From Oleomonas cavernae (GTDB taxonomy: Bacteria; Pseudomonadota; Alphaproteobacteria; Zavarziniales; Zavarziniaceae), in NCBI RefSeq assembly GCF_003590945.1, contig NZ_QYUK01000011.1:2632001-2696000 (forward strand): a stretch of 64,000 nt of DNA, written 5' to 3'. A model generated the notes under the pieces. The model made no database searches and was not told the origin of the DNA. It worked only from the letters and a program-made list of their open reading frames with translations. The translations under genes were made by a program, and so were the position numbers. Positions 1 through 64,000 of this stretch are shown here, in pieces; positions within the stretch are counted from its first letter, which is position 1; each line of letters opens with the position of its first letter.

Positions 1-2517
1 CGAGACGATGCGCTCCGAGATCAGGATCGAGTCTTCGAAGTTGTAACCGTTCCAGGGCATGAACGCGACGAGCACGTTGCGGCCCAGGGCCAGTTCGCCC
101 AATTCGGTCGAGGGACCGTCGGCGATGATGTCGCCCTTGTTCACCAGGTCGCCCACCTTCACCAGCGGGCGCTGGGTGATGCAGGTGTTCTGGTTGGAAC
201 GCTGGAACTTCAGCAGGCGGTGGATGTCGACGCCCGAGGCCGCCGGATCATTCTCCTCGGTGGCGCGGACGACGATGCGCGTGCCGTCGATCTGGTCGAC
301 GACGCCGCTGCGCTTGGCGATGATGGCAACACCCGAATCCCGGGCCACCACCTCTTCCATGCCGGTGCCGACCAGCGGCGCTTCCGCCTTGATCAGCGGC
401 ACCGCCTGGCGCTGCATGTTCGAGCCCATCAGCGCGCGGTTGGCGTCGTCGTTCTCCAGGAACGGGATCAAGGCCGCGGCGACCGAGACGAGCTGCTTCG
501 GCGACACGTCCATCATGTTGATCTGGGACGGGATGGTCATGACGAACTCGCCCGCCTCGCGGCACGACACCAGGTCGGCCATGAAGCGGCCTTCGCCGTC
601 CAGCTCCGCGTTCGCCTGGGCGATCGTGTACTTGCCTTCCTCCATGGCCGACAGATAGACGACTTCGCTGGTCACGCGACTGTCGAGCACCTTGCGGTAG
701 GGGGTCTCGATGAAACCGTACTGGTTCACCCGGGCATAGGTCGCCAGCGAGTTGATCAGGCCGATGTTCGGGCCCTCCGGGGTCTCGATCGGGCAGATGC
801 GGCCGTAGTGGGTCGGATGCACGTCGCGCACCTCGAAGCCGGCACGCTCACGGGTCAGACCGCCAGGCCCAAGCGCCGAGAGACGACGCTTGTGCGTGAT
901 CTCGGACAGCGGATTGGTCTGGTCCATGAACTGGCTGAGCTGCGAGGAACCGAAGAACTCGCGCACCGCCGCCGCCGCGGGCTTGGCATTGATCAGGTCG
1001 TGCGGCATCACGGTCTCGATCTCGACCGAGGACATGCGCTCGCGGATCGCTCGCTCCATGCGCAGCAGGCCGATGCGATACTGGTTTTCCATCAGCTCGC
1101 CGACCGAGCGGACGCGACGGTTGCCCAGGTGATCGATGTCGTCGATCTCGCCGCGGCCGTCTTTCAGCTCGACCAGGGTCTTGATCACCGCCAGGATGTC
1201 TTCCTTGCGCAGGGTGCGCTGGGTATCCGGGGTCTCGAGATTCAGGCGCGAGTTCATCTTCACCCGGCCCACGGCCGAGAGGTCGTAACGCTCGCTATCG
1301 AACAGCAGGCCCTGGAACAGCGCCGAGGCGGTGTCGAGGGTCGGCGGCTCGCCGGGACGCATGACGCGGTAGATCTCGATCAGCGCCTGTTCATAGGACT
1401 GATTCTTGTCCGCCATCATGGTGTTGCGGATATAGGGGCCGACCGTGACATGGTCGATATCCAGGGTCGCGAATTCCTGGACGCCCGACTCTTCCATCAC
1501 CTTGATCAAGGCTTCGGTCAGTTCCTCGCCGGCCTCGATCAGGATCTCGCCCGTGGTCTCGTTGATCATGTCGTTGCCGGCATAGCGGCCGACCAGATCC
1601 GACGAGGCGACGAACAGTTCCTCGACGCCTTCTTCCTTCAGCTTCTTGGCCATGCGCGGGGTGACCTTGGTCCCCGCCGGCACCACGACCTTGCCGGTCT
1701 TGGCGTCGATCAGGTCGGTCAACGGCTTGATGCCGCGGATGCGCTCGGGCTCGAAGGCGGTGCGCCACTGGCCCTGGGCCTTGCCGTCCTTGCCGGAGCC
1801 CTGGCGGCGATAGGCCACGACACGGTAGAAGTGATGCAGGATCTCTTCCGCGGTCATGCCCAGGGCGAACATCAGCGAGGACACCGGCAGCTTGCGCCGG
1901 CGGTCGATGCGGACGTGGACGATATCCTTGGCGTCGAACTCGAAATCGAGCCACGAGCCGCGATAGGGAATGACCCGGGCGGCGAACAGGTACTTGCCGC
2001 TGGCGTGGGTCTTGCCGCGGTCGTGATCGAAGAACACGCCGGGCGACCGGTGCATCTGGCTGACGATCACGCGCTCGGTCCCGTTCACCACGAAGGTGCC
2101 GTTGGCGGTCATCAGGGGCATGTCGCCCATGTAGACGTCCTGTTCCTTGATATCGAGAACGGACTTGGCGCCCGTATCTTCATCGGTCTCAAAGACGATC
2201 AGACGCAGCGTCACCTTCAAGGGCGCCGCGAAGGTCATGCCGCGCTGCTGGCATTCCTCGACGTCGTATTTCGGGTGTTCGAATTCGTATTTCACGAACT
2301 CGAGATGAGCGTTCTCGGAGAAGTCCTTGATCGGGAAGACCGACTTGAACACGCCCTGGATACCAGTATCGGTTCGCTTCTCGGCCGGCACGTCCATCTG
2401 CAGGAACTGGTCGTAGCTCGACTTTTGAACTTCGATCAGATTCGGCATGGTCGAGACTTCAGGGATGCGCCCGAAGCTCTTGCGGACCCGCTTGCGGCCA
2501 GTGAAGGAAATCGCCAT
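1..2517 (-). CDS. rpoB: RNA polymerase beta subunit (partial, C-terminus off window)
   Basis: Catalytic beta subunit of RNA polymerase. The first 839 codons are present, starting [20 protein letters not shown], and the gene runs off the left edge. The rifampicin-binding cluster (about positions 841-950) reads [22 protein letters not shown] followed by LSALGPGG, with the wild-type Asp, His and Ser at the positions usually mutated in resistance. The later [20 protein letters not shown] block is intact. It is last in the visible minus-strand operon, 162 bases after rplL; rpoC is expected beyond position 1. Identity is certain. Confidence 0.98.
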
Positions 2518-2632
2518 GGGGAGCCTCTCGACAACTCTCGTCTGCGCTACCTTGATAAAGATGCGGAACGGCGCGCAGCCGGATGTTCCGTCATCGCCCT
2601 CCGGGCCGGCCCTTCGCCGCCGAAGGGAGACC

Positions 2633-2654
2633 GGGGGCGGGCGAACCCGCCCCC
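2633..2654 (-). promoter_or_regulatory. rplL-rpoB intergenic hairpin
   Basis: Perfect 9-bp stem (GGGGGCGGG / CCCGCCCCC) with a 4-base loop, about 25 bases after the rplL stop and 116 before the rpoB start. No T-run follows. In many bacteria this interval carries a partial terminator or RNase III site that sets the ratio of ribosomal protein to RpoB. That role is inferred from position and structure. Confidence 0.5.
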
Positions 2655-2679
2655 GATAACCGACAGATCGATCGTTAAA

Positions 2680-3054
<375 letters not shown>

Positions 3055-3099
3055 TGTAGTGTGTCCTTAGTCTTTCCTGGATTGGGTTGAGTAGGTGGC

Positions 3100-3624
3100 T
3101 CACGCCGCCTGCGCCTCGTCCTTGGTCGCATAAGCCGAAAGCACCCGGGCCAACTGACCGCCCGGTGCCTGAAGCACCGATGCGATCCGCGACGCCGGGG
3201 TCTGGATCATGCCAAGGAGCCTGCCACGCAGTTCGTCGAGGGACGGCAGGGTCGCCAGGGCTTTGACACCCTCGACGTCCAATGTCGTCCCGCCCATCAC
3301 GCCGCCCTTCAGAACGAACTTGTCGTTCTTCTTGGCGTATTCGACCGCGACTTTCGCCGCGGCGACCGGATCATCCGAATAGGCGATCGCGGTCGGACCC
3401 TTGAGCAGGTCCCCGATGGCTTCGAACTTCGTGCCATGGAGCGCAAGCTTGGTGAGCCGGTTCTTGGAAACCTTGAAGCCGGCACCGGCAGCGCGCATCT
3501 GGCGACGGAGATCGGTGATCTCCGAGACCTTCAACCCGCTGTAGTGCCCCACGACCACCAGAGAGGTCTTGTCGAAGACCTCCGAGAGGGTCGTGACCAG
3601 CTCCTTCTTTGCGGCTCTGTCCAC
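3100..3624 (-). CDS. rplJ: 50S ribosomal protein L10
   Basis: 174-residue L10, the base of the L7/L12 stalk. The N-terminus [20 protein letters not shown] and the rRNA-binding region ([13 protein letters not shown]) are typical, and the C-terminal helix ends [10 protein letters not shown]. Translation starts at GTG (3624), preceded by GGGAG at a suitable distance. In bacteria the L10-L12 complex represses its own messenger through the leader upstream, and the 366-base leader here fits that. Confidence 0.97.
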
Positions 3625-3990
3625 CTTGTTACTCCCGAGTTAGCCGAACATGCACCATGCGTGCCCGGCCGTTTTTGCCCAAGATCGCGGCTAGCGGCCG
3701 CGACCCGTGACACCTGTCCCAGGAAAGACCCGATCTTGGACACGAGGCGCTAAAACCCGTGCTGCTGCCCGGATACGTCCGGGCCCGAAATCGAGCTGTC
3801 TCCCGTCTATGCTGGCGGTTTTTAAGTTCCCCCTGTTCGCATGCGACAGGGAGAACACCAGCAGTCTCGGACAGGGTGGCGATCCGGTCTCCCGGACCAC
3901 CCTTCCCGGCCGTTGCCGACCGGGAAACCCTGAAAGTCCCCCGATCAGGTGACCGGGAGACCTTCAAACTCACAAATCGTCAGATGGTCG
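3625..3990 (-). promoter_or_regulatory. rplJ leader region (L10 autoregulatory leader candidate)
   Basis: A 366-base gene-free interval between rplA and rplJ in an otherwise tight operon. The minus strand contains several hairpin-forming stretches, for example the CGGGCCCGG / CCGGG segment near 3765-3785. No credible coding frame is present: the open frames have no conserved sequence or good ribosome site. Position and size match the L10 leader that binds the L10-L12 complex. The kink-turn itself was not modelled, so the call rests mainly on context. A promoter for rplJL-rpoBC may also lie here. Confidence 0.55.
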
Positions 3991-4682
3991 TCAGCCGACG
4001 ACCGTCCCGACTTCGACCTTCACGCCCGGGCCCATGGTCGAGCTGAGCGCGACCTTCTTGAGGTAGGTGCCCTTGGCGCCCGTCGGCTTGGCCCGATTGA
4101 CCGCCTCGACGAAGGCCTTGATGTTCTGTTCCAGCGCCTCGGGCGAGAAGCTCGCCTTGCCGACACCGGCCTGCAGCACACCGGCCTTCTCGACGCGGAA
4201 CTCAACCTGGCCGCCCTTGGCCGCCTTGACGGCGCCGACGACATCGGCGGTCACGGTGCCCAGCTTGGGGTTCGGCATCAGGCCGCGCGGGCCCAGCACC
4301 TTACCCAGCTTGCCGACCACGACCATCATGTCGGGGTGGCGATGCAGCGGTCGAACTCGATCTGGCCGGCCTGGACCTTCTCGGCCAGGTCGTCGGCGCC
4401 GACGATGTCGGCACCGGCCTTCTTGGCCGCCTCGGCCTTGTCGCCCTTGGCGAACACGGCCACGCGCACGGTCTTGCCCGTGCCGTTGGGCAGCAGGACG
4501 ACGCCGCGGACCATCTGGTCGGCGTGACGCGGATCGACGCCCAGATTCATCGCGACCTCGATGGTCTCGTCGAACTTGGCGGTGGCGCGCTCGCGAACCA
4601 TCTTCACGGCATCGGTCAGCGGATAGGACTTGGCAGGATCGATGCCCTCGTGGGCCTTGCGCAGACGCTTTGCGACAGCCAT
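3991..4682 (-). CDS. rplA: 50S ribosomal protein L1 (frameshifted by one missing base)
   Basis: L1 forms the mobile L1 stalk at the E site. The N-terminal part ([20 protein letters not shown] ... EFDRCIATP) and the C-terminal part ([20 protein letters not shown] ... [14 protein letters not shown]) are in different frames. Adding one base to the G run at 4333-4336 restores TPDMM at the junction and a 230-residue protein, the normal size. The gene is single-copy and usually essential, so the break is most likely a sequencing error rather than a pseudogene. It lies 5 bases downstream of rplK. Confidence 0.93.
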
Positions 4683-4687
4683 CGGGG

Positions 4688-5114
4688 TTACTCCTTCACC
4701 TGCAGGCCCATCGACAGGGCGGAACCGGCGAGCTGGCGCGCCACGGCTTCGACGTCGTTGGAATTGGAATCCTTGATCTTGATCGCGGCGATCTCCAGGA
4801 GCTGCGCCTTGGTGATCGCACCGACCGTGCCGCGGCCCGGAGTCGTCGAGCCCTTGTTCACGCCCGCCGCCTTCTTGATGAAGTAGGTGGCCGGGGGTCT
4901 TGGTCACGAAGGTGAACGACTTGTCCGAGAACACCGTGATCACGACCGGGATCGGCATGCCCTTTTCCAGGCTCTGGGTCTGGGCGTTGAATTCCTTGCA
5001 GAAGCCCATGATGTTGACGCCGCGCTGACCCAGCGCCGGCCCGATCGGCGGCGACGGGTTGGCGGAGCCTGCCGGCACCTGCAATTTGATATAACCGTCA
5101 ATCTTCTTTGCCAT
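4688..5114 (-). CDS. rplK: 50S ribosomal protein L11 (frameshifted in a G run)
   Basis: L11 binds the GTPase-associated centre of 23S rRNA. The first ~75 residues ([20 protein letters not shown] ... FTFVTKTP) are in one frame. The remainder ([20 protein letters not shown] ... LSMGLQVKE) is in another, broken at the G run 4893-4897. The open span is 427 bases; two more bases give 142 residues and the conserved [14 protein letters not shown], matching the usual length. The error model is the same as in rplA. The start has MAKKIDGY as in other L11 proteins. Confidence 0.93.
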
Positions 5115-5291
5115 AACGCATCCCTCTCCTGGCCAGCCTCACACCGAGACCGACCGGTTGAACCGGGAGGTTGTGGGTACGGCCCCCGGTGGACTGTCCG
5201 GGTTGGCCTCCCTCACCGGCCGATGCACCGTGCGTCCCCGCACCGTTATCGACCCCTCGCCACCCGGCGGCACGCCGCCGGGCCATCCACC

Positions 5292-5822
5292 TCAGACCTT
5301 TTCGACCTGGGCGAACTCCAATTCGACCGGGGTTGCCCGGCCGAAAATCGAAACCGCGACCTTCAAGCGCGAACGCTCGTTGTCGACATCCTCCACCACG
5401 CCGTTGAACGAGGTGAAGGGGCCGTCCGCCACCCGCACCTGTTCGCCGATCTCGAAACTGATCGTCGACTTGGGCCGCTCGATGCCTTCCTGCACCTGGT
5501 GCAGGATGCGCTGGGCTTCCGTCTCGGTAATCGGCGTCGGCTTGCCGGCCGGCCCGAGGAAACCCGTCACCTTCGCGGTGTTCTTGATCAGGTGATAGCC
5601 CTGATCGCTCATCTCCATCTTCACCAGAACATAGCCGGGGAAGAACTTCCGCTCGGCATTGATCTTCTGGCCCCGGCGCACTTCGACCACTTCCTCGGTC
5701 GGCACCAGAACCTCGGTGATCTGCTCGGTCATGCCCTTCTGTTCGGCCTGTTCGCGGATCGCGCCTGCGACCTTCTTCTCAAAGCCGGAATAGGCATGAA
5801 CAATGTACCAACGCGCTGCCAT
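5292..5822 (-). CDS. nusG: Transcription termination/antitermination factor NusG
   Basis: 176 residues starting MAARWYIVHAYSGFEKKVAG. The NGN domain binds RNA polymerase, and the C-terminal KOW domain (GEQVRVADGPFTSFNGVVED) contacts Rho or S10. The internal ATG at 5822 was chosen over an upstream in-frame one because the conserved RWYIVHAYSG motif then sits at the family position. It begins 4 bases after the secE stop, so it is probably translationally coupled. A 177-base gap with short GC-rich inverted repeats separates it from rplK. Confidence 0.97.
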   Translation of the reverse strand: MAARWYIVHAYSGFEKKVAGAIREQAEQKGMTEQITEVLVPTEEVVEVRRGQKINAERKFFPGYVLVKMEMSDQGYHLIKNTAKVTGFLGPAGKPTPITETEAQRILHQVQEGIERPKSTISFEIGEQVRVADGPFTSFNGVVEDVDNERSRLKVAVSIFGRATPVELEFAQVEKV

Positions 5823-5826
5823 CGAC

Positions 5827-6036
5827 TTACGCTCCCAGGCCGAGGGCAAATTCGACCAGCTTCGACAGGCCGATATCGGCCACCAGGAAGAACAGCGATG
5901 CCACCACCACCATGATGAACACCATCACGGTCGTAACGCCGGTCTCCCGCCGCGAAGGCCAGGTCACCTTGGAAACTTCCTGGCGCACCTGCCGCGCGAA
6001 CTCGATCGGACTCGGCTTGCTCATGCGCTCACTCAT
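5827..6036 (-). CDS. secE: Preprotein translocase subunit SecE
   Basis: 69-residue single-span SecE that clamps SecY in the inner membrane. The conserved amphipathic helix EFARQVRQEVSKVTWPSRRE precedes one membrane segment (VTTVMVFIMVVVASLFFLVA). The short form with one helix is usual outside enterics. It is encoded directly before nusG. Confidence 0.96.
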   Translation of the reverse strand: MSERMSKPSPIEFARQVRQEVSKVTWPSRRETGVTTVMVFIMVVVASLFFLVADIGLSKLVEFALGLGA

Positions 6037-6161
6037 CCTTAGGCGGGGCCGGCGGTATACACCTTTCCCCTCAACGAGTCCAGGGCCGGGACGCAGTCAC
6101 CCGCGTCCGGCCCTTAACCCAGTTCACTTTTCCCGCCCGGCCAGCTTCGCCATCATGAAGT

Positions 6162-6237
6162 TGGCAGGAGTGGAGGGGCTCGAACCCCCAGCCCCCGGTT
6201 TTGGAGACCGGTGCTCTACCAATTGAGCTACACTCCT
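6162..6237 (-). tRNA. trnW: tRNA-Trp (CCA anticodon)
   Basis: 76 nucleotides including the encoded CCA end. Acceptor AGGAGTG pairs with CACTCCT; D-arm GCTCAATTGGTAGAGC; anticodon loop CTCCAAA; T-arm GGGGGTTCGAGCCCC. It lies between tuf and secE on the minus strand, the classical position in alphaproteobacteria. Confidence 0.97.
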
Positions 6238-6274
6238 CCGGCCCGGGCAGGGCTAACTCAGTATGCCGTCGGCC

Positions 6275-7465
<1,191 letters not shown>

Positions 7466-7594
7466 TTCCGCAGTCCGTCTAAACCATCGACTTGTGAAGA
7501 AGGGCTACGGCACCGCGCCGCAACCCGGGAAACTTTATTCACCACACCGCCCCGCCGTTTCCGGCCGACCCGTTGCCGTTCCCGGCCGGGAGCT

Positions 7595-7668
7595 TGGAGC
7601 GGGTGATGGGAATCGAACCCACACAACCAGCTTGGAAGGCTGGGGCTCTACCATTGAGCTACACCCGC
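7595..7668 (-). tRNA. trnG: tRNA-Gly (TCC anticodon)
   Basis: 74 nucleotides with encoded CCA. Acceptor GCGGGTG / CACCCGC, D-arm GCTCAATGGTAGAGC, anticodon stem CCAGC / GCTGG with loop CTTCCAA, T-arm GTGGGTTCGATTCCCAT. Second gene of the tRNA-Tyr/tRNA-Gly/tuf transcription unit. Confidence 0.97.
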
Positions 7669-7773
7669 GCACCAGGCTTACAGTTCCAACCCATCCGCCG
7701 TCGTCCCCGGTATGCCCTGGCCCGCCGGGCCTCAGGCTCGCCGCCCACCCGCCCGCTGGCCCGAAGGCCCGTG

Positions 7774-7859
7774 TGGTGGAGGGGGTTGGATTCGAACCAA
7801 CGTAGACATTCGTCGGCAGATTTACAGTCTGCTGCCATTGACCGCTCGGCCACCCCTCC
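7774..7859 (-). tRNA. trnY: tRNA-Tyr (GTA anticodon)
   Basis: 86 nucleotides, a class II tRNA with a long variable arm and encoded CCA. Acceptor GGAGGGG / CCCCTCC, anticodon stem GCAGA / TCTGC with loop CTGTAAA, T-loop TTCGAAT. First gene of the operon running into tuf. Confidence 0.96.
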
Positions 7860-7904
7860 ACTCAGGGTGTGACGCACAGGAAGACCTGCCCGCCAGAGCG
7901 CCGC

Positions 7905-7932
7905 ACTATGGTCATTTGCGTTGCCGTGTCAA
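7905..7932 (-). promoter_or_regulatory. Predicted sigma-70 promoter of the tRNA-Tyr/tuf operon
   Basis: On the minus strand a perfect -35 TTGACA (7927-7932) and a -10 CATAGT (7905-7910) are separated by 16 bases. The expected start is near 7898, about 40 bases before tRNA-Tyr. This is the only strong hexamer pair seen upstream of the operon. Confidence 0.6.
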
Positions 7933-8044
7933 TCGGGAAACCACGGTGCCGGAAAACCTCCGCACGGCCTGGGATATGAACAACAGAAAGACAGCGTCGC
8001 CCGCTGATTGCGCCGACCAGGAGAGCCGGACTATAAGACACGGC

Positions 8045-9031
8045 ATGGACAGACGCAAACACGGCGGCCGCGGCGGCAAACCGCCGCCGCCCCCGGACGG
8101 CAACAAGCAGCGCCGCGGCGGCAAGCCGGCGACGCCCCAGGCCCCGGCCGGCGCCAAGCCGGCGGCGACCAGGCCCCTGACCGGCGCCAAGCCGGCAGGC
8201 CCCCGGACGCTAGCCGGCGCCAAGCCGGCGCCGGTCAAGACGGCTTCCGTCAATGCCGCGCCCCAGGGCCCGGGCACGCGACCGCGCCCTGCCCCGCGCG
8301 AATCGGGCCTGTGGCTCTATGGCCACCATCCGGTCCTGGCGGCGCTGGAAAACCCCGACAGACGCTGCCTGCGCCTGATGATCACCGCCCAGGATGCCGA
8401 TGCCCTGGGCCCGCGGTTGACCCGTGCCCTGGCCGCCCGCGGCCTGGAATACGAATCGGTCTCGCGCGAGATGATCGAGCGGGTCCTGCCACCCGCCTCG
8501 GTGCACCAGGGCGTCGCCCTGAAGATCGAGCCGCTCGAGGAACTGGCCCTGGACGAGGCCTGCGCCCGCGACATCGACGAACGCGCCATCGTGGTCGTGC
8601 TGGATCAGGTGACCGATCCCCACAATGTTGGCGCCATCATGCGCTCGGCCGCGGCTTTCGGGGCCAAGGCGGTGGTCGTCACCGACCGCCATGCCCCCGG
8701 CGCCACCGCGGTGATGGCCAAGGCCGCCTCGGGCGCCCTGGACGTCATTCCCCTGGTCCGGGTGGTCAACCTGGCCCGCGCCCTGGACGAGCTGGGCGAA
8801 CTCGGCTACTGGCGCGTGGCGCTGGATGCCGACACGGCGCAGACCCTGGCCGATACCGATACCACGGGCTCGGTCGCCCTGGTCCTGGGGGCCGAGGGGG
8901 TGGGCCTGCGCCGCCTGACCAAGGAGCGCTGCGATGCGATCGCCAAGCTGCCGATCGGCGGCGGCATCGAATCGCTGAATGTCTCGAATGCGGCGGCTGT
9001 TGCGCTGTACGAACTGGTGCGCGGGCGCTGA
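8045..9031 (+). CDS. rlmB: 23S rRNA (guanosine-2'-O-)-methyltransferase RlmB (TrmH/SpoU family)
   Basis: 328 residues. The N-terminal ~80 residues are basic, low-complexity and Pro/Ala-rich, with GAKPA repeats. A SpoU substrate-binding domain follows (LWLYGHHPVLAALENPDRR), then the knotted SAM domain: motif 1 DPHNVGAIMRSAAAFGAKAV, motif 2 VLGAEGVGLRRL, motif 3 IESLNVSNAAAVALYE. It probably methylates G2251 of 23S rRNA, though other SpoU targets are possible. The ATG at 8045 gives the basic MDRRKHGGRGGKP start; an in-frame ATG at 7978 is less likely. It is divergent from the tRNA-Tyr operon. Confidence 0.9.
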   Translation: MDRRKHGGRGGKPPPPPDGNKQRRGGKPATPQAPAGAKPAATRPLTGAKPAGPRTLAGAKPAPVKTASVNAAPQGPGTRPRPAPRESGLWLYGHHPVLAALENPDRRCLRLMITAQDADALGPRLTRALAARGLEYESVSREMIERVLPPASVHQGVALKIEPLEELALDEACARDIDERAIVVVLDQVTDPHNVGAIMRSAAAFGAKAVVVTDRHAPGATAVMAKAASGALDVIPLVRVVNLARALDELGELGYWRVALDADTAQTLADTDTTGSVALVLGAEGVGLRRLTKERCDAIAKLPIGGGIESLNVSNAAAVALYELVRGR

Positions 9032-9091
9032 AATAGGCGAGCTGGCGACGCTTCAACGAGCGCCGGCCGTACAGGGGTTGCGGGGGAAATC

Positions 9092-10024
9092 ATGGCGCAG
9101 TGGAGCATCGACAGCGTGCCGGATCAAACCGGCCGCGTGGCCGTCGTCACCGGTGCCAACAGCGGGCTGGGACTGGAAACCGCCCTGGGCCTCGCCCAGC
9201 GGGGCGCCCAGGTGATCCTCGCCTGCCGCGACCAGGCCAAGACCGAGGCCGCGATCGCCCGGATCCGCGGCCGCCACCCGGCGGCGCGGGTGGAGTTCAT
9301 GGCCCTGGACCTGGCCGATCTCGCCTCCGTCGCCGGCTTCGCCGGCCAGGTCATGGGCCGGCTCGAGCGCCTGGACCTCTTGATCAACAATGCGGGCGTC
9401 ATGGCCCTGCCCCTGCGCCGCACCAAGGACGGCTTCGAAATGCAGGTCGGCACCAACCACCTGGGCCATTTCGCCCTGACCGGCCGGTTGCTCCCCCTGG
9501 TCCAGAAGACCGGCGGCAGCCGCATCGTGACGGTGGCCAGCCTGGCCCACCGCCGCGGCCGCATCGACCTCGACGACCTCAACTGGGAACGCCGGCCCTA
9601 TAGCAAGTGGGACGCCTACGGCCAGGCCAAGCTGGCCAATCTGGTGTTCGCCCTCGAACTGCACCGACGCCTCGCCGCGTCGGGGTCGAAGACCATCAGC
9701 ACCGCCGCCCACCCGGGCTTTGCCGCGACCAACCTGCTGACCGCCGGCCCGATCATGGAGAAATCCGCGATCGCCAAGGCCGTCATGTCCCTCAGCGGCG
9801 CCCTGCTCGCCCAGTCGTCGGCCAAGGGCGCGATCCCGACCCTGCACGCCGCCATGACGCCCGGCATCGCCGGCGGCAGCTACTGGGGCCCCGACGGCCC
9901 CTTCGAGATGTGGGGCGGCGCCCCGGCCCCCGCGGTGGCGCTGAAAAAAGCCCAGAGCGAGAAGACCGGCGCCGGCCTGTGGGCCCTGTCGGAAAAGCTC
10001 ACCGGCGTCAGCTATTTGAGCTGA
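9092..10024 (+). CDS. Short-chain dehydrogenase/reductase
   Basis: 310-residue SDR. Cofactor motif TGANSGLG (residues ~17-24), DLAD after strand 4, NNAGV, catalytic Ser in VASLAH and YGQAK (Tyr-x3-Lys). The pattern resembles retinol-dehydrogenase-like members of the family that act on lipids or alcohols. The substrate cannot be inferred. GGGGG lies about 7 bases before the ATG. It follows rlmB by 60 bases and may be read through from it. Confidence 0.88.
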   Translation: MAQWSIDSVPDQTGRVAVVTGANSGLGLETALGLAQRGAQVILACRDQAKTEAAIARIRGRHPAARVEFMALDLADLASVAGFAGQVMGRLERLDLLINNAGVMALPLRRTKDGFEMQVGTNHLGHFALTGRLLPLVQKTGGSRIVTVASLAHRRGRIDLDDLNWERRPYSKWDAYGQAKLANLVFALELHRRLAASGSKTISTAAHPGFAATNLLTAGPIMEKSAIAKAVMSLSGALLAQSSAKGAIPTLHAAMTPGIAGGSYWGPDGPFEMWGGAPAPAVALKKAQSEKTGAGLWALSEKLTGVSYLS

Positions 10025-10081
10025 ACAGCGCTCGCGCTTTGCCCTTCCGTTCCGTGCGGCCTGCCATTATGTAGGGGCCGT

Positions 10082-10156
10082 GCCCTTGTAGCTCAGCGGT
10101 AGAGCAGCGGTTTTGTAAACCGAAGGTCGCGGGTTCAATCCCTGCCGGGGGCACCA
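10082..10156 (+). tRNA. trnT: tRNA-Thr (TGT anticodon)
   Basis: 75 nucleotides with encoded CCA. Acceptor GCCCTTG / CGGGGGC with two G-T pairs, D-arm GCTCAGCGGTAGAGC, anticodon loop TTTGTAA, T-arm GCGGGTTCAATCCCTGC. The top anticodon-stem pair is a G-A mismatch. Confidence 0.95.
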
Positions 10157-10166
10157 TCACCCATCG

Positions 10167-10715
10167 CTACCCCCTGCCCGACAGGGTCTTCGCCGCCTCC
10201 AGGTGCGAGGCAGCCATGGCGGCGGCACCCCTGGCCACCGTCTTGATCTGCGAATCGTCGCCGCCGTCGACATAGGCCTGATGCAGTTTCAGCGCCCTGT
10301 GTTGGGCGGCCACCTGGCCTTCGATGTAGAGGCGGTCGAAATCGGCCTCGCCAGCACGTTCCAGCGCCGCAAGACCGGCCTGATGCTCGGCATCGAGTTG
10401 GGCCGGCAGGCTGATCGTCGGCTCGAGCCCGATCAACTCGCCCTGCAGTCTTGCCGCGGCGTCCTGGTGCGCCCGTGCCACCTCGACGGCGAAGGCCTGG
10501 ACATCGGCGCGCTTGCTGCGCTGCAAGGCAAGTTTCGCGGCAGCGATCTCGAACAAGTCGATCTGCCCCGCGGACTGGATGTAGCTGACCGTCGCGGCCG
10601 AGGTCACCAGAGGCAGCATCGCGCCCGTCGGATCCTCCACTGTTCTGGCCTGGGACGGCGCGCCTGCCAAGGCAAGCACGGCGGCACCGACGACGGCGAT
10701 CATTCTCTTCGTCAT
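10167..10715 (-). CDS. DUF4142 family secreted protein
   Basis: 182 residues with a signal peptide (MTKRMIAVVGAAVLALAGAP). The rest is a helical DUF4142 domain: YIQSAGQIDLFEIAAAKLAL, AVEVARAHQDAAARLQGEL, FDRLYIEGQVAAQHRALKLH. The family is found in the periplasm or outer membrane of many soil bacteria, with no established activity. It ends close to tRNA-Thr and is divergent from the next gene. Confidence 0.8.
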   Translation of the reverse strand: MTKRMIAVVGAAVLALAGAPSQARTVEDPTGAMLPLVTSAATVSYIQSAGQIDLFEIAAAKLALQRSKRADVQAFAVEVARAHQDAAARLQGELIGLEPTISLPAQLDAEHQAGLAALERAGEADFDRLYIEGQVAAQHRALKLHQAYVDGGDDSQIKTVARGAAAMAASHLEAAKTLSGRG

Positions 10716-10915
10716 GGCTGGCTCCTTGCTTCACGAGCCCCACTTGAAGGAAAGATGTGGCAGCCGCGAGTGTTCCAGCCCGCGGGCAAAACTTGACGAT
10801 CGTCCTTTTTTCTTCGTTGCCATGCCGTCGCGAGACTGTAACCTCGCTCGGGCATGTTCGTTGTTCCGGTGCTTGGCGTTTCCGTATTGATTGCAATCAA
10901 GGGGAGAGTGGGCCT

Positions 10916-11326
10916 ATGTCGTCCTACGCAATCGAAAAAATCGAAGGCATCGGACCGGTTTTCCGGGACAAGCTGAAGGCCATCGGCATCGATACCACCG
11001 CCGAACTCCTGAACGCCAGCCTGACCCCCGCCGCCCGCGAAGCCACTGCCGAAAAGGCCGGCTTGACCACCCACCAGATCCTGGAATGGGCCAATCGCGC
11101 CGACCTGATGCGGATCAAGGGCATCGGCGAGGAATATGGCGACCTGCTGGAATTCGCCGGCGTTGACACGGTGAAGGAACTGAAGAACCGGGTCGCCGCC
11201 AACCTGCACAAGAAGCTGGAAGAGGTGAACGCCGCCAAATCGCTGGTGCGCCGCCTGCCCACGCCGGCCGACGTCGCGGACTGGATCGAGCAAGCCAAGG
11301 GCCTGCCGGCGACGCTGACCTATTGA
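10916..11326 (+). CDS. DUF4332 (helix-hairpin-helix-like) protein
   Basis: 136 residues starting MSSYAIEKIEGIGPVFRDKL. Two helix-hairpin-helix-like motifs (IEGIGPVFRDKLKAIGI and IKGIGEEYGDLLEFAGV) are typical of DUF4332 proteins, which resemble DNA-binding HhH folds. GGGGAGAG sits 7 bases before the ATG, which decides the start over an upstream in-frame codon. The function is unknown; nucleic-acid binding is inferred from the fold only. Confidence 0.75.
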   Translation: MSSYAIEKIEGIGPVFRDKLKAIGIDTTAELLNASLTPAAREATAEKAGLTTHQILEWANRADLMRIKGIGEEYGDLLEFAGVDTVKELKNRVAANLHKKLEEVNAAKSLVRRLPTPADVADWIEQAKGLPATLTY

Positions 11327-11344
11327 CGGTCGCGCGCCCGCGCC

Positions 11345-12976
11345 ATGACCAAAACTGACCGGCATGCCGGTCTGCGATTGAGGCGGCGCCTGGGCGCCGC
11401 CTTGATGGCGGCCCTGATCGGGCTGGGCTCGGGCCCGGTCGCGCCGGCGCTTGTCCGCACCGCGGTGGTCGCGGCGGCCTTCACCGTGGCCGCGCCGGAT
11501 CAGGCCGAAGCCCGCCGCAGCGGCTCGTCAGGCGGGTACAGCCGGCCCGGCGGCAGCAGCGGGTCGACCCGCACCCCTTCCTTCGGCGACAGCAGCTCGT
11601 CCTCCAGCGGCGGCTATGCCAGGCCCGGCAGCGGCAGTGCCGGCTCGTCGGGCTATGACAGCGGCTATTCAGGATCGGGCTCCGATCGCAGCGCCTCGCG
11701 CGGGCAATCGCGCAGCGCGCTGGACGATTTCCTCACGCCCGAAACCCGCACCCCTTCGGCCGGCAGCAGCGGCAGCGGCTCGGGCGGCAGCGGCTCGGGC
11801 GGCAGCGGTTCGACGACGCGGCGGCCGCGCAGCGACGATGCCGACCCCTACGGTTACTACGGCGATCGCGGCTATCGCCCGCCCGACTATGCCTCGCGCG
11901 GCCGCTCCAGCTTCGGCGTCTTCGATGCCGTGCTGTTGTGGTACCTGCTCGATACGATCAGCGATCGCAGCCATGCCGACTTCTTCCGCGACAATCGCGA
12001 CGACCCCGGTTACCGCGAATGGCGGGCGGAGGCCGACGCCCAGGCGCAAAGCGATCCTGAATTGAAGGCTAAGCTCGCCGCGCTGGACCGGCAACTGGCG
12101 GCCGGCGGCGGCGATCCGGCCCGCGCCGGCCAGGTGCCGGCCGACGTGCCCGACCAGGTCGCCCGGGCCCGCGGCCTGGGCGAAGGCCCGGGCATGGGCA
12201 CGATTCTGATCGTGGTCCTGATCGGCGGCTTCGTCCTGTTCATGATGTGGAAGATGTCACGCCCCCGCAAACCCCCGGGCGGTCAGCCGCCCCGCACCCA
12301 AGGCGGCGACGGCACCATGCTGGGCACCGCCGCCGCGATCCTGCGCAACAAGGCTTCGGGCGCCAAATACCAGCCCGACCTGTTCCGCGTCGGCATGCCC
12401 CTGACCCTGGACCCCGCCCCCTTTATCCTGGCCGAAGGCATGACCAAGGTGACCGCCCCCAAGGCGGGGATGGACAATGGCCGGATCGGCGTCGATGCCA
12501 TCGGCACCGTGACCGACGGCGCCGGCACCTATCACCGGCTCTACCTCGAAGACGAGGGCGCCTTCTTCCAACTGGTCCTGGACGCCCAGGGCAACCCGTC
12601 GGAATGCCGTTATTTCAAGCGCCTCGACGAGATTCAGCCGGCCGACAAGGACGAATGGGGCTTCTGGCTCGACAAGACCGACGGCATGATCGGCTGGCCG
12701 GAATTCGAGACCAAGGACGGGCAGCGCTATGCCCGCGCCTGGTCGCCCGGATCGTCCAAAGTGCCGCCGCGCGACGTGACGGAGGCGATCGAGAACCTGG
12801 AGGGCACGATAGAGCGCAAGCTGCACATGATGCTCTATGCCCGCAAGACCGGCCGCGCGGATCCCGCGCCGGCGGTGGAATACCTGCTGGTCACCGCGGT
12901 CGACGCCAAGGGCGAGGCCTGGGTCGAACTGCACGCCGGCATCGACATCAACCCCAGCGCCCTCTCGTTGAGCTGA
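11345..12976 (+). CDS. YjfK-like DUF2491 protein with signal peptide and Ser/Gly-rich region
   Basis: 543 residues. The N-terminus has a hydrophobic export signal (residues ~18-55). Residues ~57-180 are low-complexity Ser/Gly/Arg with repeated SGGSGSG and tyrosines. A membrane segment follows near residues 283-300 (GTILIVVLIGGFVLFMMWKM), then a C-terminal DUF2491 domain (~320-540; RLYLEDEGAFFQLVLDAQGN). E. coli YjfK is shorter and lacks the N-terminal part. The next two genes encode DUF350 and PspA homologues, the same partners as in the enteric yjfIJKLMC cluster, which supports the assignment. The role, probably in envelope stress, is not proven. Confidence 0.78.
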   Translation: MTKTDRHAGLRLRRRLGAALMAALIGLGSGPVAPALVRTAVVAAAFTVAAPDQAEARRSGSSGGYSRPGGSSGSTRTPSFGDSSSSSSGGYARPGSGSAGSSGYDSGYSGSGSDRSASRGQSRSALDDFLTPETRTPSAGSSGSGSGGSGSGGSGSTTRRPRSDDADPYGYYGDRGYRPPDYASRGRSSFGVFDAVLLWYLLDTISDRSHADFFRDNRDDPGYREWRAEADAQAQSDPELKAKLAALDRQLAAGGGDPARAGQVPADVPDQVARARGLGEGPGMGTILIVVLIGGFVLFMMWKMSRPRKPPGGQPPRTQGGDGTMLGTAAAILRNKASGAKYQPDLFRVGMPLTLDPAPFILAEGMTKVTAPKAGMDNGRIGVDAIGTVTDGAGTYHRLYLEDEGAFFQLVLDAQGNPSECRYFKRLDEIQPADKDEWGFWLDKTDGMIGWPEFETKDGQRYARAWSPGSSKVPPRDVTEAIENLEGTIERKLHMMLYARKTGRADPAPAVEYLLVTAVDAKGEAWVELHAGIDINPSALSLS

Positions 12977-12995
12977 CGCAGGACAGAGGCACCCC

Positions 12996-13421
12996 ATGGA
13001 GGCGACCTTGGATCACATTCTCGACGTGCTGGGCGGCGCGCTGCCGACACTGCTGACGCAATTCGGCATCACGGTCATCCTGCTGGCCATCGGTGTCTTT
13101 CTTTATCAGCTCCTGACCCCGTTCCATGAACGGTCGCTGGTGGCCCAGGGCAACAGCGCAGCCGGCATCGTCCTGGCGGGGGCGGTCCTGGCCCTGGCGA
13201 TCCCGCTGGCCTCGACCCTCGCCACCTCGACGGCGCTGATCGACATCGTCCTGTGGGGCGTCGTCGCCCTGGTGCTGCAATTGGTGACGCTGCTCGTGGT
13301 GGCCCTGGTGCTACGCGGCTTCAAGGAACAGATCGAACGCGGCAACGACGCCGCCGCACTGACTCTGGCCGCCACTCAGGTCGCGGTGGCCCTGCTCAAC
13401 GCCGGCGCCATGGCCGGTTGA
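12996..13421 (+). CDS. DUF350 family membrane protein (YjfL-like)
   Basis: 141 residues with about four hydrophobic segments: FGITVILLAIGVFLYQLL, SAAGIVLAGAVLALAIPLAS, IDIVLWGVVALVLQLVTLLV, and a shorter C-terminal one. This is the DUF350 topology of YjfL. It lies 19 bases after the DUF2491 gene and 39 before the PspA gene, so the three form one unit. The DUF350 activity is unknown. Confidence 0.8.
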   Translation: MEATLDHILDVLGGALPTLLTQFGITVILLAIGVFLYQLLTPFHERSLVAQGNSAAGIVLAGAVLALAIPLASTLATSTALIDIVLWGVVALVLQLVTLLVVALVLRGFKEQIERGNDAAALTLAATQVAVALLNAGAMAG

Positions 13422-13460
13422 CGCCTAAGTTCCACCCCTCACAACCCCAAGGGAGAGCCC

Positions 13461-14231
13461 ATGTTCACCTTCATCAAGAATCTGATCGGCGTGAAGACCG
13501 ACCAGGCCGTGCAATCGGGGCTCGAAGCCCTGGTCCGCTGGGATCCCAAGGCTGCGACCGAGGCCGAGCTGCGCACCATGGAGCAGCACCTCGACACCCT
13601 GGGGACCGAGGTCGCCAAGGCCCGCGCCTCGTTCCAGAAGGAGAAGAAAGAGTCGGACGCCATCAAGGCCCTGAGCGAGCAGCGCCTGGCCGCGGCCGAG
13701 ACGCTGCAGATCCAGGCGACCGAAGCCAATGACCCCGAGCGCAAGGCGAGCCTGGAGAAGAGCCTGAACCAGCTCTTGAAGATGCTGGAAGACATGGCCC
13801 CGGACATCGACCGCGAAGCCAAGGATGCCGAGGACGCACAGTCCTTCCTGGCCCAGTTGGAAGAAGCCTACAGCGGTGCTGGTGCCAAGCTGAAGGATGC
13901 CCGCAGCGAGCTCGAACGCGCCCAGCGCACCATGGCGCGCGCCGAGCAGCAGCGGGACATGGCCGAGCGCCAGGCCGACGCGGCCAAGCGTGCGGCCGGC
14001 CTGGCCGGCGCCACCTCGAGCCTGAACGTCGCCCTGAAGGCCATGCAGGACGCGGCCGAGAAGGACCTGGTCGCAGCCGAGGCCGCCAATGCCAAGGCCA
14101 GCCTGCTGAAGCCGACCAAGCCCGAACAGGACGATCCCAACATCGCCGCGGCGCTGGCCAGCGCCTCCGGCCCCAAGCCGACCACGGTGACCGACCGCCT
14201 CGCCGCAATTCGCGCCAAAATCGGGAAATAA
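13461..14231 (+). CDS. PspA/IM30 family protein (YjfJ-like)
   Basis: 256 residues. It begins MFTFIKNLIGVKTDQAVQSG and continues as an almost uninterrupted alpha-helical coiled coil rich in Ala, Glu, Lys and Gln, with the low-complexity tail ending TDRLAAIRAKIGK. Such ESCRT-III-like proteins bind and stabilise the inner membrane. AAGGGAGA lies 5-6 bases before the ATG. Third gene of the DUF2491-DUF350-PspA cluster. Confidence 0.8.
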   Translation: MFTFIKNLIGVKTDQAVQSGLEALVRWDPKAATEAELRTMEQHLDTLGTEVAKARASFQKEKKESDAIKALSEQRLAAAETLQIQATEANDPERKASLEKSLNQLLKMLEDMAPDIDREAKDAEDAQSFLAQLEEAYSGAGAKLKDARSELERAQRTMARAEQQRDMAERQADAAKRAAGLAGATSSLNVALKAMQDAAEKDLVAAEAANAKASLLKPTKPEQDDPNIAAALASASGPKPTTVTDRLAAIRAKIGK

Positions 14232-14263
14232 GGTTAACATCGGCAAACAGGGTTAATATTGGC
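14232..14263. repeat. Direct repeat, possible operator
   Basis: GGTTAACATCGGC (14232-14244) is repeated as GGTTAATATTGGC (14251-14263), 19 bases apart, about two helical turns. It starts at the PspA stop codon and lies 130 bases before an XRE-type regulator. It could be a binding site, but chance is not excluded. Confidence 0.3.
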
Positions 14264-14292
14264 GGCTCGGGGGAGAGCACCCCCGAACCGCC
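14261..14292 (+). terminator. Hairpin after the PspA gene
   Basis: GGCGG-C-TCGGGGG pairs with CCCCCGA-A-CCGCC around the loop AGAGCA. Twelve pairs with one mismatch, 30 bases after the pspA-like stop. No T-run follows, so it may stabilise the transcript end rather than act as an intrinsic terminator. Confidence 0.45.
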
Positions 14293-14391
14293 GACATTGG
14301 TCAACCCCCCTGATCGGATGGGGATTACACCGGAGGCAAAGGCGGAGAGGTTAAGGGTCGCAGAGCTGGCTTAATTCAGGGGGCGACGACG

Positions 14392-14805
14392 GTGGAATTT
14401 TCGCAAGACCCACAAATGGAAAAACTGATCCAGGGGATCGGGCGGTGGCTCCGCGGCCTGCGGGCGATGCAGGGTCTTTCAATCGACACGCTTGCGGCGC
14501 GCTCGGCGCTTTCCGTGGCCCGTATCGAGGATATCGAACAGGGCCATGGCGCGGTCATCGATATCGCCGAAATGAACGCCCTGCTCAAGGTGATCGAACC
14601 CGGCATCATGGCGCGGATGGTGGAATTTGCCCTGACGGTGGGGGCCGCCTCGGAAAGCGCCGGCGAGGCCAGCGAACTCTCCCACCTCGCCAGCCGCATC
14701 GTCGGCGCCTTCGGCGGTGTCCCGTCACCGGCCACGCGCAATGCCGTGGCCGAGTTGATGGAAGCCGTGGCCGGCTATGGCGGCCGCCGCCGGCTGCACG
14801 CCTAG
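14392..14805 (+). CDS. XRE-like helix-turn-helix regulator
   Basis: 137 residues from a GTG start (an ATG at 14416 is an alternative). Residues ~14-65 form a lambda-repressor-like HTH (IGRWLRGLRAMQGLSIDTLA ARSALSVARIEDIEQG). The C-terminal half is helical without a recognised domain. AGGGGGC precedes the GTG. It follows the envelope-stress-like cluster and may regulate it, which is an inference from position only. Confidence 0.7.
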   Translation: MEFSQDPQMEKLIQGIGRWLRGLRAMQGLSIDTLAARSALSVARIEDIEQGHGAVIDIAEMNALLKVIEPGIMARMVEFALTVGAASESAGEASELSHLASRIVGAFGGVPSPATRNAVAELMEAVAGYGGRRRLHA

Positions 14806-14843
14806 GCAACCGGGCCGCTCGGATCGGCCCGGTCGCCCGGCGG

Positions 14844-15358
14844 TCAGTTGCCGCCCAGCAGCACGTCCAGGATCAAGCCGGTCGCGACCGACGCGATGAC
14901 GATGTCGCGGTCGACGACGTAATAGCCATAGCCCCGCGGCAGCGGATCGAAGTCGCGCACCAGGATCGGCGGCGCCTCGTAGTAGTAGCCCCGCGGCAGG
15001 TAGCCGCCGCGGACAAGCTGACGATAGTGACCCGGGGCATCGGGCGATAATAGGACGGATAGCGGGTATACCAGCCGCGCATCCGATCACGGTCCCGACT
15101 GGCAAAGCGCGCACCGTCGTTGAAGCCGCGATCGTAGCCCCGGCCATAGGCGTAGGGGTCACGGCGCGGCGCCGGACGGATGACCACCACCCGATCGTCA
15201 TCGCCACGATGGTGGCGATATTCGCGGTCGGAATAGTAATATCGGTGCTTGTCGTGACCGCGGCCACGCCCGTGGTCGCTGTCGGCAAGGGCCGCGCCGG
15301 CAGGCGCGATCAGCGCCGCGGCGAGAGCCATCAGAATTAGCGGTTTGCGGATACTCAT
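14844..15358 (-). CDS. RcnB-like secreted protein (frameshifted)
   Basis: Signal peptide MSIRKPLILMALAAALIAPA, then a His/Arg/Tyr-rich segment (HGRGRGHDKHRYYYSDREYR) and DRMRGWYTRYPSYYRPMP. The frame breaks at the G run 15034-15037. With one base added it continues PGHYRQLVRGGYLPRGYYYE, DFDPLPRGYGYYVVDRD and ends ATGLILDVLLGGN, giving 171 residues. The PPGHYRQL...LPRGY pattern is that of RcnB-type periplasmic proteins, linked to nickel/cobalt homeostasis in E. coli. Metal binding here is inferred only from family and His content. Confidence 0.75.
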
Positions 15359-15422
15359 TTTTGCCACCCTGGCAGAGTTGATGCACAAGGAATGCAGCAG
15401 CGCGATCCGGGTTCCGTATTCG

Positions 15423-15851
15423 TTAACGAACGACGTCGCGGATGATGTCGACGATGATTCCGGTGGCGATTTCAACCAGCAGGACATCGGGGCCGATGAT
15501 CATCCGGTCGAAACCGGACGGCAGCGGCGACAATTGCCCGGCCAGGCCCGGCGGCAGCGCCTTCTTGGCAATCCCCGGCGGCAGGCGGCCTTTGGTGACC
15601 AGTTGCTTGCGGATGCCCGGCGGCAGGCCGTCGAGGTAGCCGCTGTTGCGCAGGAAATAGTTGGAGATCAACTGCCGGTCGGAGGCGCCGAACAAGGCCG
15701 CCGCGACGGCGCCGCCCACGGCCTCTCCGACACTGTCGGTGGTATCGGCGTTGCCGTGGCCTTGACCCGGATTCTTCGGCTTGCCCACCACCTGCGCCGG
15801 GGCCACCAGCGTGAAAGCCAACAACGCCGCAACGACGATGCGACTATTCAT
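15423..15851 (-). CDS. CigR/RcnB-like secreted protein
   Basis: 142 residues with a signal peptide (MNSRIVVAALLAFTLVAPAQ). The mature part has NYFLRNSGYLDGLPPGIRKQ, LPPGIAKKALPPGL and the end PDVLLVEIATGIIVDIIRDV. Repeated LPPGI motifs and the hydrophobic tail resemble Salmonella CigR-type proteins and the neighbouring RcnB-like gene, with which it shares strand and tail architecture. The two may be ancient paralogues. No activity can be stated. Confidence 0.65.
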   Translation of the reverse strand: MNSRIVVAALLAFTLVAPAQVVGKPKNPGQGHGNADTTDSVGEAVGGAVAAALFGASDRQLISNYFLRNSGYLDGLPPGIRKQLVTKGRLPPGIAKKALPPGLAGQLSPLPSGFDRMIIGPDVLLVEIATGIIVDIIRDVVR

Positions 15852-15928
15852 TGAGCGTCCTCCCGCGATTCGATCTGTCAGCAGAATGCAGGCCGATGAT
15901 CGCGGTTCCGGCTCGGCGCGTCAGCCGA

Positions 15929-16696
15929 TTATTTCTCAGGCTGTGTTGCGGCCGTGCCGTAGTCGACCCGGGTCAGGACCAGGCCCTCGGCCGGGGCGGT
16001 CGGCCCACCGGCGGCACGGGTCCTGGCCGCCAGCGCCGCCGCGACATCGGCCGGCGTCCATTTGCCCTCGCCCACCAGCTTCAGCGTGCCGACCATGATC
16101 CGTACCTGGTGGTGCAGGAACGAGCGCGAACTGGCCTCGACGTGAATTTCCTCGCCCACCCGGGCCAGCACCAGCCGGTCCAGCGTCTTCATCGGCGACT
16201 TGGCCTGGCATTCGGTGGCCCGGAAGCTGGAAAAATCATGATGCCCGACCAGCACCTTGGCGCCCTCATTCATCGCCTCGACATCCAGCCGCCGGCTGAC
16301 ATGCCAGACCCGGCCGGTGGTGTAGGCGGGCGGCGGGCGGCGGTCGAGAATACGGTAGAGGTAATGTCGGCCGGTGGCATCGAAGCGGGAATGGAAGTCG
16401 GGCGCCGCCAGCGCCGCCTCGACGATGGCCACAGGGGCCGGCTTCAGGTGGAAGTTCAGGGCATTGGCCAGCGTTCCCGGCTCGATCTCGCGCTCGAGGT
16501 CGAAATGGGCGACCTGGCCGGTGGCGTGGACGCCGGCATCGGTGCGCCCGGCCGCCATCAACGTCACCGGCATGCCATTGTTCAGGTGGGCGGCCGCTGC
16601 CTCGATCGCCCCCTGCACGGTGGGGACATCGTCCTGCCGCTGCCAGCCGGAAAAGGCCCCGCCGTCGTATTCGACGGTAATGCGGTAGCGCGGCAC
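15929..16696 (-). CDS. truA: tRNA pseudouridine(38-40) synthase TruA
   Basis: 255 residues. [20 protein letters not shown] is the family start. The catalytic Asp lies in [34 protein letters not shown] near the C-terminus is the second signature. It modifies U38-U40 in the anticodon stem of many tRNAs. It starts 5 bases after the fmt stop in a def-fmt-truA unit, a common alphaproteobacterial arrangement. Confidence 0.96.
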
Positions 16697-16701
16697 CGGC
16701 C

Positions 16702-17634
16702 CTAGCCCAGGACGGTGCCGACCGGCACCCTGAAGCCGCGCAGAAGGTCGGCGGCGGTCATCGGCGCCTTGCCCGGGCGCTGGATCTTGACCAGGCGCAC
16801 GGCGCCGCGCCCGCAGGCGATGGTCAGGCGCTCGTCCAGGACCATGCCCGGCGTTGCCTTGTGGACTTCGTCATGGAGCGGCACGACACACAGGATCTTG
16901 CAGCGTTCGCCCAGGATCTGCGCATAGGCGCCGGGCGCCGGCAGCAGGGCGCGAACCTGGCAATCGATGGCATCGGCCGAGACCGAGAAATCGATGCGCG
17001 CGTCTTCCTTGGCGATCTTGCGGGCGTAGGTCACGCCTTCGACATCCTGCGGGCGGGGCCGCGCCCGGCCCGCCGCGATCAGGGCCAGGGCATCGACCAT
17101 CAGGGGCGCGCCCAAAGCGCCGAGCTTGTCGTGCAGGCTGCCGGCGGTGTCCGTGGGCGTGATGTCGATGCGTTGTTCCAGCACGATCGGCCCCTCGTCC
17201 AGGCCTTCGGACATGGCCATGACGGCCACACCGGTCTCGTCATCGCCGGACCAGATCGCCCGCTGGATCGGGGCGGCCCCGCGCCAGCGCGGCAGGATCG
17301 AGGCATGCAGGTTGAAACAGCCCAGGCGCGGCGCCCACAGCACGGCCGCCGGCAGGATCAGGCCGTAGGCCACCACCACCGCGGCATCGAGCTCGAGATC
17401 GGCAAAGGCCGCCTGTTCAGCGGGGTCGCGCAGGCTCTTGGGCGCGCGCACCGCGATGCCGGCGGCCTCGGCCACAAGGTGGACGGGCGACGGGGTCAGC
17501 TTCTGGCCCCGGCCGGCCGGGCGGGGCGGCTGGCTGTAGACCGCGGCGACCTCGTGGCCGGCGGCGATCAAGGCATTGAGGGTGGGCACCGCAAAGTCGG
17601 GCGTGCCCATGAAGGCGAGGCGCAGGCGGGTCAA
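16702..17634 (-). CDS. fmt: Methionyl-tRNA formyltransferase
   Basis: 310 residues. Formylates initiator Met-tRNA using 10-formyltetrahydrofolate. [15 protein letters not shown] at the start, the catalytic region [20 protein letters not shown], and the C-terminal tRNA-binding domain. The reading frame supports a TTG start at 17634 overlapping the def stop by 4 bases (TTGA), which keeps the conserved residues before FMGTPDF; the ATG at 17610 would cut them off. Coupled with def, which removes the formyl group again. Confidence 0.95.
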
Positions 17635-18146
17635 ACCTTGGCGAACTTCTTCGCCTTGGCCACCTTGCGCAGGATCATGCTGCGCTTGGCAAAGGACAGA
17701 TGGTCGACGAACAGCACACCTTCGAGATGGTCCATCTCGTGCTGGATGCAGGTGGCCAGCAGCCCCTCCATCTCTTCCTCGTGAACCTCGCCCTTGGCGT
17801 CCTGGAAGCGGACGCGGACCTTGGCCGGCCGCTCGATCTCGGCATATTGCTCGGGCACCGACAAGCAGCCCTCCTCGTAGACCGAGCGTTCCTCGCCCGA
17901 CCAGACGATCTCCGGGTTGATGAAGACGCGCGGCCCCTTGGGTTCGTCCTCGCGGGCGATGTCCATGACCAGCAGGCGCTTGGCCACCCCGACCTGGATC
18001 GCGGCCAGGCCGATGCCCGGCGCCTCGTACATGGTCTCGAACATGTCGGCGATCAGGCGCGCGAGGGTGTCGTCGAAGACCTCGACCTTGGTCGACTTCT
18101 GTTTCAGGCGCGGATCGGGCGCGACAAGGATGGGACGGATGGCCAT
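17631..18146 (-). CDS. def: Peptide deformylase
   Basis: 171 residues from MAIRPILVAPDPRLKQKSTK. All three motifs are intact: GIGLAAIQVG, EGCLSVP (metal Cys) and QHEMDH (metal His pair and catalytic Glu). It removes the N-formyl group from nascent proteins. First gene of def-fmt-truA and divergent from panD; the 144-base gap should hold both promoters. Confidence 0.97.
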   Translation of the reverse strand: MAIRPILVAPDPRLKQKSTKVEVFDDTLARLIADMFETMYEAPGIGLAAIQVGVAKRLLVMDIAREDEPKGPRVFINPEIVWSGEERSVYEEGCLSVPEQYAEIERPAKVRVRFQDAKGEVHEEEMEGLLATCIQHEMDHLEGVLFVDHLSFAKRSMILRKVAKAKKFAKV

Positions 18147-18290
18147 CTCCGGTAGGTATGACGAGCCATGGGGCGCGTCAAGCGATGCCCGCGCAATCCT
18201 CGCCCGCGACAATGCAAATACTTGTCCCCCTGCCCCCTGGATGTTAGGAGGGCCGCCGATCCGGCGACGAGAGACCGGGCGGAGGAAAAC

Positions 18291-18695
18291 ATGCGCCGCA
18301 CCATGCTTCAGGCCAAGTTGCACCGCGTAAAGGTCACCCAGTGCGAGCTCGACTACGAGGGCTCCTGCGCCATCGACGACGACCTGCTCGAAGCCTCGGG
18401 CCTGCTGCCCCTGCAGAAGATCGACATCTACAACGTCAACAACGGCGAGCGCTTCTCGACCTATGTCATCCGGGCCGAACGCGGCTCGGGCGTGATCTCG
18501 CTGAACGGCGCCGCCGCCCGCAAGGCCCAGAACAATGACATCCTGATCATTGCGGCCTATGTCGAGGTCGAGGAAGCCGAACTGCCCGGCTTCGCCGCCA
18601 GGCTGGTCTATGTCGACGGCCAGAACCGCATCAAGTCGACGGCGAGCGAAATCGCCGTGCAGCCGGCCGCCGGTTGGGGCAAGGCGGCGGAGTAG
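18291..18695 (+). CDS. panD: Aspartate 1-decarboxylase proenzyme
   Basis: 134 residues from MRRTMLQAKLHRVKVTQCEL, preceded by GGAGG. The self-cleavage site is Gly24-Ser25 in YEGSCAID; Ser25 becomes the pyruvoyl cofactor. It makes beta-alanine for pantothenate and CoA. YVIRAERGSGVISLNGAAAR contains the conserved Tyr near residue 58. Slightly longer than the ~126-residue E. coli enzyme. Stand-alone gene, with sodC following after 83 bases. Confidence 0.96.
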   Translation: MRRTMLQAKLHRVKVTQCELDYEGSCAIDDDLLEASGLLPLQKIDIYNVNNGERFSTYVIRAERGSGVISLNGAAARKAQNNDILIIAAYVEVEEAELPGFAARLVYVDGQNRIKSTASEIAVQPAAGWGKAAE

Positions 18696-18778
18696 GCACC
18701 GCATTGCTTCGGGGTTATGGTGGCGCGGCGCCGGGGGCGGGCACGCACCGGCGCGCCAACAAGACCGCGGAGGACCAC

Positions 18779-19303
18779 ATGCTGCGCACGTCGCTCGCTA
18801 CCCTGTTCACGTTTGGCCTTGTCATGGCCGCGCAGGCGGAAACGCCGCCGGCTGCCACTACCGTCGAGATCAAGAACCCCGAAGGCGCGACCCTCGGCAC
18901 CGCCACCCTGACGGGCGCGCCCAAGGGCGTGATCCTGCGCATCGAGGCCAAGGGGCTGACGCCCGGCTGGCACGGCATGCACTTCCATGAGAAGGGCGAC
19001 TGCTCGGACGCCGAGTTCAAGAAGGCCGGCGGCCACGTTCACGGCGACGCCGCGCTGGTGCACGGCCTGCTGAACCCGGCAGCCACGGATGCGGGCGACC
19101 TGCCCAACCTCTATGTGGCGGCGGACGGCAGCGTGACCGTCGAACTCTACTCGACCCTGGTGGCCCTGACGCCCGGCACCGACCGTCCCGCCCTGCTCGA
19201 CGCCGACGGCTCCGCCCTGGTGATCCACGCCAACCCCGACGACTACGCCGCCCAGCCCATCGGCGGCGCCGGCCCACGGGTGGCTTGCGGCGTGATCAAG
19301 TAA
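18779..19303 (+). CDS. sodC: Cu-Zn superoxide dismutase, periplasmic
   Basis: 174 residues with a ~20-residue signal peptide ending MAAQA. Copper ligands lie in HGMHFHEKGDC and near the end in IHANPDDY. GGAGPRVACGVI carries the active-site Arg and the second Cys of the disulfide. In the zinc loop GGHVHG and VHG are present, but the position that is normally His in H-x-GDLP reads Asp (ATDAGDLPN). The change may alter zinc binding. It converts periplasmic superoxide to peroxide. Confidence 0.9.
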   Translation: MLRTSLATLFTFGLVMAAQAETPPAATTVEIKNPEGATLGTATLTGAPKGVILRIEAKGLTPGWHGMHFHEKGDCSDAEFKKAGGHVHGDAALVHGLLNPAATDAGDLPNLYVAADGSVTVELYSTLVALTPGTDRPALLDADGSALVIHANPDDYAAQPIGGAGPRVACGVIK

Positions 19304-19325
19304 GGCGATACAGCAAGCGAGTTCC

Positions 19326-19820
19326 ATGTCGCTCACAACCAGTTCCACCGCCCCCAAGAACTACATCACCCCGGAAGGCTATCGCCGCCTGGCCGACGAA
19401 TTGCGCGACCTCTCGCGGGTCGAGCGGCCAAAGATCGTCGAGATCGTGTCCTGGGCGGCGGGCAATGGCGACCGGTCGGAGAACGGCGACTATCTCTATG
19501 GCAAGAAGCGGCTGCGCGAGATCGACCGGCGCATCCGCTTCCTGACCAAGCGCCTGGAAGGCGCCGAGGTCGTCGACCCGGCGCAGCAGCGTAACAAGGC
19601 CCGTGTCTTCTTCGGCGCGACCGTGACCTATGTCGGCGACGACGATACCGAGCGCACGGTGCGCATCGTCGGCACCGACGAGGCGCGCTCGGAACAGGGC
19701 GAGATCTCTTGGGTCTCGCCGGTCGCCCGCGCCCTGCTGAAGGCCGAGGAAGGCGACGTGGTGCAGGTCGCGACGCCGGCCGGGGCCGAGAGCATCGAAG
19801 TGGTGAAGATCGCCTATTGA
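19326..19820 (+). CDS. greB: Transcription elongation factor GreB
   Basis: 164 residues. The N-terminal coiled coil carries the acidic tip (GDRSENGDYLYGKKRLREID) that enters the polymerase secondary channel and triggers cleavage of backtracked RNA; an FKBP-like C-terminal domain follows (GEISWVSPVARALLKAEEGD). The YLYGKK...RRIRFL pattern marks GreB rather than GreA. It starts 22 bases after sodC. Confidence 0.93.
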   Translation: MSLTTSSTAPKNYITPEGYRRLADELRDLSRVERPKIVEIVSWAAGNGDRSENGDYLYGKKRLREIDRRIRFLTKRLEGAEVVDPAQQRNKARVFFGATVTYVGDDDTERTVRIVGTDEARSEQGEISWVSPVARALLKAEEGDVVQVATPAGAESIEVVKIAY

Positions 19821-19830
19821 TACAGGCCCG

Positions 19831-22496
19831 CTAGCCGGCGGCGGCGAACCGCGGCAACAGCAGCAGGGCGAAGACCGTCGCTATCCCCACGACGATACCG
19901 ACAATGTTCCAGGCGTTGTATTTCGAGTTCTGGACCAGGGCAATGTTGCCCGGTCTGTGCAGCCGGTTGACGGCGAGCACGGCGGGAACCGCGCAGGCGG
20001 TCTGCAGCACCGCCAGCAGCAGGGCCACGGCAAACGCCTTGCCGCTGCCGACAAAGGCCATGTTCACCCCGAAACTGGCGAAATAGAGCGCCGCCGACAG
20101 GATGGCCGCACCCACGCCCAGCCATCGCGGCAGCGGTGCTCGCTCGTTGCGCCGATTGGCCGCCCGGAACATGGGAAACAGCCAGAAGGGATAGAAAAGC
20201 GCCCGCCAGAACGCCCAGGTCCGCCCGCCCTCGAACTCGTTTCGCCAGCGATTGCACTTCCACAGCCAGAAAATGGTGTAGGTGCCCCAGGTCGCGAGGC
20301 TTAGCGCCAGGAACTTGTCGAGGCTGACGGGGTAGTAGAAGCCTTGCTGCGCATAGGCGCGATCGGCCCGCAGATTGAAGATCGCGGCACAGAAGATCAG
20401 CCCGCTCATCGAGAGGAAGATCGCCGACGGCCAGAGCACGCGTTTGGTCATCTCGGCGAGTTGCTGCGGCGTGGGCGGTTTATCCGGGGTGGCGCCGGCG
20501 AAGGACGTCATGCCCTTGGAGCTGGAGACGCCGCCCCGGCCGAGCACGGCGCTCAGGTCGTAGGTACTCCACAGAAAGCCATCCACATCCTTGGCGTCCC
20601 GCAGGTAGGGCTTGATGCCCGCCGCCGGGACCTCGGGCTGCTTGATCTCGAGGCTCCAGTCCGCCGTGAACGAGCCCCGCCGGCTCTCCGATTCCCGGCT
20701 GAAATGGAAATAGTCGTTGCCCACGGTAATGTGATCGAGCGCGGTCATATGCACGCCCTCGCCCGTGATCGAGACCACATGCTCCCGAAACATCGGATAG
20801 GGCAGGTCGACCGGCGCCCGCCGCTTGGCCGCGCCCGGTGTCTCCAGCATGTCTTCCAACAGGTCCGCCCGCAGCGGCCAACGGTGGTCCTCCACCCCCT
20901 CGGCCAGTTCCTGCTTGTCGATCAGATAGCGCTCGGTCACCGTCAATTCGTTGGCATCGCGGTCGTCGTCGACGGTGATCGGGCCCTGCATGGTCGCCCG
21001 GGATAGAGGCGATAGTAGTAGTCGCCGTACTTTTTGCTGGTCGCGGCCAGGGACGACGAGGCCAGTTGGCGGCGCATCCAATCGGCTTCGCGGCTTTGAT
21101 AAGTGGTGGTCACGGTCAGCGTGACGGGTTCGTCCGCCGCCTTGGGCACCTCGAAGGCTTCGCGCGTGACGGCGGTCGCGTGCCCTGGCCTCGCCCGGGG
21201 GATCGGCACGAGTTCGGCCGAGCCGGCGAAAATCGGCAGGCCCCAGCCATAGTTCGGCGGCGCCAGATTCCGGCCGACGCCGCCTTGATGGGACCGGGTC
21301 GGGTCGAGCCAATAGGTCTCGCCGGCAATCCTGGCGGTTACGATCGCGTGATCGAAGGCATAGGGTGAGGGCAACCGGTCTGCCAAGGCCCACCCTTCGT
21401 CGATACTTGCCAGTGCGACATGAGACTCGATGCCCAGGCGCTTCAGCACGGTCGCCAGCAGCAGGGCCTTGTCCTTGCAATCGCCGTAGGCGCTGGTGAC
21501 GACCTCCTGCGGGCTGCGCGGAAAATAGGAGCCCTTGCCGATTTCGATGCCGACATAGCGGATCTGGTCCTGGACCAGCCGCAGCGCCCGGCTCATCCGC
21601 TCCTCGGGCGCCACATAGCTCGACGCGATGAGATCGACCTGATCACCGAAGGCTTTCGGCAGGGCCTGGTCCGTCGTGTAGTACGGCGCCATTTCGCCGG
21701 TCAGGTCGCCCCATCCCGCCATGGTCGTCACCTCGATCGTCGACCAGGGATCGTACCAACTCGGCACATTCGCCTCGGCCGGCATCGGCTGCGGATCGCT
21801 GACCGTCCACTCGTAGGTCCGGCTTGCGGCATCCTGGGCCACGAGGTCCAGCTTGCGCCCGTCGGCGGATCGCTGACGGAGCGCTTTGTCCCCGTGCAGG
21901 ATGATCCGCGCCCGCGCGAAGGCCGTCGGCGTCGACCATGCCGTCCTGAAACGCACCGAGAGATCCCCGGCGGCGATCTTGGGCTTGCGGTACACCGTGA
22001 AGGCGTAATCGACAATGTCACCGACCCGGATATCCTTCAGGTTGGCGTGGACCGTCAGATAGCCATCGAGGATGCCTTCGGACAGGTCTTCCTCCTGGCG
22101 GAAGGTTTCAAAATCGGTCGTCCCCGTCAGGTCGATGGTCTGGCCATCGCGGGTCACCGTGACCTTGTTGACGCGCAGAGTCTCGTGGGTGGGGTCGAAC
22201 ACTTCGCTGATCGCCGCGGCTTCCTCGAGGCCCTGCCGGCTCTGCACCTGATAGGCGTAGCGTGAGTAGTACTCGACCTCGCCTTCGCGCCAATCGATCT
22301 GCCGGTCGACCAGCAGGAAATAGAGGCCGCCCGAAACCTCGGCGGCGCGATCGGGGTTGGCGGCCGGCACAGCCATCGGCAATGCCCAGGACGGCGCCGG
22401 CGCGACATAGTCGCTGGCGGCGAGCGCGACCCCAGGCATGATGACCGGCAACCAGAAGGAAAGAAGCAAGCGCCCCAGGGCACGACCCGCAAACAT
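19831..22496 (-). CDS. DUF3857/transglutaminase-like membrane protein (frameshifted)
   Basis: About 888 residues if one base is restored at the G run 21000-21002. Signal peptide first (ATG 22496, MFAGRALGRLLLSFWLPVIM). DUF3857 domain next (YSRYAYQVQSRQGLEEAAAI ... FETFRQEEDLSEGILDGYLT). A transglutaminase-like core follows, with Cys in SAYGDCKDKALLLATVLKRL, His in YAFDHAIVTA and Asp in YWLDPT. The C-terminal third has several membrane spans (AIFLSMSGLIFCAAIF, WNIVGIVVGIATVFALLLL). The Cys-His-Asp triad suggests a protease or transglutaminase fold facing the periplasm; the substrate is unknown. Convergent with greB. Confidence 0.8.
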
Positions 22497-22625
22497 GTTT
22501 GGTCTCTCAAATCGCCAGATGCTCAACGCCGCAAAGCATCGATATTAGGCACCATTCGGGCCATTGGCGAGAATCTCGAATTTGCCTTCGCGGTAAAATC
22601 GCGCAGCCGGGCCGGAGGGGCCTGT

Positions 22626-23084
22626 TTACTGCCGCGTCAGCGTGTAGATCACGTTGTCGAGGGCGAAGAGGGCCGTGCTGGCGTCCCGGAAATGATAGGA
22701 GAACAGGCCGGTCGAGCAGGCGACGTCGATCCCGGGCACCTCGCCCGGCGGCAGGCCCAGCGCCGCCGCTGCCTGGGCTTGACGGCCCTCGGGCAGGCCG
22801 CCCTGGAACAGGCCTTCAGGCGGGATGCGGGTGACCTCGTAGCCGACATCCGTGCAGCCGATGACGGACGCGGCGATAACCTCGTGGGCCGCGAAGGTGA
22901 CGGGCTGGCCCTTGAGCTTGGCCATCTCGGCCACTTCGTCCGGGCTTTGCTGGGCAACCCAGGGGGCCATCACCGCATCGCTGATCTTCCAGGCGCCCAG
23001 CAAGGTCTGGTCGGCGGCGTGGGCCGCCGATCCCGCCACCAAGACGGCGAGGACCACCTGCAACAGCACAACAAATCGACGCAT
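22626..23084 (-). CDS. Secreted hypothetical protein
   Basis: 152 residues with a signal peptide (MRRFVVLLQVVLAVLVAGSA). The mature part begins ADQTLLGAWKISDAVMAPWV and has two Cys (GCTDVG and VACSTG) that could form a disulfide. LLGAWKI is reminiscent of small lipocalin-like stress proteins, but no family is recognised. Separated by ~130 bases from the DUF3857 gene on the same strand. Confidence 0.6.
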   Translation of the reverse strand: MRRFVVLLQVVLAVLVAGSAAHAADQTLLGAWKISDAVMAPWVAQQSPDEVAEMAKLKGQPVTFAAHEVIAASVIGCTDVGYEVTRIPPEGLFQGGLPEGRQAQAAAALGLPPGEVPGIDVACSTGLFSYHFRDASTALFALDNVIYTLTRQ

Positions 23085-23199
23085 TCGATCGCCTCCCCAG
23101 GCCCCGTTCCGCGGCAAAGATCGGTCATTCAGCCCGGCCCTGCAACCAGCTTGGGGCCTGCGTGTTGTTATAGATTCAGGCTGCTTGGGAGCCATGGTG

Positions 23200-23466
23200 A
23201 TGAAACAGTTGAGTACAATCGCCGCCGCCGGCCTGCTGGCCCTGGCCATGTCGACCAGTGTCGCCGCGGCCGAACAGGCAACCAAGCCCACCACCGGGAC
23301 GACGGCAAAGCCGACCGGGCTCGAGACGCGCGTCGAGAAAAAGCTCCTGGGCCGGAGCGATAGCTGGCAGCGCTTCGAGCCGCCGCGCCCACTCTATCGT
23401 GATCGCTCGGAAAAGCTCTGGCGGCCCTCGACCGGCGACATCAAGCTGCGCCGGGCCGGCGACTAG
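23200..23466 (+). CDS. Small secreted hypothetical protein
   Basis: 88 residues: a signal peptide ([26 protein letters not shown]) and a ~60-residue basic mature part ending [25 protein letters not shown] lies 8 bases before the ATG at 23200, which favours it over the ATG at 23194. Not recognised. Its stop overlaps the recR stop from the opposite strand. Confidence 0.55.
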
Positions 23467-24077
23467 CTCTCGGAAGGCCGCCTTGCCTTCAGGGCCGCCG
23501 CCAGGGTACCGTCGTCGAGATAATCGAGTTCGCCGCCCACGGGCACGCCGTGGGCCAGCCGGGTCACCGACACGCCCTTGTGCTCGATCAGGCCGGCGAC
23601 ATAGTGCGCCGTGGTCTGGCCGTCGACGGTCGCATTCAGGGCCAGCACCACCTCGCGCAGCGGCGGCCCCAGGCGCGGCATCAGGCCGGCGATGCGCAGA
23701 TCGTCGGGGCCGATGCCGTCGATCGCCGACAGGTGCCCGCCCAGGACATGGTAACGCCCGCGAAAAGCACCCGAGCGTTCGATCGCCCACAGATCGCCCA
23801 CGCCTTCGACGACGCAGATGACCCCCTGGTCGCGGCCGGGGTCGCGGCAGATCGCGCAGGGGTCGCTGGTGTCCATGTTGCCGCACAGCGAGCAGGCCTT
23901 CACCGCGACCAGCGCCTCGGCCATGGCGGCGCTCAGCGGCCCCATCAGCGCCTCCCGCCTGGCAATCAGGTGCAGGGCGGCGCGGCGGGCCGAGCGGGGG
24001 CCCAGGCCGGGCAGCTTGGCAAGCAACTGGATCAGGCGGTCCAGGGCGCCGCCGGGCTCGGGTCCGCCGGATGCCAT
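23463..24077 (-). CDS. recR: Recombination protein RecR
   Basis: 204 residues. N-terminal HhH ([20 protein letters not shown]), C4 zinc finger ([16 protein letters not shown]), then a Toprim domain ([33 protein letters not shown] at the C-terminal end). Acts with RecO/RecF to load RecA at gaps. The ybaB stop is 7 bases upstream of its start in the standard dnaX-ybaB-recR order. Confidence 0.96.
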
Positions 24078-24084
24078 GAAGCGA

Positions 24085-24405
24085 TCAGAACGGCAGCTTG
24101 AAGCCGGCGGGCAGGCCCATGCCGGCGGTCGCCTTCTGCATTTCCTCGGCCATGCGCGCCTCGACCTTGCCCTTGGCGTCGCGGTGGGCGGCGACGATCA
24201 GGTCTTCCAGTACCTCGGCCTCGTCGGCGACGATCAGGCTGGGGTCGATCTTCACCCGCTTGAGCTCGCCCTTGCCGTTCATGGTGACGGTCAGCAACCC
24301 ACCGCCCGAGCGCCCCTCGACCTCGACCGTGTCGAGGCTGTTCTGCATGTCGGCCATCTTGGCCTGCATGACCTGGGCCTGCTTCATGATTTCGTTGAGT
24401 TTCAT
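24085..24405 (-). CDS. ybaB: YbaB/EbfC nucleoid-associated protein
   Basis: 106 residues starting [20 protein letters not shown]. The middle [20 protein letters not shown] and KVKIDPSL-like segment ([10 protein letters not shown]) identify the family. A small dimeric DNA-binding protein always found with recR and dnaX. The start at 24405 gives the family N-terminus; upstream in-frame codons lie in dnaX sequence. Confidence 0.95.
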
Positions 24406-24415
24406 GGGTGCTCTC

Positions 24416-26245
24416 TCAATCGTCGTCGGTCTCGAAATCGAAGATGTCGAGGATGGGGGCATCCTCGTCAGGCTCCTGCTCCGGCATATCGTCGGCCGGC
24501 GGCTCGATTGCAACCGCGCCCGCCTTGGCCTTGGCCCGGATTTCCACCAGCTTGGCCCCGGGAAAGGCGCTGAGCAGCGCTTTCACCGGATCGGAATTCA
24601 ACAGCCGTTCCGCCAGGGCGTTCTTGTCGGCCCGGGCCAGGTCGCCCAGGGTGGGGCCGCCCGGCTCCAGCGAGGTGTCGATCAGCCATGGCTGCCCGGT
24701 CCAGGTCTTCAGCAACTCGGCCAGGTCGCGGCCTAAGCTGCGCGGTGCGGTATCGCGCAGGCGCAGGGTGATCCGGCCGGGGGCGAAGGCCACCGGATGA
24801 ACGTCGTTCATCAGATGGGCGTGCAGACGGATTTCACGCTTGCTCTCAACCAGGGCGGCCACGGCCGCGAAGCTCGCCGGCGGTGCCGTTTCCGGGCTCT
24901 TGAGATAGACGACATTGCCCTGCGCCGAGGCGACCGGGCTGCGCTCGGGGCCGGGCGCCGGCAGTGGCCGGCCCATGGCGACGGGGCTGGAGACGGCAAG
25001 CGCGCTGGCCCCGCCACCGCCGCCCTGCGGCCCGCGCGGGGCACCGGGCTGGCCCTGGGCCCGCTCGTCCAGATACTGCTTCACCAGGTCGGCCGGCGGC
25101 GGCAGGTCGACCGCATAGGCCAGGCGGATCAGGATCATCTCGGCGGCCGACAGCGGGCTGGGCGCCATGCGCACCTCGCCCAGGCCCTTCAGCAGCATCT
25201 GCCAGGCCCGCGCCAGCACGGGCATCGACAGCGCCCTGGCCAGTTCCAGGCCGCGGGTGCGGTCGTGTTCCGAGGCGGTGGCCTCGCCCGCCGCATCGGG
25301 CACGATCTTCAGCCGGGTCAGCCAGTGGGCCAGTTCCAGCAGGTCCTGCAGCACCACCGCCGGATCGGCACCGGTGTCGTACTGGTCGGTCAGTTCGCCC
25401 AGGGCGGCCTTCACATCGCCGCGCATGACCATCTCGAACAGATCGAAGACGCGCGCCCGGTCGGCCAGGCCCAGCATGTCGCGCACCGCCCCCTCGTCGA
25501 CCTCGCCCGCCGCATGGGCGATGGCCTGGTCGAGCAGGGACAGGGCATCGCGCACCGAGCCTTCGGCGGCCCGGGCGATCAGGGCCAGGGCCGGCGGCGC
25601 CACATTGGCGCCTTCCCTGGTCGCGATGCCATGCAGGTGAGCGATCAGCCGCTCCTGCTCGATCCGGCGCAGGTCGAAGCGCTGGCAGCGCGAGAGCACG
25701 GTGACCGGCACCTTGCGGATTTCGGTGGTGGCGAAGATGAACTTCACATGCGCCGGCGGCTCTTCCAGCGTTTTCAACAGGGCGTTGAAGGCACTGGTGG
25801 AGAGCATGTGGACTTCGTCGATGATGTAGACCTTGTAGCGCGCCTGAACGGGGAGGAAGCGCACGCCCTCGATGATCTCGCGGATGTCGCCTACGCCGGT
25901 GCGGCTGGCGGCGTCCATTTCCTGGACGTCGATGTGCCGGCTCTCGGCGATCGCCACGCAGTTCACGCACGCCCCGCAGGGCTCGACCGTCGGCCCGCCC
26001 TTGCCGTCCAGGCCGATGCAGTTCAGGCCCTTGGCGATGATGCGGGCGGTGGTGGTCTTGCCCACCCCGCGCACCCCGGTCAGCATGAAGGCATGGGCCA
26101 GGCGCCCGGCCGCGATGGCGTTGGTCAGGGTGCGGACCATCGCCTCCTGGCCGATCAGCTCGGCAAAGTTGGACGGCCGGTATTTCCGGGCCAGCACCCG
26201 GTAAGGCACGGCCACCTCGGCGGCGGGAATCGAGCTGTCATTCAT
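24416..26245 (-). CDS. dnaX: DNA polymerase III subunits gamma and tau
   Basis: 609 residues. Clamp-loader ATPase: [20 protein letters not shown], Walker [15 protein letters not shown], zinc Cys in [10 protein letters not shown], Walker B/DExx region [20 protein letters not shown], sensor 1 [16 protein letters not shown] motif [10 protein letters not shown]. The C-terminal part is Pro/Ala-rich, then a tau domain and an acidic tail ([20 protein letters not shown]). The start is [11 protein letters not shown] at 26245. Whether gamma is made by frameshifting cannot be judged. Confidence 0.97.
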
Positions 26246-26372
26246 CGGGCGCGATTGTGGCCATGCCCGGCCACTTGAACAAGGCGCATTGAGCGCCCGC
26301 GTAGCTTTAGCGGAGCGAGCCAAGGCCGCGGATGCGGCCGCCCGGCGCCTGAGGGACAAATGTAAGTAAGGT

Positions 26373-26467
26373 GGGAGGCTGGACAACAACCCAGATCGGA
26401 TTCGTTACGGCTGCTTCCTTCCGGACCTGACCGGGTTCGCGAGGGACCTGTCCATCGCCAACCTCCC
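26373..26467 (-). ncRNA. ffs: Signal recognition particle RNA (4.5S type)
   Basis: 95 nucleotides. The ends GGGAGGTTGG and CCAGCCTCCC pair to close the hairpin, and the universally conserved apical part GGTCAGGTCCGGAAGGAAGC with GGAA tetraloop and AGCAGCC is intact. It binds Ffh. Its position beside dnaX is typical of alphaproteobacteria. Confidence 0.96.
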
Positions 26468-26557
26468 GGCGTCTATATCGACGTTCGACGGCGTTTGGGC
26501 AAGTCCCAAAACGCAAAAAGGGCGGGCGAGGGGTTTCCCCCTCGCCCGCCCGGCTTG

Positions 26558-27913
26558 TCACGCGGCCTCGCGCTCGCAGGCCGCCACATAGGCCAGCACC
26601 GCCTCGGACCAGCCATCGATGCGGGTCAGCGTGGCGCTGTCCCGCACGAGTGCCGGCTTGTACGGCGCCACGTTGACGACCCAGGTCGGCACCCCCGGCG
26701 GCCAGGCCACGGTGTCGTGGCTCTGTTCGTCGGTGATGACGATGAACCGGGTGGCCTTGCGCAGGCGCCGCTCCAGGCCCGCCACCGCCTTGCCCAACAG
26801 GGTTCCGGCAAACGGCTGGCTGGCCACGACCGCGTCGCGCAGGGCAAAGCCCCGGCGCGACGCCACCTCGACCAGCTGGTTCGAGAAGGTGTGCACCTCA
26901 ACCTGGTCGCACACCTCCCGCGCCAGCACGGCAAGGCCGCAGGCCGCGTCGATCCGCGTCGTCTCGCTCCGGGGTGCGATCGGCGCCCCCATCGAACCGG
27001 AGACGTCGATCAGCAGCACCGTGTGCCCGGCCAGCGCCAGGTCCAGCCTGCCCGTTGCCCGGAACATGGCCGCCTCCAGCGCCGCCTCGGCCCAGGGCGC
27101 GTGGCGCGCCGCCGTGACGAAGCGGAACGGCAGCACGCGGTCGACCCGCTTGGCCGCCAGCGCCGTCTCGATCAGGTCGTGCTCGACGCCGGCCTTCTCC
27201 ATCAGGCGCAGGTTGCGCAACAGGGCCAGGGCACCCAGCCGGTTCTCGCCCAGCAGCCGCTCGAACGTCGCGCGCTTGTCGGCCCCGCTCGAGAGCGCCA
27301 CCTCCCAGGTATCGGGGGTGGCGAGGCTGCCCGCCTTCACCTTGGCCAGGAGCAGGGCCTGCGCCTCGCTCTCCGGCTTGGGGTGGGTCAGGCGCAGCAC
27401 GTCGACCAGCTTGATCGGGCCATCCCTGTCGTACTTGGCGAGCTGGTACTCGTCGAACTTCAGGAAGGCCCGGCCCAGGCCCTTCTTGACCTGGGCGGCC
27501 AGCGGCGCCCGCTTGACGATGCCCTCCGGGCTGCCGGCCCAATAGAGGGCCAGGAACTCGGCCAGCTCGTCCGGCCGCTCGACCACGTCGGCCAGCACGC
27601 CTGCGACCAGCGGCCGGTAGCGCTCGTGCCGCACCATCTCGCGGGCCAGCAGCAGCGGCACATGCCGCAGCTTGAACGCGCGCCGGGCCTCGCGGGCCAG
27701 ATCGGCAACGCGTGCCGGCTCGACCTGAGGGACCAGGTTGGCGATGCGGTCGGCGATGGCGACCCCGCCCTCGTAGAAGCTGTCCTCCCACAACAGGCAG
27801 CTCAGCACCGCCTTGCGCAGGGAGGCATAGGGCGTGAGGGGCACGGCGAGCGCGCCCTCGTGAGTCTTCGCGGTGATCCCCGCGAGAAGGGACTTGATGT
27901 TGAGACGAGCCAT
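26558..27913 (-). CDS. rsr: Ro60-family TROVE/vWA RNA-binding protein (Rsr)
   Basis: 451 residues. TROVE domain first (~10-290), made of HEAT-like helical repeats (LRKAVLSCLLWEDSFYEGGV, IADRIANLVPQV, AREMVRHERYRPLVAGVLAD). A C-terminal von Willebrand A domain carries a MIDAS motif D303-x-S-x-S (LIDVSGSMGAP) and ends VAACEREAA. Ro60 proteins are rings that bind misfolded RNA inside the pore and Y RNA on the outside, and help exoribonucleases. It is shorter than the ~530 residues usual for Ro60. AAAGGAGGT lies 5 bases before the ATG. The tRNA-like Y RNA array sits directly upstream on the same strand. Confidence 0.92.
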   Translation of the reverse strand: MARLNIKSLLAGITAKTHEGALAVPLTPYASLRKAVLSCLLWEDSFYEGGVAIADRIANLVPQVEPARVADLAREARRAFKLRHVPLLLAREMVRHERYRPLVAGVLADVVERPDELAEFLALYWAGSPEGIVKRAPLAAQVKKGLGRAFLKFDEYQLAKYDRDGPIKLVDVLRLTHPKPESEAQALLLAKVKAGSLATPDTWEVALSSGADKRATFERLLGENRLGALALLRNLRLMEKAGVEHDLIETALAAKRVDRVLPFRFVTAARHAPWAEAALEAAMFRATGRLDLALAGHTVLLIDVSGSMGAPIAPRSETTRIDAACGLAVLAREVCDQVEVHTFSNQLVEVASRRGFALRDAVVASQPFAGTLLGKAVAGLERRLRKATRFIVITDEQSHDTVAWPPGVPTWVVNVAPYKPALVRDSATLTRIDGWSEAVLAYVAACEREAA

Positions 27914-28147
27914 GTCGCACCTCCTTTCTGCCGGTGTCGGGCTCCTTGGAAAAATCGGTCTTGCCGGGAAGTAGTGAAAGCGGCTGCCCCGCCGGCGTGC
28001 CGGCGGTGGGGGTTCTCGGCCCCCTGGCTTGGTGGAGCGATGTAACCGCTGTCTGCGCCACGGCAAGAGTGGCGATGGTGACCCCATCGGGTAGTTTGGT
28101 GGCGGCGCCCTTTTTCGTTTCCAGCGAAGTAATCGCCGCCGGCGCCA

Positions 28148-28315
28148 CGATGGGGCCTGCCGGGTTGCTTTCGGGAACGCTCTTTTCCAGTGCTCTACCA
28201 TTGAGCTTCGGCGGGCTCGCGCCCGTCGGCAGGAATCGAACCTGCGGCCTCTGCGTTATGATCGAAGAAGTCGTCCCCTGCGCCACGGCAGGTCTCGATA
28301 AAGGTTACCCCATCG
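28148..28315 (-). ncRNA. YrlA-like Y RNA, copy 2 (permuted tRNA mimic)
   Basis: Read on the minus strand. CGATGGGG (28308-28315) pairs with CCCCATCG (28148-28155), and inside it CCTGCCG (28286-28292) pairs with CGGCAGG (28156-28162). Then GGGGACG pairs with CGTTCCC. The tRNA-like head reads T-arm GCAGGTTCGATTCCTGC (28229-28245), acceptor-like hairpin ACGGGC-GCGA-GCCCGC (28211-28226, GNRA loop), D-arm GCTCAATGGTAGAGC (28192-28206). This order is a circularly permuted tRNA without an anticodon arm, as known for YrlA RNAs bound by Rsr. The ends are estimated. No encoded CCA. Confidence 0.8.
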
Positions 28316-28403
28316 GGTAGCTTGGTGGTGACGTATCTATAAAGTCGAGGAGCCAAGGGCCCCCACGCCAGCCGAAGAATTCGCCGCCTGCGCCACGATG
28401 GGG

Positions 28404-28531
28404 CCTGCCGGGTTGCTTTCGGGAACGCTCTTTTCCAGTGCTCTACCGTCGAGCTTCGGCGGGCTTGCGCCCGTCGGCAGGAGTCGAACCTGCGACCTCT
28501 ACGAAGAAATAGTTCCCTGCGCCACGGCAGG
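28404..28531 (-). ncRNA. YrlA-like Y RNA, copy 1 (permuted tRNA mimic)
   Basis: Same architecture as the downstream copy. Closing stem CCTGCCG (28525-28531) / CGGCAGG (28404-28410); inner stem GGGAAC / GTTCCC; T-arm GCAGGTTCGACTCCTGC (28477-28493); acceptor-like hairpin with GCAA tetraloop in ACGGGC-GCAA-GCCCGC; D-arm GCTCGACGGTAGAGC. T54-T55-C56 and the D-loop GG are retained, so the D-T elbow can form. Differences from copy 2 keep pairing or loop class (GCAA versus GCGA; A-T versus G-T in the inner stem). The outer CGATGGGG strand is missing upstream; GGGGCC at ~28546-28553 may replace it. The transcript probably starts near 28551. Confidence 0.8.
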
Positions 28532-28561
28532 ATTGAAAATATGACTGTCGGCCCCGCCTGT

Positions 28562-28577
28562 TGCGGGGCCTTTGCCA
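28562..28577 (-). promoter_or_regulatory. Candidate sigma-54 promoter for the Y RNA/rsr unit
   Basis: The minus strand reads TGGCAAAGGCCCCGCA. The GG and GC pairs are separated by exactly 10 bases as in TGGCAC-N5-TTGCA, matching 8 of 11 consensus positions. The predicted start is ~28551, 20 bases before copy 1. In Salmonella the rsr-yrlBA-rtcBA unit is sigma-54/RtcR controlled, so the site is plausible. It overlaps a GC-rich inverted repeat (GGCCCCGC / GCGGGGCC, 28550-28570), so chance resemblance is possible. No rtcR is in the window. Confidence 0.35.
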
Positions 28578-28729
28578 GGCCTGGCCGGGATCGCCGACAT
28601 TCCTGGCACCGCCATCGGTGTCGGGGCTTGTCGCCCCCGTTCCCTCCGGCGGTCCCCGCGCTTTGGGCGTTACACCCCAAGGTCCGGGTCCCTTGGCCCG
28701 GCGCGCGGAAATATCCTGGCGGCGGGCAG

Positions 28730-28763
28730 AAAAAAACCTCTCGCGGCGGGGCCGGAGAGGTTT
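28730..28763 (-). terminator. Intrinsic terminator of the ncRNA
   Basis: On the minus strand AACCTCTC (28755-28762) pairs with GAGAGGTT (28735-28742) around a GC-rich 12-base loop, followed by a run of T (28730-28736). Canonical Rho-independent form. Confidence 0.8.
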
Positions 28764-28969
28764 GCTGCGTCGCCGCTGACCTGTTCGTCAGACGGAAACA
28801 TCCTCTCTCGCCCCATGGCCGCCGGCGCGACCGTATCCAGCGCATGCCGGATGCAGGTCGACCGTCGATAGCCCTTCGGCTATCCGGCGATTGTCCTGTT
28901 CAATCCACATGCGTGACACGGGTCTTGCTCCGAAAACGGCCAGGCCGGCAGGGTGCCGCTGGCGAGAGG
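28730..28969 (-). ncRNA. Unassigned structured ncRNA with own promoter and terminator
   Basis: A ~240-base minus-strand transcript is bounded by a good promoter (28976-29003) and an intrinsic terminator (28730-28763), with no credible coding frame. A closing helix CCTCTCGCC (28961-28969) / GGCGAGAGAGG (28802-28812) brackets ~168 bases. Inside, CTGCCGGCCTGGCCG pairs with CGGTCGCGCCGGCGG with a single mismatch, and there are apical hairpins GATAGCC-GAAG-GGCTATC and GATTG/CAATC. Length and closing helix would fit a 6S-type RNA, but no conserved 6S bubble was recognised and the neighbours are not typical. The family is unassigned. Confidence 0.55.
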
Positions 28970-28975
28970 AACGGA

Positions 28976-29003
28976 CTTATACGCCCGTCTTGCGGGAAGT
29001 AAA
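28976..29003 (-). promoter_or_regulatory. Predicted sigma-70 promoter of the ncRNA
   Basis: On the minus strand -35 TTTACT (28998-29003) and -10 TATAAG (28976-28981) are spaced by 16 bases. The predicted start near 28969 falls exactly at the 5' strand of the RNA's closing helix. Confidence 0.55.
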
Positions 29004-29131
29004 GACCCTATTTCCTGCTGTTGAAATATTTTCCCGACATGGCGGCAAGCCTGCCGCAGGCCGGTAATTTACTGGTGTTTATGGATGCGATCGCGGTGGA
29101 CGGTAACAATCCATGGCGCAACAGTGGCGCC

Positions 29132-29736
29132 ATGAAGCGGGGATCGCGCAAGGCTTGGGGGGCTGGCGTGATGGCGGTTGCCGTCGCGAGCAGCATCCTT
29201 TGCGCCAACGGCTTTGGTGCCGTCGCGGCGGTCGCCCAGGACGACGTGTCGGCACCCTGTCGGCGCCTGATCCGCGACAAGTGGGAGCCCTCGCGCGGCA
29301 ACGACCTGGAAGGCTGCCTCGACCGGCTGGCCGGTTCGCCCGCCACCTATGACGTGAACGGCTACAAGCTCGCCCTGTGGGGCACGGTCCTGCTGGCGAC
29401 CGACGGCATCGCCCTCTACCAGTCCGAGGATGGCGGCACCTCGTGGGAGGTGGCGCGCCAGCCGGCGGATGTCACCCGCGAGGCCCTGCTGCTGGCCCCG
29501 GCCGACCCGCCGCCCCTACCGCCCGAGACCCCCCCCCGCCCGAGACGGCAACCGGCGACGTGAGTGACGGCGCCCAGGCGGCACGCTACAAGATGTGGCT
29601 GGCGCTGGCCCGGCGTTGCGACCCTTCCCTGCCCGACGAGGGCACGGCCTTGCGTGATCTGCAATTCAAGGCTTCGGAATGCGAACGCCGCCTGCGCCAG
29701 CCTGGCGGTACTGTACCGCCAGCACCCACCCGCTGA
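29132..29736 (+). CDS. Secreted hypothetical protein (frameshifted in a 9-C run)
   Basis: Signal peptide MKRGSRKAWGAGVMAVAVAS, then SAPCRRLIRDKWEPSRGNDL, EGCLDRLAGSPATYDVNGYK and a Pro-rich linker. The frame breaks in the C run 29529-29537; with one more C it continues PPPPETATGDVSDGAQAARY and MWLALARRCDPSLPDEGTAL to CERRLRQPGGTVPPAPTR (201 residues). The two halves each carry Cys pairs. No family is recognised. Divergent from the ncRNA, with nudC 31 bases downstream. Confidence 0.6.
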
Positions 29737-29767
29737 GCGTCCAGGCTGTGCCTTGAGGATTTCCACC

Positions 29768-30706
29768 ATGACCGAACCGAGCGCCGCGACCACCTTCGCC
29801 GGCAACCCGCTCGACCGCGCCTCGGAAAAGCGCAAGGACGCGGCCTGGATCGCCGATCGCCTGGCCGACGCGCAAGCCCAGATCCTGCCCTTGTGGAAGA
29901 CCCGCCCCTTCATCATCGAGCAGGGCGGCACCTCGACCCTGGGCCTGCTGCGCAACGGCCTGATCGACAATCTGGTGGCACGCGCGCCGGCGCCGGTCTT
30001 TCTGGGCCTCGACAATGGCGCCCCCGTCTTCGCCGTCGACCTGTCGAACGGCCCGGACCCGGCCCGGGGCGGCGTGCTGGACGGCATCGGCCGCTTCAAC
30101 GAATTGCGCGGCGCCTCGATGATCCTCGACCCCAAGGATGCGGCGATCGCGGCCCAGGCCAAGTCGATCGTCGACTGGCATGCCCGCCACCGTTTCTGCG
30201 CCCAGTGCGGCACGCCTACCGAGGTGCAGGCCGGCGGCTGGTCGCGCCGCTGCCCCAACCCCGATTGCAAGGCCGAGCATTTCCCGCGCACCGACCCGGT
30301 GGTGATCATGCTGGCCGCGGCGGGCGACCGCTGCCTGCTGGGCCGCCAGCCGCAATTCCCGCCCGGCTTCTTCTCGGCCCTGGCCGGCTTCGTCGAACCC
30401 GGCGAGACGATCGAGGAAGCGGTGCGCCGCGAGATCAAGGAAGAAGCCGGCATCAGCATCGGCCGCGTCGCCTATCACGCGACCCAGCCGTGGCCCTTCC
30501 CCTCGTCCCTGATGATCGGCTGCTTTGCCGAGGCAACGTCGACGGACATCACCATCGACGAGGAAGAACTGGAAGAAGCCCGCTGGGTCGACCGTGCCAC
30601 CTGCGCCGACGCCCTGGCGGGACGCAACAGCGATCTCTTCATGCCCCCGGCCATCGCCATCGCCCATCACCTGGTGAAGGCGTGGGTCGAGGGGGCGTTC
30701 GACTAG
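29768..30706 (+). CDS. nudC: NAD(H) pyrophosphatase NudC
   Basis: 312 residues. Zinc ribbon with four Cys (RFCAQCG ... RRCPNPDCKAEHFPR) followed by the Nudix box GFVEPGETIEEAVRREIKEE AGI. Hydrolyses NADH to NMNH and AMP and can remove NAD caps from RNA. The N-terminal domain (~1-130) is the usual NudC-like part. The ATG at 29768 starts MTEPSAATTFAGNPLDRASE. The stop overlaps pheA's stop on the other strand. Confidence 0.93.
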   Translation: MTEPSAATTFAGNPLDRASEKRKDAAWIADRLADAQAQILPLWKTRPFIIEQGGTSTLGLLRNGLIDNLVARAPAPVFLGLDNGAPVFAVDLSNGPDPARGGVLDGIGRFNELRGASMILDPKDAAIAAQAKSIVDWHARHRFCAQCGTPTEVQAGGWSRRCPNPDCKAEHFPRTDPVVIMLAAAGDRCLLGRQPQFPPGFFSALAGFVEPGETIEEAVRREIKEEAGISIGRVAYHATQPWPFPSSLMIGCFAEATSTDITIDEEELEEARWVDRATCADALAGRNSDLFMPPAIAIAHHLVKAWVEGAFD

Positions 30707-31581
30707 GCCGGGACTCTGCTGCTGGCCTCCCGGCGGAACGGGTGGGCCGGGTAGCAGCCGAGGATCTTCACGTCGGTCGAGAAGAAGGCCAGTTCCTCCA
30801 GGGCAAGCTGGACGGCCCGGTCCTCCGGGTGGCCTTCGATGTCGGCGTAGAACTGGGTCGCGGTGAAACTGCCGCTGATCTGGTAGGACTCGAGCTTGGT
30901 CATGTTGATGCCGTTGGTGGCAAAGCCGCCCATCGCCTTGTAGAGGGCGGCCGGCACGTTGCGCACCCGGAACACGAAGGTGGTGATGGCCGGCACGTCG
31001 GCCAGGGCATCGACCCGCTCGCGCGACAGCACGATGAAGCGGGTGGTGTTGTGGGCCGCATCCTCGATATTCGCGGCCAGGGTGTCGAGGCCGTAGATCT
31101 CGGCCGCGATCGACGAGGCGATGGCGCCGATGGTGGGATCGTTCCACAGGGCGACGTCGCGCGCCGCCCCCGCCGTATCGTCGTGCACCACCGGCGTGAG
31201 CTGGTTGCTCAGCAGCAGCGAGCGGCACTGCGCCAGCGCCATCTGATGGCTATGCACCGTCTTCAGGCCGGCCAGGGTCGCCCCCTTGGGCGCCAGCAAC
31301 TGGTGGCGCACGCGCAGGAAATGCTCGCCGACGATATAGAGGTTGGCGTTGGGCAGCAGTTGGTGGATGTCGGCCACCCGCCCGGCCAGGGTGTTCTCGA
31401 TCGGAATCACGCCGACCAGCGCCCGCCCCTCCGAGATCGCCGCCAGGGCCTCGTCGAAGGTCGGGCAGGCCAGCGGCGTCGCCTGCGGGAACAGCTCGGT
31501 CAGGGCAAGATGCGAGAAGGCGCCGGGAGCCCCCTGGTAGGCGACGGTGGCGTTGCCGACACGGGCGGGATCATAGGTCAT
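30703..31581 (-). CDS. pheA: Prephenate dehydratase
   Basis: 292 residues. Converts prephenate to phenylpyruvate for phenylalanine. VAYQGAPGAFSHLA at the start, GVIPIENTLAGRVADIHQLL, and the catalytic TRF motif (NTTRFIVLS). A C-terminal ACT domain follows for phenylalanine feedback (ALYKAMGGFATNGINMTKLE S); the usual ESRP reads ESYQ here, which may affect feedback strength. No chorismate mutase domain. Start MTYDPARVGNATV at 31581. Confidence 0.95.
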   Translation of the reverse strand: MTYDPARVGNATVAYQGAPGAFSHLALTELFPQATPLACPTFDEALAAISEGRALVGVIPIENTLAGRVADIHQLLPNANLYIVGEHFLRVRHQLLAPKGATLAGLKTVHSHQMALAQCRSLLLSNQLTPVVHDDTAGAARDVALWNDPTIGAIASSIAAEIYGLDTLAANIEDAAHNTTRFIVLSRERVDALADVPAITTFVFRVRNVPAALYKAMGGFATNGINMTKLESYQISGSFTATQFYADIEGHPEDRAVQLALEELAFFSTDVKILGCYPAHPFRREASSRVPA

Positions 31582-31907
31582 GACAGGCGGCCTTCGGAGG
31601 TGGACCAGGGGCGCAGCCCGACGAATCGGGCCGGCGCCGCGACGATAGACGCAAGACGACGCCGCCGACCAGTGCGGCCGGCCGTACGGGCCTGATGCAA
31701 CGCGGGCATGACCTCGCCTGGACGGGCGCCGGGAAGCGCTGCGGCAACGTGACACGGCGATTGCGCACCGGCTTGGCGCCAGTTTCCGGGGCGCCAGTTT
31801 CCGCGGCGATCGCACAACCTTATACGGGTTGCGCCCTTTGCTTGGAAACGGCTAATCTCCGCGCGCCTGCCGGGGTTCGTACATCCTGGTCAGAGGGGAC
31901 GAGGGCA
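31582..31907. other. pheA-cycM divergent intergenic region
   Basis: 326 bases without a credible gene, holding the divergent promoters of pheA and cycM. A 14-base tandem repeat GGCGCCAGTTTCCG occurs at 31775-31788 and 31790-31803. A short inverted repeat CAACC-TTATACG-GGTTG lies at 31817-31833; its centre could include a -10 element for cycM. Nothing else stands out. Confidence 0.4.
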
Positions 31908-32459
31908 ATGGATTCCTTCGAGTTTAATAAGATCGCCGGTGCGGTGCTGGGCAGTGTCCTGGTGCTTCTGGTCATCGGCAACGTCGGCGACGCCCTGGTG
32001 TCGCCGCATCATCTCGACAAGCCGGCCTATGTGGTCGAGGGCGTCGAGGAAGCGGCGACGACCGCGCAAGCCGGGCCTGCCGAGGCAGCGCCGCAGGATC
32101 CGCCGGTCGCGACCCTCCTGGCCTCGGCTTCGGCCGAGAACGGCCAGAAGCAGTTCGCCAAGTGCGCCTCGTGCCACACGGTCGACAAGGGCGGTGCCGC
32201 CAAGGTCGGCCCGAACCTCTACGGGATCGTCGGCAACAAGCATGGCCACATGGAAGGCTTCGCCTATTCCGAGGCCATGAAGGCCAAGCCCGGCAGCTGG
32301 GACTACGAGGCGCTCTATACCTTCCTGCGCTCGCCCAAGGATTACGTCCCGGGCACCAAGATGGGCTTTGCCGGCTTGAAGAAGCCGCAGGACCGCGCCG
32401 ACCTGCTCGCCTACCTGCGCACCCTGGCCGATTCGCCCGTGCCGCTGCCGACGCCATAG
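31908..32459 (+). CDS. cycM: Membrane-anchored cytochrome c (CycM/c552 type)
   Basis: 183 residues. An uncleaved N-terminal anchor (IAGAVLGSVLVLLVIGNVGD), an Ala/Pro/Glu linker, then one class I heme c domain with CASCH (residues ~86-90) and the axial Met in PGTKMGFAGL. It passes electrons from the bc1 complex to an aa3 oxidase in rhizobia and relatives. Eighteen bases ahead of a YejA-like gene, though a functional link is unlikely. Confidence 0.92.
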   Translation: MDSFEFNKIAGAVLGSVLVLLVIGNVGDALVSPHHLDKPAYVVEGVEEAATTAQAGPAEAAPQDPPVATLLASASAENGQKQFAKCASCHTVDKGGAAKVGPNLYGIVGNKHGHMEGFAYSEAMKAKPGSWDYEALYTFLRSPKDYVPGTKMGFAGLKKPQDRADLLAYLRTLADSPVPLPTP

Positions 32460-32477
32460 ACTGATGAGGCGGCGGGC

Positions 32478-34313
32478 ATGACGGCATCCGGACTTTCCCG
32501 CCGCAGCCTGCTCGCCGCCCTCGCCGCCACGCCATTGCTTGGCCCGCTGCTCACGCGCCGGGCCTTTGCCCAGGCGCCGGTCCACGGCCTCGCCATGCAC
32601 GGCGACCTCAAATACCCCGCCGGCTTCACCCAGTTCGACTATGTCAACGTCGACGCCCCCAAGGGCGGGGAATTGCGGCTGGGCGTGCTGGGCAGCTTCG
32701 ATTCGCTCAACCCGTTCATCGTCCTGGGCGATCCCGCCGCGGGTGCGGGCGCCATCTACGATACCCTGACCGTTCAGGCCCAGGACGAACCTTTCTCGGA
32801 ATATGGCCTGCTGGCGGAATCGATCAGCGTCGGACCCAACAGCGCCTTTGTCGAATACACCCTGCGGCCCCAGGCCAGGTTCCACGACGGCACGCCGGTC
32901 ACCGCGGCGGACCTGATCTTCAGCCTGGAAGCCCTGAAGACCAAGGGCCACCCCTTCTATCGCAGCTACTACGCCAATGTCGCCAAGGCGGAAGCCGTGG
33001 GCGAGCATGGCCTGCGCTTCATCTTCGATCAGCCGGGCAACCGTGAACTGCCGCTGATCATGGGGCAACTGGTCGCCCTGCCCCGCCGCTATTGGGAAGG
33101 CCGCGACTTTGCCATTCCCAGCCTCGATGTCCCCCTGGGATCGGGGCCCTATCGCATCGGGCGGGTCGACGCCGGGCGCGCCCTCGTGCTGGAACGGGTG
33201 GCCGACTACTGGGGCCGCGACCTGCCCGTCAGCCGCGGCCTGAACAATTTCGACCGCTTGCGCTACGACTACTTCCGCGACGAAACGGCGAACATGGAAG
33301 CGTTCAAGAGCGGCGCGCTCGATGCCCGCGTCGAGCGCGTGGCGCGGCTGTGGGCGACCGCCTACACTTTCCCGGCGGTGACGGCGGGCAAGGTCAAGAA
33401 GCTGGAACTGCCCGACAACAACCCCGCGGGCATGCAGGCGTTCGTCTTGAACATCCGCAAGCCCAAGTTCCAGAATGCCAAGCTGCGCCAGGCCCTGGGC
33501 TTCGCCTTCGATTTCGAATGGACCAACAAGGCGCTGTTCTATGGCGCCTATACCCGCACCACCAGCTACTTTGCCAATTCCGAAATGGCCGCCACCGGCC
33601 TGCCTCAAGGCGCCGAACTGGCGCTACTGGAACCGTTCCGCGACAAGCTGCCGCCGGAATTGTTCACCAGCGAATTCACGGTGCCGGTCAGCGACGCCTC
33701 GGGCCAGGACCGCGCCCTGCTGCGCCGGGCCAAGCAACTGCTGACCGAGGCGGGTTACACCGTGAAGGGCGGCAAGCTGGTCGATGGCGGCGGCCAGCCG
33801 CTGACCATCGAATTCCTGCTCGACGATTCGACCTTCGAGCGGGTCGTCGAGCCCTATATCAAGAACCTGACACAACTCGGCATCGCGGCGAACATTCGCA
33901 GTGTCGATCCGCCGCAATATATCCAGCGGACCAACAAGTTCGACTTCGACGTCATCGTGAACGTGTTTGGGCAATCCCTGTCGCCCGGCAACGAGCAGCG
34001 GGAATTCTGGGGCAGCGCGGTCGCCGATCTCGACGGCAGCCGTAACCTGATCGGGATCAAGGATCCGGTCGTCGACGTGCTGATCGACAAGATCATCTTC
34101 GCCACCGACCGCGAGGGCCTGGTCACCGCCTGCCGTGCCCTGGACCGCGTGTTGTCCTGGGGTTACTACGTCGTGCCGCACTGGTATTCGGCCATCGACC
34201 GCATCGCCGTCTGGGACCGTTTCGGCCGCCCCGACACGCAGCCGCGCTACGCCACCGGCTTCCCCGATACCTGGTGGTTCGATCCGGCCAAGAACGCCGC
34301 CCTCAGGGGTTGA
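32478..34313 (+). CDS. ABC transporter substrate-binding protein, YejA-like (lone copy)
   Basis: 611 residues. A twin-arginine signal (SRRSLLAALAATPLLGPLLT) then the family-5 oligopeptide-binding fold: FTQFDYVNVDAPKGGELRLG, SFDSLNPFIVLG, ADLIFSLEALKTKGHP, FDFEWTNKALFYGAYTRTTS, and the end DTWWFDPAKNAAL. The neighbour at 35995 is a paralogue with the same layout. This copy has no permease genes of its own and may feed the YejBEF complex with another peptide set. Its end overlaps the convergent SGNH-TPR gene by 11 bases. Confidence 0.9.
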   Translation: MTASGLSRRSLLAALAATPLLGPLLTRRAFAQAPVHGLAMHGDLKYPAGFTQFDYVNVDAPKGGELRLGVLGSFDSLNPFIVLGDPAAGAGAIYDTLTVQAQDEPFSEYGLLAESISVGPNSAFVEYTLRPQARFHDGTPVTAADLIFSLEALKTKGHPFYRSYYANVAKAEAVGEHGLRFIFDQPGNRELPLIMGQLVALPRRYWEGRDFAIPSLDVPLGSGPYRIGRVDAGRALVLERVADYWGRDLPVSRGLNNFDRLRYDYFRDETANMEAFKSGALDARVERVARLWATAYTFPAVTAGKVKKLELPDNNPAGMQAFVLNIRKPKFQNAKLRQALGFAFDFEWTNKALFYGAYTRTTSYFANSEMAATGLPQGAELALLEPFRDKLPPELFTSEFTVPVSDASGQDRALLRRAKQLLTEAGYTVKGGKLVDGGGQPLTIEFLLDDSTFERVVEPYIKNLTQLGIAANIRSVDPPQYIQRTNKFDFDVIVNVFGQSLSPGNEQREFWGSAVADLDGSRNLIGIKDPVVDVLIDKIIFATDREGLVTACRALDRVLSWGYYVVPHWYSAIDRIAVWDRFGRPDTQPRYATGFPDTWWFDPAKNAALRG

Positions 34314-35892
34314 GCCGCGCCACCGCCTGGCGCGCCGCGGCCAGGAACGGTTCGACGCTGGCCGCCTGCGCCGGCGCCAGGGTCGTATAGCGTTCCAGGT
34401 TGGCCACCGACTCACGCCAACGCGCCAGCTTGAAGCTGATGGTCGCGGCCAGGTGCCAGTAGCCGGGATTGGTTTCATCCAGCGAGAGCGCCTGCAATAC
34501 CGCGTCATAGGCCGCCTGATGTTCCCCGCGCGTGTGCAGGATCGCGGCGAGTTCATTGTGCAGGAAGGCCTCGTCGGGCGCAGCCGCAAGCCCGGCCCGG
34601 ACCTGTTCTTGCGCCTCGTCCAGGCGCCCCTGCTGCTGGAGCACGCGCGCCGCCAACAGCCGGGGCCGCGGGGCCGCCGGCTTGAGCGTGATCGCCGCCC
34701 GGTAATGCTCCAGGGCCTCGTCGCCGCGACCCTCGGCCCGTAGCAGGTCGCCCAGCATCTCGTGGATGGCGGCCGTGGCCGGATCCTGGGCCAGGGCATC
34801 GCGGCAGGCGGCAGCGGCCTCCCCCGCAAGGCCGGCCGCGTTCAGGGCCGCCGCGCGGAAATAGTGGTGGCTGGCGGCCGGCCATTGCGCGCAGACATCT
34901 GCCGCCGCGGCAGCCGCCTCGGCGTATTTCTTCTCCCCGATCAGCTTGCGCACACCGCGGGCAGCGGCGGCTTCAGCCGGATCGGCGCTGTGCAGATCAT
35001 CGATGATGATGTGCGCGTCGACCGTCTCGTCGTCCGTCCCCGAGGGGACGAGCATGAACTCCGCCCGCTCGAGCAGCACGATATCGGGTGCCTCTCGCTC
35101 GATTACATCGAACAGCATGCGGTTGCCGACGAACATCACCACCAGGCGCCTGAACGAGCGGCGCAGATAAGGCACCATGCCGACGCCAAAGGAATCGATG
35201 CAAATCAGCGCTGACGGCAGGCTGGGATCGCCGCCGTCATAGACAGCCATGTAAAGCCCGTATTCCAGTTGTATCCGCAACTGCTGCGCCGCCGGCTGGC
35301 CGGCTTCGATGCGGGCGACCGGCTGTGCCGCGCGGGGTGGCGGCTCGAGTTGCACCCCCAGCATGCCGATCATCTGCCGCGACGCCCAGTCGATCTCGGC
35401 GGGCATGATCACCCTGGCCTTCGGCAGGTAGCGCACCACCATGTCCATCAAGGCGCGGTAACCGATGTAGGCCCCCCACTGCGTCCAGTGGAAATCATGC
35501 GGCGGATAGGTGGGACGGCGATCCCGCGCATGGCGCAGGGTGGCGATCGGGTAGGCGATATAAGCCAGTTCCCGGCCCGAGAATTCGCGCGCCAGGCGCC
35601 GGTAGGGCGACTGCTGCGGATCGAAGGCGACGCCCTCGGGCAATTGCTCGGGATAGACGAAGGCCACCTCGGGCGCCACCACGGTGAGCAGCGGCGGCAG
35701 CCCCATGGCCGCCAGCTTGGCCTGGCGCCGGCGATGGGCGACGGCCCAGCGCCGCAAAGCCGCCTGGGACAGGGTGGCCGGGTCCCGGTACCAGGCAAAG
35801 TGATCCTGCCTGCCGTCCGGCAGCCCGGTCAGAAACAACCAGCCGTCGCGCCCCTCGATCATCGGGAAACGCAAGTCAGTCCCGGCCACCAT
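34303..35892 (-). CDS. AlgX/AlgJ-like SGNH domain protein with TPR repeats
   Basis: 529 residues from ATG 35892 (MVAGTDLRFPMIEGRDGWLF). The N-terminal ~300 residues resemble the SGNH hydrolase domain of alginate O-acetylation proteins: DGWLFLTG at the start, a D-x-HW segment (TYPPHDFHWTQWGAYIGYRA), and ICIDSFGVGMVPYLRRSFRR, which looks like the D-S-F block II. The C-terminal ~200 residues are TPR repeats (AACRDALAQDPATAAIHEML, ALEHYRAAITLKPAAPRPRL). No export signal is obvious. It may transfer or remove acetyl groups on a polysaccharide; the partner genes are not here. Confidence 0.65.
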   Translation of the reverse strand: MVAGTDLRFPMIEGRDGWLFLTGLPDGRQDHFAWYRDPATLSQAALRRWAVAHRRRQAKLAAMGLPPLLTVVAPEVAFVYPEQLPEGVAFDPQQSPYRRLAREFSGRELAYIAYPIATLRHARDRRPTYPPHDFHWTQWGAYIGYRALMDMVVRYLPKARVIMPAEIDWASRQMIGMLGVQLEPPPRAAQPVARIEAGQPAAQQLRIQLEYGLYMAVYDGGDPSLPSALICIDSFGVGMVPYLRRSFRRLVVMFVGNRMLFDVIEREAPDIVLLERAEFMLVPSGTDDETVDAHIIIDDLHSADPAEAAAARGVRKLIGEKKYAEAAAAAADVCAQWPAASHHYFRAAALNAAGLAGEAAAACRDALAQDPATAAIHEMLGDLLRAEGRGDEALEHYRAAITLKPAAPRPRLLAARVLQQQGRLDEAQEQVRAGLAAAPDEAFLHNELAAILHTRGEHQAAYDAVLQALSLDETNPGYWHLAATISFKLARWRESVANLERYTTLAPAQAASVEPFLAAARQAVARLNP

Positions 35893-35994
35893 GCCTCCGC
35901 CCGCTGCCTCAGGGCGGCGAGGATAGCGTGATTGCCGGCCAAACCCAATCGAGGTGGCTTTCACGGCGCGCGCGGCTTGCTATCATCCCGCCCG

Positions 35995-37842
35995 ATGTCG
36001 CGCGCCGCCCTTCGCCTGATCCTGACCGCCTTCGCCCTGATGCTGGGCGTGGCCGCGGCCCATGGCGAGCCCCGCCACGGCTTCTCGCCCTTCGGCGACC
36101 TGGGCTACCCGGCCGATTTCAGCCACTTCGCCTATGTCGACCCCGATGCCCCCAAGGGCGGATTGCTGCGCCTGTCGGCCCTGGGCACCTTCGATTCGCT
36201 CAATCCCTTCATCGTCCGCGGCCTGCCGCCGATCAGCGGCATGGGCCTGCTCTACGGCGGCCTGGACCTGACCTTCGATAGCCTGCTGGTGGCGAGCGCC
36301 GACGAGCCGGACAGCTTCTACGGCCAATTGGCCGAATCGGTCGAGGTGGCGGCGGACCTGTCGAGCGTCACCTTCCGCCTGCGGGCACAGGCCCGCTTCG
36401 CCGACGGTACGCCGGTCACGGCGGCGGATGTCGCTGCCACGGCCCAGGCGCTGCGCACCAAGGGCGACCCGGTGTGGCGCCAGCGCCTGGCCGACATCGG
36501 CGCGATCGAGAGCCCCGACCCGCTGACCGTGACGGTGATTTTCACCGGCGCCACCAGACGCACCCTGCCCATCGCCATCGCCACCATGCCGGTGCTCGCC
36601 GCCGCCTGGCTGAAGGACCGGGACTTCGGCATGCCCAGCCTGGAGGCGCCGCTGGCCTCGGGCCCCTACCGCGTGGCGGTGGTGGAGCCCGGCCGCAGCA
36701 TCACCTTCGAGCGGCGGGCGGATTACTGGGGCCGCGACCTGCCCGTCAACCGCGGGCGCTTCAACTTCGACCGCGTCCGCTTCGATTACTACCGCGACCG
36801 CGACGTGGATTTCGAAGCCTTCAAGGCCGGGGCCTATGATTTCCGCGAGGAGTTCACCTCGCGCCTGTGGGCCACCGGCTATGCCGGCCCCGCCGTCGAC
36901 AAGGGCCTGATCCGGCGGGCCAGCGTCGCCGACGAACGCCCCACCGGCATCCAGGCCTTCTTCCTGAACCTGCGGCGGCCCAAGTTCCAGGACATGCGCG
37001 TGCGCCAGGCGATCGGCTCGGCCTTCGATTTCGAATGGTCGAACCGGGCCCTGTTCTTCGGCGCCTACAAGCGCATGGCCTCGATCTTCGAGAATGCCCC
37101 GCTGGCCGCCCACGGCCGCCCCACGGCGGCCGAGCTTTCGCTGCTCGAAATGTACCGCGGCAAGGTACCCGACAGCGTCTATGGCGAACCCTACTTCCCG
37201 CCGCTGTCGGATGGCTCGGGCGAATTGCGCGACCGCCTGAAGGCGGCGCGCGACCTGCTGGCCCAGGCCGGCTGGCGCATCGCCGACGGCCGGCTGGTGA
37301 ACGAGAAGGGCGAGACCTTCGAGATCGAGTTCCTGCTCGACGAGCCGTCGTTCGAGCGCATCGTCCGGCCCTTCATGGCCAATCTCGACCGCCTGGGCTT
37401 CATCACCAAATACCGCGAGATGGAGACGACCGGTTACACCGTGCGCCGGCAGAACTACGACTACGACGTGGTGACCCAGCGTTACGGCCTCGATCCCACC
37501 CCGACGGTCGAACTGCGCGACCTGTGGGGTTCGGGCGCGGCCGACAGCCCGGGCAGCCAGAACCTCGCCGGCATCAAGGATCCCGTGGTCGACGCCCTGA
37601 TCGAACGGGTGATCGCGGCCGATACCCGGCCGGACTATGAAACCGCGGCCCGGGCGCTGGACCGGGTGGTGATGTGGAACGAGTACATCATCCCGCAATG
37701 GTACAAGAGCGAGCGCAACATCGCCTGGTGGGACCGCTTCGGGCGCCCGCCCCTGCCGCCGCGCTACGACCTGGGCGTGCTCGACACCTGGTGGTACGAC
37801 GCCGCGCGGGCTGCGGCGACCGATGCCGGAAAGGCGCCATAG
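35995..37842 (+). CDS. yejA: ABC transporter substrate-binding protein YejA
   Basis: 615 residues. A Sec signal peptide (MSRAALRLILTAFALMLGVA) then the family-5 solute-binding fold: FAYVDPDAPKGGLLRLSALG, TFDSLNPFIVRGLPP, FDFEWSNRALFFGAYKRMAS, ending DTWWYDAARAAATDAGKAP. Binds peptides in the periplasm. The stop is adjacent to the yejB start, so it belongs to the yejABEF unit. Many short motifs are shared with the product of the gene at 32478. Confidence 0.92.
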   Translation: MSRAALRLILTAFALMLGVAAAHGEPRHGFSPFGDLGYPADFSHFAYVDPDAPKGGLLRLSALGTFDSLNPFIVRGLPPISGMGLLYGGLDLTFDSLLVASADEPDSFYGQLAESVEVAADLSSVTFRLRAQARFADGTPVTAADVAATAQALRTKGDPVWRQRLADIGAIESPDPLTVTVIFTGATRRTLPIAIATMPVLAAAWLKDRDFGMPSLEAPLASGPYRVAVVEPGRSITFERRADYWGRDLPVNRGRFNFDRVRFDYYRDRDVDFEAFKAGAYDFREEFTSRLWATGYAGPAVDKGLIRRASVADERPTGIQAFFLNLRRPKFQDMRVRQAIGSAFDFEWSNRALFFGAYKRMASIFENAPLAAHGRPTAAELSLLEMYRGKVPDSVYGEPYFPPLSDGSGELRDRLKAARDLLAQAGWRIADGRLVNEKGETFEIEFLLDEPSFERIVRPFMANLDRLGFITKYREMETTGYTVRRQNYDYDVVTQRYGLDPTPTVELRDLWGSGAADSPGSQNLAGIKDPVVDALIERVIAADTRPDYETAARALDRVVMWNEYIIPQWYKSERNIAWWDRFGRPPLPPRYDLGVLDTWWYDAARAAATDAGKAP

Positions 37843-38940
37843 ATGGGCATCTATATCCTGCGCCGCCTGTTGCTGATCATCCCCACGATCTTCGGCATCA
37901 TGCTGATCAATTTCATGGTGATCCAGCTTGCCCCCGGCGGGCCGCTGGAACAGGTCATCGCGCGCTATACCTCGTCGGACAATGCCATGCAGGGGCGCCT
38001 GTCCAGCGGCGGCGCCGAAACCCTGGGCGGCGGCACCGGTGGCGGGGGTGATGCCTCGCGTTACCGCGGCGCCCGCGGCCTCGACCCGCGCTTCATCAAG
38101 GAACTGGAACAGCAGTTCGGCTATGACAAGCCGCTGGTCGAGCGCTTCTTCATCATGGTCGGCGATTTCCTGACCTTCGACCTGGGGCGCAGCTTCTTCC
38201 AGGCCCGGCCGGTGATCGACCTGGTGCTGGAAAAGCTGCCCGTGTCGATCTCGCTGGGGCTGTGGAGCACCCTGCTCATCTACCTGATCTCGATCCCCCT
38301 GGGCATCGGCAAGGCGATCCGCGACGGCAGCCGGTTCGACGTGTGGAGCAGCGCCGTGGTGGTGGTCGGCTATGCCGTGCCCTCGTTCCTGATCGCCGTG
38401 TTCATGATCGTGTTCTTTGCCGGCGGCAGCTTCTGGTCGATCTTCCCCTTGCGCGGCCTGGTCTCGGACAATTTCCACGACCTCTCCCTGTGGGGAAAGC
38501 TCGTCGATTACGCCTGGCACATGGTGCTGCCCATCCTGTCGATCGTGCTGGGCGGCTTCGCCACCTTGACCTTGCTCACCAAGAATTCCTTCATCGACGA
38601 GATCGGCAAGCAATATGTCACCACCGCCCGGGCCAAGGGCCTGAGCGAGGGGCGCGTGCTCTACGGCCACGTCTTCCGCAATGCCATGCTGATCGTCATC
38701 GCCGGCTTCCCCGCCGCCTTCATCGGCATCATGTTCACCTCGTCCCTGCTGATCGAGGTCATCTTCTCGCTCGACGGGCTGGGCCTGATGGGCTTCCAGG
38801 CGGCCGAGAAGCGCGACTATCCCATCGTCTTCGGCACGCTCTACCTGTTCTCGCTGATCGGCCTGGTGACCAGCATCATCAGCGACCTCACCTATACCCT
38901 GGTCGATCCCCGCATCGACTTCGAACGGCGGGACGTGTGA
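37843..38940 (+). CDS. yejB: Peptide ABC transporter permease YejB
   Basis: 365 residues. N-terminal span (LLLIIPTIFGIMLINFMVIQ LAPGGP), a periplasmic loop of ~100 residues rich in Gly, and the permease core with the EAA-type loop (SFIDEIGKQYVTTARAKGLS). It starts one base after the yejA stop. Forms the membrane channel with YejE. Confidence 0.93.
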   Translation: MGIYILRRLLLIIPTIFGIMLINFMVIQLAPGGPLEQVIARYTSSDNAMQGRLSSGGAETLGGGTGGGGDASRYRGARGLDPRFIKELEQQFGYDKPLVERFFIMVGDFLTFDLGRSFFQARPVIDLVLEKLPVSISLGLWSTLLIYLISIPLGIGKAIRDGSRFDVWSSAVVVVGYAVPSFLIAVFMIVFFAGGSFWSIFPLRGLVSDNFHDLSLWGKLVDYAWHMVLPILSIVLGGFATLTLLTKNSFIDEIGKQYVTTARAKGLSEGRVLYGHVFRNAMLIVIAGFPAAFIGIMFTSSLLIEVIFSLDGLGLMGFQAAEKRDYPIVFGTLYLFSLIGLVTSIISDLTYTLVDPRIDFERRDV

Positions 38941-38963
38941 TGGGCGGTACCCCATTTATAACC

Positions 38964-39041
38964 GTCATCCCGGCGAAGGCCGGGATCCATTGCGCCATCG
39001 CGCGCTGCCCCAGAATGGATCCCGGCCTTCGCCGGGATGAC
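38964..39041. repeat. REP-like palindromic element inside the yej operon
   Basis: A 78-base inverted repeat. GTCATCCCGGCGAAGGCCGG followed by GATCCATT (from 38964) is mirrored by AATGGATC and CCGGCCTTCGCCGGGATGAC (to 39041), with a ~22-base loop. This CCGGCGAAGGCCGG element is widespread between genes in alphaproteobacteria. It separates yejB and yejE by 118 bases and could form a strong mRNA hairpin. Confidence 0.85.
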
Positions 39042-39058
39042 ATGAGGGGGGCGGCGTA

Positions 39059-40093
39059 ATGGACCGCTTCGCCTTTACCCCGCTCACCCGCCGGCGGCTG
39101 GCGCGCTTCCGGGCCAACCGGCGCGGCTACTGGTCGCTGTGGATCTTCCTGGGCCTGTTCGGGCTCAGCCTGTTCGCCGAGCTCATCGCCAACGACCGGC
39201 CGCTCTACATCGGCATGGAAGGCGCACACTACTTCCCGGTCCTGGTCGATTACACCGAGACCGAGCTGGGCGGCGATTTCGAAACCTCGGCCGATTACAC
39301 CGCGCCCTTCCTGTTGGACCTGCTGAAGGAAAAGGGCGCGACCGTGGTCTGGCCGCTGATCCCGTTCAGTTGGGACACGGTGGTGCGCGAGGTCGCACCC
39401 TATCCGGCGGCACCCTCGGCGCTCAACTGGCTGGGCACCGACAACGACGGCCATGACATCGTCGCCACCCTGATCTACGGCTTCCGCATCTCGATCCTGT
39501 TCGGCCTGGCGCTGACCGCGCTCGCCAGCGTCATCGGCGTGCTGGCCGGCCTGCTGCAAGGTTACCTGGGCGGCCTGACCGACTTGCTGATGCAGCGCTT
39601 CATCGAGATCTGGTCGGGCATGCCGACGCTCTACCTGCTGATCATCCTCTCCAGCGTGATCGAGCCCAATTTCCTGTGGCTGCTGGGCATCATGTTGTTG
39701 TTCTCGTGGATGGAGCTGGTCGGCCTGGTACGGGCCGAGGCGCTGCGCGCGCGCAATTTCGACTATGTCCGCGCCGCACGGGCGCTGGGCCTCTCCGACA
39801 TCCGCATCATGCTGCGCCATGTCCTGCCCAACACGCTGGTCGCCACCATCACCTTCCTGCCCTTCGTCATGAACGGCTCGATCTCCACCTTGACCTCGCT
39901 CGACTATCTGCGCGTCGGCCTGCAGCAATCGGCCCCGTCCCTGGGCAAGCTGCTGTCGCAGGCCAAGGACCTGGCGGTGCAGGCGCCGTGGATTCCGCTC
40001 TCGGCCTTCTTCACCGTGGCCCTGCTGCTGTCGCTGCTGGTCTTCATCGGCGAGGCGACGCGCGATGCCTTCGACCCGAGGCGCGGGCCATGA
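39059..40093 (+). CDS. yejE: Peptide ABC transporter permease YejE
   Basis: 344 residues. An N-terminal span ([20 protein letters not shown]), a long periplasmic segment ([20 protein letters not shown] typical of YejE), then the permease core with [20 protein letters not shown] as the coupling loop. The stop overlaps the yejF start (ATGA). Confidence 0.94.
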
Positions 40094-41686
40094 GCCCCAT
40101 CCTCGCCATCAAGGACCTGTGGGTTCGCTTCCGCGCCGAACACGGCACGGTCGACGTGGTCAAGGGCGTCAGCCTTCAGGTGTCGCCCGGCGAAATCGTC
40201 GCCGTGGTCGGCGAATCCGGTTCGGGCAAGTCGGTCACCGCGCTCTCGGTCCTGCAATTGCTGCCGCCCGGCCTGGGCAGCAATCCCAAAGGCTCGATCC
40301 TGCTCGACGGCATCGAGATGGTGGGGGCGGACAACGCCACCCTGCGGGATGCCCGCGGCCCCAAGGCGGCCATGATCTTCCAGGAGCCGATGACGGCGCT
40401 GAACCCGCTGCATCGGATCGGCCGCCAGATCGACGAAGTGCTGGAGCTGCGTACCACGCTCGATGGCGCCGGGCGACGCGCCCGCATCGCCGAACTGCTG
40501 CGCGAGGTCGGCCTCGAGGCCCTGGTCGAGCGGCTCGACGCCTTCCCGCACGAACTCTCGGGCGGCCAGCGCCAGCGGGTGATGATCGCCATGGCCCTGG
40601 CCGGCGAACCCAAGCTGCTGATCGCCGACGAGCCGACCACGGCCCTGGACGTGACGGTGGAGGCCCGCATCCTCGACCTGCTGGAGGATCTGGTCCGCCG
40701 GCGCGGCCTGGGGCTGCTGCTGATCACGCACAATCTGGGCGTCGTGCGCCGCCATGCCGACCGTGTCCTGGTCATGACCAAGGGCGAGCTGGTCGAGGAA
40801 GGCCCGACCGAGCAGATCTTCACCCAGGCCCAGCACCCCTATACCCGCCACCTGATCGAGGCCGAGCCCAAGGGCCTGCCCGGCCCGGTCGCGGCGGATG
40901 CGCCGGTGGTGCTGGATGCGAGCGACATCCGCGTCGCCTACACCCTCAAGCGCAACCTGTTCGGCCGCGCCCGCAGCGAACTGATCGCGGTCGACCAGAC
41001 CTCGCTCAGCGTGCGCCGAGGCGAGACCCTGGCGATCGTCGGCGAGTCCGGCTCGGGCAAGTCGACGCTGGGCTTTGCCCTGATGCGCCTGGTGCGCTCG
41101 ACGGGACGCATCGTGTTCCTGGGCGAAGACCTGCGCAGTCTGTCGGGGCGTGCCTTGCGCCATCGCCGCCGCGCGTTCCAGATCGTCTTCCAGGACCCTT
41201 ACGGCAGTCTGAGCCCGCGCATGACCATCGGCGAGGTGGTGGGCGAAGGCCTGGCCGCCCACGGCATCGTGCACAACACAGCCGAGCGCCGCGCCCATGT
41301 CCAGGCGGCCCTGGCCGAGGTCGGCCTCGACGCCGCCATGATCGACCGCTTCCCCATGAATTCTCGGGCGGCCAGCGCCAGCGCGTGGCGATCGCCCGGG
41401 CCCTGGCCCTCGACCCCGACCTGGTGGTGCTGGACGAGCCGACCTCGGCCCTCGACCGTTCGATCCAGGCCCAGATCGTCGAATTGCTGCGCGACCTCCA
41501 GGCCCGGCGCGGCTTCGCCTATCTGTTCATCAGCCACGATCTGAAGGTGGTCCGTGCCATGAGCCACCGTATGATCGTGATGAAGGGCGGCCGCATCGTC
41601 GAGCAGGGCTCCGTCGCCGACATCATCGCCGCCCCCGGGAGCCCTATACCCAGGCCCTGATCGACGCGGCCATGCTGAAGAACTGA
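40090..41686 (+). CDS. yejF: Peptide ABC transporter double ATP-binding protein YejF (two frameshifts)
   Basis: Two ABC cassettes in one chain. First: Walker A GESGSGKS, signature LSGGQRQRV, Walker [13 protein letters not shown]. Second: Walker A GESGSGKS, then a break at the C run 41352-41355, after which [20 protein letters not shown] and [11 protein letters not shown] follow. A second break at the C run 41632-41636 precedes the end ([15 protein letters not shown]). With one C added at each site the protein has 532 residues, normal for YejF. Powers uptake through YejBE. Both breaks are probably sequence errors. Confidence 0.92.
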
Positions 41687-41698
41687 GCGAGTCGGTGA

Positions 41699-42595
41699 TC
41701 AGGTCGTCAGAGTCAGACTCCCAAAGCGCCGGATCGCCGTTACCGCCTCGGCACCGGGCGGGGTGTGCCGTTCGGCCCGCACCCGGGCTTCCAGGGCGAC
41801 ACGCGGTTCGATCGTCACGCCCATGACGGCGGCGGTGGCATGGATGACGGTGCCGTCGCCGCGATCGAAGGCGACATGGCCCGGGTAGCACAGCAGGTCG
41901 CCCCGCTCGATCGGCGCGCCGGGGTCGACCGGCACGCCCGCCTTGGCCTGCAGGTCGCTGTCGCGGGGCACGGGGATGCCCGCCCGCCCCAGGCAGGCCT
42001 GGACCAGGCCCGAACAGTCGATCCCCTCGGCGCTGCGCCCGCCCCACAGATAGGGCGTGCCCAGGAAGGCCTGCGCCGTCGTGACCCAGTCGGCGAATGG
42101 CCGGTGGATCGGCGCGACATGCTGCGCGAAGACGAAGCGACCGCAGGACAATTGCAGCCACTTGCCGTCGCCGCTGCCCCCCACCACACAGAGCGGGCTG
42201 CCCAGGCTCAGCGCCATGACGGCGGGGCGTTTCAGATCGGGCGCGGGATAGAGGTGCGTGCGAGGCACCGCCACCACATGGGTGGGCTCGGGTGCTGCCC
42301 CCGGCGCCAGGGCGGCGCGCGGCGCGTAGCCGACGTAGCCGTCCGTCGCCAACTGCCCCCAGACCCAGCCATCCTTGCGATCCTCGTAGACGGTGAAGGT
42401 CTCGCCGTAGAGCACCTGCGAATCGAGCGGGCAGGCCGCCTCGGGCCGCGGCCGCAGGGGGGCGTGGCCGACGATGACGTAATAGGGCGCGCCCTCGACG
42501 AAGCGATCGGCCACGACCTTGCCCTCCAGAAAGCGCGCGGCGAGGTCGGGTCGGGCCGGCACGATGCGCCGGTCGAAAGTGCCCGACGCGATCAT
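41699..42595 (-). CDS. NlpC/P60 (C40) cell-wall peptidase with SH3b domains
   Basis: 298 residues. Two SH3-like segments at the N-terminus (YGETFTVYEDRKDGWVWGQL; VVAVPRTHLYPAPD), then the C40 domain: catalytic Cys in EGIDCSGLVQACL, preceded by FLGTPYLWGGRS, and His in GHVAFDRGDGTVIHAT. Such enzymes cleave D-Glu to diamino acid bonds in peptidoglycan peptides (dipeptidyl peptidase VI type). No signal peptide, so it is probably a cytoplasmic recycling enzyme. It overlaps the aminopeptidase gene by 4 bases (ATGA), suggesting joint peptide turnover. Confidence 0.9.
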   Translation of the reverse strand: MIASGTFDRRIVPARPDLAARFLEGKVVADRFVEGAPYYVIVGHAPLRPRPEAACPLDSQVLYGETFTVYEDRKDGWVWGQLATDGYVGYAPRAALAPGAAPEPTHVVAVPRTHLYPAPDLKRPAVMALSLGSPLCVVGGSGDGKWLQLSCGRFVFAQHVAPIHRPFADWVTTAQAFLGTPYLWGGRSAEGIDCSGLVQACLGRAGIPVPRDSDLQAKAGVPVDPGAPIERGDLLCYPGHVAFDRGDGTVIHATAAVMGVTIEPRVALEARVRAERHTPPGAEAVTAIRRFGSLTLTT

Positions 42596-44010
42596 GCCGG
42601 GAACCGTTCGGCGATCAGGGCGAAGAGGGCCCGCACCACCATCGCCTCGCCCCCCACCGGCCGGCCGGGGCCCGGCTTGGCGGTCCAGGCGAAGAGGTCG
42701 AGGTGGGCCCAGGTCGTGGTCTCGGTGACGAAGCGCTTGAGGAACAGGGCCGCCGTGATCGCCCCGGCAAAGGGACCGTCGGAGACGTTGTTGAGATCGG
42801 CCACCTTCGATTCCAGGCCCTTGTCGTAGGGCGCCCACAGGGGCAGGCGCCACAAGGGATCGCGCTGCTCGAAGGCGTGATCGGCCAGCGCCGCCGCCAG
42901 CTCGTCGTCGGGCGTGAACAGGGCGGGCAACTCGGGGCCGAGGGCGACGCGGGCCGCGCCGGTCAGGGTGGCGAAGTCGACCAGCAGGTCGGGGCGGTCC
43001 TCGTCCGCCTCGGCCAGGGCATCGGCCAGGACCAGGCGGCCCTCGGCGTCGGTATTGCCGATCTCGACCGTCAGGCCCTTGCGCGAGGTCAGCACGTCGC
43101 CGGGCCGCATGGCGTTGCCCGCGACCGAATTCTCCACCGCCGGGATCAGCACGCGCAGGCGCACCGGCAGTTGCGCGTCCATGATCATATGGGCCAGGCC
43201 CAGGGCATGGGCAGCACCACCCATGTCCTTCTTCATCAACAGCATGCCCGCGGAGGGCTTGAGGTCCAGCCCGCCGGTATCGAAGCACACGCCCTTGCCC
43301 ACGAGGGTGACGCGCGGCGCATCCGACTCGCCCCAGTTGAGGTCGATCAGCCGCGGTGCCCGGTCCGACGCCCGCCCCACCGCGTGAACCATGGGATAGC
43401 CGGCCTCGAGCAGGTCGTCGCCGACGGTGACGGCGATGCGTGCGTCGTGGACCGCCGCGACGCGGATCGCCGCGGCGGCCAGGTCTTCCGGCCCCATGTC
43501 GCTGGCCGGGGTATTGACCAGGTCGCGGATCAGGTAGACCGCCTCGGCGGTGCGGCGCACCTGGTCGAGATCGGCGCCGATCGGCGGCACCAGCAGGGGT
43601 GGCGCCTTGCCGTCGTCGTCCTTGTAGCGGCGGAAGGCGTAACGCCCCATGATCCAACCCAGCACCGCGGCATTGGCCTCGCGGGGGCCCAGCGGCGTCG
43701 CAATCTCATAGGTGCCGGCCGGCAGGGCGGCCGACAGGGCGGCGAAGGCATAGGGCTCGGCCTCCTGCTGGGCGCCGCCGATGCCGAACAGGACCAGGCC
43801 CAGGTCGCCGTCGGGGCCGGGCACCATCAGGTGGCTGCCCGCCTTGCCGTCGAACCCGGCACTCCTGGCCCAGGCCAGGGCGAAGGGGGGCACGCGGTCG
43901 GCCAGGGCGTCCAGCCCGCCCTTGGTCAGGCAGTGAATCGGCACGGCTAAATCGCGGCTGGCGACCAGCGGCAGGGGCAAGGCGAGGCTGACGGGTTCGG
44001 TCTGGGGCAT
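42592..44010 (-). CDS. Leucyl aminopeptidase family protein (M17)
   Basis: 472 residues. Metal-binding core VTLVGKGVCFDTGGLDLKPS, KKDMGGAAHALGLA and the NTDAEGRLVLADAL signature are intact. A divergent N-terminal domain precedes. Removes N-terminal residues from peptides in the cytosol. Directly upstream of the C40 peptidase gene; the pair could degrade peptides imported by the adjacent YejABEF transporter. Confidence 0.93.
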   Translation of the reverse strand: MPQTEPVSLALPLPLVASRDLAVPIHCLTKGGLDALADRVPPFALAWARSAGFDGKAGSHLMVPGPDGDLGLVLFGIGGAQQEAEPYAFAALSAALPAGTYEIATPLGPREANAAVLGWIMGRYAFRRYKDDDGKAPPLLVPPIGADLDQVRRTAEAVYLIRDLVNTPASDMGPEDLAAAAIRVAAVHDARIAVTVGDDLLEAGYPMVHAVGRASDRAPRLIDLNWGESDAPRVTLVGKGVCFDTGGLDLKPSAGMLLMKKDMGGAAHALGLAHMIMDAQLPVRLRVLIPAVENSVAGNAMRPGDVLTSRKGLTVEIGNTDAEGRLVLADALAEADEDRPDLLVDFATLTGAARVALGPELPALFTPDDELAAALADHAFEQRDPLWRLPLWAPYDKGLESKVADLNNVSDGPFAGAITAALFLKRFVTETTTWAHLDLFAWTAKPGPGRPVGGEAMVVRALFALIAERFPA

Positions 44011-44112
44011 TGCGGGGCTTCGCTGGTCTGGCATTCGCGGAAGGGGGCTTGCACAACGACTCGGGGCAGGGTTGCCTGTTGCCCACTTTAGCCATCGAGT
44101 GGAGCCCTGCCC

Positions 44113-44754
44113 ATGGTCGAGACGCCGATCCCCGTTCTGGTCATCGGGGACAAGAACCTGTCGTCCTGGTCGATGCGGCCCTGGGTCGCCCTCCATGCCG
44201 CCGGCATCGCCTTCGACGAGGTCAGGATCAAGCTGCGGACCGAGACCAGCAAGGCCGAAATCCTGCGCCATTCGCCCGCCGGCAAGGTGCCGGCGCTGAA
44301 GCTGGGCGCCGTCGCGATCGGCGAATCGATCGCGATCTGCGAGTGGGCGGCGGAGAACGCCAAGACCCCGATCCTGCCCCAGGATCCGGTCGCCCGTGCG
44401 GTCTGCCGCGCCGCGGGGGCGGAGATGCACGCGGGCTTCGGCGCGCTGCGCAACGAATGCCCGATGGACATGCTCGCCCGTTTCGCGAATCACCCGATCA
44501 GCGATCAATGCCTGGGCGACATCACCCGGATCGACGCCTTGTGGAACGACTGCCGCAGGCAGTGGGGCCAGGGCGGCCCCTATCTGTTCGGCGCCTGGAG
44601 CCTGGCCGATGCCATGTTCGCGCCCGTGGTCAGCCGCTTCATCACCTACGACCTGCGGGTATCGCCCGCGGCCCGGGCCTATCTCGAGGTGGCGTCGCAC
44701 CATCCCAGTTACATGGCCTGGGCGGAAGGTGCCCGGGCCGAGGCCGCGATTTGA
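44113..44754 (+). CDS. Glutathione S-transferase family protein
   Basis: 213 residues. Thioredoxin-like N-domain (VLVIGDKNLSSWSMRPWVAL; the SSWS segment holds the likely catalytic Ser), glutathione-binding SPAGKVPALKLGAVAIGES, and a helical C-domain (PYLFGAWSLADAMFAPVVSR). The substrate is unknown. Divergent from the aminopeptidase gene, which starts about 100 bases away. Confidence 0.9.
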   Translation: MVETPIPVLVIGDKNLSSWSMRPWVALHAAGIAFDEVRIKLRTETSKAEILRHSPAGKVPALKLGAVAIGESIAICEWAAENAKTPILPQDPVARAVCRAAGAEMHAGFGALRNECPMDMLARFANHPISDQCLGDITRIDALWNDCRRQWGQGGPYLFGAWSLADAMFAPVVSRFITYDLRVSPAARAYLEVASHHPSYMAWAEGARAEAAI

Positions 44755-44756
44755 GG

Positions 44757-45839
44757 TCAGATGGCGTTGGGCGGCAGGGTGATGCCCATCTCGCGGTAGA
44801 AGCGGATGGCGCCCGGGTGCAGCGCCACCGCGATGCCCCGGGTGGCATTGGCCAGGGAGATTTCCGCGGCCTTGGGGTGGCTCGCTTCCAGGACCGGGCG
44901 GTTGACCGGGTCGAACAGGCTGCGGGTGATGTCGTAGATCAGCTCTTCGTTGCGCTCGGCCGCGCAGATCCACTGGGCGCCGACGCTCAAGGTCGGGGTC
45001 TCGCCGATCCCGGGGTAGGTCCCGGCCGGGATCACTGTCGCCGTGAAGTAGCGGGCCTGGGAAAGCAGCTTGTCGCGGACCTCGCCGGCGATCGGCACCA
45101 GGTCGATCTGGTCGCCCCCGGCGATGTCGAGCACGGTTGCCGCAGGTGCGCCGCCCAGAAAGAAGAACGCGTCGATTTCGCCGCCGGCCAGCGCATCCGA
45201 GGCCTGTGACGGCCCCAGTTCGAACACTTTGAGCGCACTTTGCTTGATGCCGTGTGCGGCCAGGATCAGCAGGGCGTCGACCCGCGAGCCCGAGCCGGGC
45301 CGGTCGAGCGAGACGCGCTTGCCTTTCAGATCCTTGACCGAGGCGATCTTGGCATCGCGGCGAACCACGAGGTGCATGCTCTCGGCATAGAGATTGGCGA
45401 TCACCCGCAGGTTGGCCATCGCCGGCTTGTCCGCGAACAGGCCGCTGCCGGTCTGCGCCCAGGAAATGACATCGGCCTGGGCCAGGGCGGTCTCGACCGC
45501 ACCACCGGCCACCGCCTGGACATTGGCAACCGAGCCTTCGCTGGTTTCCGAGGTCGCGATCAGACCAGGCACCCCGCAGGCGGCGCCGGGATCACAGGGC
45601 GGCAGGCCCGGCGGGTGGCTGAGCAGGCGGGCCATGGTCTCGCCGACCGGAAAATACGTGCCGGCGGCACTGCCCGTGGCAATGCGGAGATAGCGGGCCT
45701 GCTGCCCGCTGGCGGGACGAATGCCGCCGGCTGCCAAGGCAAAGCCGCTCAGGCCGAGGCGCAGCAGCGACCGGCGGTCGAGGGAGGAGGCCGCGGGCGC
45801 GGTCCAAAGGGGCATTTCGGTGTCTGGTTGAGGGTCCAT
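44757..45839 (-). CDS. TAXI family TRAP transporter solute-binding protein
   Basis: 360 residues. A twin-arginine-like signal (LDRRSLLRLGLSGFALAAGG), then YLRIATGSAAGTYFPVGETM and TSEGSVANVQAVAGGAVETA LAQADV, hallmarks of TAXI proteins. No TRAP permease gene is nearby, so the partner is elsewhere or the protein works as a sensor. The ATG at 45839 starts MDPQPDTEMPL. Convergent with the GST gene. Confidence 0.88.
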   Translation of the reverse strand: MDPQPDTEMPLWTAPAASSLDRRSLLRLGLSGFALAAGGIRPASGQQARYLRIATGSAAGTYFPVGETMARLLSHPPGLPPCDPGAACGVPGLIATSETSEGSVANVQAVAGGAVETALAQADVISWAQTGSGLFADKPAMANLRVIANLYAESMHLVVRRDAKIASVKDLKGKRVSLDRPGSGSRVDALLILAAHGIKQSALKVFELGPSQASDALAGGEIDAFFFLGGAPAATVLDIAGGDQIDLVPIAGEVRDKLLSQARYFTATVIPAGTYPGIGETPTLSVGAQWICAAERNEELIYDITRSLFDPVNRPVLEASHPKAAEISLANATRGIAVALHPGAIRFYREMGITLPPNAI

Positions 45840-45959
45840 GGCACGCCAGGACAAATTTTCGCGATCATCGGCCGATGATTCGGGTGGTGCAAGCCTCGAC
45901 CGCCGCGCCAAGCTGGGTTAAAGCTTGCCTTTCATCGCCAGTGTTGCCCCTTCGCCACC

Positions 45960-46826
45960 ATGCCGCCTCTCCGCATCCTTCTGCTTCTGCTCGTTGCCGT
46001 CGCCGCCGGCGCGCTCATCCTCATGGACGAGCCGATGGCACCGACGGCCGAACCGTCACCGGCGGCCTCCACGATCGAGCAGAGCCGGGCCGGCCTCGAT
46101 CTGGTTCTGGCGCCGCCGCAGCAACCGGCCCCGGCCGTCGCATCCGGGCCGCTGGTCGCCGTCGATTCGCGCGCGGGCGACAACACTTATCCGATCTGGC
46201 TGTGGACCATCTCGAACGGCGGGGCCGTCGGGGCGATCGACAAGAGCCATGTCGAGGGCGGCGTCGTGACCCTGTCGGGCTGGGCGGGCGACATCAACCT
46301 GGGCCTGCGCATGTCCGACGTCCTGCTGGTCGCCTGCGACCGGGTGGTCGCCAGCGTGCCGGTCAGCGGCACGCGCGCCGACATCGCCCGCAAACACCCG
46401 AACCTGCCGGCCGCCGGATGGAGCGCCCGCCTCGCCCTGGCCGACCTCGCCCCCTGCGACCACCCCGTGGTCAGCGCCTATGCCACGGCATTGTTCGGAT
46501 CCGCGGCCTTTCCCCTGAGCGGCGAGGTCGAACCGGGCGACGCCCTCCTGTCGGCCGAGGCACTGCGGCTGGACCGGCCGACGGCCGAGCTGCGGACGCC
46601 GCGCACCGCCCAGGCCCCGATCCGCGAGGTCGAGGTCGGTGGCCAAGGCATCGCCCTGCGCCGCTGCGGCAAGCGTGAGTGTGCCGTGGTGGCCCGCCTG
46701 CCGGCCGGCCATCAGCGCCTGCTGATCCTGGACGATCAGGCCGGCTGGATCCTGGTGGCGCAATCCAGCGGTACGGCGGGCTGGGCGCCGGCGTCGGCCC
46801 TTAAGGTTCCCACCACCGACAACTAG
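45960..46826 (+). CDS. Membrane-anchored hypothetical protein
   Basis: 288 residues. A hydrophobic N-terminus (LRILLLLLVAVAAGALILMD), a Pro/Ala linker, a beta-rich middle (YPIWLWTISNGGAVGAIDKS HVEGGVVTLSGWAGD) and a C-terminal ~80-residue segment with two close Cys (RRCGKRECAVVARLPAGHQR) that resembles an SH3-like domain (GWILVAQSSGTAGWAPASAL). Not recognised as a whole. Its stop overlaps that of the paiB-like gene. Confidence 0.65.
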   Translation: MPPLRILLLLLVAVAAGALILMDEPMAPTAEPSPAASTIEQSRAGLDLVLAPPQQPAPAVASGPLVAVDSRAGDNTYPIWLWTISNGGAVGAIDKSHVEGGVVTLSGWAGDINLGLRMSDVLLVACDRVVASVPVSGTRADIARKHPNLPAAGWSARLALADLAPCDHPVVSAYATALFGSAAFPLSGEVEPGDALLSAEALRLDRPTAELRTPRTAQAPIREVEVGGQGIALRRCGKRECAVVARLPAGHQRLLILDDQAGWILVAQSSGTAGWAPASALKVPTTDN

Positions 46827-47461
46827 TCGGCCGCGCCGCGCCAGGCCGCGACCAGATCGGCCATGGCCGCCGCGGCATCGTCGGCGCGCAGCCCGGCGGC
46901 GACGCCGGCTCGGTCTTCGGCCGTGCGGTTCTGGCTGACCTTCCACTTGCCCTCGATGCGCGCGATCGGGATTTCCATGCCGACGATGCCTCGGATCATG
47001 GTCGCGAGATACTCGGCCGGCGCATCCTCGACTGCCCAGGGATCGGGGCGCCCCGTCTCCTGCGACCGGGTGAGATCGCCGATCTGCTGGCGCAGCCACA
47101 CCGGGTCGTCGACCAGCCGGGGCCGCCCCCGGACCTGGACGGTGATGTAGTTCCAGGTCGGCACGACCTTGCCGGTCTCGGCCTTCGTCGCGTACCACGA
47201 CGGTGAGACATAGGCCTGCGGCCCCTGGAACGCGACCAGGCATTCGTCGACCTTGTCGAGTTCCCGCCACTGCGGGTTGGCACGGGCGCAATGGGCACGC
47301 AGCGTGCCCAAGGGCGACCGCCCGGGATCGACCAGGAACGGGATCGGGTTGGCCATCAGCCCGCCTGGCCCCGCCGTCACCAGCAGGCCCAGGGGATGGC
47401 TGCCGATCAGCGCGTGCTGAACCGCGAGGCGGTCTTCCCGGTGGTGTGCCGGCTGATACAT
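46823..47461 (-). CDS. FMN-binding negative transcriptional regulator (PaiB family)
   Basis: 212 residues. MYQPAHHREDRLAVQHALIG and HPLGLLVTAGPGGLMANPIP FLVD are the PaiB N-terminal block. YVSPSWYATKAETGKVVPTW NYITVQVRG is the flavin-binding part. Split-barrel FMN fold; in Bacillus, PaiB affects sporulation and protease genes, but the DNA-binding role in proteobacteria is not established. Confidence 0.9.
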   Translation of the reverse strand: MYQPAHHREDRLAVQHALIGSHPLGLLVTAGPGGLMANPIPFLVDPGRSPLGTLRAHCARANPQWRELDKVDECLVAFQGPQAYVSPSWYATKAETGKVVPTWNYITVQVRGRPRLVDDPVWLRQQIGDLTRSQETGRPDPWAVEDAPAEYLATMIRGIVGMEIPIARIEGKWKVSQNRTAEDRAGVAAGLRADDAAAAMADLVAAWRGAAD

Positions 47462-47493
47462 GGCGCGACCCCAATGCTCGTCGTGCCCGCAGC

Positions 47494-48487
47494 CTAGTTC
47501 ACAATGCCCCAGAAGCGCAGCAGTTCGAGCGACGAACAGACGCCGACATCGCTGACCAGTTGGGTCACCCCCGGGGCTTGCGGCCACAGCCGGCAGCGGC
47601 GGCGACCGGCACGGAATGGCCGATATCGTCCAGCGCCACATATTGCAGCAGGCCGCGGCCGTCGGGCCCGACCCAGGTTTCACGCCGATAGGGTCCGATG
47701 CGGTCCACGGTCGGGGCAACATCGGCAAGGCCCATCAAGCCACGCCACTGATCGCGCACCCTGGGCCCGTTGGAGGGCGCCACCATCGGATCGTCCTGGC
47801 CCTGCCAGACCGACAGGACCGGCCAGGGGCCGCGCCAGTCGGTCTGCCCGGTGATGCGTGCTGCCAGGGCCTCTGGCTCGCTGGTGCCGATGCCGGCCAT
47901 TGCGACCGGCGCCGTCAGCACGACGCTGGACTGGCCGACCGGCAGGCTGCCGAAGACGCCGCCGCCGGCGATCAGGTCGGGATAGCCGGCCATCAGGATC
48001 AGCGCCATGCTGCCCCGGCCGAATGGCCGGTGACGAACACCCGGTGCCGGTCGAGGCCATAGGCCTGCAGCATGGAGACGATCATGGCGTGGATCGAGGC
48101 GGGCTCGTCCCCCTTGGCGTCCTGCTGCCAGGCGTTGAACCACTGGAAGCAATAGTTGGGATCGTTGAAGACACTCTGCTGCGGCAGCAGCACGGCAAAA
48201 CCGTATTTGTCGGCCAGGGTCAGCCAGCCCACCTCGTCGGCATATTCCTCGGCCATCTGGAAGCAATGGTGCAAGGCGACCACCAGCGGCGCGCCGGGCT
48301 TCAGATTGGCCGGGATATAGGCGAGCATGTCCAGGTTGCCGGGATTGTCGCCGAATTCCTCGAACTGCGTCGCCCGTTCCGTCGACACGGGAAGCTGCAA
48401 CGCACAGGCAGCCAGCAGCAGGGCGGCACAGAGTGGAATAAGCGCGCGAAGGCGGCGAACAAGCGGCAATCCAGGTATCGGCATCAT
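47494..48487 (-). CDS. PHB depolymerase-like esterase lipoprotein (two frameshifts)
   Basis: Lipoprotein signal with lipobox LLLAAC (MMPIPGLPLVRRLRALIPLC). alpha/beta-hydrolase: oxyanion His pair in LVVALHHCFQMAEEYADEVG W, nucleophile Ser in FVTGHSAGG. The frame breaks at the C run 48013-48016; one base restores GGSMALILMAGYPDLIAGGG. Further on, WQGQDDPMVAP supplies the Asp and LDDIGHSVPV the His. A second break at 47573-47576 restores the end VGVCSSLELLRFWGIVN. Resembles short-chain PHA depolymerases and feruloyl-type esterases; the true substrate is unknown. Confidence 0.78.
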
Positions 48488-48664
48488 CTTTTGAGCAGTA
48501 TGAGCTGACTTACACGCAACATGTGTCTTGGCCGGCAACGGTGCAACCTTGTTTCTTGCGGACAGGGACGGTCGCGGCTTTGCAGGCCGATTACCTGCCC
48601 CTATAGTCCGCGCCGTTTACGATCGGCCTTACAAAAAACATAGGCCTGAGAGAATCGAGACTGC

Positions 48665-49222
48665 ATGCATCTGCCCCAACATATCCTGCTCGTCGTCGCC
48701 TGCGTGATCTTCGTCGGCTTCACCGTCGGCTATGTCGTGCTGTTCCGCCGCCCCGAAGGCACGCCCTGGCCGATGCGCGTCGTCGCCGTGCTGTCGGGCA
48801 TCGTGACCGGCGTCCATATCGCCGAGATCACCGACGAACGGGCAAGCTGGGGCAGTTTCATCGCCGCGCTGGTGCTCTACGCCATCTCGGCCGCGCTCTA
48901 TCTCTGGGCCGTCTCGACCACCCGGCGGCAGCGCCTGTCGGTGGCCTTTTCCGCCGACCAGCCGCAGTTCCTGCTGACGGCCGGGCCCTATAATTTCGTC
49001 CGCCACCCCTTCTATACCGCCTACCTGCTCTATTGGATCGCCGGGGTGATCGCCGCCAAGGAACTGTGGCTGATCCCCACCGTGATCCTGATGGGGGCCT
49101 GCTTTGCCGCCGCCGCCCTGCGCGAGGAAGCGAAATTCGCCGACAGCCCGCTTGGGGCCGACTATAGCGCCTATCGCCGGCGCGCGGGCATGTTCCTGCC
49201 GCGCCTGTTCCGCCCGGCATGA
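48665..49222 (+). CDS. Isoprenylcysteine carboxyl methyltransferase family protein
   Basis: 185 residues, about five membrane spans. GPYNFVRHPFYTAYLLYWIA has the RHPxY motif. EEAKFADSPLGADYSAYRRR near the end is the conserved acidic/YxxY block of ICMT-like enzymes. Probably a SAM-dependent membrane methyltransferase of unknown acceptor. The stop overlaps the next start (ATGA), so the two genes are coupled. Confidence 0.85.
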   Translation: MHLPQHILLVVACVIFVGFTVGYVVLFRRPEGTPWPMRVVAVLSGIVTGVHIAEITDERASWGSFIAALVLYAISAALYLWAVSTTRRQRLSVAFSADQPQFLLTAGPYNFVRHPFYTAYLLYWIAGVIAAKELWLIPTVILMGACFAAAALREEAKFADSPLGADYSAYRRRAGMFLPRLFRPA

Positions 49223-50390
49223 GCGCGCCTTCCCGGCCGGGCGCCGCCGGCGCGAACTGGACCTGCTGCGCATCTGCGCCTGCCTCATCCAGTTTCCGTT
49301 CCACACGGCCAAGGTGTTCGACCACGACCCCGCCTATCACATCAAGAACGCGGTCGAATCGGGCGTGCTCGATCTCTTCGCCGCCTTCTGCCACGTCTGG
49401 CGCATGCCGCTGTTCTTCTTCATCGCCGGTTTCGCGGCGGTGACGGCGCTGGGCTCGCGCAGCGTCCTGACCTTCCTCAAGACCCGCTTCCTGCGCCTGC
49501 TGCCGCCCCTGCTGGTCGGCCTGATCCTGTTCGCGCCGGTCATCAAATATCTCGAACGCCGGTCGGGCATCGACCTGCGGCCCAGCGGCCTGGTCGAGCA
49601 ACCAGGCCCCTTCGACCTCGATTTCCTGAGCTTCTACGTGCGCTTCTTCACCCGGCTGAACCAGTTCACCTGGTCGCACCTGTGGTTCATCATCTACCTG
49701 CTGCTGTTCTCGCTGGTCTTCGCCTTCGTCCTGCGCCATATCGCCCGCGCCTACGACCGGATGCGCGGCGGCTGGGCCTGGATCGTGGTGCCGGCGCTCC
49801 TGTGCGCCGCGGTCGAGGTCGCCCTGCGCCCGATCTTCGGCGACCTGCCCAACCTGTTCGGCGACTGGGCCAATATCGCGGGCGAGGTGGTGTTCTTCCT
49901 GATGGGCGCCATCGTCGCCCGCGAACCCCGCATCGAACAGGCCATCGCCGACCGCTGGAAGCTGTTGCTGGCGACCGGGCTCGGCGCCTTCGCCCTGTTC
50001 TACTGGGGCGAGGCGACGCTGCCGGCGCTGGCCCGGGCCGGCCACGGCGTCGCCGCCTGGTGCCTGGTCGCCGGCCTGCTGGGCCTGGGGCGTTACATGG
50101 GGCGCCAGCGCACCGCCTTCGACCGCTACATGGGCGAGGCGACCCTGCCGCTCTATGTCATGCACCACCTGCCGGTGGTGGCGCTCGCCTTCATCATCGT
50201 GCCGCTGGACTGGAACCTGTGGCTGAAGGCGGCGGTGATCTGCACAGGCGCCGCAGCGATCACCTTCGCGACCTATCACTTCGTGGTCCGCCCCTTCGGC
50301 CCCACGCGCTTCCTGGCCGGGCTGCGCCCCAGCCCGCCCGGCCGGCCGGGGGCGAATACCGGCGCCGAGGTTGCCGCGCGTAGAAATTGA
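49219..50390 (+). CDS. Acyltransferase 3 (OafA-like) membrane protein (frameshifted near start)
   Basis: 390 residues if one C is added at 49232-49234, which joins ATG 49219 (MSAPSPAGRRRR) to ELDLLRICACLIQFPFHTAK. About ten membrane spans follow (MPLFFFIAGFAAVTALGSRS, LWFIIYLLLFSLVFAFVLRH, PLYVMHHLPVVALAFIIVPL). The early R-x-LD-LR and following His fit acyltransferase 3 enzymes, which O-acylate sugars or peptidoglycan-related acceptors. The ATGA overlap with the methyltransferase gene supports this start. Confidence 0.82.
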
Positions 50391-50439
50391 CAGGTCTTGC
50401 GTGTATCCTCCGCCCGGCCCCCGGTTCATGGGGCGCCGG

Positions 50440-50560
50440 CCCGGGTTACTCCATGGTCATCCCGGACGGCCGCCAAGCGTGGTTCGACAGGCTCACCAAG
50501 AGGAAAGTCCTTGTGCCACAAAGATTCCCCTCATCCTGAGCCTGTCGAAGGACGCAGAGC
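50440..50560. repeat. Intergenic palindromic repeat, copy A
   Basis: TTCGACAGGCTCA (50483-50495) is mirrored by TGAGCCTGTCGAA (50537-50549). The interior shares a stretch resembling TTGTGCCA-AAAGATT--CCTCATCCTGAG with the element at 52364-52478. CCTGTCGAAGGAC elements like this are common dispersed repeats in alphaproteobacteria. It lies between the convergent acyltransferase and GMC genes. Confidence 0.7.
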
Positions 50561-50595
50561 GCTGGTGCGAGACACCACTTTGGAAGCGGATCCCG

Positions 50596-52209
50596 TCACG
50601 CCGCCACGCGGGAATAGGCGGCGTTGCTGCCCAGCATGTATTCCGAGATCTTCTCCGCCGTCATGATCGTGGGCGCGTTAGTGTTGCCGCCGATCAGGGT
50701 GGGGTGGATCGAGGCGTCGATCACGCGCAGGCCGTCGATGCCGTGGACGCGGCCTTCCGGGTCGACCACGGCCATGTCGTCGAGGCCCATCTTGCAGGTG
50801 CCGACGGGATGGTAGACCGTCTCGGCCCATTGCCGCAGATAGGCTTCGATCTCAGCATCGGTCTTCACCGCTTCCCAGTGGAAGTCGTGGTTACGCCCGC
50901 GTTTGTCGGCGAAGACCTGGTCCTGGATCACGTCGCGCGACAGCTTGAAGGCGCGGATCATGCAGGCGACGTCTTCCGGGTGATCGAGATAGTTGGGATC
51001 GATCGCCGGGTCGGCGAAGGGATCGGCCGACTTGATCCAGATCCGCCCGATCGACTGGGGGCGAAGCTGGCAGGCATGGGTCGAGAAGCCGTGGCCGAAC
51101 TTCATGGTCAGGCCGTGGTTCTCCAGGATCGCCGGGATGAAGTGCATCTGCACGTCGGGGCGCGGATCGCCTTCGTTGGTGCGGGCAAAGCAGCCGGCCT
51201 CGGCCACATTGGTGGTGAAGATGCCGCGGTGCTGGGTGAAGTAATTATAGAGGCCCATCACCCCGCGATAGCTCATGCGCCATGAGAAGCCGTAGGATTC
51301 GCTGGTCCTGGTGCGCTGCTGCAGGGTGATGTCCAGGTGATCGCGCAGGTTCTTGCCCACGCCGGGCAGCGCGTGCTTGACCGCCACGCCCGCCGCCGTC
51401 AGGTCGGCCGGGTCGCCGATGCCCGACAGTTGCAGAAGCTGGGGCGAATTGATCGCGCCGCCGCACAGGATGACGGCCTGGGCCGCTTCCTCGTAGCGCT
51501 CGCCCTTCTTGCCCTGGCGGAAACGCACGCCCCGCGCCCGCTTGCCATCGAGTTCGATACCCATGACATGGGCACCGGTCTCGATGGTCAGATTGTCGCG
51601 GTTGAGATCCCACAGATAGGCCTTGGCGGCCGAGTAACGCTGGCCGTCCTTCTGGGTGAGCTGGTAGTAACCCACCCCCTCCTGGTCGGCGCCGTTGAAA
51701 TCGGTGGTGAGATTGAGGCCCCAGCGCTGACCGGCTTCGAGATAGAGCGGGCACAGCGCATTGGGGTTGCGCGGGTCGGTGACGTTCAGGGGGCCTAAGT
51801 TGCCGTGGTACTGGTCGGTGATGCGCTCGTTGTGCTCGGCCCGCTTGAAATAGGGCAGGACGCGATCGTAGGACCAGTCGGTCAGGCCCAGGGCCGCCCA
51901 GTCGTTGTAATCGTCGCGGTGGCCACGGGTATAGATCATGGCATTGATCGAGGACGAGCCGCCCAGGGTCTTGCCGCGCGGCCAGAACATCTCACGTCCG
52001 GCCATGTTCTTCTGGGGCACGGTGTGGAAGCCCCAGTTGCGCTGCTTGGACTTCATCAGGGCGACCACGCCGAAGGGCATCTGCACCGACCAGTGGCGGT
52101 CGGTCGGGCCGGCTTCCAGCAGCAAGACCTTGGTATTGGGATTGGCCGACAGGCGATTGGCCATGACGCTGCCGGCCGAGCCGGCGCCGATGATGATATA
52201 GTCGTACAT
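50596..52209 (-). CDS. GMC family FAD-dependent alcohol/choline dehydrogenase
   Basis: 537 residues. FAD-binding Rossmann motif YIIIGAGSAGSVMANRLSAN, GMC signature 1 WPRGKTLGGSSSINAMIYTR, signature 2 region GAINSPQLLQLSGIG, catalytic His in VYHPVGTCKMG and the Asn of GGNTNAPTIMTAEK. Closest in style to choline dehydrogenase and AlkJ-type alcohol dehydrogenases. No betaine aldehyde dehydrogenase or BetI is adjacent, so choline specificity is not supported. Start MYDYIIIGAG at 52209. Confidence 0.92.
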   Translation of the reverse strand: MYDYIIIGAGSAGSVMANRLSANPNTKVLLLEAGPTDRHWSVQMPFGVVALMKSKQRNWGFHTVPQKNMAGREMFWPRGKTLGGSSSINAMIYTRGHRDDYNDWAALGLTDWSYDRVLPYFKRAEHNERITDQYHGNLGPLNVTDPRNPNALCPLYLEAGQRWGLNLTTDFNGADQEGVGYYQLTQKDGQRYSAAKAYLWDLNRDNLTIETGAHVMGIELDGKRARGVRFRQGKKGERYEEAAQAVILCGGAINSPQLLQLSGIGDPADLTAAGVAVKHALPGVGKNLRDHLDITLQQRTRTSESYGFSWRMSYRGVMGLYNYFTQHRGIFTTNVAEAGCFARTNEGDPRPDVQMHFIPAILENHGLTMKFGHGFSTHACQLRPQSIGRIWIKSADPFADPAIDPNYLDHPEDVACMIRAFKLSRDVIQDQVFADKRGRNHDFHWEAVKTDAEIEAYLRQWAETVYHPVGTCKMGLDDMAVVDPEGRVHGIDGLRVIDASIHPTLIGGNTNAPTIMTAEKISEYMLGSNAAYSRVAA

Positions 52210-52363
52210 GGCTTCTCGCCGCTCCTCCCGCCTTGCCGGTAATTCCGACAATTTGTCAGTTGGGGTAAAAATACCCAAAAGAAGGATGCAGGAAAGCGAT
52301 TTCTTACACCACGATGAAACAAACCCCACAAAGCCGCGACGGCAGGGGCGTGGGACGGGCATC

Positions 52364-52478
52364 GTGCGTCCTTCGAGACGCCACGCTTCGCATGGCTCCT
52401 CAGGATGAGGTAAACCTTTGTGCCAAAAAGATTTTCCTCATCCTGAGGAGGCCCGAAGGGCCGTCTCGAAGGACGCAC
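52364..52478. repeat. Intergenic palindromic repeat, copy B
   Basis: GTGCGTCCTTCGAGACG (52364-52380) pairs with CGTCTCGAAGGACGCAC (52462-52478). Internally GCTCCTCAGGATGAGG pairs with CCTCATCCTGAGGAG. The interior matches the copy near 50500-50540. The two copies flank the GMC gene. Confidence 0.8.
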
Positions 52479-52494
52479 GGCGCCCCTGCCGGCG

Positions 52495-52857
52495 TCAGGA
52501 CGCCAGGGCCGCGTAGTTGCCGAGATCGGCGCGGATGCCGAGCCTGGCGAACATGGCATGGGGATCGAACTTCATCCGGGCGTGGCGCGACCAGACCGCG
52601 GCCTTGGCCTCCTCGAAGGCCTCGGCGCTTTCCCATTCGACCAGCGTCACCAGGTTGAACTCGCCCGGGCCGCCGCACTGCTCCAGCACGACATCGCGGA
52701 CGAAGCCGGGCAGGGTCGCCAGCATCGCGTGGGTCTCGCGGATCTTGGCCAGGAACTCCGGCCGCGCGGCCTGGGGCACCACGAATTTATCGACGCGGTA
52801 AACTCGCCGCGATTGATCCGCCTCTTTAAGCTGCTTGAGCCACACGACATCCGACAC
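52495..52857 (-). CDS. Antibiotic biosynthesis monooxygenase (ABM) domain protein, SoxR target
   Basis: 120 residues. The single ABM-like ferredoxin fold covers KFVVPQAARPEFLAKIRETH and FNLVTLVEWESAEAFEEAKA. Such small enzymes oxidise quinols or other redox-active compounds without a cofactor, or degrade heme in related families. Its promoter contains a perfect SoxR box, and the divergent neighbour is soxR. In Pseudomonas a small monooxygenase gene is also SoxR-activated. Substrate unknown. Confidence 0.85.
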   Translation of the reverse strand: MSDVVWLKQLKEADQSRRVYRVDKFVVPQAARPEFLAKIRETHAMLATLPGFVRDVVLEQCGGPGEFNLVTLVEWESAEAFEEAKAAVWSRHARMKFDPHAMFARLGIRADLGNYAALAS

Positions 52858-52892
52858 GATGGCCTCCCGACCGTTGCAATCCGAGCCTTGAG

Positions 52893-52923
52893 ACCCTAAA
52901 ACCTCAAGTTAACTTGAGGTCAA
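52893..52923 (-). promoter_or_regulatory. SoxR box and SoxR-type promoter of the ABM gene
   Basis: CCTCAAGTTAACTTGAGG (52902-52919) is a perfect 18-base palindrome identical to the E. coli soxS SoxR site. On the minus strand it lies in a 19-base spacer between -35 TTGACC (52918-52923) and -10 TAGGGT (52893-52898), the over-long spacing that MerR-family activators correct. Its placement points to activation of the monooxygenase gene; soxR starts 25 bases away on the other strand. Confidence 0.9.
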
Positions 52924-52944
52924 ACGGAAAATGGGGCCAAGCGC

Positions 52945-53393
52945 ATGACCCATCCCTTCGGCAAGGAATTGACGGTGGGCGAGGTCGCGGCCCGCAGCGG
53001 CGTCGCCGTCTCCACCCTGCATTTCTACGAGGCCAAGGGCCTGATCCACAGCAACCGCAGCCAGGGCAACCAGCGCCGCTATCGCCGCGAGGTGCTGCGC
53101 CGGGTCGCGGTCATCAAGGTGGCGCAGCGCCTGGGGATTTCACTGGCCGCGATCGGCGAGGCGCTGGCGGCCCTGCCCGCGGGGCACGCCCCACCGCGGC
53201 GGACTGGCATCGATTGTCTGGGCGTTGGCGGGCGGAACTGGACGACCGGATCGCCACCCTGACCCGGTTGCGCGACCAGCTCGACGATTGCATCGGCTGC
53301 GGCTGCCTCTCGATCGAGGTCTGCCGCCTGCGCAACCCGTGGGACGAGCTGGCAGGCGAAGGGCCGGGACCGAGATTGCTCGACCCGGCCTGA
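52945..53393 (+). CDS. soxR: Redox-sensitive activator SoxR (frameshifted)
   Basis: MerR-type HTH ([26 protein letters not shown]) and [20 protein letters not shown]. The frame breaks in the C run 53189-53192; one C restores [20 protein letters not shown] and the [2Fe-2S] cluster motif [14 protein letters not shown] (C-x2-C-x-C-x5-C), for 149 residues. Oxidation of the cluster by redox-cycling compounds switches on the target promoter. The perfect SoxR box upstream confirms the assignment. Confidence 0.93.
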
Positions 53394-53478
53394 CTCGTCG
53401 GGTATCGCGCCACCTGCCGGCCGGCCGAAGGGGGGCCGGATTATCGGCTTGAGGCCGGCAGGCGACGCGAAGGGGTTG

Positions 53479-54822
53479 CTACTCGGCGGCCGCCTTGCTG
53501 TAGGCCGGCACCAGCTCGTCGTCGAGTTCGGGGATCGGCTGGCCCGACAGGGCGCGGTCGAGCTGGTCCTTGTCCAACTCGCCTTCCATGCGGGCGACCA
53601 CGATCGCGGCCACCGCATTGCCGATGAAGTTGGTCAGGGCCCGGCACTCCGACATGAAGCGGTCGACGCCGAGGATCAGGGCCATGCCGGCCACCGGCAC
53701 CGAAGGGATGACCGACAGGGTGGCAGCCAGGGTGATGAAGCCCGAGCCGGTGACGCCGGCGGCCCCCTTGGACGAGAGCATGGCCACCAGCAGCAGCAGG
53801 AGCTGGTCGCCCAGCGACAGGTGGATGTCCGTCGCCTGGGCGATGAACAGGGCCGCCATGGTCATGTAGATGTTGGTGCCGTCCAGGTTGAAGGAATAGC
53901 CGGTGGGCACCACCAGGCCGACCACCGAGCGCGAGCAGCCCGCCCGCTCCAGCTTGTCCATCACCGCGGGCAGCGCGGATTCGGACGACGAGGTGCCCAG
54001 CACCAGCAGCAGCTCGCCCTTGATGTAGCGGATCAGGCGCAGGATCGAGAAGCCGTTGGCCCGCGCCACGGCGCCCAGGATGCCCAGCACGAAGATGATC
54101 GCCGTGACATAGAAGGTGCCGACCAGCATGGCGAGGTTGACGACCGAGCCGATGCCGTACTTGCCGATGGTGAAGGCCATGGCGCCGAAGGCACCGATCG
54201 GGGCGGCCTTCATCAGGATGTTCACCACCGCGAAGACCGCGTGCGACACCGACTTCAAGAGGTCGGTCACGGGCTTGCCCTTGTCGCCGGTCAAGGCCAG
54301 GCCGACGCCGAACAGGACCGAGAAGAACAGCACCTGGAGGATCTCGCCCGAGGCCAGCGCGCTGAACGGCGTGGTCGGGATGATGTTCAGGAGGAAGCCG
54401 ACGATCGACTGGTCGTGCGCCTTCTGGGCATAGTCGGCGACCGCCTTGCCGTCCAGGGTGGCGGGGTCGATGTGCAGGCCATAGCCGGGCTGCACCACAT
54501 TGCCGACGACCAGGCCGACGATCAGCGCCAGGGTGGAGAAGATCAGGAAATAGATGAAGGCCTTGGCGCCCACCCGGCCGACCTTCCGCAGGTCGCCCGA
54601 ACCGGCGATGCCGGTCACCACGGTCAGGAAGATCACCGGCGCGATGATCATCTTCACCAGCTTGATGAAGCCGTCGCCCAGCGGCTTCAGCGAGGCGCCC
54701 AGCTCGGGCTCGAAATGGCCCAGCAGGATGCCGATGGCGACTGCCACCAGAACCTGGAAATAAAGGCTGCGGTGCAGACCGCGCTTGGTTTTTGGCCCTT
54801 GGGCCGTGGCAAAGCTCGCCAT
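53479..54822 (-). CDS. dctA: C4-dicarboxylate transporter DctA
   Basis: 447 residues, a sodium/proton dicarboxylate symporter of the DAACS family. [20 protein letters not shown] at the start, the reentrant loop [40 protein letters not shown] and [20 protein letters not shown]. Takes up succinate, fumarate and malate. Divergent from dctBD, with a sigma-54 promoter and DctD-like sites in the 209-base gap. Confidence 0.96.
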
Positions 54823-54869
54823 GGTATCCTCCCTGCCCGGCCTTGGTTGACCGGCTAGGCCCCCTGTTC

Positions 54870-54884
54870 GCAAGCGTTGTGCCA
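54870..54884 (-). promoter_or_regulatory. Sigma-54 promoter of dctA
   Basis: The minus strand reads TGGCACAACGCTTGC, a perfect match to TGGCAC-N5-TTGC. The transcription start is expected near 54858, about 36 bases before the dctA ATG. Confidence 0.9.
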
Positions 54885-54968
54885 AGCCGCAATTCGCGTT
54901 ACGACAGTGGCCAAGCTGTTGAAATTGCTTGATCTCATGGATCTCTACCGGGGCGGCGAAAGGTCGGC

Positions 54969-55018
54969 TGTGCGGCATTCCACACAACCCGCGCCAGCAT
55001 TGGGCGGAATTCGGCACA
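54969..55018. promoter_or_regulatory. Two DctD-like upstream activator sites
   Basis: TGTGCGGCATTCCACACA (54969-54986) and TGGGCGGAATTCGGCACA (55001-55018) are imperfect 18-base palindromes resembling TGTGCGG-N4-CCGCACA. Their centres are 32 bases apart, three helical turns, and lie about 120 and 150 bases upstream of the dctA start site. Rhizobial dctA also has two tandem DctD sites. The second copy overlaps the region just before dctB. Confidence 0.7.
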
Positions 55019-55031
55019 GGCCCCCGCCCTG

Positions 55032-56807
55032 GTGGCACGGGCGCGGCGCGAATGGCTGGTGTTCTTCATCTTAGGCGCCCTGCTGGTCGCCGGCGCCGCG
55101 GTGGTGGCCGGCTCGCGCGCCGGCGAGGCCGCGTTGGCGACCCTGCGTGCCCAGGCCGGCACCGCGGCCCGGCTGAAGGTCGCTGTGCTGCGCAGCGAGA
55201 TCGAACGGCACCGCTCCCTGCCCCTGGTCCTGTCCCAGGATCCCGACGTGGCGGCCGCCCTGGCACGCCCCGGCGATGCCGCCCTGGTGCGGGCGATGAA
55301 CGAAAAATTCGAGGGCCTGAGCACCGGCACAAGGGTCGGCGTGATCTATCTGATCGACGCCGGCGGCCGGGCGATCGCCGCCAGCAACTGGCGCACCTCG
55401 ACCAGCTTCGTCGGCCTCGACTACAGTTTCCGCCCCTATTACAGCCAGACCACGCAGACCGGCGCGGCCGAGTATTTCGCCATGGGCACGGTCAGCCACC
55501 GCCCCGGCCTGTACCTGGCCCGGCGCGTCGGCGCGGGCCTGGGCGTCATCGTCATCAAGGTGGAATTCGACGCGGTCGAGGCCGATTGGGTGGGCGACCA
55601 CACGCCGGTGCTGGTCACCGACCCGCAAGGCATCGTGATGCTGTCCGATCATGCCCACTGGCGCTTCCGCACCCTGGCCCCGATCCCCGAGGCGGCGCGC
55701 ATCGGCCTGCGCGCCAGCCTGCAGTTCGGCGATGCCCCGCTCGATCCCCTGCCCTTGCAGCGGCTGGACAACGACCTGGTCCGCCTCGACAATGCGGTCT
55801 ATGCCGAAGCGGCCCTGCCCGTGCCGACCACGGACTGGACACTGCACCTCTATGCGGCGGTGCAGCCCGCCCTGGGCCGGGCGGAGGCCGGCGCCTCGCT
55901 GATTGCCGGCCTTGCCGTGCTGGTCGCCATGGTGCCCGCGGGGATCTTCCTGCGCCGGCGCCGCCGCGCCCTGGAACGCCGGGCCTTCGACGAGGCCACC
56001 CGCGCCGAATTGGAGCGCCAGGTGGCGGCCCGCACGCAGGACCTGACCACCGTCAACGACCGGCTCTCGACCGAGATGGACGAGCGGCGCCGGGCCGATC
56101 AGAAACGCCAGCAGTTACAAGACGAACTGGCCCAGGCCAACCGCCTGGCGATCCTGGGCCAGATCTCGGCCAGCGTCGCCCACGAGATCAACCAGCCGGT
56201 GGCCGCGATCCGCGCCTATGCCGACAATGCCGGCGTCTTCATCGACCGGGGCGACAGCCGTGCCGCGCGCGAAAACCTGGGGCTGATTGCCGCCCTGACC
56301 GAACGGGTGGGCTCGATCACCGGGCAGTTGCGCAACTTCTCGCGCCGGGCCACGCACAAGCAGGGCCTGGTCTCGGTCAATGCCGCGATCGACGGCGCCC
56401 TGCTGCTGACCGGGCATCGCATCCGGCGCCAGGGCGCCGAGATCATCCGCCGCGGCCCGGAGGGTGAACCGGCGGTCTCGGGCGATCCGGTGCGCCTGGA
56501 GCAGGTCCTGGTCAACCTGCTGCAAAATGCCCTCGACGCCGTGGCCGACCAGGCGGTGCCGGCAATCACGATCACGGTTTGCGCCGACCGGGAAACCGTG
56601 CAGATCGAGGTCGAGGACAACGGCGGCGGCATCGCCCCGGAGATCCTGGAGCAATTGTTCACGCCCTTCGTTACCTCCAAGCCGGCGGGGCTGGGCCTGG
56701 GCCTCGTCATCTCGAGCGATATCGTCAATGATTTCGGGGGCACCATGAGCGTCGCCAACAGCGAGGGCGGCGGCGCGGTCTTTACGGTGAGGCTGCCGCG
56801 AGCATGA
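55032..56807 (+). CDS. dctB: C4-dicarboxylate sensor histidine kinase DctB
   Basis: 591 residues from a GTG start. TM1 ([20 protein letters not shown]), a periplasmic double-PAS/Cache sensor (~30-285; [40 protein letters not shown]), TM2 ([18 protein letters not shown]), a coiled coil, then HisKA with the phospho-His near 384 ([20 protein letters not shown]). HATPase_c follows: N box [27 protein letters not shown]. Phosphorylates DctD when dicarboxylates are present. The upstream frame is open, so the exact start is uncertain. Confidence 0.94.
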
Positions 56808-58143
56808 GCGAGAACGAGCCGATGCGCGTCGCCTTCATCGACGACGAGGAAGATGTCCGCCGGGCCGGCGCGCAGAGCCTGGCCCTGGCCGGCTTCGAGG
56901 TCGAGACCTATGACTCGGCCCTGTCCGCGCTCGAGCACCTGGATGCCCGTTTCCCCGGCGCCGTGGTCAGCGACGTCCGCATGCCGCGCATGGACGGGAT
57001 CGAGCTGTTCCGTCGCCTGCATGCCCTGGATGCCGACCTGCCGGTGATCCTGGCCACCGGCCACGGCGACATCGAGATGGCGGTGGGGCCCTGCGCGATG
57101 GCGCCTATGACTTCATCTCCAAGCCCTATCCCGCCGCGCGCCTGATCGAGAGCGTCACCCGCGCCGCCGAGAAGCGCCGCCTGGTGATGGAAAACCGCCG
57201 CCTGCGGGCCGCCCTGGACGGTGCCACCGGCGACCTGCCCCTGCTGGGTGCTGCCCCCGCCATGGAACGCCTGCGGGCACAGATCCGCAGCCTGGCCGAT
57301 CTCGACGTCGACGTGCTGGTGCTGGGCGAGACCGGCTCGGGCAAGGAACTGGTGGCCCAGGCCCTGCACCAATGGGGCAAGCGGCGCCAGCGCCGGCTGG
57401 TCGCGCTGAACTGCGGCGCCCTGCCCGAGAGCGTGATCGACAGCGAGTTGTTCGGCCACGAGGCCGGCGCCTTCACCGGGGCGGCCAAGAAGCGTGTCGG
57501 CCAGATCGAACATGCCGACGGCGGCACCCTGTTCCTCGACGAGATCGAGAGCATGCCCATGGCCTTGCAGACCAAGCTGCTGCGCGTGCTGGAGGACCGC
57601 AAGGTGGTGCCGCTGGGCAGCAACGAGGCCCGCCGCATCGACATGCGCGTGATCGCCGCCACCAAGGTCTCCTTGAACGAGGCGGCGAAACGCGGCGAAT
57701 TCCGCGCCGACCTCGCCTATCGCCTGGATGTGGTAACCCTGGTCATCCCGCCCCTGCGCGAACGGCGCGAGGACGTGCCCCTGCTGTTCGAGCATTTCCT
57801 CGACCGCGCCGCCCGCCGCCACGGCCGCGAACGGCCCGCGATCGGCGCCACGATCCGCACGCACCTGATGGGGCATGACTGGCCCGGCAATGTCCGCGAA
57901 CTGGCCCATTATGCCGAGCGCGCCGCCCTGGGCCTGATCGCCGACGCCCCGGGCCCGGCCACGCCGCCGCAGAACCTGCCCGACCAGGTCGCCGCCTTCG
58001 AGGCCCGCCTGCTGCACGAGTCCCTGACCGCCCACCAGGGCAATGTCGCCGCCTGCATCGAGACCCTGGGCCTGCCGCGCAAGACCTTCTACGACAAGCT
58101 GGCGAAATACGACATCAAGCCCGCCGACTACCGGCGCGGGTAG
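56804..58143 (+). CDS. dctD: Sigma-54-dependent response regulator DctD (frameshifted)
   Basis: Receiver domain ([20 protein letters not shown]; phospho-Asp in [12 protein letters not shown]). The frame breaks in the G run 57085-57088; one G restores [20 protein letters not shown]. The AAA+ domain has Walker [15 protein letters not shown] (sigma-54 contact), Walker [11 protein letters not shown] and [14 protein letters not shown] Fis-type HTH ends the chain ([20 protein letters not shown]). 446 residues in full. Its start overlaps dctB (ATGA). Activates dctA. Confidence 0.93.
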
Positions 58144-58285
58144 TTTCCCTCTCCGCCGCTTGCGGGGAGAGGGAGGGGCCCGACGCGCAAGCGGCGGGAG
58201 GGTGAGGTGGTGGGTCGCCACAAATTACGCCCTACGCCACCAACCCACCTCACCCCACCCTCTCCCCCTGAAGGGCGGAGAGGGC
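58144..58285. repeat. Large inverted intergenic repeat between dctD and the LysR gene
   Basis: CCCTCTCCGCC near 58147 and GGCGGAGAGGG near 58275 pair across the interval. Inside, GGGAGGGTGAGGTGGTGGGT (from ~58194) is mirrored by ACCCACCTCACCCCACCCTC (to ~58262). A nested hairpin CCCTCTCC...GGGAGAGGG lies at the left. This element type is common between convergent genes of high-GC alphaproteobacteria and may act as a bidirectional terminator. Confidence 0.75.
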
Positions 58286-59179
58286 TCAAAGTGCACCCGC
58301 CGCCCGCAGCCAGTCGCGGAAGTGACGCAGGTCGTCGCGCCGCTCACGCCCGGGGCGATGCACCAGCCAGTAGGACTCGGGGCCCTGCGCGGTCAGGCCG
58401 AAGGGCTGGACCAGGCGGCCCGCCGCCAGGTCGTCGGTGACGAAGGGGCCGTGGGTGAGCAGCACGCCCAGGCCCGCCACCGCGGCGGCGATCGCCTGGG
58501 ACGAGGATTCAAAGCGCCGGATCGCCCGCGGCTCCAGCCCCGCGAGCCCCGCCGCCTCGAGCCAGATCGCCCAGTCGCGGGCGCGCAGTGGCGCCACCAC
58601 CTCGAGCCAGGTGACGCCCGCCAGGTCGGCCGGCCGCGCCAGCCCCGCCGCAATCGCCGGTGCCGCCACGGGAAACATCACCTCGGGCATCAGGGGCAGT
58701 GCGGTCAGGCCCGGCCAATCGTCCGGCCCGCGGCCGAAGCCGACCGCGATGTCCGCGACCCCTTCGACCAGCTTGTCGACCGGCTCGGTGGCGGTGGCCA
58801 GGCGCAGGTCGATGGCCGGCCAGCGATCCTGGAACTGGCCCAGGCGCGGGATCAGCCAGCGCATGGCGAAGGTCGCCAGCACCGCCACGGTCAGCGGCCC
58901 GTCGTTGCGGGCCGTGTCGATCAGGCGGATGCCGTCCTCGATCTGGGCAAAAGCCTGGGTGAGGCGCGGCAGCAGGACCGCGCCCGCCGCGGTCGGCACC
59001 AGGCGGCCGGCGATACGGGCGAACAGGGGCTGGCCCAGATCGGCCTCCAGGCTGCGCAGATGCTGGCTGACCGCGGGCTGGCTGACGTGCAGCGCCCGCG
59101 CCGCCGCGGCCACCCCGCCCAGGCGATGGACAGCCTCGGCGGCCCGCAGGGCATTGAGGGGCGGCAGGCGGCGCGACAT
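58286..59179 (-). CDS. LysR family transcriptional regulator (GcvA-like)
   Basis: 297 residues. HTH PLNALRAAEAVHRLGGVAAA ARALHVSQPAVSQHLRSLEA at the N-terminus, effector-binding domain of the periplasmic-binding type (DGPLTVAVLATFAMRWLIPR, VADIAVGFGRG). RLPPLNALRAAEA is typical of the GcvA subgroup. Divergent from the EamA gene across 97 bases, so it probably regulates that gene and itself. Confidence 0.92.
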   Translation of the reverse strand: MSRRLPPLNALRAAEAVHRLGGVAAAARALHVSQPAVSQHLRSLEADLGQPLFARIAGRLVPTAAGAVLLPRLTQAFAQIEDGIRLIDTARNDGPLTVAVLATFAMRWLIPRLGQFQDRWPAIDLRLATATEPVDKLVEGVADIAVGFGRGPDDWPGLTALPLMPEVMFPVAAPAIAAGLARPADLAGVTWLEVVAPLRARDWAIWLEAAGLAGLEPRAIRRFESSSQAIAAAVAGLGVLLTHGPFVTDDLAAGRLVQPFGLTAQGPESYWLVHRPGRERRDDLRHFRDWLRAAGAL

Positions 59180-59276
59180 CGCATCACTTTAGTTTTTCTT
59201 ATGTGAGATGCACAAGGGCCGATTGGACAAGCCCGCCCTAGCTTGCCATCGTGGTCCCCTTGAAGAGGTTTGGATC

Positions 59277-60197
59277 ATGTTTGGCTTATGGGTGCCGATG
59301 ACCGTGGTGGCGGCCGGCCTGCAAACCCTGCGCACCGCCCAGCAGAAGCGCCTGACCGGGGTGATCGGCCAGAACGGGGCCCATTTCGCCCGCTATTTCT
59401 ATGGTGCGCCGCTGGCCGCCCTGCTGCTGTTCCTGCTCGACCGGTCGGGGCAGATCGTGCCGACGCCCGATTGGCATTTCTTCCTCTATGGGCTGGGCGG
59501 CGGCGTGGCGCAGATCATCGCCACCGGCTGCCTGATCCACGCCTACACCCTGCGCAATTTCACCGTGGCCACCACCTTCTCCAAGACCGAGATCATCCAG
59601 GCCGCGCTTTTGTCGATGATCCTGCTGGGCGAAGGGCTGGAGATCAGCGGCTGGGTCGCGATCGCCATCGGCTTTGCCGGCCTGGTGCTGCTGACCGCGG
59701 GCAAGCAGGCTCAGGGCATCGCCGGCCTGGGCCGGGCCTGGCGTGAACCGGTCACGCTCTACGGCCTGGCCTCGGGCGGCTTTTTCGCCCTGTCCAGCAT
59801 CGCCATCCGCGCCGCCTCACTGAGTTTCGACGATGGCACCAGCCTGATGCGGGCGGCAACCACGCTCGCCACCATCACGGCCATGCAGACCACGCTGATG
59901 GGCGGCTATCTGCTGCTGCGCAACCGCGCGGCGCTGACCGGCGCCCTGCTGCGGGCGGCCAGGCCAGCGGCCAGCGTGGGCATCATGTCGGTGATCGGCT
60001 CGTTCGGCTGGTTCTATGCCATGACCCTGGAACCCGTGGCCCATGTCCGGGCCCTGGGCCAGGTGGAAATCGTCTTCACCATCGCCATGACGATCTTTGT
60101 CTTCCGCGAGCGGCCGACCCGGGTGGAATACGCCGGCGTCGCCCTGGTCATCGCCAGCGTGCTGATCCTGCTGCTGGCCGCGGGGCTTACGGGGTAA
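59277..60197 (+). CDS. EamA-type membrane transporter
   Basis: 306 residues with ~10 membrane spans in two EamA repeats (VATTFSKTEIIQAALLSMIL LGEGLEISGWVAIAIGFAGL; PVAHVRALGQVEIVFTIAMT IFVFRERPTRVEYAGVALVI). Likely an exporter of a small metabolite. The ATG at 59277 begins MFGLWVPMTVVAAGLQT. Its end overlaps the convergent GGDEF-like gene by 11 bases. Confidence 0.88.
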   Translation: MFGLWVPMTVVAAGLQTLRTAQQKRLTGVIGQNGAHFARYFYGAPLAALLLFLLDRSGQIVPTPDWHFFLYGLGGGVAQIIATGCLIHAYTLRNFTVATTFSKTEIIQAALLSMILLGEGLEISGWVAIAIGFAGLVLLTAGKQAQGIAGLGRAWREPVTLYGLASGGFFALSSIAIRAASLSFDDGTSLMRAATTLATITAMQTTLMGGYLLLRNRAALTGALLRAARPAASVGIMSVIGSFGWFYAMTLEPVAHVRALGQVEIVFTIAMTIFVFRERPTRVEYAGVALVIASVLILLLAAGLTG

Positions 60198-60663
60198 GGC
60201 GGAAATCGCTGACCGTGATGGTGCCCTTGCGCGACAGGGCGGCCACCTGGTTGCCGCCGTGGGCCAGGGCGAAGGCCTGGGCCGTCCGCGCCCGCCCCAG
60301 GATGGTCTCGGCGGTATCCTCGGCACTCTCGAAGCCGGCGACGCCGAGGCTGAGGGGGGCCGGCGAGCGGCCGACATAGTGGTACAGGATCCGCTCGGCG
60401 ATGCGCCGGGCCAGGTCGAGCGGCGATTCAACGGCGACGATGCAGTATTCGCCGGGTTCGACTTCGCCGATGGTATCGGACGGGCGCAGCAGGTTGGCCA
60501 GTTCCACCAGGTCGACGGCGGCCTCCGCCGCCTCGGGACGCAGGCAGATCACGGAAAATTCCCGGAAATAGCGGAAGCCGCGGTTGACCTCGCCGCGAAG
60601 CCTGGCTTCGAGATCCTGCCTGCTGCCGGCAATAATCGACCCTGTGTGATCAGCCTGGGACAT
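60187..60663 (-). CDS. Degenerate GGDEF-like protein
   Basis: 158 residues. The C-terminal half resembles the end of a GGDEF domain (LSLGVAGFESAEDTAETILG RARTAQAFALAHGGNQVAAL, compare SIGVA...A..LL..AD.AL..AK..GRN). FREFSVICLRPE and RPSDTIGEVEPGEYCIVAVE match the strand and hairpin around the active site, where GGDEF reads EPGEY. Such a site would not make cyclic di-GMP. It may bind a nucleotide or act as a scaffold; the assignment is by pattern only. Confidence 0.55.
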   Translation of the reverse strand: MSQADHTGSIIAGSRQDLEARLRGEVNRGFRYFREFSVICLRPEAAEAAVDLVELANLLRPSDTIGEVEPGEYCIVAVESPLDLARRIAERILYHYVGRSPAPLSLGVAGFESAEDTAETILGRARTAQAFALAHGGNQVAALSRKGTITVSDFRLTP

Positions 60664-60883
60664 CGCCAAACGCCTCGCCGTTCATCGTATACTTGCAATT
60701 CATTCCGTATTCTCGGGCGGGGTCCGTTAAAGCAGCCTTAAGACCCGGCGCGCCCGGCGCCACTTTCGGGCCGATCGTCGCAACCGGGGTATTGGCCCAA
60801 TGGCTAGGTGATTTCGCCGGGCACAAGCGCTATGGTCCGCGCCGCAATTCGCTCCCCAGTTCGCTCCAAGTCCCGAGGATCAT

Positions 60884-61417
60884 ATGGACATCTCGAAGGT
60901 TTCCATCGGCAAGAACCCGCCCGACGACATCAATGTCGTGATCGAGATTCCCCAGGGCGGGGTGCCCGTGAAGTACGAACTCGACAAGGAATCGGGCGCC
61001 CTGTTCGTCGACCGTTTCCTGCACACCGCCATGTACTACCCGGGCAACTACGGCTTCATCCCCCACACCAAGTCGGACGACGGCGACCCCTGCGACGTGA
61101 TCGTGGTCGGCCAGGCGCCGGTGGTGCCCGGCTCGATCATCCGGGTGCGCCCGATCGGCGCCCTGATGATGGAAGACGAGGCCGGCGGCGACGAGAAGAT
61201 CATCGCCGTGCCGGTGGACAAGCTCCACCCCTTCTACAAGGACGTGAAGTCCTACCTCGACCTGCCCACCATCCTGTGCGAGCAGATCGCCCACTTCTTC
61301 CAGCACTACAAGGACCTGGAAAAAGGCAAGTGGGTGACGATCGTGAAATGGGTCGATACCGAGGAAGCCAAGGCCCTGATCGTCAAGGGCATCGAGCGCG
61401 CCATCGCCGAAGTCTGA
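60884..61417 (+). CDS. ppa: Inorganic pyrophosphatase
   Basis: 177 residues, family [32 protein letters not shown] and the metal-binding signature [12 protein letters not shown] are intact; [32 protein letters not shown] is the C-terminal helix. Hydrolyses the pyrophosphate from biosynthesis. A strong hairpin follows. Confidence 0.97.
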
Positions 61418-61442
61418 CAAGACTGCCGACATTACTGTCGGT

Positions 61443-61478
61443 ATGCAAACGGGCGCCCTTCGGGGCGCCCGTTTGCAT
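61443..61478 (+). terminator. Transcription terminator hairpin after ppa
   Basis: A perfect 16-bp stem ATGCAAACGGGCGCCC / GGGCGCCCGTTTGCAT with a TTCG tetraloop, 26 bases after the ppa stop. No T-run follows in either direction. Confidence 0.7.
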
Positions 61479-61620
61479 GTCGGGACCATGACATGGTTGC
61501 ATGTGGCGGCCGGGCGGCTTAACTCTTCGCCCCAAGGGGCTGTGGCCGGTCCGACAGGCTGGGGGCGAGGAGACCGTCCGCACGACGTCGGCACTTGGCC
61601 GAAGGGACGAGGCTAAAGTA

Positions 61621-63267
61621 ATGACCAAGGGACCGTTGCCGGCCGATCTGCCGCGCGGCATGGATCTGCTCCACACACCCCGCCTGAACAAGGGCACCGC
61701 CTTCTCCGAGGAAGAGCGCGAGGCGCTGGGCCTTGTCGGCCTGCTGCCCGAGGGCGTCGACACGGAGGAGAACCGCCTGCGACGGGTCATGTTGCAGTTG
61801 GACAAGAAGTCGACGGACATGGGCCGTTACATCTTCCTGCAATCCCTGGCCGACAACGACCGCACCTTGTTCTACAAGGCGATCATGTCCGACCCGGTGC
61901 GCTTCATGCCCATCGTCTACACGCCCACCGTGGGCGAGGCCTGCCGGACCTACGGCCACATCATGCGCCGGCCCAAGGGCATCTACCTCAGCATCAACCG
62001 CCGCGGCCGGGTGGCCGAGATCCTGCGCAACTGGCCTGAGAAGGATATCCGCTTCATCGTCGTGACCGACGGCGAGCGGATCCTGGGCCTGGGCGACCTC
62101 GGCACCAACGGCATGGGCATTCCGATCGGCAAGCTGAACCTCTATACCGCCTGCGCCGGCGTGCCGCCGCGCATGGCCCTGCCGGTGATGATCGACGTCG
62201 GCACCAACAACGAGGCCCTGCTGCGCGATCCCCTGTACCTGGGCCTGCGCCAGCCCCGCGTGCGCGGGCCGGAATACGACAGCTTCCTCGACGAATTCGT
62301 GACCGCGGTGCAGGAGGTCTTCCCGAGCTGCTGCATCCAGTTCGAGGATTTCGCCAATATCAATGCCGTGCCCCTGCTGCAGCGCTATCGCGACAAGGTG
62401 TGCTGCTTCAACGACGACATCCAGGGCACCGCGGGCGTGGCTGTCGCCGGCATCCTGGCCGCCCTGCGCATGACCGGCAAACCGCTGGCCGAGCAGCAGT
62501 TCCTGTTCCTGGGCGCCGGCAGCGCCGGCACCGGCATCGCCTCGCTGATCGTCCAGGTCATGCAGCAGGCCGGGCTGTCGGAGGCGGAAGCCCGGCAGCG
62601 CTGCTGGCTGTTCGATGTCAACGGCCTGCTGGTGGAAAGCCGCAACGACCTGGCCTCGTTCCAGCGGCCCTTCGCCCACGCGGCGCCGCCGGCCAACGAT
62701 TTCGTCACCGCGATCGAGAGTTTGAAGCCGACCGGCATCATCGGCGTCTCGGCCGTGCCCAGGGCCTTCAATCAATTGGTGATCGAGGCGATGGCGCGGC
62801 TGAACGAGCGGCCGATCATCTTCCCCTATTCCAATCCCACCAGCCATGCCGAGTGTACGGCCGAGGAAGCCTATCGCTGGTCCGAGGGCCGGGCGATCTT
62901 CGCCAGCGGCAGCCCCTTTCCGCCGGTGCGCCTGGGCGACAGGACGCTGATTCCCGGCCAGGGCAACAATGTCTACATCTTCCCCGCCGTGGGCCTGGCC
63001 GTCTTCGCGACCGAGGCGACCCGGGTGACGGACCAGATGTTCATCACCGCGGCGCGCGCCGTCGCCGCCCAGGTCAGCGAGGCCGACCTGGCCGCCGGCC
63101 TGATCTATCCGCCCCTGTCGGGCATCCTGGAAGCCTCGATCCACGTCGCGGTCGATGTCGCCCGCACCATCTTCGCCGCGGGGCTGGCCCGGGTCGACGA
63201 GCCCGCCGACCTCGAGGCCTTCATCCGCTCCCGCATGTGGCAGGCTCATTACCGCCAGTTGATCTAG
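61621..63267 (+). CDS. maeA: NAD-dependent malic enzyme
   Basis: 548 residues, the MaeA-type short form without a phosphotransacetylase tail. LNKGTAFSEEEREALGLVGL LP at the start, YTPTVGEACRTYGHIMRRPK, catalytic Lys region near GLGDLGTNGMGIPIGKL, metal-binding CIQFEDFANINA and FNDDIQGTAG, NAD-binding GAGSAGTGIASLI. Converts malate to pyruvate and CO2. With DctA nearby it supports growth on C4 acids. Confidence 0.95.
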   Translation: MTKGPLPADLPRGMDLLHTPRLNKGTAFSEEEREALGLVGLLPEGVDTEENRLRRVMLQLDKKSTDMGRYIFLQSLADNDRTLFYKAIMSDPVRFMPIVYTPTVGEACRTYGHIMRRPKGIYLSINRRGRVAEILRNWPEKDIRFIVVTDGERILGLGDLGTNGMGIPIGKLNLYTACAGVPPRMALPVMIDVGTNNEALLRDPLYLGLRQPRVRGPEYDSFLDEFVTAVQEVFPSCCIQFEDFANINAVPLLQRYRDKVCCFNDDIQGTAGVAVAGILAALRMTGKPLAEQQFLFLGAGSAGTGIASLIVQVMQQAGLSEAEARQRCWLFDVNGLLVESRNDLASFQRPFAHAAPPANDFVTAIESLKPTGIIGVSAVPRAFNQLVIEAMARLNERPIIFPYSNPTSHAECTAEEAYRWSEGRAIFASGSPFPPVRLGDRTLIPGQGNNVYIFPAVGLAVFATEATRVTDQMFITAARAVAAQVSEADLAAGLIYPPLSGILEASIHVAVDVARTIFAAGLARVDEPADLEAFIRSRMWQAHYRQLI

Positions 63268-63363
63268 GCCGGGGATGACGCCCTTCCATAGGGAGCGGCG
63301 TTTGCACCGCAGCGCAGCGCGTGCAAGACTCACGCCCAAGGGTCGGCAGGGGTTGGCATCGAC

Positions 63364-64000
63364 GTGATCAAGCGGTTCTATCGCGCCATTATCGGGGCTC
63401 CCCGGGATCCATTGTCCAAGGAAACGCGCCAGCACATGGCGCTGGCGGCCTTCCTGGCCTGGGTCGGGCTGGGGGCGGACGGGCTTTCTTCGGCCAATTA
63501 CGGGCCCGAGGAAGCCTTCCTGGCCCTGGGCAGCCACACCCACCTGGCGCTCTATATCGCCGCGATGACGGGCTTGACCGTGTTCGTCATCTCGCTGGCC
63601 TACAACCAGGTCATCCGGCTGTTCCCGTCGGGCGGCGGCGGCTACAAGGTGGCGACCACCCTGCCCGGCCCCACGCCGGGCTGGTGTCGGGCTCGGCCTT
63701 GATGGTCGACTATGTCCTGACCATCGCGATTTCCGTGGCGAGCGGGGTCGATGCCCTGTTCAGCTTGCTGCCCCTGGGCTTCCAGGCGGCCAAGCTGCCG
63801 GTCGAGGTCGTGGTGATCGTCACCCTGATGGGCCTCAACCTGCGCGGCATGAAGGAGCCGCTGACCCTCTTGGTGCCGGTGTTTCTGGGCTTCGTCGCCA
63901 CCCACCTCGCCCTGATCCTGGCCGGCATCTTCGCCCATGCCGACCAGTTGCCCGGCCTGATCCCGGCGACCCTGGCGGAAACCGGCGACCTGACCCGCGA
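63364..64000 (+). CDS. APC family amino acid permease (partial, frameshifted)
   Basis: Starts at GTG 63364 with MIKRFYRAIIGAPRDPLSKE and membrane segments AFLAWVGLGADGLSSANYGP EEAF and LYIAAMTGLTVFVISLAYNQ VI. The frame breaks in the C run 63669-63672; one C restores GPHAGLVSGSALMVDYVLTI AISVASGVDALFSLLPL, and the gene runs off the right edge. The GGGGYKVA segment and overall layout fit APC permeases. Substrate unknown. Confidence 0.82.

Follow-up and report, generated by a model that had tools for sequence, protein, structure and literature searches.

Two RNAs that resemble rearranged tRNAs stand directly before a Ro60 gene in the genome of the alphaproteobacterium Oleomonas cavernae, and the locus raises the question of what these RNAs are, how the locus came to lie where it does and what might switch it on. 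We addressed this question computationally in the window, by which we mean the whole stretch of 64,000 nucleotides that was analysed, and in related loci from other genomes. Our reading is that the region is very probably an acquired Ro60 ribonucleoprotein operon with Y RNAs, an assessment that leaves aside a putative attenuator further upstream. The anatomy of the sequence, the covariation in the Y RNAs and in a structured RNA before them (R1), the synteny around the insertion and the co-occurrence across genomes are directly seen.

On the minus strand, from position 28531 to 27959, five RNA units follow one another in tandem ahead of the Ro60 ORF. The first-pass annotation had described two minus-strand RNAs with a T-arm, a GNRA-capped stem and a D-arm, closed by CCTGCCG/CGGCAGG, and both are present as Y1 (28404..28531) and Y3 (28156..28292), the Y RNAs with a tRNA mimic. 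In Y1, the T-arm lies at 28477-28493, a GCAA-capped stem at 28457-28476 and the D-arm at 28440-28454; the corresponding parts of Y3 are a T-arm at 28229-28245, a GCGA-capped stem at 28209-28228 and a D-arm at 28192-28206 (all on the minus strand). Both are assigned by matches to the YrlA covariance model and by covariation, and Y3 additionally as a duplicate of the Y1 region. The other three units of this strand, Y2 (28308..28403, closing stem CCCCATCG/CGATGGGG), Y4 (28082..28155, a minimal Y RNA of 74 nt) and Y5 (27959..28068), have a closing stem and core as in Y1 and Y3 but no tRNA-like part, and are assigned by the shared 30-nt core and the predicted fold, complemented in Y4 and Y5 by the P2 partner (see below).

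Sequence comparison within the region recovers the 30-nt 5' core in five copies, of which that of Y5 (GGTTACATCG..TTCC) is by eye nearest to the consensus of the relatives. Y1 plus Y2 and Y3 plus Y4 are two copies of one unit, 93% identical over 131 nt and offset by 248, with zero spacer inside the pairs, Y2 abutting Y1 and Y4 abutting Y3. The earlier claim of duplicated Y RNAs therefore stands as far as the duplication goes and is corrected in number, from two RNAs to five, three of which have no tRNA mimic. The RNA lengths predicted from the coordinates are 128, 96, 137, 74 and 110 nt for Y1 to Y5. Directly before Y1, a hairpin GGCCCCGC/GCGGGGCC (28550..28570, minus strand) is followed by a U-rich stretch (28532-28549), and on their sequence the two make a possible processing site. 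The genome holds a single array, and a second copy of either the array or Ro60 was ruled out, one of each being found.

Downstream of the array lies the ORF at 26558..27913 (minus strand), which agrees with the earlier placement of the RNAs upstream of a TROVE/vWA gene. Pfam, alignment and an AlphaFold model identify its product as a Ro60/Rsr orthologue of 451 aa with TROVE and vWA domains, and AAAGGAGG at 27920..27927 (minus strand) is its likely Shine-Dalgarno sequence. Pfam TROVE (PF05731) matched at 52.9 bits (E 4.5e-14, cut-off 23), which assigns the domain; vWA_Ro60 scored 21.7, under its cut-off of 27.7. Among 15 aligned sequences (the window and 14 relatives), the MIDAS residues (DxSxS, T, D) D303, S305, S307 and D395 are invariant and T371 is nearly so. 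The AlphaFold model has a pLDDT of 84.1, and Foldseek matched it to 9kop, 9l5y, 1yvp and 2nvo (E 1.5e-19 to 5.7e-12, TM(query) 0.56-0.72). The best structural matches were a TROVE domain (9kop) and the phiLo Ro60, from a Thermus phage (9l5y), the latter matching in sequence too, at about 1e-25. The frame is intact, and this Ro60 is the only one in the genome.

Are the five units Y RNAs? The Rfam YrlA model (RF02553) matches Y1 end to end with 36.1 bits (E 5.7e-6 for 1.1 kb) and Y3 partially with 32.7 bits, both under the gathering score of 69. At gathering level, Rfam returned nothing Y-like in the whole window, where it listed only four tRNAs and the SRP RNA. Three related loci likewise stay under 69, with YrlA matches of at most 42.1 bits, which indicates that the family threshold misses this clade. 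The YrlA covariance model, proposed earlier as a check, thus yields a match for both RNAs and a score short of the gathering level for both.

Homologues show strong compensatory change in the stems, whose absence had been named earlier as a ground for refutation, and the order of T-arm, acceptor-like stem and D-arm described from the sequence, permuted as in YrlA, is upheld for Y1 and Y3. The tRNA-like domain was aligned across 14 RNAs from 13 loci, hand-picked from the 22 units with both arms at one or two per locus. In this alignment 96.0% of cells are paired and 13 of the 17 pairs show two-sided changes, a level reached in 0 of 500 shuffles; the number of pair types was reached in 2 of 500, and slid controls came out far lower. 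Since the search for units already made use of the P1 closing stem, its pairing is no evidence. Pairing in the P2 helix played no part in picking the units, and P2 was examined in 52 of 56 units, the other four having been judged misparsed by eye and set aside beforehand. With their own partners, the P2 strands pair at a mean of -11.4 kcal/mol, compared to -5.7 kcal/mol when partners are permuted (0 of 10000 permutations as good), and permutation within loci only (45 RNAs, 16 loci) also gave 0 of 10000. Ranked among the 52 candidates (0 being best), the own partner stands at 0 for Y1, 2 for Y3, 0 for Y4, 3 for Y5 and 28 for Y2, the weakest of the five; in Y4 and Y5, P2 pairing is maintained despite changed sequences. 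A closing stem, a covarying P2 and a conserved core strand, which define a Y RNA in the broad sense, are found together in the units, weakly so in Y2. Single-RNA folding energies are modestly better than those of shuffles (z -1.41 to -2.85).

Units of this kind recur upstream of Ro60 in relatives. We scanned 30 loci (27 from genome contigs, two more of the class, L030 and L031, and the window), of which seven kept no unit and 23 gave 56 units. Dropped before counting were duplicates, all matches in L014, L020 and L025, one in L022 and four units longer than 172 nt (one in L015 and three in L030). Automatic classification puts 22 of the 56 in a class with both T-arm and D-arm, 12 in one with the T-arm alone and 22 in one with neither arm. 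A second detector, written after such loci had been seen and applied to 21 loci of the window's class (window included), counted 66 sense-strand units before Ro60 and none antisense, with 31, 11 and 24 in the same three classes; outside the array it matched once in the 64-kb window. By both readings, the window has two units with both arms, zero with a T-arm only and three with neither. The number of detected Y RNA units in this clade ranges from 1 to 6 per locus. Species reportedly often have several Y RNAs, at least one of them with a tRNA-like domain, an observation attributed to Chen and dated to 2014. The upstream regions of weak Ro60 matches were left out of the analysis.

Two further loci were noted in passing. 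At the Ro60 locus of Bauldia (L019, about 3201-3980), short upstream repeats look by eye like minimal Y RNAs, one of which was detected. In L094, a Y RNA unit and Ro60 flank an ORF that by eye resembles an AmtB transporter (1503-2831, plus strand), which implies that the array and the Ro60 gene can be separated.

It is very improbable, and in our judgement ruled out by the permuted order of the arms together with their covariation over 14 RNAs from 13 loci, that Y1 and Y3 are tRNA genes that decayed or were rearranged, or a scar left by integration at a tRNA, and have no function. This reading is suggested by the ARAGORN call of a tRNA-Met(cat) at 28221-28292 (minus strand), a part of Y3, where the Rfam tRNA model scores 23.4 bits (threshold 29). 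It is opposed also by the three sibling units entirely without a tRNA part and by units of this type that precede Ro60 in records whose titles name Acidobacteria, Planctomycetes, Clostridia and other groups. Because the ARAGORN call falls within Y3, automatic annotation may mislabel this RNA.

How the Y RNAs and Ro60 came to lie here is apparent from the neighbouring genomes. Ro60 is absent from all six other genomes of the genus and family, and the four sister genomes examined retain synteny on both sides with insert-free sites beside the SRP RNA, which rules out vertical inheritance in the genus. In these four sisters, the SRP RNA match is separated from the next match by 237 to 309 bases, compared to 2771 to 2808 in the window. 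Weak matches (E 4e-4 to 0.22) carry the right flank to about 29083, which puts the inserted length at about 2.6 kb. Two features of the surroundings may be recorded here: a dispersed, REP-like repeat of ~58-64 bp beside the SRP RNA (26300-26363, minus strand), which recurs elsewhere in the own genome and in each of the six relatives searched, and two paralogous ORFs (32478-34313 and 35932-37842, plus strand) that by eye resemble extracellular solute-binding proteins. More broadly, Ro60 is rare in the class, being found in 4 of 385 genomes drawn, one of the four matches weak. It occurs in 17 of 96 genomes of one family and in 16 of 347 genomes of one order, 13 of those 16 matches being weak.

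The own genome (96.3% complete) gave 0 matches to RtcB (PF01139), so the ligase that accompanies Ro60 in an RNA-repair operon was not found here. RtcB was present in 12 of the 18 genomes searched, with RtcB genes near Ro60 also in G363, G633 and G486. Of 20 related loci, 12 have an RtcB motif on the downstream side of Ro60, at most ~1.1 kb away; for 18 of the 20 loci, the downstream sequence available extended just 1.0-1.5 kb. Such figures could mean that the locus is the degenerating, functionless remnant of an RNA-repair operon that lost RtcB, and one genome, G451, shows decay of this sort, having retained the leader, R1, the array and RtcB next to a C-terminal remnant of Ro60. For the window we consider this improbable: the Ro60 frame is intact and keeps its MIDAS residues, Y4 and Y5 still pair though their sequences have changed, and two other Ro60 genomes (G449 and G394) are likewise without an RtcB match.

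The acquired operon as we read it has a further component. Before the array lies R1 (also 'part B'; 28605..28696, minus strand), a covarying RNA marked by a hairpin loop GACCCGGA together with GCGCGGGG, GCCGGAGGGAACG and CACCGATGGC. It consists of the hairpin with loop GACCCGGA, followed by GCGCGGGG and then by a helix around GGAGGGAACG and CACCGAT. A pseudoknot CCCG/CGGG (4 bp) is possible; its strands are invariant, so it yields no covariation signal. A model built from 15 sequences, the window among them, matches the window at 28601-28698 with 78.7 bits. Across 15 of 16 leaders, the sixteenth (L085) being cut by a contig end, 12 of 20 pairs show two-sided changes (0 of 500 shuffles as high), and the number of pair types was reached in 8 of 500.

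R1 largely tracks Ro60. Of the 18 related Ro60 loci (window included) whose upstream sequence is long enough, 16 carry R1, a count that omits L087, L091 and L099, where just 944, 238 and 907 nt were available; in the two others, L097 and L098, Ro60 and Y RNA units are present and R1 was not found. In the one family with 17 Ro60 genomes among 96, the R1 model is strong in 15, with 14 in common. The only genome of that family with strong R1 and without a full Ro60 is G451; its locus (L120) is a natural loss of Ro60 in which the leader, R1, the Y RNAs and RtcB are still there. Conversely, three genomes of the same family have Ro60 alone: in G442 and G467 the contigs end close upstream, and G394 is truly without R1. 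Across the class, an exact pattern for R1 matched three of the 385 genomes, namely those with a strong Ro60, and its reversed control was absent among the matches listed; the model is strong in the same three genomes and adds two weak matches elsewhere. R1 as a general partner of Ro60 was rejected, with no strong match in 27 genome-contig Ro60 loci, and at the Bauldia locus there was no R1 above noise. Rfam scans of the window and related loci also ruled out a known Rfam family: Rfam 15 gave nothing better than E 1.4 for the R1 of the window, and no match for that of L045, L046 or L120.

RNA of this type also occurs outside Ro60 loci. The R1 model matches weakly in G350, between genes for 5S rRNA and tRNA, and in G110 and G145, by eye after a ParB/RepB-like gene. 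A pattern for the shared core was found in 46 IMG/VR stretches (L129-L174), not cleared of near-duplicates, and the R1 model, run on 10 of these contigs, scores 18.0 to 39.5 bits on them. Of 12 phage contigs inspected by eye, 10 have a RepB/ParB-like ORF that ends at most about 25 nt from the element or just overlaps it, and two (L133 and L136) have no such ORF; four proteins from three of these contigs carry a RepB domain. Ten plasmid records match the shared core as well, and their hosts fit Alphaproteobacteria. Three chromosomal copies (L121, L122 and L123) gave no Rfam match with E up to 1. The phage-contig RNA shares with R1 the hairpin loop GACCCGGA, the motif AAGCGCGGGGACCGC.GGAG and the 5' half in general. 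It differs in the 3' half, and in most inspected contigs it stands directly after a RepB-like gene rather than before Y RNAs.

Upstream of R1, the leader has the parts of a possible switch, all on the minus strand: a possible promoter TTTACT-N16-TATAAG (28976..29003, by eye), a possible leader ORF of 40 codons from ATG to TGA (28788..28910), a possible antiterminator whose 5' arm (GGGGCGAGAGAGG, 28802..28814) lies inside this ORF near its stop and whose 3' arm (CCTCTCCGGCCCC, 28748..28760) overlaps the 5' arm of a terminator, and this intrinsic terminator itself, ACCTCTC..GAGAGGT followed by TTTTTT (28730..28761). A consensus promoter scan of this stretch of the window found none. The consensus terminator scan, with its loop limit of 8, did not flag 28730..28761 and reported a sole terminator inside Y1; we regard this promoter and terminator scan as uninformative. 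All 15 readable leaders have a terminator stem with a U-tract, a short ORF that ends at the same place and a potential antiterminator pairing between the end of the ORF and the terminator 5' arm. Pairing of the terminator arms is no evidence in itself, since these arms were selected for forming the best stem. Ribosome-mediated attenuators of the trp/his type combine a short ORF, an antiterminator overlapping a terminator and a U-tract. With its possible ORF and antiterminator, the leader would be like them in these three respects; it is unlike them in that by eye no run of regulatory codons appears in any of the 15 leader peptides, a structured RNA follows the terminator, and the switching is putative.

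We favour the reading that the leader sets expression by attenuation. This reading is unproven, in our estimate has a little under an even chance, and is the weakest step of the account. It has to be weighed against a rival with similarly near-even prospects, namely that what precedes R1 is a small RNA in its own right, or else a simple fixed terminator that polymerase partly reads through, the ORF and the antiterminator arms being incidental. A terminator stem with U-tract in every leader is what this rival would predict, and the unmasked equilibrium fold falls on the terminator side in 10 of 15 leaders and on the antiterminator side in five, the window among the latter. On the other hand, R1 starts ~45-75 nt from the U-tract in 15/15 leaders, and together with the promoter scan of the window this suggests that read-through is needed. 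In each of the 15, the U-tract follows the ORF stop at a distance of 50-61 nt, and the 3' arm of the antiterminator, whose predicted duplex amounts to -19 to -28 kcal/mol, overlaps with the terminator arm. Masking the first arm gives the terminator in all 15 predicted folds.

The covariation of the antiterminator bears on both readings. In the full set, 3 of 10000 permutations paired as well (8 of 10000 on repeat); the own partner is best in 2 of 15 leaders, and one of these is the window, in which both arms differ from those of other leaders and yet pair. Without the window the figure becomes 111 of 10000, and without the window and L090, L093 and L094 it becomes 2907 of 10000, which means that the signal rests on the divergent window and this one close trio and is gone without them. 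The leader ORFs are weakly coding-like by codon-position GC (0.608/0.547/0.655), with the other frames closed in 10/15 and 8/15, and the ORF of the window is the longest, the least like the others and only weakly conserved. In the literature searched, titles and opening parts of abstracts mention no leader or attenuator before Ro60.

With attenuation as the favoured reading, the following mechanism can be proposed. A single minus-strand transcript would run from the leader through the five Y RNAs into the Ro60 mRNA. Each Y RNA would be a module in which a common closing stem and core dock on Ro60 and carry a variable head: a permuted tRNA mimic in Y1 and Y3, a plain or unrelated stem in Y2, Y4 and Y5. 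Docking on the closing stem and P2 is suggested by analogy with the lower stem described in PMC4726728. Extrapolating from work in D. radiodurans and Salmonella, the tRNA-like heads may be modified like tRNA and may recruit or gate a partner such as PNPase, and the plain heads may cap or gate the Ro60 ring. If the leader ORF were translated to its stop, the ribosome would cover the antiterminator arm and the terminator would form; if translation stalled or failed, the antiterminator would form and polymerase would read into R1, the Y RNAs and Ro60. A leader responsive to failed translation would answer by another route to the trigger used in Salmonella, tRNA damage. Ro60 binding, PNPase tethering and attenuation are thus steps that we infer. 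We further hypothesize, as a doubtful conjunction that we consider rather unlikely as a whole, that a ribosome-sensing attenuator in Ro60/Y RNA operons of this class brings about synthesis of tRNA-mimic Y RNAs and Ro60 when leader translation fails (for instance through damaged tRNAs) and that R1 represents a new class of RNA, found in phages and plasmids too, with a role just downstream, for example in processive antitermination across the untranslated hairpin array.

Several known systems help to place the locus. Compared to YrlA (RF02553), whose structure in Salmonella is 6CU1 (PMC8394870), Y1 and Y3 have the same closing stem and permuted T-arm, acceptor-like stem and D-arm, and they adjoin Ro60, as in relatives; here, however, the scores are below gathering level, five RNAs stand in tandem, three lack the tRNA-like domain and pairs abut. 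YrlA is reported to carry tRNA-type modification by TruB and DusA, and its tRNA-like part may bind PNPase (both PMC8394870). In D. radiodurans, a Y RNA has been proposed as tether and gate between Rsr and PNPase (PMC4726728); this complex (RYPER) likewise joins a Ro60 orthologue with a Y RNA, although its Rsr (2nvo) and the Ro60 of the window match only distantly in structure, at 18% identity. The Salmonella rsr-yrlBA-rtcBA operon, induced upon tRNA damage through RtcR (PMC7790460), also keeps Ro60 and Y RNAs together and resembles the 12 of 20 related loci with an RtcB motif just downstream, but differs from this genome, in which RtcB has no match. In a Listeria phage, several abundant RNAs within 2 kb upstream of an Rsr-like gene have been proposed as Y RNAs (PMC12282133); the layout is alike, whereas that locus is phage-borne and the identity of its RNAs is there a proposal. 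Taken together, the earlier reading of the locus is supported, and Y RNAs with Ro60 are of an already known kind; the novelty lies in an array that is tandem, mixed and unaccompanied by RtcB, and most of all in the conserved leader and its R1.

R1 is an RNA class without a match in the Rfam 15 scans made, and it ties a Ro60 locus to phages and plasmids. The genome, having Ro60 and no RtcB match, is a useful case in its own right. More generally, this clade offers natural Y RNA arrays in which the same core carries interchangeable heads, which bears on what several Y RNAs do, and the compact leader gives a handle on what switches on bacterial Ro60, an RNA quality-control machine.
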